64,000 bases of DNA from Loxodes magnus. Taxonomy: Eukaryota > Ciliophora > Karyorelictea > Loxodida > Loxodidae. Location: contig CAMPDV010000078.1 in NCBI GenBank assembly GCA_946699065.1, positions 806,001 to 870,000 of the forward strand, written 5' to 3'. Of the stretch, positions 1 to 64,000 are shown piece by piece; positions within the stretch are counted from its first letter, which is position 1, and every line of letters begins with the position of its first letter. The translations under genes and the position numbers were made by a program. The notes beneath the pieces were generated by a model. That model did no database searches, had not been told where the DNA came from, and saw only the letters and a program-made list of their open reading frames with translations.

Positions 1-1090
1 TGTTTATTTAGATATTATGAATAAAATTTTATTATTAATGTCTCTTATTAAAATTAAATTATAAAGCACATATTTCTTTAATTTTTCTAAAAAGCACTAC
101 TATTTAACTTTTTAGATTTAGTGATTATAACTACAACTTCAATTGCTGCAATTTTTCTTATTTCAACAAAAGCCAGATAAGATAAAACTAATAGTTAAAT
201 TTATGATATTAGCTAAATATATGCTATTAGAGATAAATTTTAGATTTAATATCTTAATTAATTTTATACTAGCTGTAGATATTTAAATTACTATTATAGC
301 AGAAGGTTATATTTAAATATCACTTTAATATTAAATAGCTTATTATAACTTATTCTTAGTTTTAGGCTTAATAAAAGGCTAAATTAATATTTACATAAGC
401 TTAGCTAATTTAACTAAAATAACCTTTTACTTTTCTTCTTAATTTTCTAATTTATTACTTATCTAAGTTTTAATGCTATTATATAAGTAAAAAAATTAGA
501 TATTAATTTATAAATAGCAATATTAAATAAAGATATACATTAAAAATATTAATTATAAAGCATATAACAACAAAAGTCAAATTTTGTTAGCTAATTGAAG
601 AATATAAAAAACCTCAATAAAAGCTACATATTAGGTAATACGTTTAAAATCCATAAAATTAGCTGGGTATATTTAATAATTTCATAGAAAAGAATATGAC
701 AAATATATCAATAATAATTATAATTTTTAATTTAATAACTGATTGAAAACCAAAAGATATAATTTATTAAAATAAATTTAACTATATCTAAATTTATAAG
801 TACAAAGTACTTTCAATGTATCAAATTAAAATTTTAATTTTTTATACTATAAAATAAAATTATATAATCTCACTAAATTTTTGTTAGTTCTAATATAATA
901 TTAAATTTTGCTAATATTTTCTTTATTTTAGATTAAAAGAAATAGATGAAATCCTCAATAATATTATAAAATTTGTTTGGATTAAAAGTATTAATAAATA
1001 AATAATTATGATAAAATAAAAAATAAGTTAAATTTTAGAAATAATAAACATTTATTAATTTTATTAATTTTTAGAATCTATTTATTTATT
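1..1090. other. AT-rich stretch, no gene recognised
   Basis: Very A+T-rich sequence with no frame showing convincing protein composition on either strand. With no stop codons to break frames, an open frame here means nothing. I see no motif, tandem repeat or RNA gene. The first hairpin repeat follows at 1095. Confidence 0.5.
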
Positions 1091-1094
1091 TAAA

Positions 1095-1127
1095 AGAGCT
1101 GCGCACCAACGAGGTGCTACGCGCTCT
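1095..1127 (+). repeat. Dispersed hairpin repeat, copy A
   Basis: An imperfect stem-loop: AGAGC and GCTCT form the outer stem, with inner arms GCG/CGC and CACC/GGTG around loop AACGA. It is followed by TATAATCAAATTTATTTATT. Copies lie at 9255, 13484 (inverted) and 61591 (inverted). In all four the AT tail sits on the same side of the hairpin. It is the only GC-rich sequence for hundreds of bases. Confidence 0.8.
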
Positions 1128-1956
1128 ATAATCAAATTTATTTATTTATTAATTTTTAGAATAAATTAAGTGTTTTATTATAAATAAGAAAAGTTTATTA
1201 TATATTTAAAAGTATTTATAAATAATAGATATTATATGATAGACTATTATTATTCAAAATTAAATTAATTAAAAAAATAAAATAAAGATTAAATTTTCTA
1301 TCTATATTTACTTTATTTAAATTAAATTCTTTAATAAATCAAAATTTTTATATTCACTTTTTATACTTTTAAATTGTTGTTCTTTTCTTTTATATTTACC
1401 ATAAATCTTAAAAAGCATTTGATAACTTAATTTTATTTGTTCATTAAATCATTTCATTTATAATATAAAAATTATTATTCTAACTTTTTTCTTCACATAA
1501 GTTATTTTATCTATTCAAATAAAAAATTTATTTTAGATAAATAAAAAAATTTTGCATATATAAATTTATATTTATCTTTCTTTTTCTACTCTTTATTTTT
1601 CCAAATTCATAAAATTTTTATAGTTTTTTATTGGTTTTTATAAATTATATTTCTATATTTTTTCATAATTTATAAATAATCCTCTTAAATACTTTTCCTT
1701 CAATCATAATAATATTAATATTCTATAAATGCAAATAAAATATTCAAATATTATAAATAAATATTTTTAAAATATAAAGCTATTGGTTAATACTTCTAAT
1801 TATATTATAATTTAATTATTTTATTTCTCATTCTAATATTTTCATATTTTAGTGGGTTTAATTTGCTTAGAGTTCTCTATTTTAGACTAAGTTTTACTAT
1901 CTCTATTCTCTGAGTTTAAATAATATTCATTTGTTTATCTTTATTAATTATTAAAA

Positions 1957-3039
1957 ATGGAGTTTAATAACGGACAGCATCTTAGCAAGGCCGAAATTAA
2001 GAAGGCTAGAAGAAAAGCCAATCTAATTTAAAAGTAAAAAAATTAGGTCTTAGAATAATCAAGCTCTTCATCTCCTTCCTAGGGAAAGGGCATGGTTGAT
2101 CCAGAAACTTCTTCTTGAATAGAAAAAGAATAATTTGAAAAATTAAATAAAGCTATAATCAAACAAGAAGAAACTATCTGAAATCTGACAAATTAAATTC
2201 GAGAAATTCTTACTAACTACGAACAACTCAACCTTGAAATAGATTAACACAAGACAATATTAATAAATAATAAATAAATCACAAGATAATAAATTTGGTC
2301 CTAATCTTAACTGCCTCCTTCATCAGTTGTATCAATGTAGATTGAAGATCCTCAAAATAAATTAATAATCTCTCAATCCTAAGAAAAAATAACAGAATAA
2401 GAAAATAGTAAAGAAACAACCTAAATAAACAAAAGAATTAAAAACATTGAAAAAATTTTGAATATAAGAATTCAAAATAAAATAGAAAAAAAAAATGCTA
2501 ATACTGTTGATCATAATGACATATTCTAAGAAGATGTAAAAGTTTTTAAACCAAACAAAAAATTGAATAATAAAAAACATTAAGAATTTTATCAAGACTT
2601 TATGTAACAAAGGAAGGGATCTATAAAAGAAAAATATTTTAGAATTTAAGCACGGAATCTGTTCATGAGAATTGTCTTCTCAATAAAAAAGACCGTGGAA
2701 CCCAACCACGCAAAAAAATTGTGGCAGTTGCGACCATGTTTCAAGTCCTGTGATCGGTAAACAATTTTATTAACATTAAGAATTATTATTATTTTGAATA
2801 TTATCTTAATTAATTATCTCTTAAAAATTAAAATTAAAATTTATTTCTTTAAACTATTTACAATTAAAATTTTACAGGTTTTAATACTTTTATAGTTAAT
2901 TTAATAATATAAAAATAAAGAATCAACATTAGTAGTTTTATATTTAATTAAGCCTAAAATATGGGAGTTATAACCATATAAATCATAAAATAAATTAAGA
3001 TTAGAGAGTATAAAGCCTAAAATATAAAAAATATACTGA
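1957..3039 (+). CDS. Gag/ORF1-like coiled-coil protein (uncharacterised)
   Basis: The frame opens with ATG at 1957 and, with UAA/UAG read as Gln and UGA as Trp, runs with believable protein composition to about 2760. The start is basic (KKARRKANLIQKQK), then a Ser stretch, then Lys/Glu/Gln-rich helix likely to form coiled coil. The last good segment contains the motif KKLWQLRPCFKSC. After 2760 the sequence turns hydrophobic and very AT-rich; the first in-frame UGA I treat as an end is 3037-3039, but the true end is uncertain. Its layout (basic start, coiled coil, acidic MQIED-type linker) resembles the gag-like ORF at 63374, so a retroelement ORF1 is my best guess. No enzyme domain is visible. 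Confidence 0.5.
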
Positions 3040-4270
3040 CTGTAGAATATAACATTAGATTTATAAACTCTAAGAAATCTATTTAAAATTATAAATTATA
3101 AATATTTGTAGATAGCTACATTTTTAATAAATATTGTGAATATTTGCTTCTCCCAGTATTTAAATCAGAAAAATTAAAGTAGCCTTTAGGATTTAAAAAG
3201 CGAAAAGCTAATTTCAACTCATGATTCAAAAATTACGTTTAAAACTTTTATTTTCTTCTTTGCTGTAAAAATAACCTCAAATTATAATGATTATTAGTAT
3301 AAATAAGTTCTAAGATCCAAATATTTTAAATAATAACAATTATTTTTCTGAATAATAGTACTTAAATTTAAAATAATTATTCCTTTTATATTATAAAGGC
3401 TTTAATAAGAACTAAGTTGTAGAAAATAGATAAATCGATTCTTAAAGATATATCTAAATCATAAAAATTTTCAATAAAGCTTATCTAAGATTAAAATAAA
3501 CTAAATTGAAATTAAATAAATAAAAGAAATCTTAAACACTTACAAAAGCTTAAAGTTTTTATTTCTAGATTTTATAAAAAATTTTGGTAAAATAATGATA
3601 ATTTCGGAATAGCTTTTATTATTATTTCTCAAATTTAAAAGATTTTATTAATTATATTTTTATTCTATCTGGAAAAAATCGAAATTTAATAAAATAAATG
3701 TATGCATGAATTATGTTATAGAAACTAAAAATTAAAAAACCAATGAGAACACTGGCTGTAAGATTTTTTATTCCAAATATGATAATAAAAAAATGACTTT
3801 TATATGTTTCTTTAAATGAGATATTTTATTTTTAGCAATGCTTTTTCTAGATAAAAATTTTGACTAAACTCAAGTCATACGAATGCTTAAATTTAGAGTT
3901 TGATGAAATCATATTTACAATCGGTATCTAATGAAAATTCTTGAAATAGGGTTATATACATTTCATAAAGTTTTTACGATGATTTTTATATTAATTATGA
4001 TAAACCTTTGAGACTAATAAATTGCTTTCTAAGTTAATTATATCCTAAAAATAAAAATTTATAAAACAACAATCATTCTTTTTCAAACATCTTATAGATT
4101 TAACTCCAGATTAATGAAATAAAAATTCTATTTAAAATTTTAGATTTTAATAACTAAATACCTTAATTATTCTTTTAAAGCAATCTTAAGAATTTATTAC
4201 ATTCAGAATAATTTTTATAACTAAACTAAATTTATTTTCCTTTTTTAGCTGTGAAATATTAATTAATTAT
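3040..4270 (+). CDS. Possible exons of a membrane protein
   Basis: Several frames look coding in turn, suggesting exons joined by very short introns; a 14-nt GT-AG candidate lies near 3417-3430. The best segment (about 3690-4010, frame starting at 3601) has mixed polar residues followed by two hydrophobic stretches that could span a membrane (MTFICFFKWDILFLAMLFL and GLYTFHKVFTMIFILIMIN). It may continue the preceding ORF or be a separate, possibly decayed, gene. I recognise no family. Competing frames are nearly as good, so limits and product are weak. Confidence 0.3.
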
Positions 4271-4626
4271 ATATCTTAACTTAAACAATTATATCATCTT
4301 TCCTTTTATATATAATTTTAAAAAAAAGAGATAACTCTTTCCAAATTTAAAAATTATTATTTTATTTCACTTTTAATTACTTTATACCAGTTCTTATACT
4401 TTGTAAATTAAAAGCTTATTCTAATAATACTCTAATCTATTTTGATATAATTAGACTCTTTTATTATTAATCTAAATATAGTGATATTACCTTATAAAGT
4501 TTTCTACATTTTAAGAAATAAACAATTAATTATGAATATGTGATAAATTGGATCTTTATCATATTTATATTAGTATATCTAGTTTTTATCTCTTTGCTTT
4601 TATTTAGAAGGTAAATTTAATTCTAT

Positions 4627-7600
4627 TCATATAAGTAATTTTTAATTGATATACTTAAATTTCATATTACTAGCTTTATATTTTAGTCTTTATAACTAAA
4701 CAAATAAATAGAGGATTAAATAGAAACTAAACGCTCTTTAATGTTTTATTAATCCTTTTAATTTTCTTTATCTTCTTTTTCCATAATTTTATAAATGTAA
4801 TTTTTGTATAGCTTCTTTATAATTTGCTAGCATATAGAAAATTTATCCATAAACTAATAGAATATAAAAAGGCTTAAATAAATTTTAAATAAGTATTTAT
4901 ATCTAGGAGATCTTACTAACATCCAGTGATAGCTATTTATGACACCTGGGTTTAAAATTCTACTAGTCTGATTCTTCAAATCTCTCGACTATAGTGAATG
5001 ATCTATATTAGAAGATTTTTACTGCTTTAATTTTTTGTTGATTGTTATACTCTAACTTAAATTAGCTTACCCATCTTTTATGTACTTATCTGTGGCTATT
5101 ATGATTAAGTTTGCTTAGCTTTAGTAAACTCGACTAATTTTCTGAATTAGTGTCTATCTTCTAAGATACTATTTCTTATTCTTGAGAGCGTAAATCTTAG
5201 ATATAATCTCGAGTATTGATAGCTATTTAATAATAAGTCTACTTTTTTATAAAATCACTTAGCATATTAACATTTGCTGATAACCTTAATGAGAATCTAA
5301 ACCAGAGAGTGTTGTCTTTTACCTTTCTATATATTTAGGGAAATATTTATATAGAGCTATCAGAGTAATCACTATAATACAAAATTATCCAGAATATAGT
5401 AATAAAATTCAGGTTAGTTAATCTTGGCCCTCAATAAAAATGTGAAAAATTGAGGGAAAAAGACAAAATCACGAGACCGAAGTTACCAAACAAAAGATAG
5501 TTTACTCTTCCATAGTTATGAGGCTTTAGTTTATATGACAGGATAACAAACAAAATAAAAGTTATAGTAAATACTAATGAATGCACTTTCTTATTAAAAT
5601 AACCTAAAGACAAGTTAAGCAATGTTGCGCAACTTGTAAAAAAATTTAAAGAGTTATTAGGTTAATAGATTATCTAATTACACTCTCCAGTCACAACTAT
5701 TGTATTAAAGGTTTAAAAAAGATGATAGAAATTATAAAGAAAAACGAACAAATGGTTCCCAAAATTAGGTAGTTTAGGTGATCATTCTGCCAGCATAGAA
5801 TGTAACAATCCCGTTGTAAAAAACTTTCATTGAATTTAAAAATTCAGCTTTTATCAAAATCTAACGCTTCTACACATTTATAAATATCACTTATAGTAAA
5901 GATAACCGGTTTTAAGCTGACCTAACTTAGAATAAATAAAACGAAAAAATTAAATTTAAGTTATATATCTTATGAATAATATGTTCCATCGTACTTCTAA
6001 CTTTAGAAATATTCATATAAACCTATTGATTCATGTGACTGAAATAAAGATAACAAAGTAAAATACCTGACTGAATTATATAGCTCTTATATATTTAAGC
6101 TAGTAGAAATCAAACTTTAGAATTGAAATTATGTTTCACAAGTCTAAACTAACATATGACAAACTTGGACCAACAAAAAGAAACTAGCATTGTTAAATAA
6201 TAAATAGAACGTATTGCAATCCATCAGTAAAAATCATATATTTATTTTCTTTAATCTCTTCTATTACTAAGTTTCTCCAACTTCTATAACTTTCTAAAAG
6301 TAAAAGGCCTGATATAAAGACTCAGATTGAGTATGTTATATAAACTAAATCTTCTCCTTTGTGAAACGCTCGAATATCTCTTTTTCTAAAAGGACAATCT
6401 AATCTTCTATAGTCTTTAGGAATTACAATAGTTCTATCTCCTCATATTATTTACTTTCAAGCTATAGTACAACAGAACATGCTGAACAGAATGTTCATAT
6501 CTTCTAGTCTTTTCAAGTTTTATTTTAGTTGTCATTTCTTAGGTTTATTATATCATAAACTTTAAGATCTGGATCATTTAAGTTCTTTTCTATTTATATT
6601 TTTCCTTAAAATCTCAATATTTTGATAATCAATATGGATCATTTCCGAACACTTTTTAGTTTTATTTTCTTACGAGTCTCCAAATTCCCCTCTTTAAGAA
6701 GAAGGAGTGTATGGCAAAGATCATTTTATTACTTCTAAATTTTTTTCCAATTTTAGTTTGTATCTGTCTGTTATATTCATTCCGAAACAAACCATTCGTT
6801 CGCTAGCCAAACAAAATCTTCAGCTCTAGATTCAAAATCTTATAAATAGGGGAAAATAAATTCATATGTATCATATTAAAAGCAAACATATATTCAAATT
6901 CTTGCTTTACTCTCATAAAACTCTTTTACTTATGGCTTCCAATTTTCATCTTGATTATCTTGTTCATTTAGATGATATTATCTTAGGTTCTCAGGATTAG
7001 TTACTTCTATTCCTCATTTATAAGATTCTCTTATTATGCTCATTCCAAGGTTTTAACCTCATTTATTGGATTAATACAAAATGTCTATTTTCTTTCATTT
7101 TTAGATTTGAATTAATCTAATTTAAAGCTAAGACGTGCAAGCATCTAAATAGATTGCTCTAACAAAGGTAGGAAATCTTGCTTTATTAGATAAAATCTCG
7201 TTAGTTGTAACAGCTCCGACCACTAGAATATAGTTAATATGCTAGTATAAAAACTGAAATCAATTTGAAGTAATTCAAGATGTGTAAGGAGCTAACATTC
7301 CTACTCCATATTTATCCTTTTGATTCTAATACTACTATTCTACGTAATCTGGTTCGCTATTATACTAAGAACTCAATCAAAAAACTTTAAAGTAGTTAAA
7401 AAATTTTTAGAGACATATAATATAAATATAGACCTATGAACATTTGAATGTTATAATGTTTTATATCATTAAAATAATAGAAAACTTTTATCTCTAAAAC
7501 TATTTTTTAAACTATAAAGGATATTTGAATTTAAAATCTACTTTAGGACAAGATAAAAGGTTAATAAGCATAATAATCTTAAAATAATGATAACCACTAA

Positions 7601-7640
7601 AATTATTGATTCTAGTTTTAAACATACATTGTATAGAGTA
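4627..7640 (-). CDS. Receptor with ANF-type ligand-binding domain and seven-helix region
   Basis: Minus-strand gene. The N-terminal part (about 7300-6650) follows the class C GPCR / periplasmic-binding fold: TTNEILSNKARFPTFVRAIY, then IQKWKKIDILYQSNKWG, matching the usual Leu-Ser-x-Lys / Pro-x-Phe-x-Arg / Trp-x-x-Val pattern. Two of those tryptophans are UGA codons. A Cys-Pro-Phe / HKGE linker precedes the first membrane helix, and more hydrophobic segments follow to about 5450, with KPHNY between two of them. A polar cytoplasmic tail runs to UGA at 4627-4629. From about 6500 to the end one frame is continuous; upstream, short introns are likely (a 22-nt GT-AG candidate ends an exon near 6700). 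The start near 7640 is a guess. Paralogues: 35180-39234 and the fragment at 46780. The ligand is unknown. Confidence 0.65.
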
Positions 7641-8058
7641 TTTAATTAAAAATAAAAATTGAATTAGTAAGTTTAAAAATAAATGAAATTTAGGTTAAAG
7701 TTATTTTTTTTGTTTTAATTTTGTTTTAATTATTTTTAACTTTAGTACTAAATTTTTAAAATGTTAAATTTATTAGCAAATTATTTCTATAGAAAAGACT
7801 AAGCAAATTTCTTGGAGAAATTCTAAGATCAGTTATATAAATTTTATTGATAGATTTTTAATTTTTTATTTAAGTGGTTATACACTAACTAGCCTTAAAA
7901 CTTGCAATTTATTTCAGGAATATTGTTAATATTTTATACTTTAATTATCTTAAGATTCTTAGTCTAGCCATTTTGCTTAATATATTAAATTTTTTTTACC
8001 TATTCTTCTGCTTAGATGAATCAAGTTTTATTTTTTATCTATATATACTAACTAGTTT
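7641..8058. other. AT-rich spacer
   Basis: No convincing frame or repeat seen. It separates two minus-strand genes, so it should hold the promoter of the receptor gene and the 3' end of the 192-aa ORF. Confidence 0.4.
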
Positions 8059-8637
8059 TCATGGTTTTTGTTCTTCAGTTTCCATAATGTGTTCTCTTAA
8101 GTTTTGCTGATTGGATTAGCTTTTTTAGCTTTGGAGTATTTTCTCCATCTGAGTATTTTTTTCTTGTATTTTTAAATTTTTGAGTTTGTCTAGTTGAACT
8201 ACTTACGATAGAAGTTCCATAAAATGTCGATTTCCCTCTCCTAGTTAACCATTCTTAAATCCAGCGTATTTTAAAATCCATTATCTATAAGATCCGTCAG
8301 CTTCGTATTCTCCTTGCGGAGCTTCTTTTTCTCTTCCTGGAGGTTTAGTACCGCTTTGAAGAGCTATTATATGCTCATCAGGGTCAGAAGTATTAAACTC
8401 TTAAATCTCCTGTATAATGCGGAATTTACTTATTTTCTCGGCTTCTAATACGAAGTAGTTGTCATTATAGTGTGAGTTATTTTTTTAAGTTATTCTATTA
8501 TTATTAAAAAGAAGTTTAGTTAAAAGTAGAAGTGAGGTTTGAAGAAGTGGTATCTTGATTCCTCTCTTCTTTTTGGTTTTGGAAGAGGTGGTAAAGAAGC
8601 CTTTTCGAATACCTACCATTTTATATTTTTTATTCAT
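8059..8637 (-). CDS. 192-aa protein with C-terminal coiled coil (uncharacterised)
   Basis: A single uninterrupted frame runs from ATG at 8637 to UGA at 8059-8061, exactly 193 codons, with good composition throughout and no intron needed. The N-terminus is basic (about residues 13-30, many Lys/Arg). The middle is polar and Gly/Pro-containing (KPPGREKEAPQGEYEADGSY). The last 60 residues form a Leu/Gln/Lys heptad-like coiled coil ending in METEEQKP. A second Met at 8619 is an alternative start. I do not recognise a family. The layout is similar to the gag-like ORFs at 1957 and 63374, so a retroelement-derived ORF1 is possible. It is one of the clearest examples in the window of UAA/UAG as Gln with UGA as stop. 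Confidence 0.65.
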
Positions 8638-8786
8638 TCCAAATTTGCTTTTAACTTTTATTTAGATTAAATAAATGAAACCTACAAAAAAAATTACAAC
8701 AAACTCTAAAACATTCTTGAAAATGCCATAATCCTTCCAAACAAGAATTTAACCTATTATTATAAATTTTTTTAAAACCGCCATAG

Positions 8787-9062
8787 TTGTTAGAAGGTGA
8801 ACAACAAGGTCATCTTCACCAGAGGTTGGGGAAGTTAAGTACCCATAATCGACTTTATGTCTTTCTCTGCTTTGGTTTGGCCTCGAGACATAAGATTCTT
8901 AGACCTTCGACACTGGCTTGGCTTGGCTTGGCTTCGTTTATTTTTAATTCTGAAACGAAAAAGAAATAATATTGCGAGCTTCATCAGAGGTGGGGAATTT
9001 AAGTACCCATGATTGACACATGTCGTCCTCTGCTTTGGATACAATGAGACACAATCCTGCCA
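8787..9062. repeat. GC-richer island with an imperfect ~70-bp direct duplication
   Basis: Two related segments start near 8813 and 8981: each reads CAGAGGT, then GGGGAA and TTAAGTACCCAT, then a GAC/TGTC block and CTCTGCTTTGG. Between them sits a short (TTGGC)n run near 8918-8934. Base composition is well above the surroundings. Frames open under the standard code exist on both strands but resemble no protein. It may be a decayed repeat or an RNA gene; I cannot tell. Confidence 0.5.
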
Positions 9063-9102
9063 TGTCCTTGGATCTCCAGCAAGTATTAAAGATTACGAGT
9101 AT

Positions 9103-9240
9103 TCTAAAATTATATCAGTATTGAATATTTTTATCAGTACTGAATAATTATACCAGTATTGAACAAGGTTTATCAGTATTGAACAAGGTTTATCAGTATC
9201 TGATAATTTTATCAGTAACTAACATTCTTGTCAGTATGAA
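9103..9240. repeat. Minisatellite, ~20-bp unit
   Basis: Seven or so units of 19-20 bp, each ending in CAG and starting TAT or TAC; the best-preserved unit, TATTGAACAAGGTTTATCAG, occurs twice in a row. It ends just before hairpin copy B. Confidence 0.7.
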
Positions 9241-9254
9241 ACATTTTTTTTTAA

Positions 9255-9288
9255 AGAGCTGCGCACCAACGAGAGTGCTACGCGCTCT
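9255..9288 (+). repeat. Dispersed hairpin repeat, copy B
   Basis: Same stem-loop as copy A with one extra base in the loop arm (GAGAGTGC instead of GAGGTGC), followed by the same TATAATCAAATTTATTT tail. Together with the inverted copy at 13484 it brackets 4.2 kb containing the minus-strand RING/UBL gene, with both AT tails facing inward. Confidence 0.8.
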
Positions 9289-9677
9289 ATAATCAAATTT
9301 ATTTATTTATTTATCTAATATCTCACTTACACGAAAACTGGGCCACTAAAATACTCTTTTATAAAACTCTTGAAAAGTTAGCAACACGACTTTTATTATT
9401 GAACAAACTAAATTAAAACTTATCTAAATCATGCTATAAAATATGCACAAGTGAATATATTTTAATAGTAAAGTGAAAAAATAAAGTATTTATGAACCCA
9501 AAAGACAATTATAAATTAATTCATAAATTCCTAATATACTGTTAATTATTCTAAAAAATTATAATTGTTTAATCTTCCTTTTAGATCGCATCTTAAATGC
9601 AAATAATAAGATATAATTTTATATTTTTTTAATTAAATACAGTTTTAAATAAAATATTAAAGTAATTTGTGTTCTCA

Positions 9678-11922
9678 TCAATTGATCACTATCATAATGT
9701 AAATTGACCCTTACGTCCTGATTTCTAAAGACTTTACTTACCCCCTTATGATATTTTAAAATAATCATACATTCTATAACAATAATAAAGAATATTACTT
9801 TCTAATTAGAAAAATAGTTATAAATTATTACGATCTAAATAAATAATTATCCTATAACAATCTCTTACATGCTATTGATTAAATAGTTCCTTACGATCTA
9901 AATGGAACCTTTAACTGCAACTTACCGACTTAATTTTTCACTTTTAACTGCGACTTACACACTTAATTTTTACCTTTAAATGCATCTTACTAACTTTATT
10001 TTTCACCTTTAACTGAAACTTACTCTCTTCATTTTTCACCTTTAACTGTAACTTACTCTCTTCTTATTTTACCTTTGAATCGACTTACAATCAAGATTTT
10101 TCACCTTTTACTACAACTTACAAACTTCATTTTTCACCTTTAACTGCAACTTACATTCTTCATATTTCACCTTCAATTGTAACTTACCAACTTTTTCCCC
10201 CTTTAAATATAACTTACTCCCTTTATTTTTACCTTTAGCTGCAACTTACAATCTTCATTTTTAACCTTTAACTGCAACTTACATTCTTCATTTTTCATCT
10301 TTAACTGTAACTTACTATCTTTATTTTTATTTTTAAATGCAACTTACTATCTTCATTATTCACCTTTAACTGTAACTTACTTTCTATGTGTTAAGAATAT
10401 TTAAAATTAAACTTACTATTTATGTGTTAATAATTCTTAGAATTTTAAGCTTACAATCTTGATGTTAAAAATATTTAAAATTTCACTTTACTTACTATGT
10501 TTTAAACAAATTAAATGTAAACTTACCTGTATTTGATGAGAGATTTTAACTTACCTATATTAAATTAAGTGTAGAAATTTGCCATACTTCCTAACACGAT
10601 TGTTTAAAATTTTTATAATTACCTTCCTCTTTTAAAAATATTATTAATAATTACCACCTGAAATAAATAATTTAATTTTTAAAGAACTTACTCAATTGCA
10701 TTTGCAGTTAATCACCATTCACTATCTTAATCTAAGCTATTGTTTATTCATCCTCCAAGATTGTTTTAAAGATTCAGTTGCTCTTCAATAAGTCCAAGTA
10801 AGATGGTCATAACTGAGTTTATTAATAGATATATTGCTTTATCTACTTGATTGAAGTGTCTTATTTGACCTAGAGTTATAAAGTCTTCTTGGTAGGCGAT
10901 ACTATTGTTATGGAGATATTTTAATTCTAACTTTACTACTGATAGAGTTATTAAGTTTATTATAAAACTTAAAATCGTGTGCTTTATTATTACATTTGCT
11001 AATCTATTGTCTTTTTCAAATCTTAAGCTTATTTCTAATTGGAGGAAGATTAATTCTCTTACTCTTATTAATATTTTTGATTTTACTATTTAATTTATTC
11101 GATTGTCTTTTATAAATCTTAAACTTATTTCTGATAAGAGGATGATTATTTATCCTACTCTTATTAATACTTTAGATTTTACTATTTAAGCTAGTCTCTT
11201 TTCTAGATTGCTTTATTTTAAGACTTCAACAATTATATTTATAATAATTATAGCTAACTTGCTTACTCTTTTATAAACTCTTAATGCTTCTCTTATTATC
11301 TTTAACATTTTTATAACTTAATCTTACAATCGATGTTTTATTAGAAAATACTTAAGTTGTAACTAGCTAATTTGCTGTATTCTTGCTAAGCCTTTTATAA
11401 GACACTTTTGCCATTCTCAATCATTTTATTTTATTCTTATCTTGCAAGATCACCATATAAACTTTAAGATTTCAATTAACCTTATATCTCCATCAGATCA
11501 GTTATCTTCTTCTTTATCAAGGCCAACAAGCCCTACAAATTTTTTTATATATCGGAGCTGCTTGCTAGTAAATAACTTTCAAGATCCTTCATAAATTTGT
11601 TTATAATTTTGATTTTAACTTTTTTCAAGTTTAATATTTCTTAACTAAATTCCTTTTCTAAATTTTTTAGAGTATTTAAATCATTTTATAAGGATGATTA
11701 TTTAATACTTTATAATAAGCATTCATCAGTTTTTATCTTTGATGGATGTACTTGAGTATATTCCTTACAGCCAATTTTTACGCATTAGATTTAACTAGCA
11801 TTTAGAAAGTTATTTTGAATACATTCGTAGCACATTTAATGCTCACATGATAGAATCATTGGAACCTTCTTTAAATCATCAAAATCTCCGTTACAAGCTT
11901 CACACTTGTTGTTTATGGACAT
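9678..11922 (-). CDS. RING finger / coiled-coil / ubiquitin-like protein with a tail split by an intron ladder
   Basis: Probable E3 ubiquitin-ligase-type protein. ATG at 11922 opens a 1231-nt first exon (410 codons plus one base). Residues 7-52 form a RING with ligands C7, C10, C26, H28, C31, C34, C47, C52 (core ILSCEHQMCYEC). Residues about 75-325 are Gln/Lys/Leu-rich coiled coil with a repeated SSSYQKQ/SSSNQKQ motif. Residues about 336-410 match the ubiquitin fold: KTLQLQV, then SIKQIK, a P-x-x-L segment, LEDEQT and IVNGDQLQMQL. No UGA ends the frame here. Intron 1 starts at 10691, and the rest of the protein is encoded almost entirely by 3-nt exons, ending in KWGLIN and UGA at 9678-9680. 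Paralogue at 54302. Ligase activity is inferred from the RING. Confidence 0.85.
9689..10691 (-). repeat. Intron ladder: ~30 short GT-AG introns separated by 3-nt exons
   Basis: Read on the minus strand, the sequence is GTAAG...AG, three bases, GTAAG...AG, three bases, and so on for about 1 kb. The middle (about 9905-10385) is a 33-bp tandem repeat (GTAAGTTGCAGTTAAAG then GTGAAAAATGAAG, plus a variable triplet). The last seven introns (9689-9905) are unrelated in sequence yet keep the same spacing, so this is not simply a minisatellite. Joined triplets read in phase 1 give a tail ending YQKWGLIN and UGA. Oddities: one unit near 10090 has TG where AG is expected, and the first few units (10450-10660) do not all parse to 3-nt exons, some introns abutting directly. 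Confidence 0.75.
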
Positions 11923-12261
11923 TTCTACTATTTTATTATGAATTAAAACTTAAATACCATAAATAAACCCTTAACCATTACGTTTAATTTATTTAGATCT
12001 CATTAAAAAATAATTTTACATGAAATAGCAAAAAATAATTAAATGATTTAGCAATAAAATAATATAATTTAAAAATAAAAAAGTTATATCAGATAATTAA
12101 AAATTATAATCTATTTTATTTATTATTATTTTAATTACTTTAACTATAATTATAAAATATTTATTAACGCATAATAAATTGGAATTACTTGGACGAAAAA
12201 ACTATAAAAAATATGTATCTAACTTAGAAAGACCTAATATAAACATTTATAATAGGATCAG

Positions 12262-12744
12262 ATGCAATAAAGATAAGAAATTAAGAAATAAATTGAAGAT
12301 CAAGAACTTCATTTTGGTGGATAATATAGAAACATTACAGGACAACAAATGGTAAGAGGAAAAATTCAGACTATGAAATAGATATCTGGTTTTTTTCAAG
12401 AACAAGATGACAAAAACTGGGTGAGGTAATGTTAAAAAATTAAAAAATTGAACAAAACTGGAATAAGTTAAACAAAGATCCTAATAGAGTGGCTACATGC
12501 CCAATAGAAATACAGAAAAGCAAACAACAAATGGAAATAATGCCAAAAAAAATCAGAAAACTATATAACATTTGTAAAAATGGATGGTATCTATACGTAA
12601 ATATCTGTAGCAAGTGAAAATAAGAATATCAAACTTGAGATCAATCTGATTCAAGTAAGGATTTTCTTTCCATAGAGCGATGAGAAGGTCTAACGTAAAA
12701 AACAAGAATAATTGAACAGTAGCTTGAATACTATAAGAGGATGA
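12262..12744 (+). CDS. Uncharacterised ~155-aa protein
   Basis: ATG at 12262 to UGA at 12742-12744 stays in one frame (161 codons). A perfect-looking 18-nt intron candidate (GTAAGAGGAAAAATTCAG) lies near 12353-12370; its removal keeps the frame. The product is hydrophilic and Gln/Lys-rich, with segments such as SGFFQEQDDKNWVRQC and TKILIEWLHAQQKYRKAN, and four or five Trp, several encoded by UGA. Coding-like residues continue upstream in the same and a second frame, so the gene may start before 12262. No family recognised. It lies inside the hairpin-bounded segment with the RING/UBL gene. Confidence 0.45.
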
Positions 12745-13226
12745 TAAATCTTACAGAAGTTAAAATATTTCTAACTTCCAACCAGAATACATACTTTATT
12801 TGAATTTAATTAATAATTATACAATATTTATTAAAATAGATTTTATTTTAATAAATATAAATATAAATAATGTTATATTTTAAAATTAACTTTTATTTCA
12901 ATTATTATTTTAACTATATTTATATTTATTAAAAATAGCTTTTTAACTTATTTTTCATTATTATTTATTTTAGCCAATAAACCTTTTTTATTAACAAATC
13001 TTATTAATATAACATATATTTATTTATCTTTTCAAACTATAATAAAAAAATTTATTCTCAATTTGATTTGATTAAAAAATTATAAATTTTCATTCTTTAA
13101 ATTTATTGATCTCTTACAAGAATTAATAGTTCTAAACATTTTTTTTTAATTCTACCAAAAAAATATAAATCAATGAAAATTAGAAATCTAGATAATTCCT
13201 TTTATTAATTATTAAACATTTACAAT

Positions 13227-13406
13227 ATGGAAGCAAATAAAAAACTATCATTATTAAGATTTATCAGCCACACAGAAATTAAAAAATTTTAATTTCAATA
13301 TTACGCTAGGAATTATCTCTAAATCCATCATTGTAGCTAATTAAGGGACACAACTTATGGAATTGCAACTATATTAAATAAAAATTTAAAAAATAATAAA
13401 AAATGA
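13227..13406 (+). CDS. Small 59-aa ORF (hypothetical)
   Basis: ATG at 13227 runs to UGA at 13404-13406, 60 codons including stop. The peptide is basic and aromatic (KLSLLRFISHTEIKKFQFQY). No hydrophobic leader and no motif I know. It sits 80 bp before hairpin copy C. In a genome where frames rarely close, a short frame bounded by ATG and UGA could be chance. Confidence 0.3.
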
Positions 13407-13483
13407 TAAAAGCATTTAAAATCTATTAAGAATCTCAAATTTACTATGTAGTTAAAATTTTTTTAATAAATAAATTGGATTAT

Positions 13484-13517
13484 AGAGCGCTTAGCACTCT
13501 CGTTGGTGCGCAGCACT
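13484..13517 (-). repeat. Dispersed hairpin repeat, copy C (inverted)
   Basis: Reverse complement of the copy A/B stem-loop, with GTGCT replacing GAGCT and AAGCG replacing ACGCG; the AT tail lies at lower coordinates, facing copy B. The paired changes leave the hairpin mostly intact. Confidence 0.75.
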
Positions 13518-13534
13518 TTAAATTAATTTTATTT

Positions 13535-13835
13535 AATGTCGAAAAAAAATTTGTGGGTCTCTCTTTCCTTTTTTCCTCTTCCTGCAGTACGTCCCTCTAA
13601 TTTTTCTTTCCAAAGCATAGGATGCAATATGCGATTACGGGTACATTTCCCCGACCTATGATGAAGAACGTTTCCTCCTGGCATACAGAGTTCTCCAACT
13701 TGTCACATCTTCTTTCTCTTGTCATTGGTTTCTCTTCCTCCGATTTATCCTCCGTCCGCGCTCATTTTTTAGTTGCCTTGCTGAGCCTCCAAGCAACATC
13801 CGAAGGAAAGGGTTTTCCACCCTATTTAAATTATA
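13535..13835. other. GC-rich pyrimidine-biased island
   Basis: About 300 bp rich in C and T on the plus strand, much less AT-rich than its surroundings, beginning right after hairpin C. A 73-codon standard-code frame (13622-13843) is present but has no motif. I see no tRNA fold. It may be a non-autonomous element or a structured RNA gene; unassigned. Confidence 0.4.
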
Positions 13836-13859
13836 TTATATAATAAAGAAACTTTCCAT

Positions 13860-14440
13860 TATTAAAATACAGTTAATAAATTTAATTTTATTTAAAGAAA
13901 AAAATAAAGAAAATAATTTAAAAATTATCAAGATTTATTACCAAGAAAATTAAAAACAATTGCTAGATTTTTTTAGCGTTAACTTTCTTCCCTTAATTAA
14001 TTTATTTGAGGTGAAATAAAGTTATTTAGGCGAAGAAGACCAACTCAAGAATAACTTCTCTTGAGAATTTTGATGCTTGTATTAACTGACTTCTGGAAGT
14101 TCAAAATCCTGAGCTTTCTAGCGCATTATATTTCCATAAAATCATAATTTTTTCTTAATTAAACATTATTTTAATTTTTTATAGTATAAATTTACAAATA
14201 TAAATAGGATTATTTAAAAAAATTGTAAAAGTAAAATTTATTATAAAAATGATTATATTATTTTTTTATTTTTTAAATAATTTCATAGAAACACAATTTT
14301 ATATCCATACTCGAAATTATTAATAGTCTAAAGATCAAAGTAAAAAAGGATTTAAAGTTTATATTTTTTATTTATTATGAAAAATTTGACTGTTGCGAAG
14401 CTAAAATTATTTTAGATTTATTTATATTCTTTTAGGTAAT
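13860..14440. other. AT-rich spacer
   Basis: No gene, repeat or RNA signal seen. Confidence 0.4.
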
Positions 14441-14449
14441 TATAAATTT

Positions 14450-16130
14450 TAATGAATTATGTTTTGTAAATTCATATTCTCAAGCTTACTTCGAATTCAG
14501 CATCTTCTTGATAAACTCACTCTCCACTATATTCTCAAAACTACAATTTACTACTTGATTGAAGATGTCTATTGTAATTCACTCTAAATTAATTACTATT
14601 TATATTTAAATTATACACTTACCGGCTTTTATACTTAACCATCTTTAAGATCTTATAATAATTTTTATATATCTCACTTTCTCGCCTATTTATCTTATCC
14701 TCCTGATAATACTCATTTATTGTCTTCACTCAGCATTAATCGTAAATTTCTCCCTATGTCCTCGTAATGTTATTAACCTTTCATCTGTTTAGAAATTCCA
14801 TATTTTGATAGTGCTATCATATGATCCAGATATTATATACTTATTGTCAGTTGCTATTACTTACATTTTCACTGGATTTTTATGACCTTCTAAAGTACTT
14901 ATGTTTTGTACTTTTTAAAAATTTGATATTTTGAATGTTTTTTCATTACCTCCAGATATTATGAGCATGTTATCATGTGTTAATACTATTTTTCTTATAA
15001 TTGAAAAGATGATAGGAGCTGATATTAGCCTTCTTGACTACACTTCTAGCTAGGAACAAGTTCCTTTCCTATCGTTGAGAAAGTCCCTGATCAGAGACAT
15101 TTTCTGAAGTAGATGCTGTTTTTGAATTATCCGCTCTTGGTAGGGCTTACTCACAGCGATGAAGTTCCCTAGCAACTGTGTCTGAAGTACAACGGGATGC
15201 CCCCGTTATTCCTTAAAAAGAGAGCGTCGGATGGTCTAATCGGAAATGAGCTTCGGTCTCAAAAACTTTTTTGGCTGAAATTAATTAATACAATTTTTTT
15301 AGTTGAGGCTTGATGTCCTTAGATAGTTTAAATAAATTACCCAGTTGAAAAATTAAATATCTTTATAGTTTAATCAGAACTTCCCGATATTATTTATTTA
15401 TAGTCGCTTATTATAGCTTTAGATAAACTGATTTTTATATCCCGTCAGAGTATTCTTGCAGGTTCCATTTAGAAAATCCCTTATCTTTTTGTATTATCTC
15501 TACTCCCCGAGACGATTCATTTCTGGTAATTTGTTACCACTACCGATCTAAAATAACTCGTATGGCTTATCAAAGTACTTTTTAATGTCCCATTCAGAAA
15601 TTCCATATTTATATTATACTAGCATAACTTCTCGAAACGATTTGCTTCAAATCCCTCTTTACAGCTACCAATAAAACTTCTCTCATTCATCCAATAAAAG
15701 TACTCTTATAGGATCCATTCAGAAAATTCAAATTTTTATAGTCAAATCTTTCTTTCTGATATGATTCAATTTATTCTCTCGTAACCGCTATCGAATAAAT
15801 TCGATTCATATATTTCAACAAAGTATCAAATGATTAGGGCAAGTCCATTTACTGTTAATTAAATTTGCTCTATTTAAGATGCGGTTTATTAGTTTCGCAT
15901 TCCTTTGACTGATCTCTTATAAATTTTAATTTCTAAGATAAAAATCTTGAAGATTTGTTCATTCAAATTAGCAATTTAATTTCTTATTCCCTGGCAAATT
16001 AGTATAAAATTATAATTAAACATTTTAATATTGCTATCTCATTTGCAGAAGCTTGTTCTACTTTGATATCTGCCTTAGATAATTCTATGATATCATTCAA
16101 TTTTTATATTAAGTTTTAACTCGATGACTG
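14450..16130 (-). pseudogene. WD40-repeat gene, broken by frameshifts and a GC-rich insertion
   Basis: Minus-strand WD repeats are clear: YIISGSYDSTIKIWNF, LEGHKNPVKMQVIATDNK, SEDNKWVLSGGQDK, IISGSSDQTIKIFNF and IVSGSRDNT. At least six blades are visible between 15850 and 14650. Successive repeats need frame changes of one base. In two repeats the shift falls at the same place, just after IKIW/IQIW and before L-N-G. A ~300-bp GC-rich repeat (15001-15297) interrupts the array. A normal GTAAG...AG intron candidate near 14590-14630 suggests the gene once spliced. I read it as decayed; sequencing indels or programmed frameshifting are the alternatives. The intact protein would be a beta-propeller scaffold. 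Confidence 0.6.
15001..15297. mobile_element. GC-rich SINE-like repeat, copy 1
   Basis: Begins ATTGAAAAGATG and ends GAAATTAATTAA, as does the copy at 33783-34103; the two are related along their whole length. Near the right end, GAGAGCGTCGGA followed by TCTAATCGGAAA resembles the D-arm end and anticodon arm of a tRNA, followed by T6, a polymerase III terminator. It lies inside the WD40 gene. I cannot identify target-site duplications with confidence. Confidence 0.55.
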
Positions 16131-16559
16131 CTTGTATTGATTTAAATACCTTAATTATACATATGTTAGATAATTTCAAAGGGTTTTCTTGCAAAAAAGT
16201 ATTTACTAAAACTTTATTTTTTTAATTTTTCTACGAGGTTAGAAATCTCCTTAATCGGCATTCATTGAATCTTATTTCATTGATCTTAATTGACTTCCGT
16301 TTGCACACATGACAATAGTAAAATTCATTTTTTTTAATTTTAAATTAGAATAAATCAGTAGAGAAAATCTGAACTCTTATATTGCATTCTTGTTTTTTAA
16401 ATGCAAGCAATACAATTTACCATATATGAAATACATAAATAAAAGCCTTGAATAATATAAAATTGATATTGAAAGTATGACAAAACTATATTATTTTAAT
16501 TAGCATATTATTCTAAGAGTGAATAAAAATTTTAATTGTGCTTTTAAAGAACTACACAG

Positions 16560-17185
16560 ATGTCTACAGCTCAAAGATATAAGTATTATATATAAGATAA
16601 TCAAAGTGTATTTCCTGAAATAACTTACACTAAGTTTAGTAGACATCAAATATAAGACATAATTTTTATTTTAAAACTGAGGACATTCCCCTATAATTTC
16701 TAATACGAACTTAGTTTGCGTCATATAAGTGCATAAAATGGAATTAATTGTGCATGTGTTTAGCTCATGATGAACTTGATAATATATTTGAATGTACTTT
16801 CTATAAAGATGTCTTTTAGGAATTATCTAATCGAAAAATATTTAATGACAAAGATTATAAAAAGCTAATTCTGCACGACTAAAATTATATTATTCAAACT
16901 TTGTAAAAAGTAAAATCCCTAAGATTGACAAATACATTAAAAATGTTAATCAAAAATTGATAAAAAAGGATAGATACTAAAAAAATTTAATAGTTGAAGC
17001 AAAAAGATAAATTGATGGGAGAAAAAAACATAATTTAAGAAAGAAACTTAAGTAATGGTTGTGTAAAAAGAAAAGAAGTAAAAATTTGAAAATAAGAAGA
17101 GAGAGAGGAAAATGTGAGAACACAATTTAGAACTAATATAGAAGAAACAAAAAAATAGGAACAGGAAGAATTAGCTATAAGTTGA
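16560..17185 (+). CDS. Uncharacterised ~200-aa protein, charged C-terminus
   Basis: ATG at 16560 starts MSTAQRYKYYIQDNQSVFPE; the first frame looks coding to about 16745, then a second frame takes over (DELDNIFECTFYKD) and runs to UGA at 17183-17185. The change fits an intron of 14 nt (16750-16763) or 35 nt (16729-16763), both GT-AG. The last 90 residues are Lys/Glu/Gln-rich and probably helical. No family recognised. The next gene starts 76 bp downstream on the same strand. Confidence 0.5.
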
Positions 17186-17261
17186 TTATAAACTTACATA
17201 AACTCTTATACTTAAAATAATTCGCATAAAATATAACTATAAATAGTGCAATTATGTCCCA

Positions 17262-18676
17262 ATGCTCAAAGTATTGAAACTTTTTTATCTTATTAGTATT
17301 ATTATTAATCTAAATCTTTCACAAGGAAATGCTTAAAAGGCGCTTAAAGATTTTCAAATTTTAATAGGAAATTAAATAAATTCCTTAGATGAAGAAGAAT
17401 TCATTGAAGTAGCCAGGGATTAGGACATATAGCAAGATGATTGAGACTAAGAGATTTTAGGAGCATTAACTTAGATTTTTAGCGTAATTTATGTGACTAT
17501 TTCCAAGTATCTATTCAATTAGTCACAATATTACTAACTGAAACTCTTATAGTTTATTATTATAATACTAGCTTTGTGACTTCTTCAACTTTTAGTTGAA
17601 CTTTAATCACTTCTTAGATGTTTCCTAGAGAAGAACATGTTAAACTTGCTCCATAAATTGTTTAATTATTGTTGATAGACTTATTTGAAGTGATACAAAA
17701 TGATACTAAACATTTTAATAATCTGCCTTTAAAAATAAAAAAAATAATTTTCACTAAAATATATGACAGGATTCAAACCAGTATTTTTAACGCTCAAAAA
17801 AAAGTAAGAGAAAATGACATCCAAAAGAGGCTAGAATCAGGAAAAGGGCACCAAAAAGGTTACCCGTTAAATCGAATTTCCCACTAGAAGGTAAGCCAAG
17901 GAAAAAAGTTAAAAATATTATGCATTTTCAAGTATCGAATATCACCATATAGTAGTAAATAAGCTATGATTAGCTGATTAAAGTGGTGATTAATCTCCAA
18001 GAAGAGTTCAAAAAGCTGGGGGAATACGAAGAGACTGATGGGAAAACTTAAAATTCCAGAAAAAATAGAATCTAGAATCATGACCTAAGAGAGACATTAG
18101 CACATTTTAAATATTTTATAAGACTAGAAAAATTCATTATAACAATAGCAACAGAAGTAGAAAAAATCGATCAACAAAAAGAAAAAGTAGAAGAAAACCA
18201 ACAAATTTTTAAGCGTTAAATAGAACTGAAAGAATAAAGGAATAATCCAGTGATATTTGAAGGAGAAAAGAACTCAAAATTTAAACCTAAATTAAAAGCA
18301 TAAAGATGCTATATTGTAATTTTTGAACGCATCGATGGAAAAGAGGCTATAAATTTCAAAAATTTAAATAAGCGTATTAAAGCTACTAGGAGTAGTTGGA
18401 GAGCAAAAAGAAGAGACAGCAACAGCTAAAACTAAAAAGAGAAAGAGAAAGATTATATCGCAAAAAATTGGGAAAAATTTATAAGATAAAGAAAATAACC
18501 ATTATCTAGATGAAAGGATACTTCAAGGATTTTATTTCTATTATGGAGAAGAGTTGCAGAGACATTAAAACTTTTATATTAATCTCTAGTTCAATCTAGA
18601 GATTGACAGGAAAGAGGTTTAAATACCTCCAAGGACGCCAAATAGTTAAATTTGTATTTTTATATGCATAATTTGA
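17262..18676 (+). CDS. Secreted or membrane-anchored protein, uncharacterised, four exons
   Basis: ATG at 17262 gives a classic signal peptide (MLKVLKLFYLISIIINLNLS, then QGNAQ). Three frame changes each coincide with a clean GT-AG intron: 17552-17571 (20 nt), 17804-17829 (26 nt) and 18374-18389 (16 nt). Spliced, the frame reads well throughout: an acidic DEEEFIEVARDQD stretch, a Leu-rich segment (APQIVQLLLIDLFEVIQ), a Lys-rich middle, EKVEENQQ-type helix and a late segment ERILQGFYFYYGEELQRH, ending at UGA 18674-18676. An earlier ATG at 17254 is in the wrong frame. Further coding-like sequence follows to about 18850, so the end could be later. I recognise no domain. Confidence 0.55.
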
Positions 18677-19199
18677 AATAAAGATGAAAATATACATTGT
18701 GAATCATTTGATTAAATGCTATTTCTATGACTGTAAATCCTTTAGCTTTTGTCTTACATATTATAGATTTATGTAGAGTCACAGACTTATTTGGGAGCGC
18801 TAGAATCTGCTGCTTAACATTTTCTTAAAAGTTTTAATTCTATAATTTTTTAACACTAGACAAGTAACTTATTTTTATTTCCTCTTTAAATGCATATTTA
18901 TTTAGTCTAATTTATAATATTATTTTAATCATTTTTTAGTATTGCCGAAACTTTTTTTTCTCTTTCAAGGATATAAAAACTCTAATTTCAATTTAATTTT
19001 AGATAAATAATTTACTCTTTAAAAATAAACATAAATTACTTTCAAAATAACCTAACTTATTATTAATTTAGAAACCTAGCATGCGTTAAAGATAAAATAA
19101 GCAATTAGTACTCTATCTTTATACTTAGCCTATAACTATCTTCTCCAATTTATCTATTTAGTTAATTAATTATCATTTTAAAGCTTTATAAGACAATTT

Positions 19200-22100
19200 T
19201 AAGATTAAATTAAATTAAATAATGTTCGCCTTTCAGCTTAATAAAATAATTTTTATGATATCACTCTCATTCTGAAACTCTTAGGTCTTCATTATTGTTT
19301 TGATTTGATTTTATTTTTTTAGTTTAGTTTCTCTTCTTCTTGTATCTTTGTTCATTCTAAAAATAATTATTTTAAGTCTTCTTTATTCAAATATTACTAA
19401 TGGATTTATTTTTCACTCAATCATTCTTAAAATCAAGTTATTTATTAATGTTTTTGCTTTATGCTAGACCATGTTTTTTTAATCTTAAGATCAATATCTT
19501 CTAGGATTTATTTATTCTTTTTTGTTTCTTAATTTATTAATATTTGATTATATTCTAGCATTTCTTTTAAATTTTTCTCTATTTTTTATTAGTTTCATTG
19601 TTTATTGTATATTTATTATTTCCTTCTTTTCAGATTTATGTTTATGTGTAAGTTTTATAATGTTTCTTGCATCTGAAGACTGTTTTCTTATATAATTTAT
19701 CTGTAATACTAGCAATCAAAGACGGTTCAAATTTTTCTTATTGCTAACAAATGCATAGTATCTACTCTTAATCAATATGTCTTTCTGAGAGATCAGCTCT
19801 AAAAAATATTAATTGCGTTCTTAGTCTATAAATTAATTTTTATTCTTTTATTAATTCTTTGTTCGTTGTTATATAAGTAATTTTTTAAAATTTAGTCTCA
19901 TTTTTATATTGTCTATAAATTATTTCGGCTGTTTTCATATCTTATATTCTCTATATTGTTTCCTTGAAACATATTTTTTGTATTTTTTTTTAGATTTCTT
20001 TAGTATAATTGTTTATGTTAAGATCTTTTATTTATTCATTGTTTATTTCATAGTATTTTTCAATTTTTTAATGCTTTTTTATATTTTGAGTTATATTTTT
20101 AACTCTGTTTGAAAAGTTATTAGAATTTTGTATCTTACTTACTTTTTTCTTTTTCTTGATCATTTCTGAATTAATCTTATAACTTTTTGTAGAATTTTAA
20201 AAATCTTTATGCTGTTGAATCTTCAAATTTACATCAGTTGAAATCTATATACTATATTTCTTTAAATGATGCTTGTGGAATTTTCAAGTATTTTCTTAGG
20301 ATTTATATTTGTGCTATTTATATTTTATTTTTTCATTTTGTTATTCTTAATTGAATACTATATGGGATTAATTCCGAGCAGTATTCTAATTTTGGCATTA
20401 TAAACAATCTGAATAAGTTCTTAAAGTTAATTGGCTATGTTTTGTTATAGTTTTTAAAGAATTAGGATTAGAATATAAATATCGATTATTAAAATTTCTT
20501 GAAGAGGTACTCAATCTGAACCTTTTCTTCATGAAGTTAGTTTATTTGATATCCTAGGTACTAAATTTGTTATTTTTATTCAATTTTTTTCCTAATAGAA
20601 ATAGTTTAATCTCTTTGTTCGTTGTGTTTCCATTCTTGAGTATTTATATAAATTCGCATTTCTCCGTGTTAATATTAAGTCTTATTAATTTAAAAATGTT
20701 TTCAGTTTCGTTTAGTAAAATTTACATATTTTTTTGATTATTTGATATTAGTATTAAATCATCTGCTCAAGCAAGTTTAGCATGATAAATTTTTTGAATT
20801 TTATGCCCTAGTTTTTCATATTTTTCTAAATACCTTAATACTATATCATAGTATATTATTGCTTATATTGGTCCACTTGAGCTGCCTTGTAAGATTCCAT
20901 TTACTTACCGAATTTTTCTAGTTATTTCTTCATCAAGATAGAAGTTAATTTATACTTTTTAATATGTATCTTTTATTATATTAATTATATTTTACGAAAT
21001 GTTTAATCTTTTCATCTGGTCAAATAAAAATCTGCGATTTATTGTGTCGAACATTTTTTCTACATCAATTAACGCGATTAATAAGTCTTCATTATAATTT
21101 TATTTTTTCTTTTTATTTTTATAGTTTTCTATGATTTGTTTTAATTATCATATATTATTAGCAGTTTGCATCTTTTTTATAAATCCTTTTTAATCTTTAT
21201 TTAATATATCTTAATCTTATATTTCTTAGTATAATTGGTTAGTTACTAATTTATCAAATATTTTTTAAATTACGTTTATGAGTGCTATCGGTCTGTAATT
21301 TTTTCAATTTTATTTGTTTCCTTTATTGTGAAGCATTATTATTTTAACTTTGTTCATATTTTTAGGTATTTTTTATTGCTTCTAACAATTTTAGAAAAAT
21401 TTGCATAGTATTTATCATAGTTCGTGTGATGCGTTTTTTATAAGTTCATTTTATATTGAATCAAATCCTTGAGCCTTATTGTTAGGTAAAAATCTTATTA
21501 CATCTCATACTTACTAGAATAGAATATTTTCTCATTTTTTATTTTTTTAATCTTTCTTTAATATTTGTTCCATAGATTTTGTCAATTTCTTTATTAATTT
21601 TGTTATTTTAGTTTAGAGAAAGATTTTATTATTTATTAAATACATTTTTCTCCCAATTTTGAATGAAGTCTTCTTATTACATTTTTGTCAGGTTCATTTT
21701 TGTTCCTTTTTTTGTCTTTAAAATCTTTTTGGCTTAATTGGCCATTTCTTGATTATTACCATTTAGGAATATTTATTAATTATTTTTATTTTGCTGTTGT
21801 TCTTCTTTTTACATTTTACTGTACTTGTTTTTTTCTTTTAAATATTCCTTTTTGAGTTTTAATATGTAATCGTTATTTCTATTATATTAATTTATTTCTT
21901 ACATATACATATTTCTAGCTATATTTTTTCTCAGCATCTATTAGTATTATTTTAAGATTATTTAACCTCTTGTTGTCTTTTAATTCCTACACTATTGAAT
22001 GCTGATATATGAATTAGATTTATAATAAAATCGTATTATTCTTCTAGATTTTGTTCATCTATTAATTAATTAATAAATTCATATGTCCCTCTATATTCTT

Positions 22101-22632
22101 CTTTATAAGAATACTTTCAGATATCTTATTTTAATTTTTTAAATTTGTAACTTATTTTAAATTATGTGAACTTGTCATTTTTTTAGTTTTTACAATTATT
22201 TTGGCATATTGTTATCTGCTAGGTTAATGTGAAAAAATTGTTTATTGGTGTATTTCTTCATTAGTTCTTTACTTTTGAAGAAAAGTACGTAATTCCCTTT
22301 AAAATTAAACTTCGAATTGCATAGAACCTCCATTCTTTTGATATTTCCAAAGATTTAATTTAATATTTCGTTTTCGATTAGTTTTTTAATTTGATATTAG
22401 TTTCCCGGGTCATTTTCGAATTAAGTCAAAAGTTGATTTGTGTAAATAATTGATTAATAGTTAGTGGTTTATTCGTCTAGAAATGTGATTTGTTAGGAGA
22501 GAATTATCCTTTCTTTCAGTTGACAACCAACTTTAATGGCTTAGCCAGGTAGGTTGTTGTCAACTGATTTCTAGGAAATTTAATAATCCATTTTTTTATA
22601 GCTGCTCTCTGTTATTATTAGAAAAGTCATTT
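19200..22632 (-). mobile_element. LINE-type non-LTR retrotransposon
   Basis: Minus-strand element recognised from its reverse transcriptase. The large ORF appears to start at 22632; the 3' part reaches about 19200, where coding signal fades. No apurinic endonuclease motifs were recognised between the start and the RT, and no poly(A) tail or target-site duplication is obvious. Some frame changes (near 22080) suggest decay or short introns. Confidence 0.75.
19640..22632 (-). CDS. LINE ORF2: RRM-like N-terminus, reverse transcriptase, C-terminal region
   Basis: Reverse transcriptase blocks appear in order in one frame from about 21480 to 20400: KAQGFDSIQNELIKN, NWKNYRPIALINVIQKIF, KGFIKKMQTANNIWQLKQ, ALIDVEKMFDTINRRF, NGILQGSSSGPIQA and LAWADDLILI. 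The catalytic pair is the Asp-Asp of WADD; the Trp replacing the usual Tyr/Phe is UGA. The N-terminal 150 residues include a possible RRM-like fold (RMEVLCNSKF ... NYVLFF). After the RT come PKLEYCSELIP and ILRKYLKIPQ, typical of LINE thumb/C-terminal regions. Recognised family: LINE RT, mechanism target-primed reverse transcription. Whether it is active is unknown. Confidence 0.75.
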
Positions 22633-22639
22633 TGTATTA

Positions 22640-25600
22640 AAAAATTTAGGAAGAACTAAGCTATTATATTAGAAAATAAGCGCAAAGATAGGAATTCAAG
22701 ATAAGCATATGAAAATTAATATTTCTGCTTGTGTATATAAATTATAAAGGAAATTAAGCAATAATAAAAATTAGAGATAAATCTTGCTAAATTAATTATT
22801 ATATAAAAATTAAATCTAGAAAAAGAATAACCAGGGTAATTATATAAATTTAAATAAAGCAAGGTATTTTATATAAAACTTATTTTCTTAAAATTTGAAA
22901 TGGCACTTGAAGTATCTTATATAAAAAATCTAAGTGATTTTAGATTAAAAGCTATTTTTTATATCTGATTTACTTTTTTTTTATTTTTTATTTTATTTAA
23001 TAAAACGAAATGAGATCTATAATATTTTTTAAGTCGAAAAAATTAATTCTTTTAAGATGATCAAGATTTTAGTCATCATAATATAAAAAATTTTTACATT
23101 TGCGCTTTGAAAACATTTTAATTAAAAATCTATTATTAGACTTACACTTATAAGAATTTTTTATCTTCATATATTATATTTTTATTTTACTTGAAATTTA
23201 ATATTTTTTTAGCTATGTTTAAAGCTATATTTATGCTATTTTATTAATTTATACTATAAATTTAATTTATAAGCATTTAACTTGATTTAGCAATATTCTA
23301 TTAATCGTTCTAAAATATTTTTCTTGCTTCAAATTTAATCTTTTCACTTAAATTTTTTTAATTAGTATGTAATTAATTACATACTTGAAATCAAATATTT
23401 AAGGAGATTTTAATTTTTTTTTCTTCTATAATTTAAAATTAAGTTTTAGTTCGTTAATTTTCGCTCTTATTAAACTTTTTTATGTTTAAGCATTTCTTCC
23501 CTAATATTACATAAAAAATACTCTTTATGTTCTTTAATATTCTAGTTGCATTAATCTACATCTATATCCCTTTTTTAGCATATATAGATTATTAGCAATT
23601 CAATTTCCTTTTTTATTCTAAGATTATTTTTATTTTATATTCAAGTTTTAAATTCAAATCACTATAAGTTTAATTTATTTAAAAATTCTCTTTCTTTCTT
23701 TATTTATTTCTATCTCATCTCTTCTACATTTTATTTATTAACCTTCATCTTCTTGACTCATTTCATTATATAGGCAAACAAAATATACAATTATTTTTAA
23801 TTTCATGTATGGTCATATTATATTTAGATGTTCTAATAATGTACCTAATTATTAAGTTATAATTATTTAATAGCAATTTAAGTTTATCATCTTTTATCAA
23901 TCTAAACTTAGCTTATTTAAATACTTCTTTATCAACTTTTATCTTTTAGAATTATCCTTTAATCCTTTATTAAGTTACTTAAAATTTTTTAATTTATTAT
24001 TTTAATCTTAATTTTCATGAGAGAAATGAATTCTAAGAAACAATAAAGGCAATAAATTATTCTTTTAACTTAAAAAAAATTTGCAAATAATACTTCCATA
24101 AATTATAACTGCTTGCTAAAAAGCTAAAGCAAACAAACTAGTCTTCATAAATAAACACTTAATTTATTTAATTAACTATTAATATTAACTAAAGATTTAA
24201 TATTAGCAGTGTCTAATCTTAAAGTTAAAGAAAGGAAAATAAGTTTAAAAAATGATATAAATTAATATTTTTATTAAATAGTTAAGTTAAGTTTAAGTTT
24301 ATAGTTCTTAGGGAGAGCTTTACAGATATCTTCCGTTTTCTCCTGCTCTCTCCTAAACTAAAGGATGTCGTAGGACTTTACTAGTTGCCATCCTTGTCTC
24401 CTTCCCGAAATCCAATTTTCCTACAGGTTCTTTCTCCCGTTATTATAGTCGTTGGCTTTTGAGTTATATTATTAATTATGAAATGAGCTAGAAAGCATTT
24501 TTATCTAAATTAAATAAGAAATTTTTTTCAAATTTATAATTGAAGTTGAGATATATAAGTAAAAATATCTATTTTCACCTAAAAAATTATTAATAATTAG
24601 CTTTTTCTAATTTATCAAATATAAGCAACATTAAAAAAATACTTTTTTAAGATCAATCTTACAAAAAATAAAAATAGTTTAATTGTGATTTAGAAAGCAA
24701 TAAAATCTTATAGTTAGCTATGAATATTTAATTAGAGGTATAATCTAAGTAAGCTAATAAATGATAATAGCATATTAAATAAATTAATTCTATTTAAGAA
24801 TCAATATTTATAAAATTAACTTTAAGCATATTTATAGGAATTATTTAGTAATAATATAAGAAAATAAACTTAACTAAATGTAAACTTTTTAATTAATCAG
24901 CATGACTGTAAGTTAAAAATAAAATCCTCTACTTGTTTCAAATTTATAAACTTAAAGCTTTATTAAATTAAATTTTTAAATATAATTTTATTTAAAACTA
25001 TTAAGAGTCAGAATATCATATAATTAATCTAAAGAAAAAATTACAAAATCGACATAGAAAAGATAACTAAAGGCTTAAATATAAAAAGGTAAAAGTGAAT
25101 TGTTTACTCTCTAATTAATTTAAACCTAAGAAGCCTAATTAATTATAAAATAATAATATAAACATCTTAATAATAGAAAATAGATATCTTTAGCCATTTT
25201 CTATCTAAATTTAGTTTAAAACTTATTTAAAAAAGTTATGAATTTAACATAAGAATACTGAGAAAATAATAAGGAATTTTAAAAAATTGTAAAAATGTAA
25301 GTGCAAATAAATGTTTAGTGAATACTGATGAAAATAATTCTTGTATATTTATCGTGAGTTAAAAATAGTTAGTTAGAATTTAAATTTATTTTAAATAGTA
25401 ATAATTAATAATTTAACATTTAAAGCCTTTCTTGATAAAGCTAAGTCTATTATTGCTTTAATAACTTTAGTTTTTAACTTCTCATGAATTATTAATGAAA
25501 AATATAATTAACTATCAATTTTATTTTTAATCTTCTTTTGCTAAATGATAGAGTTGTTTAAATAATAGATTAAGACTTGGTATTTTCTAAGTTAATCATA

Positions 25601-27690
25601 TATTAAATAAACATAGAAATTTCAACAATATAAAGTTTTATCTTAGCTTTTTACAGAAAACAAAATTAACAGAAATAGAACTAGCAGTCTTCATCTTACA
25701 TTGGAATTCCTTGTAGTCCATGTATTTATATTGATAAAATCTAAAAAATTCCTTAAAAAATTAAAATATATGGACTTATTATTAAATTTAGCCTTTGATT
25801 TTGGAAAAACTACAAAATAATAAAATATTAACTATATATATTTCTATAAATAAAGAAAGGATATAAGAAAGAGATTTCCTTTTATAATTTCTAAATTACG
25901 AAATTTTAATAAAGTTTTATCTTAAATAATAGGATAGTTAGCATAACTATAAATTAACTTTTGGATTCAATCAAGTGTTTTCTATTTCAGTCATCCTACA
26001 ACCCTAATTTTTTATAATATTTTCAATTCACATCGATGAATTGTAATAAATAAGCTTTATAAATTTTAAATAGTCTTCAAATAAAAAGTGGAGTAGAGTA
26101 ATGAAAAAGTTATTAATAATTTAATTTCCCCTAAATAAAAAAAATTAAAAAGATAAACTAAATAAAATTTATTCCAATGAAAGCTTTAGCTTAGTAAGTT
26201 TTAAATTAATGTATATACGAAATTAAATAATTTAGTAATATATTTTAGTTCCTAAGCTTTATTTATAATAATTATAGCTATTTATTTTCTTTTTAAATCA
26301 TTATTATATGAAAACTTTGAGTAAAGATATTTATAATGCTTAAAATTAAAAAATTATAAAAATAAACTAGAATCAAAGATAAAACTTTTATTATTTATAT
26401 AGCATCAAAATTAAAAAATTAATAAATAACTAGCTTATTTATTTAGCTAAGCATAAATTTATATAAATAATCAGTTTATATTTTGGAATATATACCCTAA
26501 GAAATAAATTATAAATATAAATTTTTAAGCAAAAATAATTTCAAATTTTTTAAAAAGCTTATATAAATAGTTAATTCTTAATCACTTTTACCTTGATCTT
26601 TTATTTCAATTTATCTTAAATTTATTTAAAAGTTCCAGTAGAATTTATAATTACAATTGTGTTCATATTTTATTCATTCTTCATTATATTAAGACTAATA
26701 AATATAAATATCAAGTTTTTATTAGTTAATCCTAGATTTTACATTCTTTTAAATTTTTACTTAGATAACTTGATCAAACAAATTTAAGAGAAATTACTAA
26801 TAAATAATGAAATTGTATATATAAGGAAATTAAAAGATTATACCTTAAATTAATTATCCTTAGGAAAAAATGCTCAGAGATTGAGCGATTTAAGATAATT
26901 TAAGTTCTTAAAGTATATCAAGTTGATAGAATCAGTTATAATATTTTTATGCTTCGAATAAATTAACACAAAAGCTTTTGCTTACAATTTTATTCGAATT
27001 TATATTTTCTTTCAAACCACAATTTCAATACATAAACAAAAAGAGTGATCATTTAAGTTATAAACTTTTAAGTATGTAGAAAAAATTAAAATGTCTATAT
27101 TAATGAACTCTAAAGTTATTTAGGCTTTAACTTTTGATAAAACTGAATAAATAACTTGAATTATAAAATAAACTTTTTAATAGCCTTATTTCCTTTTTAT
27201 TAAATAATATCAATATAACTTTTTAATTTGTTAGATACTAAAATCCTTTTTTAATTAACTAGGCTTGGTTATTTATTCGCAAATCATTTAAACTTGTTTT
27301 TATTAATTTAATTAATAACTAAAATGATGTATTTACTTGATCATTGGCTATGCTAATCTTAAGATTATTCTTCATTGCTTTTATAAACATTTTAAATAAC
27401 TTTAAGAATCTAAGCACTATTTTATTTCTATTTTCTAAATTTCTTTTTATTTACCTTATTTAACAAAAATTTAAGCAGATAAAAAGAAAATCAGGTCAAT
27501 TTTTAGTTAACTAGCTTAAACAAGAAAGCATCCGAAATAGAATAATTTTAGGTAGGATGATAGACAAACTTTATAGCTACTAAAATTATAAATAAAGCTT
27601 AATATTAAATTAGGTTAGTCATAATATTATTCTAAAAGCTTTATAATTTCAATCTATTTATTAAGAGATATAAAAGTTTAATTGTATTTT
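22640..27690. other. 5 kb AT-rich region with no gene recognised
   Basis: Composition is extremely A+T-rich and no frame stands out on either strand. The only exception is a GC-richer island at 24300-24445. The region lies upstream of both the LINE and the gene at 27696 and may contain decayed elements below my recognition. Confidence 0.4.
24300..24445. other. Isolated GC-richer island
   Basis: About 145 bp of pyrimidine-rich sequence (CTCCTGCTCTCTCCTAAAC, CTTGTCTCCTTCCCGAAATC) in otherwise very AT-rich DNA. No protein frame or tRNA fold. In style it resembles the island at 13535-13835, but I see no clear base-level match. Confidence 0.35.
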
Positions 27691-27695
27691 CAGAA

Positions 27696-30600
27696 ATGGA
27701 TGTTGAAACTTAAGTGCTGTGAAATTAATCTGTAGGAATTATCGACTATAACAAGATCTACTAACATAAACATGATAAACATGGTTATAACGAAAAACTT
27801 CCTGTGTCTTTAGAGAAAATAAAAAAGAAAGAAGAAGGAAATATTTATTTTGTTTTTAAAAGATAAAAAGCAATACCAATGACTGAGTTATAGGCTTTAT
27901 TCCCAAATATATAAATCGAAAAAATATTAAAATTCAACAAGAATTTATAAAAGTGAAAATAACAAAATAATTGAATACGCCTGAAACATAAAAGAGGCTA
28001 GCAAACTTATTAAAGTAATTTTATAAAAAAGGCTATTTACTAAATTAAGATAAAGTTTATCTTTGGTGTGGATATCTAAAGCGAAAACAAACTTGAGTAA
28101 GATATGAAAGAACTTGAGAAAAGATTTGGAATAGAAATTATAAAAAGTACTTTATTTATAATTTTTAGTTTATAGATCTAAGAAAGAAATATCCAGCATT
28201 AGTTACAAGAACACTTATAAAATCTGGCTTAAAATTATTTCAAAGGTATTGCTCCTAATATAATTGAATTATAAAGCAAAAACAAAGAAATTAAAGAGGA
28301 GATAAGCTCATATAAGCAAATTTAAGACCTTAGTTTAATAGCCGCAGTAAATAACTTAAAGTATTATAATATTAATTGTTTATAAGATAGAAAATGATAA
28401 TTTCATAAATTAATAGAGGAAAATATCAAAAATTTCTAAAAATGATCCTCAAAATATGAATAAATTAGAAAAACTATAAAAACATCTAAATTATAAAATT
28501 GTTTTCATAATTAAAATTAAAAATGCGAATAAAAAATACCATTTAAAGATCTAGGATTTTGCAACTAAATTCTAATTCGTATTCATAAAGATGATTTACA
28601 AGCTACTAGATTTTATTAATTCGCGCAAAGAAAAATAAATAAATAATGAACTCTCCTAAAAGTTTTGCTCACTTCTAACTTAGATTACGTAATTTAAATC
28701 TAAAAGGAATATAAGAAAACCTTAAGAAGTTTAGGAGATTCTCAATTATAAGTAAAACTGCTCTGCACTTTATGTGAAATAGAAAATTTAACCCTTATTT
28801 AGAAATCCAATTTCCAGAAAACACTTAATAGTATAGCCTTTTCCAAAAAATATTCAATAATAGATCAAAAATTGTAGTATAGTTTACCTCATTAGAGATA
28901 GAAAATCTTATAAAAATATTTTGGTAAACTAATTAGCGTTTTTAGCTAAAGATATGTTCCTAGATATTGCAATAGAATCTATTTTAGCTAGCGAAAAATT
29001 TTCTGAATTTAAATTTATTCCTTAACTTTATCGGATAAAAAAGTAGCAAATTAAAATGATAATTTTAGAGGGAGATTTCTAGTAATACTTAAACTACCCT
29101 TTAGACTTTATTAGAGATATGAATAAGAAAAGAGAAATCTGCGACTATGAATGATTTCTTATCGAAAAGATATATCTATTTATTTAAAAAATATTGGCTC
29201 CTCCAGAATAAGAGTAAGACTTTTTCGATCAGGAATAGTGATTTTAAAAATTTATTACAGCAAACGAAAACTCAAGTTTTTCTCATCTAATTTAAATGTT
29301 CAAGATCTTACAGGAAAAATAAAATTAAAAAGATTGTCTGGAAGAATTTATAAAAAGGATATTTTGGACTAGAAAAGTATTGAGTAAGAATAGCTTAATT
29401 AGTTATTAAACAATTACTTGAAACAAAAAATAAATTGAAAAAATGAAAAAGGGTAAGAAAATAAGTGAAATAAAAAAGAAGTGACCATATTTCTAAAAAA
29501 TTAAATCTTTTCAATATCTTAAAGCTTTTCTTAAAAGAATAGTTAAAGATCAAGCTTGGAAAAATAAAATATTTAATTACGCAATTAAGATTCCGCTGTG
29601 AACTTTACATTCCAGTAGAGCCTGTATTTGAAAATTAAATATATTAACCATATAAAATTAGTGAAAAGCCTTAGTTTAAATACAAAAGATAGCTAAAATT
29701 ATAAGAGTTAAATGAAACAAAACCTAAAAATAATTATAAAAAGCTAATAAAAGGTTTAGTTATATAAATAACATTGGATTATAAGTGAAGAGAACAAATA
29801 AATAAAGAATTTTTAGAAATAAACTAAAAAGAAAACTATAAAAAAACATGAGAGAAGATAGATAAATAATAATATTTAGAAAGCTAGCAAAACTAACTAT
29901 ACATATGAATAGAACATATATTCAAATAGTTCTAACTAAATTCATTCTAAATAGCAATGTTTGCTTTCTTCTTCTTCTAAAAAGAAAGCCTTTTTTCTTA
30001 ATACTTATAGCAAAACGTAATGAGTTTCGAGATGCTAACTTATATAATTAAATAACCAACCATTAAAAATACCCTGGAAATTTCTTAGATTTACTAAGAT
30101 CCAACAATGAAAGATAGATTTACTTTCTTTTTTAATTTATATTTAGGACATTTTATATAAAATCCTGAGAAAGGAATTATCAAAAATAGTGATATTAATA
30201 AAAAATAATAATAACTAATTCAGCTTAGCAAGTAGTTTAATAAAATGAGTACAACTAAATAGAGAAACATACCTAAGCTTATCAAATAGTAAAAATGAAC
30301 TTTTAAAGAGTCAACAAAGGTAAAATGGTTTCATAGTAGAATTTAATTTGAGCCAAGAAAAAGAAAAATTAGTTTCTTAATATTTTAATCCTAGTTAAAT
30401 TTAGAAAATACTATAGGCTATTAATAGATAAGATTGAATAACTTTGGATAATAGTTAGACGGAATAGGACGCAGTAAATTGGATCAACTTTGAAAAATAT
30501 ACTAAAATTTCCAATAATGAAGAATAGATAACTTAATTAAATTAAGTGCTATATGGATTAATGATAATAATCTAAGGAGGCTTAATTCCTTTAAAAATTT

Positions 30601-31260
30601 TAAAGGAATACCAAATTTTAAATGAGGGAAATAACCAAGAACTTAAAGATAATAGTATTAAATTAGATTCTAAAATTAATCCATCATAATCAATAAATAA
30701 TAACCAAAATAGAATTCTAGTAATTGAGTGGAAATTCGTTTAAGATTTAGAAATAAAAATAAAGTCTTTGCTATAAAGTTACTAGATAGAAGATTTTAAT
30801 TTATAAGCATTTTATTGATGCTACTTTAAAATACCTAAAAGACTAAAAATATTAAGCAAAGCTAAATTTGTAAGTTTTTTAACTCAGTAAAAATTAAGTC
30901 AAACTAATAAAAATCTTAGTTGCAAAGCTAGGAAAGATATAAGGAAGAAAATTTAAAATTAATATATAAATAATTTGCTTCTTAAGTATAGAAATTAGAA
31001 GAAACATTAAATAAGTAAGTTTTATAGCAGAATTAAGTTAAATCTAATACTTATAATTTAGCAAAAGAAAGAGTAGAAAAGCCAAAAACTAAAGATAGGA
31101 AGATTACATCAAACCAAAAATTAAACAGGTTTATAGAAGAGTGCTTGTAGAAAAAAAAATGTTATCAACATTCTTAAAATCAGGAGAATAGTAGCAAAAT
31201 ATAACTAAAATTTAGGAATCTAAAGATAGAAAATCGATTTAGTAAACTTTTCCTTTTATT
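27696..31260 (+). CDS. Large uncharacterised protein, probably multi-exon
   Basis: ATG at 27696 opens a convincing frame (IIDYNKIYQHKHDKHGYNEK, then KKKEEGNIYFVFKR and MTELQALFPNIQIEKI). Coding-like sequence then alternates between frames to about 31260, as expected if 14-30-nt introns are common. Strong segments include AKDMFLDIAIESILASEKF (about 28950), an acidic RDMNKKREICDYEWFLIEKI stretch, PVEPVFENQIYQPYKI (about 29610) and DPTMKDRFTFFFNLYLGHF (about 30100); the end is Lys/Gln-rich. The product would exceed 1000 residues. No signal peptide and no domain that I recognise. Exon limits are not resolved. Confidence 0.5.
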
Positions 31261-31299
31261 TAATTTTATACTAAATAAGCAAATTAATAAAAAAATTGT

Positions 31300-33010
31300 A
31301 ATAAATTATAATTATTAATTTATCTATTATTTATAAAAATTACAACTAAGAAATCATAAGAGTCTATATTTAAGTTTTATCTATAAGAACAAAGTTAAAA
31401 ATAGAAAAAGCATTTGATTTATTTATTAGATTCAAGGAAAATTATGAAATAAAATTTACTAAAAATGTTTTTTATTTAAACTAAGAATTAGTGAAAGAGT
31501 TTAAATACAATTATTATATTTAGACGTTTTAAATCCTATCTAAAAATAAGAGTTATAAGCTAAATATAAAACTCATTGCTCATTAATTATTTATCTTAAA
31601 TCTAATAAATCCTTCTTTGTTAATAATTAAAAAAAGTTAAAATTGAAAGCAACTTAATCGAGAATTTTAACTCAATTTTCTTAGCATTTTCTTGAATTTA
31701 GAATTTAAAAAAGTGATTAAAAATTGTTAATAAGAGGTGATTCTCATAGAAGATACGAATACTAAAAATGCATTTTTATTGATAAGATGAATAAACATTC
31801 AAGTAATTCTTAAATTGTAAAAATAAATTTTAACTTAAATGATTAAAATTAAGAGATGAATATTCCTTTAATTTTAAATATAATAAAAAATACCTTTTAT
31901 TATTATTTTTTGTTCTTAAGCCATAATTAAAGTTCTATTAGATGCTTTCTAAAAGTACCTTGTTATTAAACTTTATTAAACTTTATTAAGATTTGTTTAT
32001 TTATATTAAAAAAGCTTTATAATTATTTCTAAGCTAATTTTAAAGAATTTTATATAGGCATAAAATTATAGAAATAATATAATGTAGATATAGCTTTTAT
32101 TATATAGCATTTCTTTCTTTTAATTTAATTAAATTCTATTTGCGGATACCAAAAGAAAAGTGAATAATTTAGAATTTAGATCTTTCGAACTACAAACCAA
32201 GAGCTCCGTATTTGATTATTTAATTAAACTATTAAATATTTTCTTATATTTCTCTTAAATATCTCCAAGGTATTTTATAATTAATAATTAAGAAGGATTA
32301 AAAATTAAGTTCAAATCAAAAGGTTTAAATGCCCTTTACATCTGTAGTAATTTAATCTTTTTATTTCTTAAGTTAAATTAAGTAAACCATCTATTGGCTT
32401 ATCTATTCAATTTAATCTGATAACTTATTGCTGTATACAAATATTTTATCTAGGGATTTATAAACATTTTAAGTTTCCAATTATTCTTTTTTTATTATCT
32501 AATTTTGAATTAATTTAATTTAAATATAAATTCACTAGATTTTACCTAAAGCATATTATATAAAATGCAAAGTGAAATAGAAAAGTTAAAAATAAAGCAA
32601 ATAAGTTTTAAAAAAGGTGAATTTATATTTTTTAGCTTAGGTTTCTATATACCGCTAAAATGTTTGCTTTAGTAACTTATTAATTTTATTATTTATGTAC
32701 AAGGTTATATCATCTAATTTATTATGAAATTCTCTTTTTTGTTTATAATGAATTTTTTAATTTTTAGTTTCTCAAATGATATTTATTAGCTTAAGTGAAA
32801 TTAAAAGCTCATAAGATCATAGCATGATAGTAGTATTAAGAAGAGTTATTAATTATTTATCTATTTTTTAAATAGTTTAAAGTTAAAGAAATTTATGTCC
32901 ATTATTTTCTTAATTTTTATACTTTTAGTTATGTTTTTATCATACATATAGATACTCTATCTTAAGGAATAGCTTTATCATTTTAAATTGCTATCTATTT
33001 AATTGATATT
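31300..33010. other. AT-rich region, no gene recognised
   Basis: No frame on either strand rises above background; no repeat or RNA gene seen. It separates two converging genes. Confidence 0.4.
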
Positions 33011-33013
33011 CTC

Positions 33014-33733
33014 TCAACCATTATCTAAATGTAGAAGTACTTAAACTAAAATATTTTAAATAAATATAACCTTTGATATCACAATTATTATATTATATTA
33101 AATCTTCAAATTATATTGGAAAGTTTAAAATCTAGTTTGATCAATTCTGCAAAACTTTTTAGACTTCAGCTTAGTCTCTTCTTTCATAAAAGAGTCCTCA
33201 ATTTGACTATTTTATTACTAATCATCATATGTACTATTGCTTTCATATTTATAATCTTCTGTATTATTTTTCTCTTCATAAGATTCATTCTGATTATTTT
33301 ATGCTTATTCATCCCTTGCACTATCACTAAAATTATAAACTTCATTACCTTTTTGATCCACTTACTAATCATCATTTGAGAAAATTTGTTCTTACTGAGT
33401 ATTGTCCATGTCTTTTTTTTAAATTAATTCATTTTGAGCAACATTCTCTTCTTAAGAACTGTTGGTGTTTATTTAAATTTATTGAATATCTTCTGAGTTA
33501 TTAACCACTTCTTATATTTCGTTGGAACTATTTTTCTCTTATTAAGCTTTATTTGAATCATTACTATATTATTAAATATCCTATTTTTAATTATTTGCCT
33601 AAGATTCTTCTTAAACAACTACATTTTCTTCTTTTATTTCTTACTTATTAGTTGCATTATGATTTACATTTACTTCACTTTAAACATCAAATAGCATTGG
33701 AGCTTGATTACAGCCTTAGAATTAACAATCCAT
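33014..33733 (-). CDS. Acidic, Asn/Gln/Glu/Ser-rich disordered protein
   Basis: ATG at 33733 to UGA at 33014-33016, exactly 240 codons in one frame. The start is MDCQFQGCNQAPMLFDVQ, with two Cys that could belong to a small metal site. Residues about 20-190 are almost entirely Asn, Gln, Glu, Asp and Ser, so probably disordered; a basic stretch (KEETKLKSKKFCRIDQTRF) follows. The plus strand of the same DNA gives only a very hydrophobic shadow frame. The last 40 residues are AT-driven and the true end may be near 33100. No function can be assigned. Its start lies about 50 bp from SINE-like copy 2, on the same strand as the next gene. Confidence 0.6.
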
Positions 33734-33782
33734 TGTTTGTAAATTTTAATATTCTATATTTACGCTATTTATACCTTGATAT

Positions 33783-34103
33783 TTGAATGATTGAAAAGAT
33801 GGTGGAGCTGAGAATGGCCTTCGTGACAACACTTTCTGGTTTTATGGCTAGGAACAAGTTCCTTTCCTGTCGCTGAGAAAGTCCCTGGTCAGGGTCATTT
33901 TCTGAAGGGAACACTGTCTTTGAGATTATCAGCTCTTGGTAGGGGCTTGAAGCCTGGCTGCTCATAGCGATGGAGCTCCCTAGCAGCTGTGCCTGGAGCA
34001 CAACAGGATATCCCCGTTATTCCATAAAAAGAGAGCGTCGGGTCGTGTAATCGGAAAGGAGTTTCCGGTCCAAAAACTTTTTTAGTTGAAATTAATTAAG
34101 AAC
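33783..34103. mobile_element. GC-rich SINE-like repeat, copy 2
   Basis: Full-length relative of the repeat at 15001-15297, sharing ends ATTGAAAAGATG and GAAATTAATTAA and the blocks AGGAACAAGTTCCTTTCCT, CAGCTCTTGGTAGGG and GAGAGCGTCGG. The right end again looks tRNA-like and is followed by T6. A 78-codon standard-code frame on the minus strand is a by-product of the GC content. The minus-strand gene at 35118 reads into this element in frame. Confidence 0.6.
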
Positions 34104-35118
34104 ATTTTAATAACTAGTTTCTAGCATAAATCAAGGAAACTATTATTTAGTAAGTTAGAATTTATTTTAAATTAATAGCTATTTAATTCCTTTTGTATTT
34201 CTACAATTCCAATTTTAAAGCATTTAAATTTAAAGATTTTATTTGCTTCTGTATTTTTATAATATTAATTTGCTTATAGATATTTAAAATAAAAGTTAAG
34301 CAATAGAGATGTTTATAATTTTAGCCTATTAGAAAAAACTTATAAGGGCAAATGAATTCATCTACTGTGAGTTTATTGCATTTATAGAATACTTCTTTAA
34401 GATATTTACCCTTAAATAAATTATTTGGTCTCAATAATTCCACTGAAAAAGTAGCCTATTTATATCTGGATATATCTACAATTTTTATACAGTTTAGTTT
34501 AAAGTTGAAATTTAGATATTTAAGAGATATAAGTAAATTAAAAGATTTTAAACAATTATAATATTTTTCGTTGAAAGTCTAATATTTTTTTCCGCAAAAA
34601 ATAACGCAAATTATACAAGGCTCAGATAGTTTCCATCACTACTAGATATATACTATATTTTTATTCTAGTTATAACCATTTTCAATCTAGAATTAATTTA
34701 GATATTTTAGTATTAAAGCAATAAACATTAAAATAGAAAAAGGCATTAAAGAATAATAACTTTATACTAAATAAAAGATAGGATAGCTTATTTTACAGTA
34801 TCCCTTTCAAAGTATTTTGCTTTTTTTATTTAGAGTTAAATTTAGAAGGAGGTATTATGGTAATTACGCTTCTTGCTTCTGACTTAATTTATTTTGAAAA
34901 AAGTAATTACTTTAAACTGCTATTAATACATGATTATATGAGAACATCAACATCTGAGGCTAATTAATAAAATAATCCTTATCTAACTTCCTTTTGAAGT
35001 TCTATTTTTGTCAAACTTAAAAAGCTTATCCAAGCTATTTCAAAGTTTAGTTTTTTAGTTCTAAGATTAAGATTTTTTGATTTTGTTTAATAGATTGAAT
35101 AAATAGACTTGCACTCAT
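33895..35118 (-). CDS. Uncharacterised protein, possibly ending inside the SINE-like repeat
   Basis: ATG at 35118 (MSASLFIQSIKQNQK) starts a frame that keeps good composition to about 34120, with no intron needed. It has a Cys-rich stretch (PCIICVIFCGKKYQTFNEK) and LRPNNLFKGKYLKEVFYKC. Three in-frame UGA codons in the body are read as Trp. The first UGA beyond the good region is at 33895-33897, inside the SINE-like repeat, making the last ~65 residues repeat-derived (1224 nt in all). An earlier end near 34110 is equally possible. It diverges from the receptor at 35180 across only 61 bp. No domain recognised. Confidence 0.5.
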
Positions 35119-35179
35119 AGTGTTTAATATCTGAATATTATTTAAATTTTATCTGCAAGGAATAGCTATATTTAAAAAT
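35119..35179. promoter_or_regulatory. Shared promoter region of a divergent gene pair
   Basis: Only 61 bp separate the start codons of the minus-strand gene (35118) and the receptor gene (35180), so both must be driven from this stretch or from within the 5' ends. No specific element is recognisable in it. Confidence 0.4.
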
Positions 35180-38100
35180 ATGGACACCAAGACTTATAAA
35201 ATCCTTCTGATTCTTAATCTAATTTTACTAAGTTAATGTAGTGATTTAATTAAGATATGCTTTATTACTACGTAAATAACTCCTATAAACCTACTTAGTT
35301 ATATAGAAAGCTAATTTGGAGAATATACGTAGAATCATGATTTTCATATAAGCAACTAATCTCTGACTGACTTAGATTCAGTTGAAAATTTAAAGATAAC
35401 AACTAGAGAGTTAAATGTAAATATAGTGGTTGATATTACCTTCAATAAGGCAATTTCTTTCTTCATAAAATAAGCTTTAAGGTAATAAGATTTGCTAATT
35501 TTAGTCCTCTACAGATTGAGAGATTCAAATGAGAATAAACAATTTCCTAATTCTTTTATATAGTACCATCATACTAATCAGAAAGCGAAGCTTTAAAATC
35601 CTTCCTAAAGCATTGAGATTTCTGGAATGTGGCAACTATTTACTAGTAAGATAGAGAATTTTATTTACCAGCAGAAGAACTGTTTAAAGTGACTTAGATT
35701 AAAGCTTCCATTAATATACCATACTCATATAGCTTCGAATAAGATAAATGTGATGACTAAAGTAAATAAAAAGTAGATTTTGAAGTCTTCAGATTATTAA
35801 AAATTTTAGGAGTTCCAATTAGTATATTAAACTGCTAGAACTGCTGAACTTAGTTTATCCTCGAGCAAGCTGTGAAACTCAACCTTTGTGATGGTTATGC
35901 TTGAATTTTAGGTTTGGAATCCTCTTCATTTCTCTATCAATTTAATCTTTCAGATTCATAAAACAATCTTAAGCTGATAGAAAATGGAATTTTAGCTTTA
36001 ACACCAAAGGGATGAATTCCATAGAGCTTTGAGCATTTTTACTGAATGTATTTATTGGAAGTAATTAATCTTATTGATTAAAAGCTAGAAAACAAAATGA
36101 GCATCATAAAGGAATTTAGAAAAATTGCAGGAAATATCTTCAATAACAATCATTTAAGCCCTTAATTTTAAATGGTAAATGCCTAAAATTCTAATTTTAT
36201 CTTAGTAGCTAATTTTAACTAATGTAGCTACTAAGAAGTCGAGAAAATAATATGGCCTTCTCAAAAATTAAATCCTCCTTTAAATTAAATTCAAATTTAA
36301 ATTAGTTATGCAACTGGTTTAGGTGAGGGGCTATCTGGGAAGCTGCTGTAAGTTCTATAATTAAATACTAAAATAGCTTCCTTGTGCTATAAAATATGTA
36401 AATAATAGGACAAACGTATTAGCAGGATATAACTACTCAGGCAATTCACTAAGCTATGGAAGTCTTTTGGTTAGTACTACTTAAATAGCAACTGAATTCT
36501 TAATGAATAAGTAAAAAGTAGGAATTGTTCATATCCCTCCAATAGTTTTCCTGCAGATCTACTATTCTTTCTTAATTGTCAACTAAATGCTTGGCTTCAA
36601 CCTTCCTTTCATCTATTCAACTCCAATATTAGAGTTAGAATCTACCTAAACAGTTCCACTTTACTTAGCAAATGTTGAAATCCTAAAACTAAAACTTAAA
36701 TTTTTATTTAGTTGATAAAAAGAAAAAAATGGAAAGAAATAGGACATTACTATGACGCTAACGAGTCTACAAACAAGTTATAATATGAAATGTTAAAGAA
36801 TGGTGTGAAAAGAATGGAATAAAGCTACTAAACAATGTTACTGTTTTTCCATTAATAAATACTACTGTTGAAAGTAGAAAAACTTTAGGAAAGAAAGTAG
36901 CAAGAGATTTTATGGAAAATGAAATTAAAGTAGTTGTTGTCATAGGAGAAGCTACCTCACTTCCAATAATTGGATAAGAACTTATATATCTTAATTTCTA
37001 ACCTGGAGACGTAAATTTCGTGCATACTATATCTACAAGCTTCCTCTTTGTAAAAACTCCTAATGTTGAGAATGTTGATGATGTTAAGTTTACTTTGCAT
37101 GGTTCATAGTTTATTACCTTGCCAGCATGAATTGGTGAGACTGGATAAGATATGCTTGAATTCTAAAAAAAATGCGACCCCGAAACAGTTTCAGAATGCT
37201 ATGTTTGAGAAGAGCCTCTTATAATAGCTTATGATGTCAAAGAAGTTATTAAGCAAGGAGAAGATTACAGAAACTCTTTTACTTTGATGAAAGCGATCAG
37301 AAGATTGAAAATTACAAGCTGTTCTGGTACAGTTAAATATTAGAAAGCAATAAATTACAGAGACTTAAGCAACTTCATTATTTCATCTATTTATAGCAGA
37401 AATTAATCCAATCCATAAATGAATCCAAGAGAAGAATTTCGCTTAACATGCTCGATCATTTGGAATATTATAGAAGAGGGACTATTATGAAATGATAATA
37501 TCACTTTAACACCTGCTGACTAATTTGAATAATATAAGAATTGTCCCTTTACTGAAAGACATCTATTTGCTTATCATAAAGGCGAAAGATAACTCATAGC
37601 CCTCATGATTTCTTTTATATCTTTCATGCTTATTTTTGCAGTTCTAGGTATATGAATTTGAAGAAAAAGGAAATACGAGTTAATAACGAATGAAAGAGAA
37701 GCTTCGATGCAAAACGAACTTTTCTTGTTTTTTATAGTATTCCAATTAATGCAATTAACAGCATTAGGTCCTGATGTAAAGCATATACTGGGTTAATCAG
37801 CATAACTTATAAAAGATTATTTTATTCTAGATTTGGTAGGAATTGCTAATTCTAGTACTTTCTAAACTATATTCATAATTAATTTTTGCACCTGCATTGT
37901 GTGATTAATTATGCTAGTTTCATTTTTAGCAAAACTAGACGTAGTAACTTCGGTATCATTCTTTCAGGTTCTGGGGAATTTTTCTTTTTTTAACTCTCCC
38001 TCTGATGGGAAAAATTCTCCTTGTTCCACTTTCAGTTATTCTAATGGATCTTTAAATGTCTTAAAGGTTAAGATTTAAATATAGATAACTTTATTGATAA

Positions 38101-39234
38101 ACACGAAAGCTTTTTGGAAATAGATTTTGAGTTAGAATGCTGAGTGGGCAAGCACTATTTATGAGTTTTTCTATCACTAATAAGCTAAGTAATATTCATT
38201 CCTTGGGTTGTATTATCAATGCCTCATTGATAAGATACATTTGACTAAACTCTAAACTTGAAGCAAAATCCAATTTATATAGTTATTAATTCTTATATTC
38301 TAGTGCTTTTAAGTTACTTAAGTAGCTGCTAAAAGCACTGGAATTCGAGCTTATATGGCTATTTTTATATAGTCATTATGGTGCTTTTTACATCCTTCCA
38401 TTTTAAGTATAAACCATGGAGCTTTGCCTTTTTAAATTGGTATCTGGAATTGGGCTTTGTTTAATAGCATGAACAATGATATTAATTTAGCTTCTAAATG
38501 AAGTGAAAGATGCTTAAGCTAATATATCTTTTAGGACTTTACTAATAATAGGATACTTTATGATACTATTAGTAGGAATAGTAATAGGATAGAAGAAATA
38601 CTAAGTTATGCTTAAATGAGATACTCCTGATAAAGCTATGCTACTAGATTTGCCTATAAATGTGGAGCTTAGATTAGCATGCTCTAAGACCATCTGGAAA
38701 AATAAAAGTAAAGAATTTTATCTAAAGGCTAAGTGGTGGATTTTGCTAAAATAGAGCTTGGAAACTCTTCTATGATTCTTTCAGACTAAATATTAAGTGA
38801 TAATCTCCTTTCAGAATATAATCTCAATCAAATCTAACTTGCTTCTTAAGATTAATTTAAAGAATCCAAGTAAGAGGACGAAAATTCTAAGAGCCTTGCT
38901 TAGTAAGCTTTTTATTTAGGAAATTCAAAAAATAATGACTAGATAAGACAAACTCCTTTGACATTACCACAATTTAAAATAATAAGAGCAAAGATTTAAT
39001 TCATACTGAGGAGGAAAAGAAAGAGATCGAAAAATCAAAATCCTGTGAAAATATCGAAGCATAAAATCAAAAGAATGAAGAATAGGAGTAAGAAAAGTAA
39101 GAAAATAAAAGAAATGAAGATGACTGAAAATTCTATTTTTAACTAGAAACTTTAGATTTAATATAATTTTAACTACACAAAGGCTAATTAGAAAAATAAT
39201 CAAGCAATCTCTTGCTTTAAATGATAAATACTAA
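35180..39234 (+). CDS. Receptor with signal peptide, apparently two ANF-type domains, and a seven-helix region
   Basis: ATG at 35180 begins with a signal peptide (MDTKTYKILLILNLILLSQC). Domain 1 (to about 36280) has the ANF pattern, e.g. SESEALKSFLKHWDFWNVAT; a 23-nt GT-AG intron at 35482-35504 restores its frame. Domain 2 (about 36380-37400) starts AIKYVNNRTNVLAGYNYSG and includes VKEWCEKNGIKLL, KVVVVIGEATSLPIIG and the SCSGTVKYQ segment seen before the membrane in class C GPCRs. The linker NCPFTERHLFAYHKGERQL precedes the first helix (about 37590); hydrophobic segments continue to 38600. A charged tail ends at UGA 39232-39234. Against the fragment at 46780, two single-base shifts (near 38440 and 38645) are apparent, so recent damage or sequence error is possible. 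Confidence 0.65.
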
Positions 39235-39723
39235 GATAAAACTACCATCTCTAATCTTAATAACTAATCCATTATTATAGATAAAACACCAAAAAGTCTT
39301 TTTTAAGATCATAGCTTTATTTCTTTTAGCTCAAAATGAAATTTAATTTTAATTACTCTTATTAAAAGCAAATTTTAAGCGAGGGTTTATAAGTAAAGGC
39401 TATTAAATGCTAATTATTATAACCAATTTTATAAATAAAAGGGAGAGTAAATATTATCTAAATTAGCTTTATAAAAATGCCTTAGCTAGTTATATCAATA
39501 TAATCCTTTCTTATTTCTAAGATTTTTTGATATATTTAGGATTTAAAAGGAATTTTAAAATTTTGATTACATTAAGTTATTGCGACAACTAAGGTAAAAA
39601 AGGAAGGTATACTATAAGATAAAATACTTGATTTGTTTCTATTAATTACTCTTTTATTAAGTTAGCTAATGACAGAGTGACAATGATATATAAAAGCTAT
39701 AGTAAGCCTAATTAGCAGTTTTA

Positions 39724-41456
39724 ATGCCATACATATTCTATATGTCCATAGAAAATCTAATCAAATACTTTTTTATCTCTAACGAATTTAAAGAGAAGGA
39801 ACGTTAAATAATAGTAGAAATATATAACTAAATTAGTGCCTTACACTTAAACTAAATAGGCTATTTAGTTTATTTCTAAAAGTATCTTATTCAAAAATTT
39901 ATATCCTAGATAGTTTTACTAGTAAGCTATTATTATTAAATTAAATTAGGTAGAATCATACTTTTTTCCTAAATTGGTATAAGATATTTCTAAGTTATAG
40001 CTCTATTATATTCTATCCCCTTACTTCCTCTTATATCTTCTCTAATTTTTACTAATTTTAATACTATTTTTTAATGAAAAGTGATTTAGATCCTTAAGAA
40101 TCAATTTAATAAAGGTGAAAGTCTTCGATAAACAGAGCCATACATAATAGAGCATATATAATATAAATATTAATAAGTTTAAAATAAAATAAGGTTATAT
40201 AAGCTAATAAAATAACTACTTTTATTAGCTACCTCATAGCTAATTAAGCACTATTTACTTTATTATATTATATTATCCTTATTATTTTAACTAATAAATA
40301 GATCAAATACATCATATTCAAACTTAAGATTATTATACTTTAATAACTTATGCTATTAGGCTATGTGACATCAAAAAGAAAGGTTATTGATTTAAAAGTT
40401 TTAATAGTGATAGCTAATAAATTTTATCTTATACTATATCTTATATTTATAGGATAGAAATAGGAAGTAATAATTCAGAAATTAATGCAGATTAAAGTAA
40501 GAAACTATACTTGAGGATTTATACTTCTAAGGTTTATTTTCTTAAGCTTTATTGAAATATTTATTAAGGAGTAAGATGAGAAGGATTAAGAAAAGTGTTA
40601 GTCAAATCATAGGAGAATTATTTTAAAGATATTAATAATTTCCTAACTTAAAATAACTTTGAAAATAGTAGTCTAAATAAATGAATCTTTTCAGGCATAA
40701 AAGACTTCGACATTGAGTAAATATCTCTATTTAAAAAGCTAGAAAACTAATATTTAAAAGTTATATAGAATATGAAGCAAATTGCTAAGAATTGTATTAT
40801 AAAATCTTGCTTTAATAATTTGAGAAATATTTGTTGGTATAAGAGTATAATAATAGCAAGCTAACTTTAAATAATAAACTATATAATAATAAAAAGTTGC
40901 TTTGTATAACTAACTATTATATTAAGCATCTTATTTACTTGAAATTATAAATTTAATAACATTAAAATTGTTATCATTTATCAAGGAGAAAAATAACAAA
41001 GCTGAAGTTTTTCAAATAAGAATAAGATTTATTTGCAGGTAGTAATAAATGATTTTTTTAAAGAATAAGGCTAATATTGGGGATTTTAAACACTGTGCTA
41101 TATTTTATTCTAAAGTGGATTATTTTCATTTTAGAATGAATTAAGTCATACAATTCTATATGATGTTGCTCATAACTCTTTATTTAAATAACTAATATGA
41201 TAGAAGAAAATATAAGATATATTCAAAAGTAGCTGAGATAGTTAAAACTTAATTTAATCAAATATAAAATTTCAGTAAATAAAAAACTAAATAAGTGCTA
41301 TTATATAACTAAGCTTAGTTCTAGAAGCTTAAAAGTACAATATCTGATTCCGAATATCTTAATTTAGCCTTTATACAAAATAACTCCACTAAATTCTTTT
41401 AGCAAATTTAATTAAAATTATTGCACTACCTTTATAAGCAAAACTAAATAATTTGA
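39724..41456 (+). CDS. Uncharacterised protein, probably multi-exon
   Basis: ATG at 39724 opens a good frame (MPYIFYMSIENLIKYFF, then ISNEFKEKERQIIVEIYNQ) with hydrophobic segments around 39990-40040 and 40240-40290. Good composition then continues in other frames: RIEIGSNNSEINADQSKKLY and WEGLRKVLVKSQENYFKDIN (40450-40640), DIEQISLFKKLENQYLK (40710), and from about 40960 to UGA 41454-41456 one long frame with NIGDFKHCAIFYSKVDYFHF. These may be exons of one gene or two genes in tandem. No domain recognised; a membrane protein is likely. Weaker coding-like sequence runs on to 41900. Confidence 0.45.
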
Positions 41457-42655
41457 CAAAGATATTAAACTATTAACTTAATCAAGAAAGGGATCTAATG
41501 TTAAAGATAAAAAATAAAAAGAGCTATAAAAAATTAAAAACTAACTGTTTATAGCAATAGTAAGAGATTAAATCATATGCTATTTGTAAAATTATTTGGA
41601 GGTTAGAAAAGAGCTTAATCTTTTTATTAAAATTAAATACAAAAATTTAAAAAAAGGAAAGCATTTTAAAATAAAATAAAATAACTTAATTTATGCTTAA
41701 AGGGGCATAAATTAAAACATTAAACCAAGAGAAATTCAAAAGCTTTAATTTAAGACTTGAATGTCCTATTTCATTTAAAAGGAATTTGATTATCAAATTA
41801 TATAACAATAATTTTATACAATTTAAGATTTAATAAAATAATAGGGATAACTTTTTTTTAAATTTGTATCTTAGAAGTTAAATAATTATATAGATGTAAA
41901 GAATATAGATTAAGTATGTATTTGAAATTTTTTAGATATAAAATTAAAATTATATTTTTAAGTTTTCTTAATTTAAGAGCTTTATTATGTTTCTAAAGTC
42001 AATAATTAAAAAAGATAAACATTTATTCTCCCTAAATTATAAAAGAGAAACAAAATTAAATGTTCTTTCGATAAAAGATGAAATTTTATATTTTTTTACT
42101 AAAAAATTATAAAATAGCAAAATGAAATATTTATAGCAAGTAATCTTTATAACTAAACAAATATTAAATTTTCTTAAATTATTAAAGATAAAAATTATTA
42201 AAAATAATAGATAAAATAAAATATTTTATAGCTATAAGTTTATGAATTTATTTGATAAGACTTAGAATTACTAAATAATCTAAGAATTTATCTTGGATAA
42301 GAAATATAAAGTTGTCTATATGATAAAGAAAAAATTAAATAAATATTTTGAAAAATTATAAGAAAAAGCTTAAATCTAAGTAACTAAACTTTCTAGTTAA
42401 ATTCTATATAAATGTATATTGCTATAAAACTTATAAAGGATCCTGTGATTATCTAATTTATTCTATTTATAATAATTTATTTATAGTTGTATAAGATATA
42501 TGCATAATTTAGATAAATGCATTTATTTTTCTTTATTTCTAAGTAATTAGTTGTAAGTTTATCTTATCTGATTTATTTAAATATATCTAATGATAAGTTT
42601 AATAGTCTAGTTATAAATTTATACTTTTAATACTTTAAAATTAAAATTATTAAAA

Positions 42656-42728
42656 TGCCGAAACCCGGGATTGAACCGGGGACCTTTAGATCTTCAGTCT
42701 AACGCTCTCCCAACTGAGCTATTTCGGC
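42656..42728 (-). tRNA. tRNA-Phe (GAA)
   Basis: A 73-nt cloverleaf on the minus strand. The acceptor stem is GCCGAAA/TTTCGGC with discriminator A; the D-arm is GCTCAGTTGGGAGAGC; the anticodon stem-loop is TTAGACTGAAGATCTAA with anticodon GAA; the T-arm is CCCGGTTCAATCCCGGG. All stems pair and no intron is present. CCA is not encoded. Phe decoding is standard, so it does not bear on the stop-codon reassignment. Confidence 0.97.
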
Positions 42729-43082
42729 CATACTTAAATAGTCATACAAACTATTAAAAGCATAATTATCATTTAATGCTAATAATTTTCTTATATTAAG
42801 CAATCAAATTAAAATCCAGTTATAAAAGCGTAAAATAACTTAAAGATATAATTAAGTTAAAATCCATCTACTAGTAGTAAAGATAATTAACTATTACTAT
42901 AAAGTAGCTTTGTATATATAAAGATCTTAATGTATTAATATTAAAAGCATATATATTTAAATAGCTATTCTCTATAAACTTAATAGCATATATGAAGAAA
43001 TAATAAAACTAATTACTTTTTATTAAACTAAAAGTTTGAGAAATATACAAAGGAACTCTTTCTATTTTATAGAATCTATCAA

Positions 43083-44423
43083 ATGGAATCTAAAAACGAA
43101 AACAGTATAATTAAGATTATATTCTTAAGAAAGATATTAAGAAGAAAAAATTAGTTAAGAAGAGAATAAATTTTGGTGTAATTCGGAATAGTTGTCTCCA
43201 AATATGAAATAATTCCTAGCTTAATTCAATTGAGATATTTCAAATAAATAGAAACTATTTTATGATCTTAAAATCTTAAGAAGACTTTTTCTCTATAGAA
43301 TAAATAATTTTATTAACAAGAAATTATCATTGAAAAAACTTATAAAAGCAATACTTTCATAGAATAAGTAAAAAATGAGATACTGTTTATATCTGGAGGA
43401 TTTTAGAGCTGTAGATTTACTATATATTCATCAAATAAAACAGAAAATTATTAAATGTAATTTGAAAGAAATACTCATAAAACTCATAAAACCAATTTTA
43501 ATAAAAGGAATCTAATTTATATCATTTCAGGGTCTAATTCTATTGATAACGATTAATTATTTCATGTGGCAGAATATGAAGCATTCAATATAAGCAAAAA
43601 TAATTTTAACAGTATTTAAGCTATCTAAATTCCAGTTAATTTTTTTGGATGTGACTAACATAATAAATAGATATATGTATTTGGTGGATTTAATTAGTAA
43701 TAAAATTATTGTAAGGATATTTAAGTATACGATATAATTAGCAATGAATGGAAAATAAGTAATTTACATCTATTTAAAGGTGGATTATTCTCAGCAATAT
43801 TTATTCCTCAAATAAAGGCTTTTCTAATATATGCAAACTAAAAATAATTAGATACCTTACTATTTGATTTTTAATCTATTCAAATTAAAGGCTAGCCATA
43901 TCCAATGAATTTGAGTGCTTAATGTGATAATAGAAAACCAGTTCTAAGCAAAAATTAGGATTTTTAATTCAATCTTGATAATATGCTATATAATTATAAT
44001 CTGAGTACTAAAAAGTGGAATCTGATCCAGTGGGATTGGTAAACTTTGTAATGATTTGAAGTTTTATATATCTTAATATTTAGTTTTTAATTTAAAATAA
44101 ATGTATATAATCTATTAGAAGATTAAGTATAAATTATGTTTGAACTAAGTTTATAGCTGTTTTTGAATTAAATGAATTAAAAGTATTTGGTTAATTTAAA
44201 TGAATTTCTTGATAGTTATTAGTATTAAACAATTTGTAATCCATTTATATTTGGTTTTAATCCTTGTTATAAATTGAGTAAATTTAGGTTTTATTTAATT
44301 TAAATGATGTCTCTTTTTAAATAAAGCTATAAAAGATATTAAATAAGCATTCTATTTTTAACTATAGAATAAAAATATTTAGATGTATATATAAAGCTTG
44401 ATTAAGCTTTAATAATATCCTGA
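43083..44423 (+). CDS. Kelch-repeat protein
   Basis: ATG at 43083 to UGA at 44421-44423 is a single intronless frame of 447 codons with good composition throughout. Kelch-type blades are visible: FFGCDQHNKQIYVFGGFNQQ, followed by a Lys-Asp-Ile-Gln-Val-Tyr-Asp strand and SNEWK, with an earlier ILFISGGFQSC blade and a later NYNLSTKKWNLIQWDW blade. An in-frame UGA near 43263 is read as Trp. The C-terminal 120 residues are helical and unlike Kelch. Expected fold: beta-propeller for protein binding. A paralogue lies at 50830-51760 on the minus strand with a matching N-terminal FGIxVxKYEI motif. Confidence 0.75.
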
Positions 44424-44695
44424 CACTTATTATATGTTTTATTCTATAAACAAATCTACCATTAAAATACTTGGATACATTTTTTAATTTCTTAATAGCA
44501 GTTTTAACAAGCATAATGCTTAATATAGATAGACTCTTTTTTAGAAATAATTTACAATAGCCTTTTGATTAATCACAAATAATATAAACTTTATATAATC
44601 TTAATAGATTAAAAGTTTAGTGCTAAGATAAAAATAACAAATTAGCCTATATTAAAGTTCTTATTTATTCTGAGATAGTTTTTAGTTATTACCTT

Positions 44696-45735
44696 ATGCA
44701 AGTAAATCCATTCTATTATATCAAAGAAATATTACACTAATTATTATTAAATATAATAGTATCATGATAATGCTGCTTTATATACTTATAAAGCACCTCA
44801 CCACTATTTATAAGTTTTATTATACATAACTACATTAATATATCAATTCTGCTATTTAATCAAATGTATATAATCAAACATTATGCTTAAATCCCTATAA
44901 GCAACATATAGTTATATACCTATTTACCATCAATTTACTAATTATATAACTGTAACACCTAATTATTTTATGCCTTATTCTTAAATTACCTTATTAACAA
45001 CTGTCTAATCAACAAAATACAACTTAAACATTCAATTCTTAAAGAGTTAAATACCCTTCAATTATACTTATACCTAGTCACTTTTTATGCCTTATAATGA
45101 AAATGCTCACTAAGCTACCATATTTAATAATTATAATATTATCTTTTAGAAAACATTCAATAGAGTGAAGTGACGGAGAAAATACCGCAAATTTTCTAGT
45201 GGAGGAAAGTTTAATGCAATCAGCTTCTAATTTATTTGTGATATGCATTTCAATAATATACAATTACTTGCTTCTATTCAGGCACCAGTTAAACTTATTA
45301 ACTGAGATCAACAATTTTGAGATATGGAATTTTAAATTTACCAAAAAAGTGAGAATTACACTCCAATAGAATAATTAAGTAATATTAAAATCAGAATATT
45401 TAAAGAGGAAGATTTAGAAAACACTAAAATTATATTAAAATAAAAGAAAAAATCTGATTCTTCTAAGTTAAGACAAAGAAATAATTAGAATCTATTAAAA
45501 TCATTTTAATCTTCAATTTATAAAAAATTTAAATCACATTCCACTAAAACAATTTTTCTACTAGTTTATCTAAAAGCAAAGGATAAACTTTTGCTTATAA
45601 ATATAATCTAAATAATTAGATATTAGATCTATGTTTAAACTTAATGCTTTATGCATTTAATTAACTGAAGATAAAATTTAGGTATATAAATAATAAAAGT
45701 TAAAATCAAACTTTCAATACTAAATTTTAAAATAA
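44696..45735 (+). CDS. Uncharacterised Asn/Tyr/Thr-rich protein
   Basis: From about 44720 to 45650 one frame has strong coding character: YKAPHHYL, NYITVTPNYFMPYSQITLL, YNENAHQATIFNNYN, SSGGKFNAISFQFICDM, NNIQLLASIQAPVKLINWD and EDLENTKIILKQKKKSDSSK. ATG at 44696 is a plausible start but needs a frame change soon after; ATG at 44884 is in the good frame. At least two UGA codons are read as Trp. The N-terminal half is low-complexity and may be disordered; the later part looks folded. No family recognised. It converges on the minus-strand gene at 45750. Confidence 0.5.
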
Positions 45736-45749
45736 AATTCTTCGTTTTG

Positions 45750-46750
45750 TCATTCTGTATCAGGTATTTCTTTTTCATTTGGTTCTTAGTGAATTTGTCT
45801 TACAACTGAACTTAAATGGAATATTTAATTCTTTTATTTATTGATTTAATTTTTTAACTGCCTCTAGTACTTTAACTTTATTGTTTGTTAAGCAATTTTT
45901 TATAATTAAATCACTTAAGTTTCAAGCTGTTTCATTAATTTTTTCTGTCTCTCTTGTTTACTTTAGCTTTACATAAGATATATTCCATGTTATATTTCCA
46001 ATTCAGCTTGTTAAATTTATTCCTTCATCTAATTCAGATAATTTTATTTATAGCATATATCTTCAATGCATCACAGTTCATTTTAACTTCTTCTCCCTTG
46101 AATGGTTCTTTTTCAACAAGATTCTTTACTACTAAATATATGTTTAAGTATTAACTTATTCAAACTATACTTGAAATACTACTCTCTTTTTATTCTTTAC
46201 TTCCTGTTCTTCCTTACCCAGACTTTACTATATTTTCCATTAATTTTTTAAATATCTCATTGATATTAATAATTAAATTCCTATGCTATCACTGATCCTT
46301 TAAAGCAGCATCCAATTATCAACTCTTTCAAATTTTTGGGCAAAATGCGAATTGAAATTTTTAAGTTAAATTTCAATATACTTTAGCAATTTCAACTCAA
46401 GTTTAGTTTTCCAATATTTATTCAACGTTTTCTGTAAAACTGTGCATTTAATTTGTTTTAGTTATCCTATTTATTCTTATACTTAATTACCTTCACAATC
46501 TTACTAAGCTTTTTCTGTTAGTACTCTTAAATTTTCTAAATCACAATTGGCATTTCCAAAGCTAAGAATTGATATATCAACATATTTTTACTAGGCTATT
46601 TATGAAAATTATTTATAAAACTCTAGATCTTTAAGCATTCGCTTGGCAAGCTATCAGTTGCTACAATTATTTTTTGATCTATGACTTCCCTCACTAGCCT
46701 CTATAAATAGCTAAAAAGATAGCAGAATCTAAGGCAGAAAGGGCTCCTAC
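45750..46750 (-). CDS. Protein with a possible vWA-like domain
   Basis: Read on the minus strand from about 46750: REVIDQKIIVATDSLPS, then DLEFYKQFSQIAQQKYVDIS and ILSFGNANCDLENLRVLTEK. This resembles the second half of a von Willebrand A fold (Asp-Ser after a hydrophobic strand, helix, strand with FGN). Next come Lys/Leu-rich helices, KGEEVKMNCDALKIYAINK, then NLSDLIIKNCLTNNKVKVLE and the end HQEPNEKEIPDTE followed by UGA at 45750-45752. Several frame changes imply short introns. A Sec23/Sec24 trunk-like or integrin-type vWA would fit, but the metal-binding DxSxS is not identified, so the domain call is tentative. The start is not fixed. Confidence 0.4.
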
Positions 46751-46779
46751 TTTAATTTAGTCTATCTTATCAAGAAGAA

Positions 46780-47900
46780 CATTGAAATGTCTTTATGGAA
46801 GAGAATTAAATTTCGATGATTTTATTGATAAAGGAGAAAGTTTTATTGAAATGGACTGTAGTCTTTAATACTATTCGTTTAAGCATAAGGTCTATTTTAT
46901 TTTAGCTTTGGCTAGTTAGTTAACTTTTATTCCATCTGCTATACTAGCCATGCCACATTGGCAAGATATATACCACTTTTCTTTGAACGTTAAATAAAAG
47001 CCAAATTATATCCTTTTTTATAGTTTTACTCAAGTAGCATTAAGCTGCTTATGTAGCTGCTTGAAGCACTGGAAAGAAGATCTCTATGGATTCCTTTATA
47101 TCTCAATTATGTTCATTTTTACAATCTCTCACTTTTTAGCCAAACCTTGGAATTATCAACTTCTAAACTGGTGAAATGGAATAGGACTCAGCTTGGTAAC
47201 TTGTACAATGGTATTTGTTCATCTTACTAGAATAGTAGATAATTCCAAAGCTCACTTAGCTTTGTTATTATTCTGGGAGTAGGAGATTTCTTAATACTAT
47301 TAATTGCTAAATTCTTAGGTAATTAGAAAAACAAAATTTGGCTTAATGAGACACTCCTGATAAAATAATGCTCTTTAGGTTTGCTTATAGATGTGGAGCA
47401 TAAGTATCGATGGTTGATAGTAATTTATAGAAATAAAAGTAAAGACTAAAACTAAAGAATACTTATGTAAACTATGAAAGAGTGCCTTAAGATAACTCAA
47501 CATTATACTCTAATTAAATTATGCTAGACCCAACCAATCTATCCTTAAATATCAACCAAACCTACATCCTTCTTAAACTGCCATTTAAAAAGAACAAAAT
47601 TACTAATACTTTCAAGAATCACAGGATAAAGGTAATTTATTCATTTAGATAAATGTAATAACAAGAAAACGCACCTCAGTATCTAGAAACGCAGTTTTCA
47701 TTTATCGAGCATAAAACTCTCAAGCAGAAGTGTAAAGAGATCAACGAAGAAATTTGAAATTAACTCTTATAACTTAATAGGATAATTTCCTTTAAGCCTT
47801 CTTAATTTATAAGTCAAACTAGAATCATAATTTATTAAGTATTTTCATCTTTTTATTTCCAAAGTATTTTAGAGCCTCAACTAAAATAACTAAATAAAAG
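46780..47900 (+). pseudogene. Broken 3' part of an ANF/seven-helix receptor
   Basis: Clearly homologous to the receptor at 35180-39234: LKHWKEDLYGFLYISIMFIF, FLAKPWNYQLLNWWNGIGLS, then QWDTPDKIM and FRFAYRCGAQVS, which match QKHWNSSLYGYFYIVIM, KYKPWSF, KWDTPDKAM and RFAYKCGAQIS there. No ligand-binding domain precedes it: upstream is the minus-strand gene. A one-base deletion before WDTPDK (AAA in the relative, AA here) breaks the frame. The tail to about 47850 keeps some coding character. I read it as a truncated, decaying duplicate. Confidence 0.6.
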
Positions 47901-48008
47901 CTTATTACTATTACTTTTACTAGCTATCTCAATGGCAATAAATTTAGTCTACTGAAATAAAGATATCACTGAGACGAAGATATATTATTTAAGCTATACT
48001 TAAGGGTT

Positions 48009-49262
48009 ATGTATTAAACATCTATTTTAAATTAGAATTTATTGGAAAGTTACTAAATAGATATATCTTTAGTATCTCTATAAAACTTTTAAATAATAAA
48101 TATCATTAGTCATGCTAAGCTTTAGAACCTATCTAAAAAATAGTTATAAAGATATGAGATTTGATTTATCAATTCCTAGTTAATGTATTTTAAATATTGC
48201 TTACTTAATATTAAACTGACTCTATTATAAGTGGAATCTACTTCTCAGAAATTATGGATTGGTATTCAATTTAAATAATTGGAAATGAGTAGATATTTTT
48301 ATTTCTTTGAGGAAGAGGTGGGATTTACTTTGATTATAGTGATAAAGGAGTTACATAAACTAACTCAAATTATACTTTGATAATATCAACTAAAAGAGGA
48401 AAATAAAAACTAGAAATTGATGTCTAGTGATTCTAATTTAAGCAAGCCAAAATCCATACGAAAATTACCAATACAAGAGCTTATCTCTCTTAAATGAGTC
48501 TGAGATTCTAAAAATAGTGTAAATTATAGGAAATAAATTTATTGATAAATGACCACCATGCTAATTGCAAGATTAATTTATACTTCACAACAAATTTTTA
48601 GGATATCCGTTCTTATTACTACTTATTCTTAAAGACTAATAAAAATAAATTTCAATCTATTTTAGTAAAAATGATTCATCTAGAAATAAAACTATTTAAT
48701 TAATTAGACTGAATTTGCTTACACTGCTATATAGCAAAAAAGAATTAATACTATCTATTTTATTAAAGCTTCTAGTTCTTTTATAGTTGAGCTTTTGCAT
48801 AACTTTAAATATAAGCATATGCTTAAGATGGAGGAAGTAAAAGAATTAGGCAATGTGTAAATTCTAGTTTCAGATGATTTAAATTTAGAGCAGCTAAGTA
48901 AAGAACTTGTTTAATATATTGCTTGGAAAGTATTTTAGAAAGCTAAAGAATACAACTAAAATTATTATGGGTTATTTCATTAAGAAGCAAGTATCTTTGG
49001 TAATCTAATGGAATAACAAAATGCTTCTATTATTTTTATTAACTTCAACTAGAATATTGCCTAAAAACATTTTCAGTACAACTTAATTTCAATTGGAATC
49101 TTTATTAAAAAGCAAAGACTAAAAATCTTGTTGATACACCTATTTGAAAGTTCCATTTAAAATCTTTCCTAAGATAAAGTTATTTTGGCTTTAATCTTAA
49201 GAAATTAAATTCCATCTAAATTAAAAAAATGAAAAAGCTAAGTTGCTAATTTAAAGTAGAAA
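48009..49262 (+). CDS. Uncharacterised protein
   Basis: Coding character is strong but divided among frames: ISHAKLQNLSKKQLQRYEIW (about 48105), then GGIYFDYSDKGVTQTNSNYT and KRGKQKLEIDVQWFQFKQ (48310-48440), NDHHANCKINLYFTTNF (48550), then TEFAYTAIQQKRINTIYF, KMEEVKELGNVQILVSDD, LNLEQLSKELVQYIAWK and NYYGLFHQEASIFGN (48700-49010). Two exons or more are likely, with a switch near 48690. Globular composition, no signal peptide and no recognised domain. The end near 49262 is an estimate. Confidence 0.5.
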
Positions 49263-49449
49263 CTTAAGGCTTAATATCTAATAATGCTAAACATTATTTT
49301 TTACCTTTCATTGTATAATGATATAATATAAAGAGTTTCTCTTTATCTTAATATTTTAAACGATATAATTTTATGGCTTATATCTTAACTAGATGTATTA
49401 GCTTGTGAGTGCTTTAAATTATTTATCATTGATTTTATATATAAATACA

Positions 49450-50106
49450 ATGGCTCTTCCTTTTTAAAATTAACTAGCATACTTATAGCAAAAATAAATC
49501 AAATCTCCTTAATTTAGAAATAGATGATTGCTATCCTAATTTCAGTATAATTATCGAATTTTTTAAGTTATCTTCTAGCTTATAAAATGAAAATAGCTTT
49601 TAAGCTAATTTGAAAATGGTCTAACTATATAGCTAATCATTCATTTCTAAAGTTATATTTTTCTAATAAGCTTTAAATCATAAAATTAACTCTTACTTCC
49701 TTCCAAGATTGTTGTCTTATAAACAAAATCTATCTCTTTGCTAATCGCATTTTTAAGATATTCTAGAGTATCTTTTCTGAATGGACTACTATAATCCTAA
49801 AATGAATTAACTAGGAAATAGCTAAAGCTGAAAATAATAAAAGCACTGAAGAGTACTGATTTATAGCAGTATTATGAAATACTCTTTAGAGTTGGAGTTA
49901 GTACTTGATTGGAATCTATACTACATTAGTTACTTTTACTTTAGTCTTAAATTCCCCAGAATCATGCTTTCGCTACGTCTAATAACAAAATCACATTTAG
50001 CACTATAAATAATATAAAATAATTACTAAACAAAAGATTCTAAATATCATAGTCACCAAAATTATTAAGATAGAAAAGAATAGAAACTTTTAAGATTACA
50101 GCTTGA
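49450..50106 (+). CDS. Uncharacterised ~218-aa protein
   Basis: ATG at 49450 to UGA at 50104-50106 is one frame of 219 codons. The second half is the more convincing (LTRKQLKLKIIKALKSTDLQ, QYYEILFRVGVSTWLESILH, FATSNNKITFSTINNIKQ). In the first half a different frame (LNLEIDDCYPNFSIIIEF) competes, so a short intron may be present. Leu/Gln-rich and probably helical. No family recognised. Confidence 0.4.
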
Positions 50107-50362
50107 TATTTCAACTCATCTACTTTATATGCATTAAGAAGTGTTTCCATAATCTTAAATTTTAAATAATTTATTTTAAAATTACAAAGAGTAAATATAA
50201 GTAAGAAATAGATTTTAATTAATAAACTATTTCTTATTACTATTTCATTCAAATTTATTAAATAAATTTTCCTCTTTTAGTATTTGCAAAAATAATTTAA
50301 TACTTAAAATTAATGTTTATTCTAAGTTTCTTATATTTTTGGATAACTTTATTTATAATAAA

Positions 50363-50665
50363 ATGAAAAGAAGGTTGTATAATAAGAAATTATATGAAAG
50401 ATTCTTTAACGCTTATGAAAATAAAAAATTAGAGTTTGACGCTACTCATCCAATAGACTAGAAGTTTATTAAGGGATATAAAAAATAAGTATATATATTG
50501 AAGTCTATCCATTCTAGTTTTTTCTATTACTATGGATTTAGAATGGAAAGTTTGGAGTAAAAAATGTGGACAAAGCCAAAGAGCTGTTTTTTATAGGATC
50601 TTAATTCGCAAATGAAACTTGTTGGTGTTTGTCATAATTTTGTCCTTATATATCTATTTCAATGA
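50363..50665 (+). CDS. Small 100-aa basic protein (hypothetical)
   Basis: ATG at 50363 to UGA at 50663-50665, exactly 101 codons, with balanced composition and no intron. It begins MKRRLYNKKLYERFFNAYEN and contains THPIDQKFIKGYKKQV, HSSFFYYYGFRMESLEQKMW and KPKSCFLQDLNSQMKLVG. Basic and aromatic-rich; the N-terminus could be a mitochondrial presequence, but that is a guess. No family recognised. Confidence 0.6.
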
Positions 50666-50829
50666 AAGATATGTAAAGAGCTACATAAGAATGTGTATCT
50701 AAATATGAAGTTCAAGTGAATAAGCTTTATTCATAGGACAATTACTCTTAGGACTGATATTTTCCAAAGTGAAAAAATGAACTAAAATTAAGATTTAATT
50801 CAATAGAATATCTAACTTTAAGATTCTTT

Positions 50830-51760
50830 TTTATATCAAATATATATAATAAGAATTTTACTTGATGTTTTAATCTAAAGACATAAATATATCTTACAAC
50901 TAAAATCAATTAATCATATATTTATATTTTTCATCCTCCTTTTTTTTGGTTATTTCATCCTCCAAACGCAAATATCTTTTCTTCACATATATCTCATCCA
51001 AAAAGATTTATTGGTAGATAAATTCAACTGATACTTCTGAATGTCTACGTTTTAATATCATAGACTTCGCATTCTTTTACATCTTTATATTTACATTATA
51101 AGAATTTTAATCCTGATATAATATAAATCTCTTTCTTTTGATTGTATTTGGTATTATAAAAATATCTATAGAATATATTTCATAATATTCAGTTCTATTC
51201 ATATTATAATTATAAATATTTATATTCCTCACCAGCAGATCCTAATAGTGCAAATGTGTTTTAGTTAATTTATTCCATAAAAATAGTAGTTTACTCAGAC
51301 TTTTTTATATCTATTTGCTGCTCTTCAAATTTATTATTTTTAATGTTATAGCCTTCTTGATATTTGTGTCTGATTTGATAGTATAGATATTGGAAATATG
51401 CAAGTATTTTAATATTGGAGTATATTTCATATTTAATTACACCTATCCCAAATTTTTAAAATAGTTGACTAGTATTATAAACTTTTCTTAGCAATTACTT
51501 AAGATAAAGAATTTAATTGTGTTTCTGTTCACTAGACACTTAAATTAATTTATTTAATCCTTTATAAATAAATACTAATGCAGTTTAATTATTAAGCAGT
51601 TACTTATAAAGTTCTATATTTATAATTTTATTTCTTATTGTCTATCTTAATATTTTTCTCTTTTCTATATGAATTAATTAGATTCTTTATAGTTACTATA
51701 ATCACTTCTTTTTAGTTTCATTAAATCTAGAAATAAATGCGGTTTATGTTGGAAATTATT
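50830..51760 (-). CDS. Kelch-repeat protein, second copy
   Basis: Minus-strand paralogue of the Kelch gene at 43083. Matching features in order: KFGIGVIKYEI (compare QFGIVVSKYEI), a Gln-rich linker, INQNTFALLGSAGEEYKY, KKEIYIISGLKF followed by KECEVYDIKTQTF, then LPINLFGWDICEEKIFAFGG, which corresponds to IPVNFFGCDQHNKQIYVFGG in the other copy. UGA supplies Trp in FGWD and GGWNN. The 5' start and 3' stop are not resolved; upstream coding-like sequence may extend it toward 52150. Confidence 0.6.
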
Positions 51761-52149
51761 TACAAACTAAGTTTTATTATAAAGTTAGATTTAAGCATTA
51801 CCTTTATCTCACTAAAATTGAAAGTGAGACTTATTAGGAGGTACAAAAAAAGAATTGATTGAGAGATTTAATTAATCTTAGCATTGAATTCACTAAAAGA
51901 TAAACTAATATGTGAATAAAATAGCTGCTTTGAGTGAAAAAATCTTATAATTATAAATTCAAAATATAATATTAGATAAGATAGAGTAATAACTTGAATT
52001 AATAAAGCAATAAATATGCTACAATTTATTTTGTAAAAGCTGAAATATTACAAGATCTATAATCTTTAAGATATTTAAATTATAAATAATTATCATGTGT
52101 AGATAAAAGTAAATAGTTATTTTTACTTTAATAGTCGTATATAGATATA

Positions 52150-52990
52150 CTATCTTTAAATATTTTTATGAAATTATCTCTACTTTCTTAGCATAGAGAC
52201 TTTGCTGTTAGTTTTTCATTTAAGATAGTAAAATAGATTTATCTTTTTAAAGACTTCTTTATTTTATCTTTTTATGAGAAAGATAAATCTTTTAAAATGG
52301 TCTATGAATATTTTGATATACTTTATAATTAATTTATTTTTGATGGTATTAAATCTTATCTGTAGAAAATTTTAATTTCTTTTATATTATTAAATTTTTT
52401 CTAAATTGAATAATAGTATGAGTTAGAATGTTTTAAGCACTTCTTTAATTTTTTATTATGAATTTCTAATTTCATTTTCTTATAAAAGTGGTTTAACCAG
52501 ACTATATTTTAAATTATTTATTTTATGTTTAGATATAACTAAAGTTTTTGTTATTCCAAAATTTTTTATCTCATAGTTATGTTGTATACAACTTAGAGTT
52601 AAAATGCCTGATAGTGTTAATTTAAATAAATTTATTTATCAATGAGCTATAATTTGTTTTGAATATTTTCTCATTACATATTTATAATTGAATCCTTACG
52701 TAATTTTTTTACATCTTAGTCAATTTCGAATTTTGTAATGATATTTCTAGGTTTGATAAATTAAGTTTTTAACTGGAACTTCACTTAAATTACACGGCTT
52801 TTAATTCTTTTTCCAGTTGGATAGTTAATTAGCTTTCTAATAAGTTTTATATTTAGCTTAGTTCTTTTAAACTGTTAATAGTTTTTTAGAGCATCATAAT
52901 ATAGTTAAGTTGCATATTACTATTATCTACCTTTATCCTATTGAATATGATCTTTCAAGCATTTGCTTTAAGTTAGCTATTTTCTAGAAT
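52150..52990 (-). CDS. Coiled-coil protein or N-terminal part of the Kelch gene
   Basis: A minus-strand frame from about 52990 has strong composition: ANAWKIIFNRIKVDNSNMQL, MMLQKTINSLKELSQIQNLL, LTIQLEKELKAVQFKQSSS, NLEISLQNSKLTKMQKN and IRHFNSKLYTTQLWDKKFW. Leu spacing suggests a long coiled coil. It lies upstream of the minus-strand Kelch gene in the same orientation, so the two may be one coiled-coil/Kelch protein, but the intervening 400 bp is not convincingly coding. A short plus-strand coiled-coil-like frame at 51850-52030 overlaps this gap. Confidence 0.4.
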
Positions 52991-53532
52991 TTCTACTTGC
53001 AAACCTATTTTATTTTATGTTTGCTTAATTATTTAATTAAGAAAATTAAGCAAATACAAGGATAGGATGACGAAATAAATACTTCATTAATAAAGTAATA
53101 TTTGAAAATTACTATAAAGAGTCTACCTCACCAAAAATAGTAGACAAATGAGTTCTATAACTGAGAATATAGAGTAATTCATAGATATTACTGTAAGTAC
53201 TCTAATAACTAATACTAAAATATTTCTATTTTAAATTTTACTAACTAAATATTCTTATTATCATATACCTTTGACTATTTATATGTAGCTAACTAAATCT
53301 TATTTTTATGTTTTCTTTTTCTCATATCCAGTCTTAATATCTTTGATCATTTCAGGACTTTCTTTTGCTTATTTCTAGTTGATAAATTATGTAAATATCT
53401 TAAACTTCTCTATATTTTTTTAAGAATTGAAATACTTTAATTCCCTAGGCATTAAAATTATATAGTTAAGTCTATAAAAATTTTGTATTGTAACAAATAT
53501 TTTTTGTATAGAGTTAAACTGAAAGTTATTTT

Positions 53533-54186
53533 ATGAAAAATTAAGATGAAAAGAGTTTTATTGGTAAGATCTTTTAAGAGTTAATGGAATTAATTCTGCT
53601 ACAAGCAGTATACATTCTGATTCTCATATACATAAGTTTAGTACTTAATATAAGATGGAATTATTATTATTTATTGTAATAGTGTTTCGATATTAGGACT
53701 TAATGGTTATTTAAGAAGTTAACTACTTAAATAATTTTCTTTAAATGATTTACTGTAGTTAAGTTTCAAGTAAAGGATCCATATGAAGTGATTTACTTTA
53801 AAGTTTCTAATAAATTTTAAAAGTTTATAGAAGGAGATAATAAATTTTAGTTGAAGTAAAGCTGAATACCAAATGTATTTGAAGGAGAATCTAAGAAGAG
53901 TTTCTTAAAGATTATTTATATACCAATTAAAAAAAAATCATCTTAAGTTATTTTCATCTAAGTTAATTAAGGTTTACTATTTTAGAGTATCTGAATGGTA
54001 AGTTAGAAAGATTAATTTGAGATCAAGAGTAAGTAAAGACTAATAATTATGAATTAGTACAATTTAACAAAAAGATTAAATATTAGTTTTGTTATTAATT
54101 TTCTTTGTAGAAGAAGATGAATCCAAGAAGATATATAGAAATTCAAGATATGTAGTTCTTATATTAATAATACTAAAGTTTCATGA
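53533..54186 (+). CDS. Single-pass membrane protein, uncharacterised
   Basis: ATG at 53533 to UGA at 54184-54186, 217 codons plus stop, without introns. The N-terminus MKNQDEKSFIGKIFQELME is followed by one strong membrane segment (LILLQAVYILILIYISLVL, about residues 20-38). A soluble part follows with beta-rich character: FQVKDPYEVIYFKVSN, FEGESKKSFLKIIYIPIKKK, SQVIFIQVNQGLLFQSIW. Several UGA codons inside are read as Trp. No signal-peptide cleavage site; I infer a membrane anchor with the bulk on one side. No family recognised. It ends 115 bp before the RING/UBL gene on the same strand. Confidence 0.6.
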
Positions 54187-54301
54187 AATTATTATTATTA
54201 TTTTTATCTACGTGTTTTTTTAATTTCATAATGATATTTAACGTATACTTACGTGGTTTTTATATATAAGGAATTGTTTTTCTAAAAAATAATAATAAGA
54301 A

Positions 54302-56030
54302 ATGTCCTAGGTTGTTTAATGTCAATCTTGTAACGGAGATTTCGAAAATTAGATGAAAGTACCCATGTTGTTGCCATGTGAACACAACATATGTTATCTA
54401 TGTGCGCATGATCAGTATCTAAAAACAAAAAATATCAAATGTGCAAATTGTCAGCAAGTTCATAAGATTCATCCTTCGAAGTTGTAAGAAGACAGTTAGT
54501 TACTTAAGTATCTTGAGTAAAAGAGTATCATGGAGAGTATATCATTGTTGGAGAATCAATCACTGAGATTGCGTTAAGCTTAGACTTAATTGTCTAAGGT
54601 TTACAGTTCTTTTATCTAGTAGTTGATTAGGCACGTGAGTAGTTACGTTTTAAAGGGCAATATTGGCTTATAAAGGTAGTTGTTTGACTAGGATCGATAA
54701 ATTTAGGAGTAGTTAAGGTTCTTAAAAATCTAGAGGTAAGTAATATCTATTAGTAATAACTATTAGTAATAGCCATTAGAATTACTAAGGTTAGGATATT
54801 TCTAGGTATGAGTCTAAGGTGTTGAGATTGTTAGATGAGGTTTAGAGGATCATCGATGTGAGGGTATCGGTTAATGTTTTTGAGGAGTTGGACAATTATA
54901 AGTTGAGTCAGGAGTAAATGGTTAAGGAAAATGATTATTTGAGGAGTGAGATATAGAAGTTGAATGATTAAGTCTAGAATCAGTAATAATAGTTGACTTA
55001 GTTATAAGGTTAGTTGATCTAGTTCTAATAAGTAACGCCAGTAGTGTAGCTTAATTAGCCAATTTCTCCTCTTTAGAATATTCCTAAGTAGACAAAAAAA
55101 TAGGATATCAGTATAACCATAGTATCGCCGAACAATAAGACCTTAAAGCTCTAGGTCAAATAAGAAACTACGATAAAGTAGATAAAAAAATAAATCGAAA
55201 AATAAACTGAGTTATTATCATATACTCTCGACATCTTAAAGATCAATACTTATCTGAAGGACGGTTAATCAGTATCGAGTTTATAAATTGTCGATGGGGA
55301 ATAGCTTCAAATGAAGTGAAGTAAGTTTAAAAGTTAAATGTATTATTAGATGGTAAGTTTACTATATAAATAATTTTAGGAAGTACGTCACATTTTTAAA
55401 ACATATAGAAGGTAAGTATTTTAATATTCTTTAAACATATAGTATGTAAGTATTTTAATATTCTTTAAACATATAGGGAGTAAGTATTATAATATTCTTT
55501 AAACATATAGAGAGTAAGTATTTTAATATTCTTTAAACATATAGGGAGTAAGTATTTTAATATTCTTTAAACATATAGATGGTAAGTATTTTAATATTCT
55601 TTAAATATATAGGGTGTAAGTATTTTAATATTCTTTAAACATATAGTATGTAAGTATTTTAATATTCTTTAAACATATAGCATGTAAGTATTTTAATATT
55701 CTTTAAACATATAGTATGTAAGTATTTTAATATTCTTTAAACATATAGTGAGTAAATATTTTAATATTCTTTAAACATATAGTGAGTAAATATTTTAATT
55801 TTCCAATTTAGAGTGTATTTATTAATATTGATAGTATGTAAGGTGTATTTATAGTTTTTTTTCTGTTTTTTAGATCGTAGGTTTAGAATAATCAAAATAG
55901 GAAGTGAGTTATTAATTATGTTAAATAGAATGTATGTTAGTTTAAGGTTATTATAAAGGGGGTGAGTTAGTGTTTTAATGAGTTTAAAATAGGACTCATT
56001 GAAGAATCGAATGGCTGTGAAATATTCTGA
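54302..56030 (+). CDS. RING finger / coiled-coil / ubiquitin-like protein with a tail split by an intron ladder, second copy
   Basis: Paralogue of the gene at 9678-11922. RING residues 7-50: C7, C10, C26, H28, C31, C34, C47, C50 (core LLPCEHNICYLC). A 31-nt intron at 54736-54766 (GTAAGT...TTAG) joins two frames in the coiled coil (SKVLRLLDEVQRI, ENDYLRSEIQKLNDQ, then Gln-rich). The ubiquitin-like fold covers residues about 255-329: ISITIVSPNNKTLKLQVKQ, TTIKQIKKQIEKQ, LKDGQSVSSLQIVDGEQLQM. The first coding block (54302-55320 minus the intron) is 329 codons plus one base, phase 1 as in the paralogue. Twenty 3-nt exons then continue the protein to KWGLIEES...F and UGA at 56028-56030, about 362 aa. 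Probable E3 ligase by its RING. Confidence 0.85.
55321..55992 (+). repeat. Intron ladder: 21 GT-AG introns separated by twenty 3-nt exons
   Basis: Introns at 55321-55349, 55353-55379, 55383-55408 and 55412-55442, then ten more at a strict 34-bp step to 55782, then 55786-55811, 55815-55834, 55838-55873, 55877-55900, 55904-55928, 55932-55958 and 55962-55992. Lengths are 20-36 nt; all start GT (mostly GTAAGT) and end AG. Introns 4-14 are near-identical 31-mers (GTAAGTATTTTAATATTC, then TTTAAACATATAG), whereas the triplets between them differ (AAG, TAT, GGA, AGA, ATG, GGT, CAT and others). The last triplets ATC, GAA, AAT, GGG and final-exon GAC match ATC, AAA, AAT, GGG, GAC in the minus-strand gene. 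Confidence 0.85.
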
Positions 56031-56061
56031 GTGAGTGAATGACTTTAAATACTTAATTTAA

Positions 56062-56152
56062 ACTCTACTTAATTTGAACTCTGCTTAATTTGAACTCTGC
56101 TTAATTTGAACTCTGCTTAATTTAAACTCTACTTAATTTGAACTCTACTAAA
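56062..56152. repeat. Short tandem repeat, ~18-bp unit
   Basis: About five units of CTTAATTTGAACTCTG with small changes, directly after the RING/UBL gene, probably in its 3' flank. No other structure from here to 56810, which is AT-rich with short direct repeats (ATATCTTTAATATATCTT, TTGTTTGTTATATTA). Confidence 0.7.
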
Positions 56153-56816
56153 TATAAGTTTATTAGTTAAGTATTTATATATAAGGGGTATTAAAGGTAT
56201 TAATGATTAATATTAGTATATCTTAATATATCTTTAATATATCTTGTATATCTTTAATATATCTTAATTTTGCATTTGAATATATATTATTGTTTGTTAT
56301 ATTATTGTTTGTTATATTAATGTTTTTTTTATTATGAAGTTATATTATAATTGATATTTTATAATTGATATTTTAATTATATTTTGTTATTTGTTTATGA
56401 TTTTGTATAAGGTTGTATGAGTGTGGAGAATGAGTGTGAAAGGTATAAGTTATTTTATAATAATGTATTTTTAAGTATTGTAGTTAGAATATTTGTATAG
56501 TAGTTTAATAATTATAAGTAGTTGTTAAGGAATTAATTTTTTAAGGGTAAAGGTATATTTTTGAAGAGTGATTAGAGGAAGGATATATTGTTTTTACTTT
56601 CTAAAAGTTATAAAAGTTATAAAAGTGATAAAAGTGTAAAAAGGTAAAGAAAGTAAAAGGACAAGAATTATGTAAAATAAGACTGCGATATTTTTTAAAA
56701 TAAAAGGACAGAAAGAGTGTAGTTGTAAAGAAAGGAGAAAGATATGTTTTTTAAAGATTTTCTAATATAATTTTTTTTTTAATATGTATTAGATAATTTC
56801 TAAAGTATTAAAAGTA

Positions 56817-56885
56817 TTAAAAATAATAAAAATAATAAAAATAATAAAAATAATAAAAATAATAAAAATAATAAAAATAATTAAA
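56817..56885. repeat. Microsatellite (AATAAAAAT)n-type
   Basis: Roughly 70 bp of repeated AATAAAAAT units with no interruption. No function indicated. Confidence 0.85.
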
Positions 56886-56924
56886 TTTTTTTTGAATATA
56901 AATTGTTTTTTGTTTAGAATTTGT

Positions 56925-57900
56925 GAAAATTTTAATTTTGTTTTTTTGCTCAGCGTTTTCCACTATAGGGATTTTTTGGGACGGAATAAGTTTATGAGAA
57001 TTGGGATTAAAATTTTTGAAAATGGGATAAAGGTTAGTGAGTAGTTTTTAAATATTAGAAAGTGGATTTTTTTGAAAGTGAAAATTTTTGAGAAGGGTAT
57101 AAAAAGTCCATAATGAATAATTTTTGATAATTTTTAATTTTTTTTTTTGGAATTAGAGAAAAGTAAGAAAGATTTTTTGCTTGGTGGAAAGAGTATAAAA
57201 GGGAAAATTTTTTTGAATTTTGGAAATGGAATAAAAGTTTAATAAAAATAAAAATTGTTTGTGAAGGGTAGTAAAAAGAATATGGTATGGTGTTTTTGAT
57301 TTCAAAAATCGATTTTTTTTTTGGAGTTTGAGAAAAGTATTTTTTCCTAATAAAGTCAAAATTTATTTAATTTTGTTGTTTTCATTTTTTAAGAGTAATA
57401 TGAAAAATGGTGTTAGGAAAAGTAAAAAAGTTTTGAAGATGTTTAAAATGTGAAAAATTTAATTTTGTTTTTTTGCTCAGCGTTTTCCACTATAGGGAAT
57501 TTTTGGGACGGAATAAACTTGCGAGATTTGGGATAAAAGATTTCTAAATGGAATAAGGAAAGGTGAAAAGGGAATTAAGGGGAGTAAGTAATGTTAAAAT
57601 TTTTGAAGTGAAAATATTGAGTAAGGAAAGAATAAAATTTATAATGGAATTTTTGAAAAAAGTTATTTTTTTTTTAAAGAGAAAAGCTATAAAAGTGGGA
57701 AAATTTTGAATTTTGGAAATGGAATAAAAAAATTTATAAAAATAGAAAGTTTGGAAACAGTAGTTAAAAAGCGAAATAGCGATTGAAAAAGTAAAAATAG
57801 ATTTTGAAGAGGTTCAAAACGCGAAAATTTTAATTTTGTTTTTTTGCTCAGCGTTTTACACTACAGGAAAATTTTCGGACGGAACAAAATTTTTTTTTGG
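56925..57900. repeat. Long repeat units sharing a TTTGCTCAGCG / CACTATAGGG box
   Basis: A conserved ~60-bp block (TTTTTTTGCTCAGCGTTTTC, then CACTATAGGG and GGGACGGAATAA) begins near 56935, 57463 and 57831, spaced about 530 and 370 bp. The DNA between the copies is also related (GGAATTTTTGAAAA and TTGGAAATGGAATAAAA motifs). Weaker forms near 60215 (TTTTACTATAGAAG, CGGATGGAAC) and 60400 flank the 8-bp minisatellite on its other side. No coding frame. Confidence 0.7.
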
Positions 57901-57919
57901 AATTTTAAAAGAAGGATAA

Positions 57920-60000
57920 AATTTTTAGATTTTTGGATTTTTAGATTTTAGATTTTAGATTTTTGGATTTTTAGATTTTTAGATTTTTAGATTTTTAGAT
58001 TTTAGATTTTTGGATTTTTAGATTTTTAGATTTTTAGATTTTTAGATTTTTAGATTTTTAGATTTTTAGATTTTTAGATTTTTAGATTTTTGGATTTTTA
58101 GATTTTTAGATTTTTAGATTTTTGTATTTTTAGATTTTTGTATTTTTAGATTTTTAGATTTTTGGATTTTTAGATTTTTGGATTTTTAGATTTTTAGATT
58201 TTTAGATTTTTAGATTTTTAGATTTTTAGATTTTTAGATTTTTGGATTTTTAGATTTTTAGATTTTAGATTTTTGGATTTTTAGATTTTTAGATTTTTAG
58301 ATTTTTAGATTTTTAGATTTTTGGATTTTAGATTTTTAGATTTTTAGATTTTTAGATTTTTAGATTTTTAGATTTTTAGATTTTTGGATTTTTAGATTTT
58401 TAGATTTTTGGATTTTAGATTTTTGGATTTTTAGATTTTTAAATTTTTAGATTTTTAGATTTTTAGATTTTTAGATTTTTAGATTTTTAGATTTTTAGAT
58501 TTTTGGATTTTTAGATTTTTAGATTTTTAGATTTTTGTATTTTTAGATTTTTGTATTTTTAGATTTTTAGATTTTTGGATTTTTAAATTTTTGGATTTTT
58601 AGATTTTTAGATTTTTAGATTTTTAGATTTTTAGATTTTTAGATTTTTAGATTTTTGGATTTTTAGATTTTTAGATTTTTAGATTTTTGTATTTTTAGAT
58701 TTTTGTATTTTTAGATTTTTAGATTTTTGGATTTTTAGATTTTTGGATTTTTAGATTTTTAGATTTTTAGATTTTTAGATTTTTAGATTTTTAGATTTTT
58801 AGATTTTTGGATTTTTAGATTTTTAGATTTTAGATTTTTGGATTTTTAGATTTTTAGATTTTTAGATTTTTAGATTTTTAGATTTTTGGATTTTAGATTT
58901 TTAGATTTTTAGATTTTTAGATTTTTAGATTTTTAGATTTTTAGATTTTTGGATTTTTAGATTTTTAGATTTTTGGATTTTAGATTTTTGGATTTTTAGA
59001 TTTTTAAATTTTTAGATTTTTAGATTTTTAGATTTTTAGATTTTTAGATTTTTAGATTTTTAGATTTTTGGATTTTTAGATTTTTAGATTTTTAGATTTT
59101 TGTATTTTTAGATTTTTGTATTTTTAGATTTTTAGATTTTTGGATTTTTAGATTTTTGGATTTTTAGATTTTTAGATTTTTAGATTTTTAGATTTTTGGA
59201 TTTTTAGATTTTTAGATTTTTAGATTTTTAGATTTTTAGATTTTTAGATTTTTAGATTTTTAGATTTTTAGATTTTTGGATTTTTAGATTTTTAGATTTT
59301 TAGATTTTTGTATTTTTAGATTTTTGTATTTTTAGATTTTTAGATTTTTAGATTTTAGATTTTTGGATTTTTAGATTTTTAGATTTTTGATTTTTAGATT
59401 TTTAGATTTTTAGATTTTTAGATTTTTAGATTTTTAGATTTTTAGATTTTTAGATTTTTAGATTTTTAGATTTTTGGATTTTAGATTTTTGGATTTTTAG
59501 ATTTTTAGATTTTTAGATTTTTAGATTTTTAGATTTTTAGATTTTTGGATTTTCAGATTTTTGGATTTTTAGATTTTTAGATTTTTAGATTTTTGTATTT
59601 TTAGATTTTTGTATTTTTAGATTTTTAGATTTTTGGATTTTAGATTTTTGGATTTTTAGATTTTTGGATTTTTAGATTTTTAGATTTTTAGATTTTTAGA
59701 TTTTTAGATTTTAGATTTTTAGATTTTTAGATTTTTGTATTTTTAGATTTTTAGATTTTTAGATTTTTAGATTTTTGTATTTTTAGATTTTTGGATTTTT
59801 AGATTTTTAGATTTTTATATTTTAGATTTTTGGATTTTTAGATTTTTGGATTTTAGATTTTTGGATTTTTAGATTTTTGGATTTTTAGATTTTTGTATTT
59901 TTAGATTTTTAGATTTTTAGATTTTAGATTTTTATATTTTTGGATTTTTTTATTTTTAGATTTTTGGATTTTTGTATTTTTAGATTTTTGGATTTTTAGT
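57920..60000. repeat. 2.1-kb minisatellite of the octamer AGATTTTT
   Basis: About 260 units of AGATTTTT with recurring variants GGATTTTT, GTATTTTT and a 7-bp AGATTTT. The variants are not random: a motif with two GTATTTTT units, one AGATTTTT apart, followed by GGATTTTT returns near 58130, 58540, 58690, 59100, 59310 and 59590, showing higher-order repeats. Strongly strand-asymmetric (T-rich on plus). It is not a known ciliate telomere repeat. Confidence 0.95.
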
Positions 60001-62180
60001 AATCAATTTTTTTTTAATTTAATAATTTTTTTTATATTATGAATTGGAAAAATTCAAAAAGTAAAGATAATTAATTAAATTTTTAATCTAATTTAAATAA
60101 AATAAATTTTTATAATTTTAGTGGAGTTGAGGCTAAGAAAGTTTTAATCTATATCAGTTAATTTTTGTTTAACTGATAAAATCAATTTAAGATGTAAAAA
60201 TTTAATTTTTATTTCTAGCTCTGAATTTTACTATAGAAGATTTTTCGGATGGAACAAAAATTTTAGAAATTTTGAATCAAGTTTTTAAGTCTAAAGTTAT
60301 TCTTATTAAAGTAAACCATTTAGAATTTTTTTAGATAATGCACAATATGGAGATTAGGAATATTAAAAAATATTTTTATAATTAAATTTTTGTTTTTTTA
60401 TTTTAGATTTACTACAGGAACTTTTAAAGATAGACTAATATTTAAATAATTAAAAAAATATAATTTAATTTAATTTTTTCACTTTAAGTTTTTAATAAAA
60501 ATATTTGTTTATTAGACTGATGCTATTAAGAATTTTTTTTAATAATAATCAATTAATTTAGTTTTTTATATTTAATACTGATAAAGATGATAAATATCTC
60601 ATTAAGAAATATTAAAAAATAATATATATTTTAATGTTCATTTAAGAATTAAAAATTGCTAAAAAAACAAATTAAAAATCAGAAAATTTATTTTCTTCTA
60701 AATATAATTTAATTGCAAATATTAAATTATAAAATGAGAAAAAAATTTAATAGCAAAAAAAATTAAAATTTTTTAGACTATATCATATGAATCTTTATTC
60801 ATACACCAATAAAAACTTAAAAACTTTAAATTTTTTATAATGAAAGAAAACATTTTTTTTGCAGAAGACATGAAAAATTTTAATAAACATATTTGTATAT
60901 TCTAGAAAAAAACTAAATATATTAAGCTAAAATTTATTATTAGTAATGCATTGCTTTCACAACAATTATTTTTAAATCTAAGTTTAGTGTTTAATATTAT
61001 TAACTGTAAAATTTAAAATTAAATTATAGTTAACTGAAATATTTTAATTTCCAAACCAAACAATTTTAGAAGTTAATTCTAAATAATTAAATATTAACTA
61101 ATATTACTATAAAAAATTACTTTGAAATCTATAAAACTAAAATTTTTTAATATTGTTAATCTTTTAAAAATGTATAAAATATTGCAGAAGTTTAATCTGA
61201 TAACATAATAAAAGATACTAAAAATTTTAAATAAAAATAAATATTTATATTAAATAAAATAAATTTATATAATTATGATACAAATTTAAAAAATACAATA
61301 GAATATGTTAATTAAGCATCAGAATAAATCATTTTATAAAATAAATATACAAATTAAGAACGAAAAAAAATGAGGCTAAAACTATAGAATAATCTAACTG
61401 CTCTGCATTTTAATTTAATTATTATAAAAGAAAAAATAAAAAGATAGAATTACATTGCAAAAACTGATGAAGATACTATTAAATACTATTTGAAGGCTTA
61501 ATTACTAAATTGTTGTCTTTTAAAATATTTTAAATTAAGCTAAACATTAAAATAAAAGAACATAAATAAATAATAAATAAATTTGATTATAGAGCACGTA
61601 GAACCTCATTGGTGTGCAGCTCTTTATAATAAAAAAGAAAAATAAATTATAAATTATAAATAACTAAGCTATTTTAATTTTTTTCATATTAAATTAAAAA
61701 AATTAAATCCTCCATCAACAGTAATTTTAAAATAAATAAATTTTAAATCAAAACATCTTTACAAAAAATATCAAATAATTAAAAAAGATAAATAAAAATA
61801 ACTTAATAAAAAACAAAAAATTATTAAAATTTAAGAATCTAGATATATGTAGTTAAAAGCTTTATGCAAAATTAAAAGATTAATAATTAATAAAATAGCT
61901 ATATTTAATAAATAAATAAATAAAAGATGCATACAAAGTAATTATTTTTTATTATAATAGCTTAAATTATAAAAAATTCAATAATTAAAAATTAAATAAA
62001 AATTGCAATCTAACATCTTATAAAAAAAATTATTTTTATTGATTCTTAACTATTTGAATTTTTTTGCAAAATAAAAAACAAAGGAGCAAATTTCCTCGAT
62101 ATTTGAAAGATAATTATTAGATAATTTAAGAAACTATAATATAACATAATTTATTAACGTGGTGTCACCTTTATTTGGTT
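60001..62180. other. AT-rich region, no gene recognised
   Basis: Apart from degenerate copies of the CACTATAGGG-type box near 60215 and 60400 and hairpin copy D, I see no gene, tRNA or repeat on either strand. Confidence 0.4.
61591..61623 (-). repeat. Dispersed hairpin repeat, copy D (inverted)
   Basis: Reverse-complement copy of the stem-loop with changes GCACACC/GGTTCTAC; AGAGC/GCTCT is intact and the AT tail lies to the left, as in copy C. It is the most diverged copy. Confidence 0.7.
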
Positions 62181-62189
62181 TGCCATTAA

Positions 62190-62540
62190 TCAAAAATTTT
62201 AAAGTTTAAAATTGTCTTAAGTGTTATTCCATTTCTAATCTTCCTGAGTCTTCTTCTTAGAATATATATTTTTAGAAATAAGCTTACAGTCAATTCCGCT
62301 AATTTATTTAATTTGGATTTTATTTGTTCAATTCTCAGATTGACTGGTTGGAAATTTATATTTTTTTTATTTATGTGTTAGACATTAAGTATGCGATTTT
62401 TCTTCAAGCTCTTATACGTTTCTTAAAAATTTAAAATTCTCCTATAACATAGCTTTGAGTTCTTAGAGTATGTTTTGCTAATTGTAATTTGAATGGGATG
62501 GATTCTGTTTAGAAGAGACTTTTTGCAAGAAATTTTGCAT
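62190..62540 (-). CDS. Small 116-aa coiled-coil protein (hypothetical)
   Basis: ATG at 62540 to UGA at 62190-62192, exactly 117 codons. Polar, Lys/Asn/Gln-rich, with QQNILQELKAMLQENFKFLR and NVQELEEKSHTQ predicting a short coiled coil, then GIDCKLISKNIYSKKKTQED. One internal UGA is read as Trp. No family recognised. It may be another gag-like relic. Confidence 0.5.
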
Positions 62541-63373
62541 TTTTTCTATTTATTTTAATAATTAATAAAATACGAAATAGTTTCTTTAACTCAAAAATTT
62601 ATTAAAAAGATTAGTTATAATTCTTCTCTAAATATAAACTAAAAAATCATAGAAAATTGTTTTATATAAAGAAGAATAAATATCTTATATTTATTTTATG
62701 TAAATGCTAGATAATAATGAAAACATAAGAAGTAATAAAAAAGTTTATATTAGTAAATTTCTTACTAATCTCATAAATGAAATTTTTAAAGAAAAATCTT
62801 TAATAATAATTAAATAAACCTAAAAGTATAAAACTTATAAATTAGTTCACTTAATAACTTTTATATTGTATGAAGTTTCCAATTTAATTCAGATACTTCA
62901 ATTTATATAAATTTAAGTTTATTAATGTTAATTTCTTTTTTCATTTGGCTTTTTACGTTTCTTGCTTTCATTATCACTCTCTTTTTATTCTACCTTTGGC
63001 TCTATTTAATTTGATATACTTCTTCCAAATATTTAATTTATTTTTCAGTAAATTCTTATGAAAAATTTTAATTTGAAGATCTATTTCTAATTTTTATAAA
63101 AAGTAAAATATAAGTTTAAGTAAATTTGATTTATGTTATTGTCTTTACAAATTTTTACCTGGAAATTTTAGAAAAATTTCAAAGTAAAATTAAATAGTAG
63201 AAACATTCGAAGATATGTATAAGCATGTTTTTCTTTCATTCATATAGAGATCACTTTTCACAGAATAATGCAGCAAATGTAATTCATATTTAAAACTGGA
63301 TGAATCAATTTGCAACTTAAAGATAATATTATTTCTTACTATATTACTTATTTATTATATATAAAATAATAAA

Positions 63374-64000
63374 ATGGCTTCTAAGAAATAACAGAACTTT
63401 GAACAAAATATTTAAACAGGAAAATTCTCTTAAAAATAAAAAAGCGAAATAATTACAATGAGTGAAAGTGAGAAATATGATTGATATGACGAACATTAAC
63501 CACTTGGAAATCCAGAACTAAAAAAACTTCCGACACAAACTCAAATAGAAATATTATCTAAGTCATAAAAGAGTTTATGTTTAAAAATAGATACCTCACT
63601 GATAAAGTAGAAAAATTAGAAAAACTAATAACTTCTTTACTTGAGAAACAATATTAATAATCATAAGAAATAGAAAACAAACTGGAACAAAGAATTCTTT
63701 AAATTTAATAATAAACTCAGGTAACGCCGTTTTCGTTTTAACAGAATTAATCAGATCCTATGGAAATAGAAAATGAAGCCTCAAATTAAAATAAACAGTA
63801 AACTTTTATTTAAAATAAGTAGTAAATTTAAATTAAATAAGTGTTACAGGAATAATAGGTTAAAAGAAGAATAAAATGCTATGTGTGCAATAAATAACAC
63901 CAATGAAAATACTGCTACTAACTAAGCGAAATTTAAAGAAAGAATAAATAAGATATTTTTAGAAAACTATTTAGGATATATCCAACATAAAGCGGAAAAA
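63374..64000 (+). CDS. Retroelement gag/ORF1-like protein with CCHC zinc knuckle (cut by window end)
   Basis: ATG at 63374 starts MASKKQQNFEQNIQTGKFSQ; a frame change near 63560-63590 fits a 29-nt GT-AG intron, after which a coiled coil (DKVEKLEKLITSLLEKQYQQ) and a Gln-rich linker with MEIENE follow. Near 63870 comes KCYVCNKQHQWKYCY, a C-x2-C-x3-H-x4-C knuckle whose Trp is UGA. A basic stretch precedes it. This knuckle type occurs in gag-like proteins of retroelements, where it binds RNA. The frame is open at the window edge, so a polymerase ORF may follow outside. Confidence 0.55.

Follow-up and report, generated by a model that had tools for sequence, protein, structure and literature searches.

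Genes of a RING-like/ubiquitin-like (UBL) family in the ciliate Loxodes magnus appear to carry a spliceosomal intron in every codon of their 3′ coding part, and we put at about 0.86 the probability that removal of one intron per codon gives these proteins a hypervariable C-terminal tail. We analysed a 64-kb window (the whole stretch of DNA under study), which holds one array on each strand, and searched the 705,730,643-base, 7,843-contig genome assembly for related sequences. The layout of the arrays, their reading phase and their recurrence in a family, the preserved splice dinucleotides and C-terminal end motif, and codons that change faster than the introns around them can all be read directly from the DNA. 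The original prediction of an intron after every third nucleotide, in phase 1, in a RING/UBL gene is supported at the level of sequence by this family evidence.

Two arrays in the window

Gene 1 lies on the plus strand. Its 5′ coding part (54302–54736), identified by translation, Pfam and family conservation, encodes a RING-like finger and the start of a coiled coil, with UAR read as Gln; in L. magnus UAA and UAG specify Gln and UGA specifies Trp or stop (PMC11441545). The reading frame differs between 54736 and 54822, and the intervening region (54737–54821), with a GTAAGT donor at 54737, must hold an ordinary intron that shifts the frame. The remaining coiled coil and the UBL part (54822–55320) extend to the first array donor and are marked by Pfam matches below cut-off and by a phase-1 end common to 21 of 21 family members. 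Because the Pfam matches to RING (for example, zf-RING_UBOX, E = 1.5e-4) and to ubiquitin-like domains fall below the curated cut-offs, though a C3HC4 spacing is visible by eye, we use the names RING-like and UBL-like. A Pfam search on ten long open reading frames of the window gave 0 hits. The exon before the array ends ATG AAG TGA(W) A, the in-frame UGA at 55317–55319 being read as Trp under code 27 (PMC11441545).

Exact listing of array 1 (55321–55992, plus strand) gives 21 predicted introns of 20–36 nt and 20 predicted 3-nt exons, in agreement with the original count of 21 consecutive GT...AG segments set 3 nt apart. In order, the segments measure 29, 27, 26, eleven times 31, 26, 20, 36, 24, 25, 27 and 31 nt, and the triplets between them are ATG GAA AAG TAT GGA AGA GGA ATG GGT TAT CAT TAT TGA TGA AGT TAT ATC GAA AAT GGG. 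The joined triplets were claimed to run on to a UGA, and the phase-1 reading NGKVWKRNGLSLLMKLYRKWGLIEESNGCEIF does reach one at 56028–56030. The predicted last exon (55993–56030) starts GAC TCATTG and closes the phase-1 reading with ...KWGLIEESNGCEIF* at this UGA stop; the joined gene 1 tail would comprise the end of the UBL part, the 20 triplets and GACTCATTGAAG.

Eleven near-identical 31-nt introns with differing triplets form a homogeneous block at 55412–55782 (a tandem repeat of period 34), in which the mean pairwise difference is 0.018 per intron site and 0.667 per triplet site. As near-identical copies of a 34-nt tandem repeat, these eleven segments do not provide independent links. Among the other ten segments, two of 26 nt partly resemble the 31-nt unit and the rest differ in sequence and length. 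A further candidate, 17-nt introns within coiled-coil-like units seen by eye, was rejected: such introns would leave exons of 15 nt in some units and 16 nt in others, and would find no internal AG to use in the 31-nt unit of array 1.

Both strands of the whole 64-kb window were searched for chains of GTA/GTG donors, introns of 15–42 nt and a fixed spacer of 0 to 12 nt. Chains of at least 10 with a 3-nt spacer occur in two places, 55316–55982 (plus strand) and 9689–10416 (minus strand, in two pieces). Among 30 copies of the window simulated with a third-order Markov model, the longest 3-nt-spaced chain was 3; 500 second-order copies of 54301–56100 yielded a longest chain of 6, once, and at most 4 in all others. 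In the real window, spacers of 1, 2, 4–6 and 8–11 nt gave no chain of at least 5, and chains of this length with spacers of 0, 7 or 12 nt were confined to the inside of the two arrays. When any GT was accepted as donor, a 2-nt-spacer chain of 6 appeared at 54592–54753, within the gene 1 coding sequence, and a chain length of 6 therefore means little by itself.

Gene 2 (10692–11922, minus strand) is a paralogous, divergent RING/coiled-coil/UBL gene, recognized from its code 27 translation, which reads two in-frame UGA codons as Trp, and from Pfam matches below cut-off; a protein homologue search with gene 2 returned none at E ≤ 0.001. Behind it, sequence and parse place array 2 (9689–10691, minus strand), a series of GT...AG segments in which most exons are 3 nt long; its intron unit, of 30 nt, is not related to that of array 1 (31 nt). 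The first half of array 2 is irregular, with a 6-nt exon, AG–GT joints and units lacking AG; downstream from 10454 the 3-nt rule is kept, apart from two over-long segments with a non-AG inner acceptor. With the last exon counted, the final six triplets are TAT ATC GAA AAT GGG GAC in array 1 and CAT ATC AAA AAT GGG GAC in array 2, an agreement of 16 out of 18 bases; the intervening introns differ.

Elsewhere in the window, about 262 copies of ATTTTTAG make up a satellite of 2 kb with extreme GC skew, downstream of gene 1 (57921–59999). An interspersed repeat of about 70 bp is present in four copies in both orientations (1085–1153, 9245–9314, 13453–13526 and 61563–61636), and a repeat of about 324 bp, 79% identical, occurs at 14997–15297, where the surrounding reading frames look WD40-like by eye, and at 33787–34108. 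Two stretches of 66% identical DNA (38051–38714 and 46782–47445) are probably paralogous genes, and a tRNA-Phe(GAA) lies at 42656–42728 on the minus strand.

Genome-wide recurrence and conservation of the arrays

The 31-nt intron unit of array 1 has 877 matches in the genome (up to 2 mismatches), with 0 in a reversed control and 0 in viral contigs. A pattern of three GTAAGT donors, two short introns and 3-nt exons has 9,713 matches (5,471 + 4,242), compared with 121 (106 + 15) for 2-nt exons and 11 (11 + 0) for 4-nt exons; the reversed controls gave 0 for all three spacings. Genome-wide, matches with 3-nt spacing outnumber those with 2-nt spacing about 80-fold and those with 4-nt spacing about 880-fold. 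Giant arrays exceeding 10 kb (C675 and C4762), home to many of the 2-nt and 4-nt exceptions, contribute to these counts. The giant arrays (C675:204633–216715 and C4762:129–11245) have the unit GTAAGTTAAAGTTTAAGGTGAAAATGAAG, with some spacers of 2 or 4 nt, and are either decayed, satellite-like arrays or assembly errors. The 2-nt and 4-nt units in these few giant arrays, together with the broken units of array 2, count against the splicing reading.

Gene 1 belongs to a large, partly clustered Loxodes family of RING-like/coiled-coil/ubiquitin-like proteins. Array regions for comparison (6 + 14) were taken from the first places listed, a non-random set picked for having arrays. Among these 20 array loci, the UBL query reaches the array in 19 (exception L051) and the gene 1 RING query matches in 19 (exception L047, whose RING is represented by a weak gene 2 alignment and half of the cysteine pattern only). 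L051, with a RING start and a partial array only, was left out of the 21 members. The RING part alone as query has at least 150 matches in the genome (best 150 of 3,319 candidates, weakest E = 6.8e-26), a lower bound in which near-identical copies, and perhaps duplicated contigs, are counted. Contigs with numbers below 300 hold 32 RING matches, and in 19 of them the array-end pattern (ATC-intron-NNN-intron-AAT) follows on the same strand within 2 kb downstream; for the remaining 13, it lies within 6 kb in two, at 12 kb in one and is absent in ten. At three of these ten (L045, L053 and L054) an array is present, but its end triplets are different or the contig stops within it. L059 (C587:45750–46650), the one member selected by its RING part instead of by an array, also has an array; a UGA precedes it, and a single GC-AG intron stands among its GT-AG introns. 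Many identical-scoring copies of the L059 RING part exist in the genome. The array at L009:3528–7759 has more than 100 units, its spacers being mostly AAT and TCT and its codons split by a nearly identical intron, and in phase 1 it reads as a Gln-rich tail.

Pooling over 20 arrays, with the gene 2 array (win2) left out of intron and triplet counts and segments longer than 37 nt left out of the distinct introns, yields 278 distinct array introns of 15–37 nt, with a mode of 29 nt. The predicted introns have U2-type GT...AG ends and the donor consensus, 134 of 278 starting GTAAGT, and 257 of 278 end in TAG (136) or AAG (121), although the parse itself demands GT and AG and weakly steers the later donor bases. 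Usual introns of L. magnus have a mode of 17 nt, 93% measuring at most 25 nt (PMC11441545), and the greater length of the array introns counts against the splicing reading. An internal AG at least 15 nt from the donor is found in 69 of 273 distinct introns, against a mean of 85 (range 68–102) in shuffled bodies; as internal AGs are just mildly rarer than in shuffled bodies, the choice of acceptor is not obvious. The parse also produced 22 segments longer than 37 nt, some without an AG–GT joint; the AG–GT joints within over-long segments of 11 members look like lost codons.

Splice dinucleotides are kept between paralogues, with 1 of 713 aligned GT/AG sites differing (a sum over eight non-independent pairs), compared with 149 of 4,429 sites in intron bodies (1.3–8.5% by pair). 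Exons differ at 0 of 75 sites in the near-identical copies L056/L057, at 8 of 90 in L045/L058 and at 27–40% in the other six pairs, with labels taken from the first member's parse and gap columns omitted (at most 46 of them exon-labelled in the 27–40% pairs). Likewise, within homogeneous blocks in nine arrays, units differ pairwise by a per-site mean of 0.000–0.028 in introns and 0.24–0.76 in triplets; the units compared had the modal length and no more than 6 differences from the most frequent intron, a choice that lowers the intron figures by construction. By these alignments, the predicted 3-nt exons change much faster than the surrounding introns; the cause may be selection for diversity, unit exchange between arrays or exon-aimed mutation. 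Eight arrays in which all introns are different (L046, L048, L049, L050, L054, L055, L056 and L057) keep the 3-nt rule in most units, and a pure tandem-repeat artefact was rejected on this ground.

Reading phase and the C-terminal motif

The first array donor lies one base into the codon following the UBL part in 21 of 21 members, the phase originally claimed for gene 1. Immediately before this donor stands UGA in 3 of 21 members (win1, L009 and L012), UGG in L047 and other sense codons elsewhere, and because UGG or other sense codons fill this position in other members, the UGA at 55317–55319 is, on comparison of the family, most likely Trp. Were translation to stop there, the array would be a satellite in the 3′ flank, its GT...AG segments produced by tandem duplication of one old intron. 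The in-frame UGA of those three members and of L059, the ending of the UBL matches already at 55317–55319 and the tandem repetition of 11 of the 21 array 1 segments all favour such a satellite, as does the usual shortness and AT-richness of L. magnus 3′ UTRs (PMC11441545). By contrast, the codon before the array is not UGA in 18 of 21 members, the eight arrays with all introns different still obey the 3-nt rule, and the joined triplets carry a conserved motif, coding-like GC content and synonymous variation in phase 1. We regard a flanking satellite as improbable.

When the arrays are read as coding, the joined phase-1 triplets end in a common motif, LYREWGL, as in the tails NGIIIGWIVHYDEKLYREWGLIDW (L010), RNGELLFSYEVDYIYREWGLIN (L014) and NRWDNYSMKTTKQQELDLKKQQEELDL...QELYREWGLMI (L058). 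Of the 21 phase-1 tails from the automatic parse, 14 have WGL near the end and that of L055 has WGM. The tails of win1, L009 and L013 have W without WGL because the automatic parse chose a shorter last intron, and gene 1 with a 31-nt last intron gives KWGLI; the triplets of the gene 2 array read YQKWGLIN by hand, the automatic parse of win2 having stopped after 2 introns. The end motif is absent from the tails of L050 and L054. Several members are close relatives, and the family members are for this reason not independent.

The array-end pattern permits a comparison of phases at the variable triplet, NNN. This pattern is loose, with 385 matches compared with 215 in the reversed control, and some of its strings are therefore chance. 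From 100 rows among the matches listed (pattern total 385), 6 incomplete ones were left out; the other 94 comprise 71 distinct strings, of which 54 were parsed, 12 have no GTA/GTG donor and 5 gave no parse (an earlier hand-picked version of the test had 52 rows, 51 distinct). In the 54 parsed strings NNN is GTG in 21, GAG in 10, GCG, ATG and GAA in 3 each, and rarer others. Among the matches listed, NNN in phase 1 yields CGN (Arg) in 39 of 54 strings and Arg-Glu in 35 of 54, and the Arg-Glu strings have GTG (21), GAG (10), GCG (3) or GGG (1), that is, all four bases at the silent place. In phase 0 the same triplets give a mix of Val, Glu, Ala and Met, and in phase 2 they give UGA in 26 of 54.

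Across 18 members, UGA codons are rarest in phase 1 (5 of 428, compared with 19 of 446 in phase 0 and 32 of 428 in phase 2); L009 and L057 were left out of these and the likelihood counts, and with both included the figures are 6 of 573, 20 of 593 and 41 of 573. Codon-usage likelihood per codon is likewise best in phase 1 (−3.895 versus −4.165 and −4.273), and the GC content of the middle triplets is about 30%, like that of the UBL coding part, with 15% in intron bodies. Two other readings were tried and rejected. Phase 2, entered through an alternative donor at 55316 that avoids the in-frame UGA, would need a donor that is missing in L010, and this phase introduces many UGA codons; phase 0 has a weaker likelihood, and its variable base would alter the residue.

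The end motif also bears on a further possibility, in which a single intron running from 55321 to a distal acceptor takes out the entire array, or most triplets are skipped, and the conserved triplets have a different role. Very short exons are hard to include, and skipping would keep the frame; however, the end motif and the synonymous variation in phase 1 span separate 3-nt exons, and GT and AG are kept at each unit, and we give this explanation little probability.

Excision from DNA during macronuclear development, in the manner of very short internal eliminated sequences, would fit a ciliate host, and small precisely removed segments occur in other ciliates. The segments are nevertheless present in the 705.7-Mb assembly, which we take from its size and code to be macronuclear (the reported sizes are 706 Mbp for the macronuclear genome and 848 Mbp for the germline; PMC11441545), and that report describes no classical excised segments found in L. 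magnus. Moreover, GTAAGT...AG ends are intron signals, and the assembly contains 0 contiguous, intronless copies of the joined end motif, a lack that also weighs against the splicing reading. Among the mechanisms originally proposed, micro-exon or stepwise splicing thus remain, and DNA-level removal is very unlikely, given that an assembly of somatic size contains the segments.

A proposed splicing route and its known relatives

In the spliceosomal reading that we favour, a short intron would interrupt the coding sequence past the UBL part at every third nucleotide, one base into the codon, and intron removal would fuse the single-codon exons into a C-terminal tail. This tail would open briefly, often with N-G/R, continue through a hypervariable stretch of about 10 to more than 100 residues and finish in a conserved LYREWGL-like sequence. 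Because a 3-nt exon is too small for recognition as an exon, the introns are probably recognized singly (intron definition). Removal is probably stepwise, each splice joining a triplet to its neighbour so that the triplet becomes the end of a longer exon. We infer transcription, splicing, translation and the order of removal, and also the mode of array growth, in which tandem duplication or unequal exchange would add and remove intron-plus-codon units while the codons diversify. With every exon 3 nt long and phased alike, the frame would be preserved whether units were duplicated, lost or skipped. A bolder extension, which we hold tentatively and which could well be wrong, is that the arrays act as a codon-by-codon diversification engine: near-identical introns would serve as homology spacers, single codons would be duplicated, lost and exchanged in frame, and skipping of any set of exons could give many tails per gene, in a large RING/UBL-like family with hypervariable recognition tails.

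If spliced as predicted, arrays in which 20 to about 100 successive codons each contain an intron would be, to our knowledge, the densest intron layout known. Recursive splicing similarly involves stepwise removal through an adjoining acceptor and donor, an arrangement resembled by the AG–GT joints in 11 Loxodes members; recursive splicing and zero-length exons, however, break up long introns and leave nothing, whereas in the Loxodes arrays 3 nt would stay per step. The Drosophila homothorax gene reportedly has a single isolated micro-exon. Spliceosomes can include exons of 1 nt and 3 nt, as single micro-exons, with APC11 of Arabidopsis as the reported case (PMC4674806), and in view of this published 1-nt exon the original statement that 3 nt is at or below the known limit for spliceosomal exons was a little strong. 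The APC11 and homothorax micro-exons are, as reported, one tiny exon per gene, whereas Loxodes has arrays. Tiny ciliate introns (15–16 nt in heterotrichs, mode 17 nt in Loxodes) are also very short (PMC11441545), but the array introns are longer, with single codons between them.

The nearest known system is that of the flatworm micro-exon genes (MEGs). In schistosomes and tapeworms, MEGs are reported to have consecutive tiny exons in multiples of three, and also share fast-evolving products, difficult annotation and in-frame skipping (PMC7653826, PMC4350168, PMC10526429). One structural definition of a micro-exon gene, at least 7 exons of which at least half are micro-exons (<70 nt, divisible by three) with a run of at least 4 (PMC7653826), takes in the gene 1 model with its 20 consecutive predicted 3-nt exons. 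MEG exons are given as 3 or 6–81 nt long, mostly 15 nt, with introns of 0.1–5 kb and secreted products (PMC10526429). By contrast, the Loxodes arrays have one-codon exons, a RING/UBL-like protein, runs of up to about 100 and introns of 20–36 nt, which place gene 1 outside the 0.1–5 kb intron range of schistosome MEGs.

In the main text of the Loxodes genome paper the term 'microexon' is absent and 'exon' appears twice (PMC11441545), and our searches of open-licence PubMed Central papers other than preprints turned up no account of single-codon exons in arrays. Annotation built on ordinary read aligners is likely to overlook such genes or to model them incorrectly. If the prediction is true, the layout would recur in many genes of a family for which at least 150 RING matches were counted, and a spliceosome that handles introns of 20–36 nt, 3 nt apart and in series, would provide a sharp test of intron definition, order and fidelity. 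Exons that diverge while their introns stay would then constitute a new route to variable proteins.
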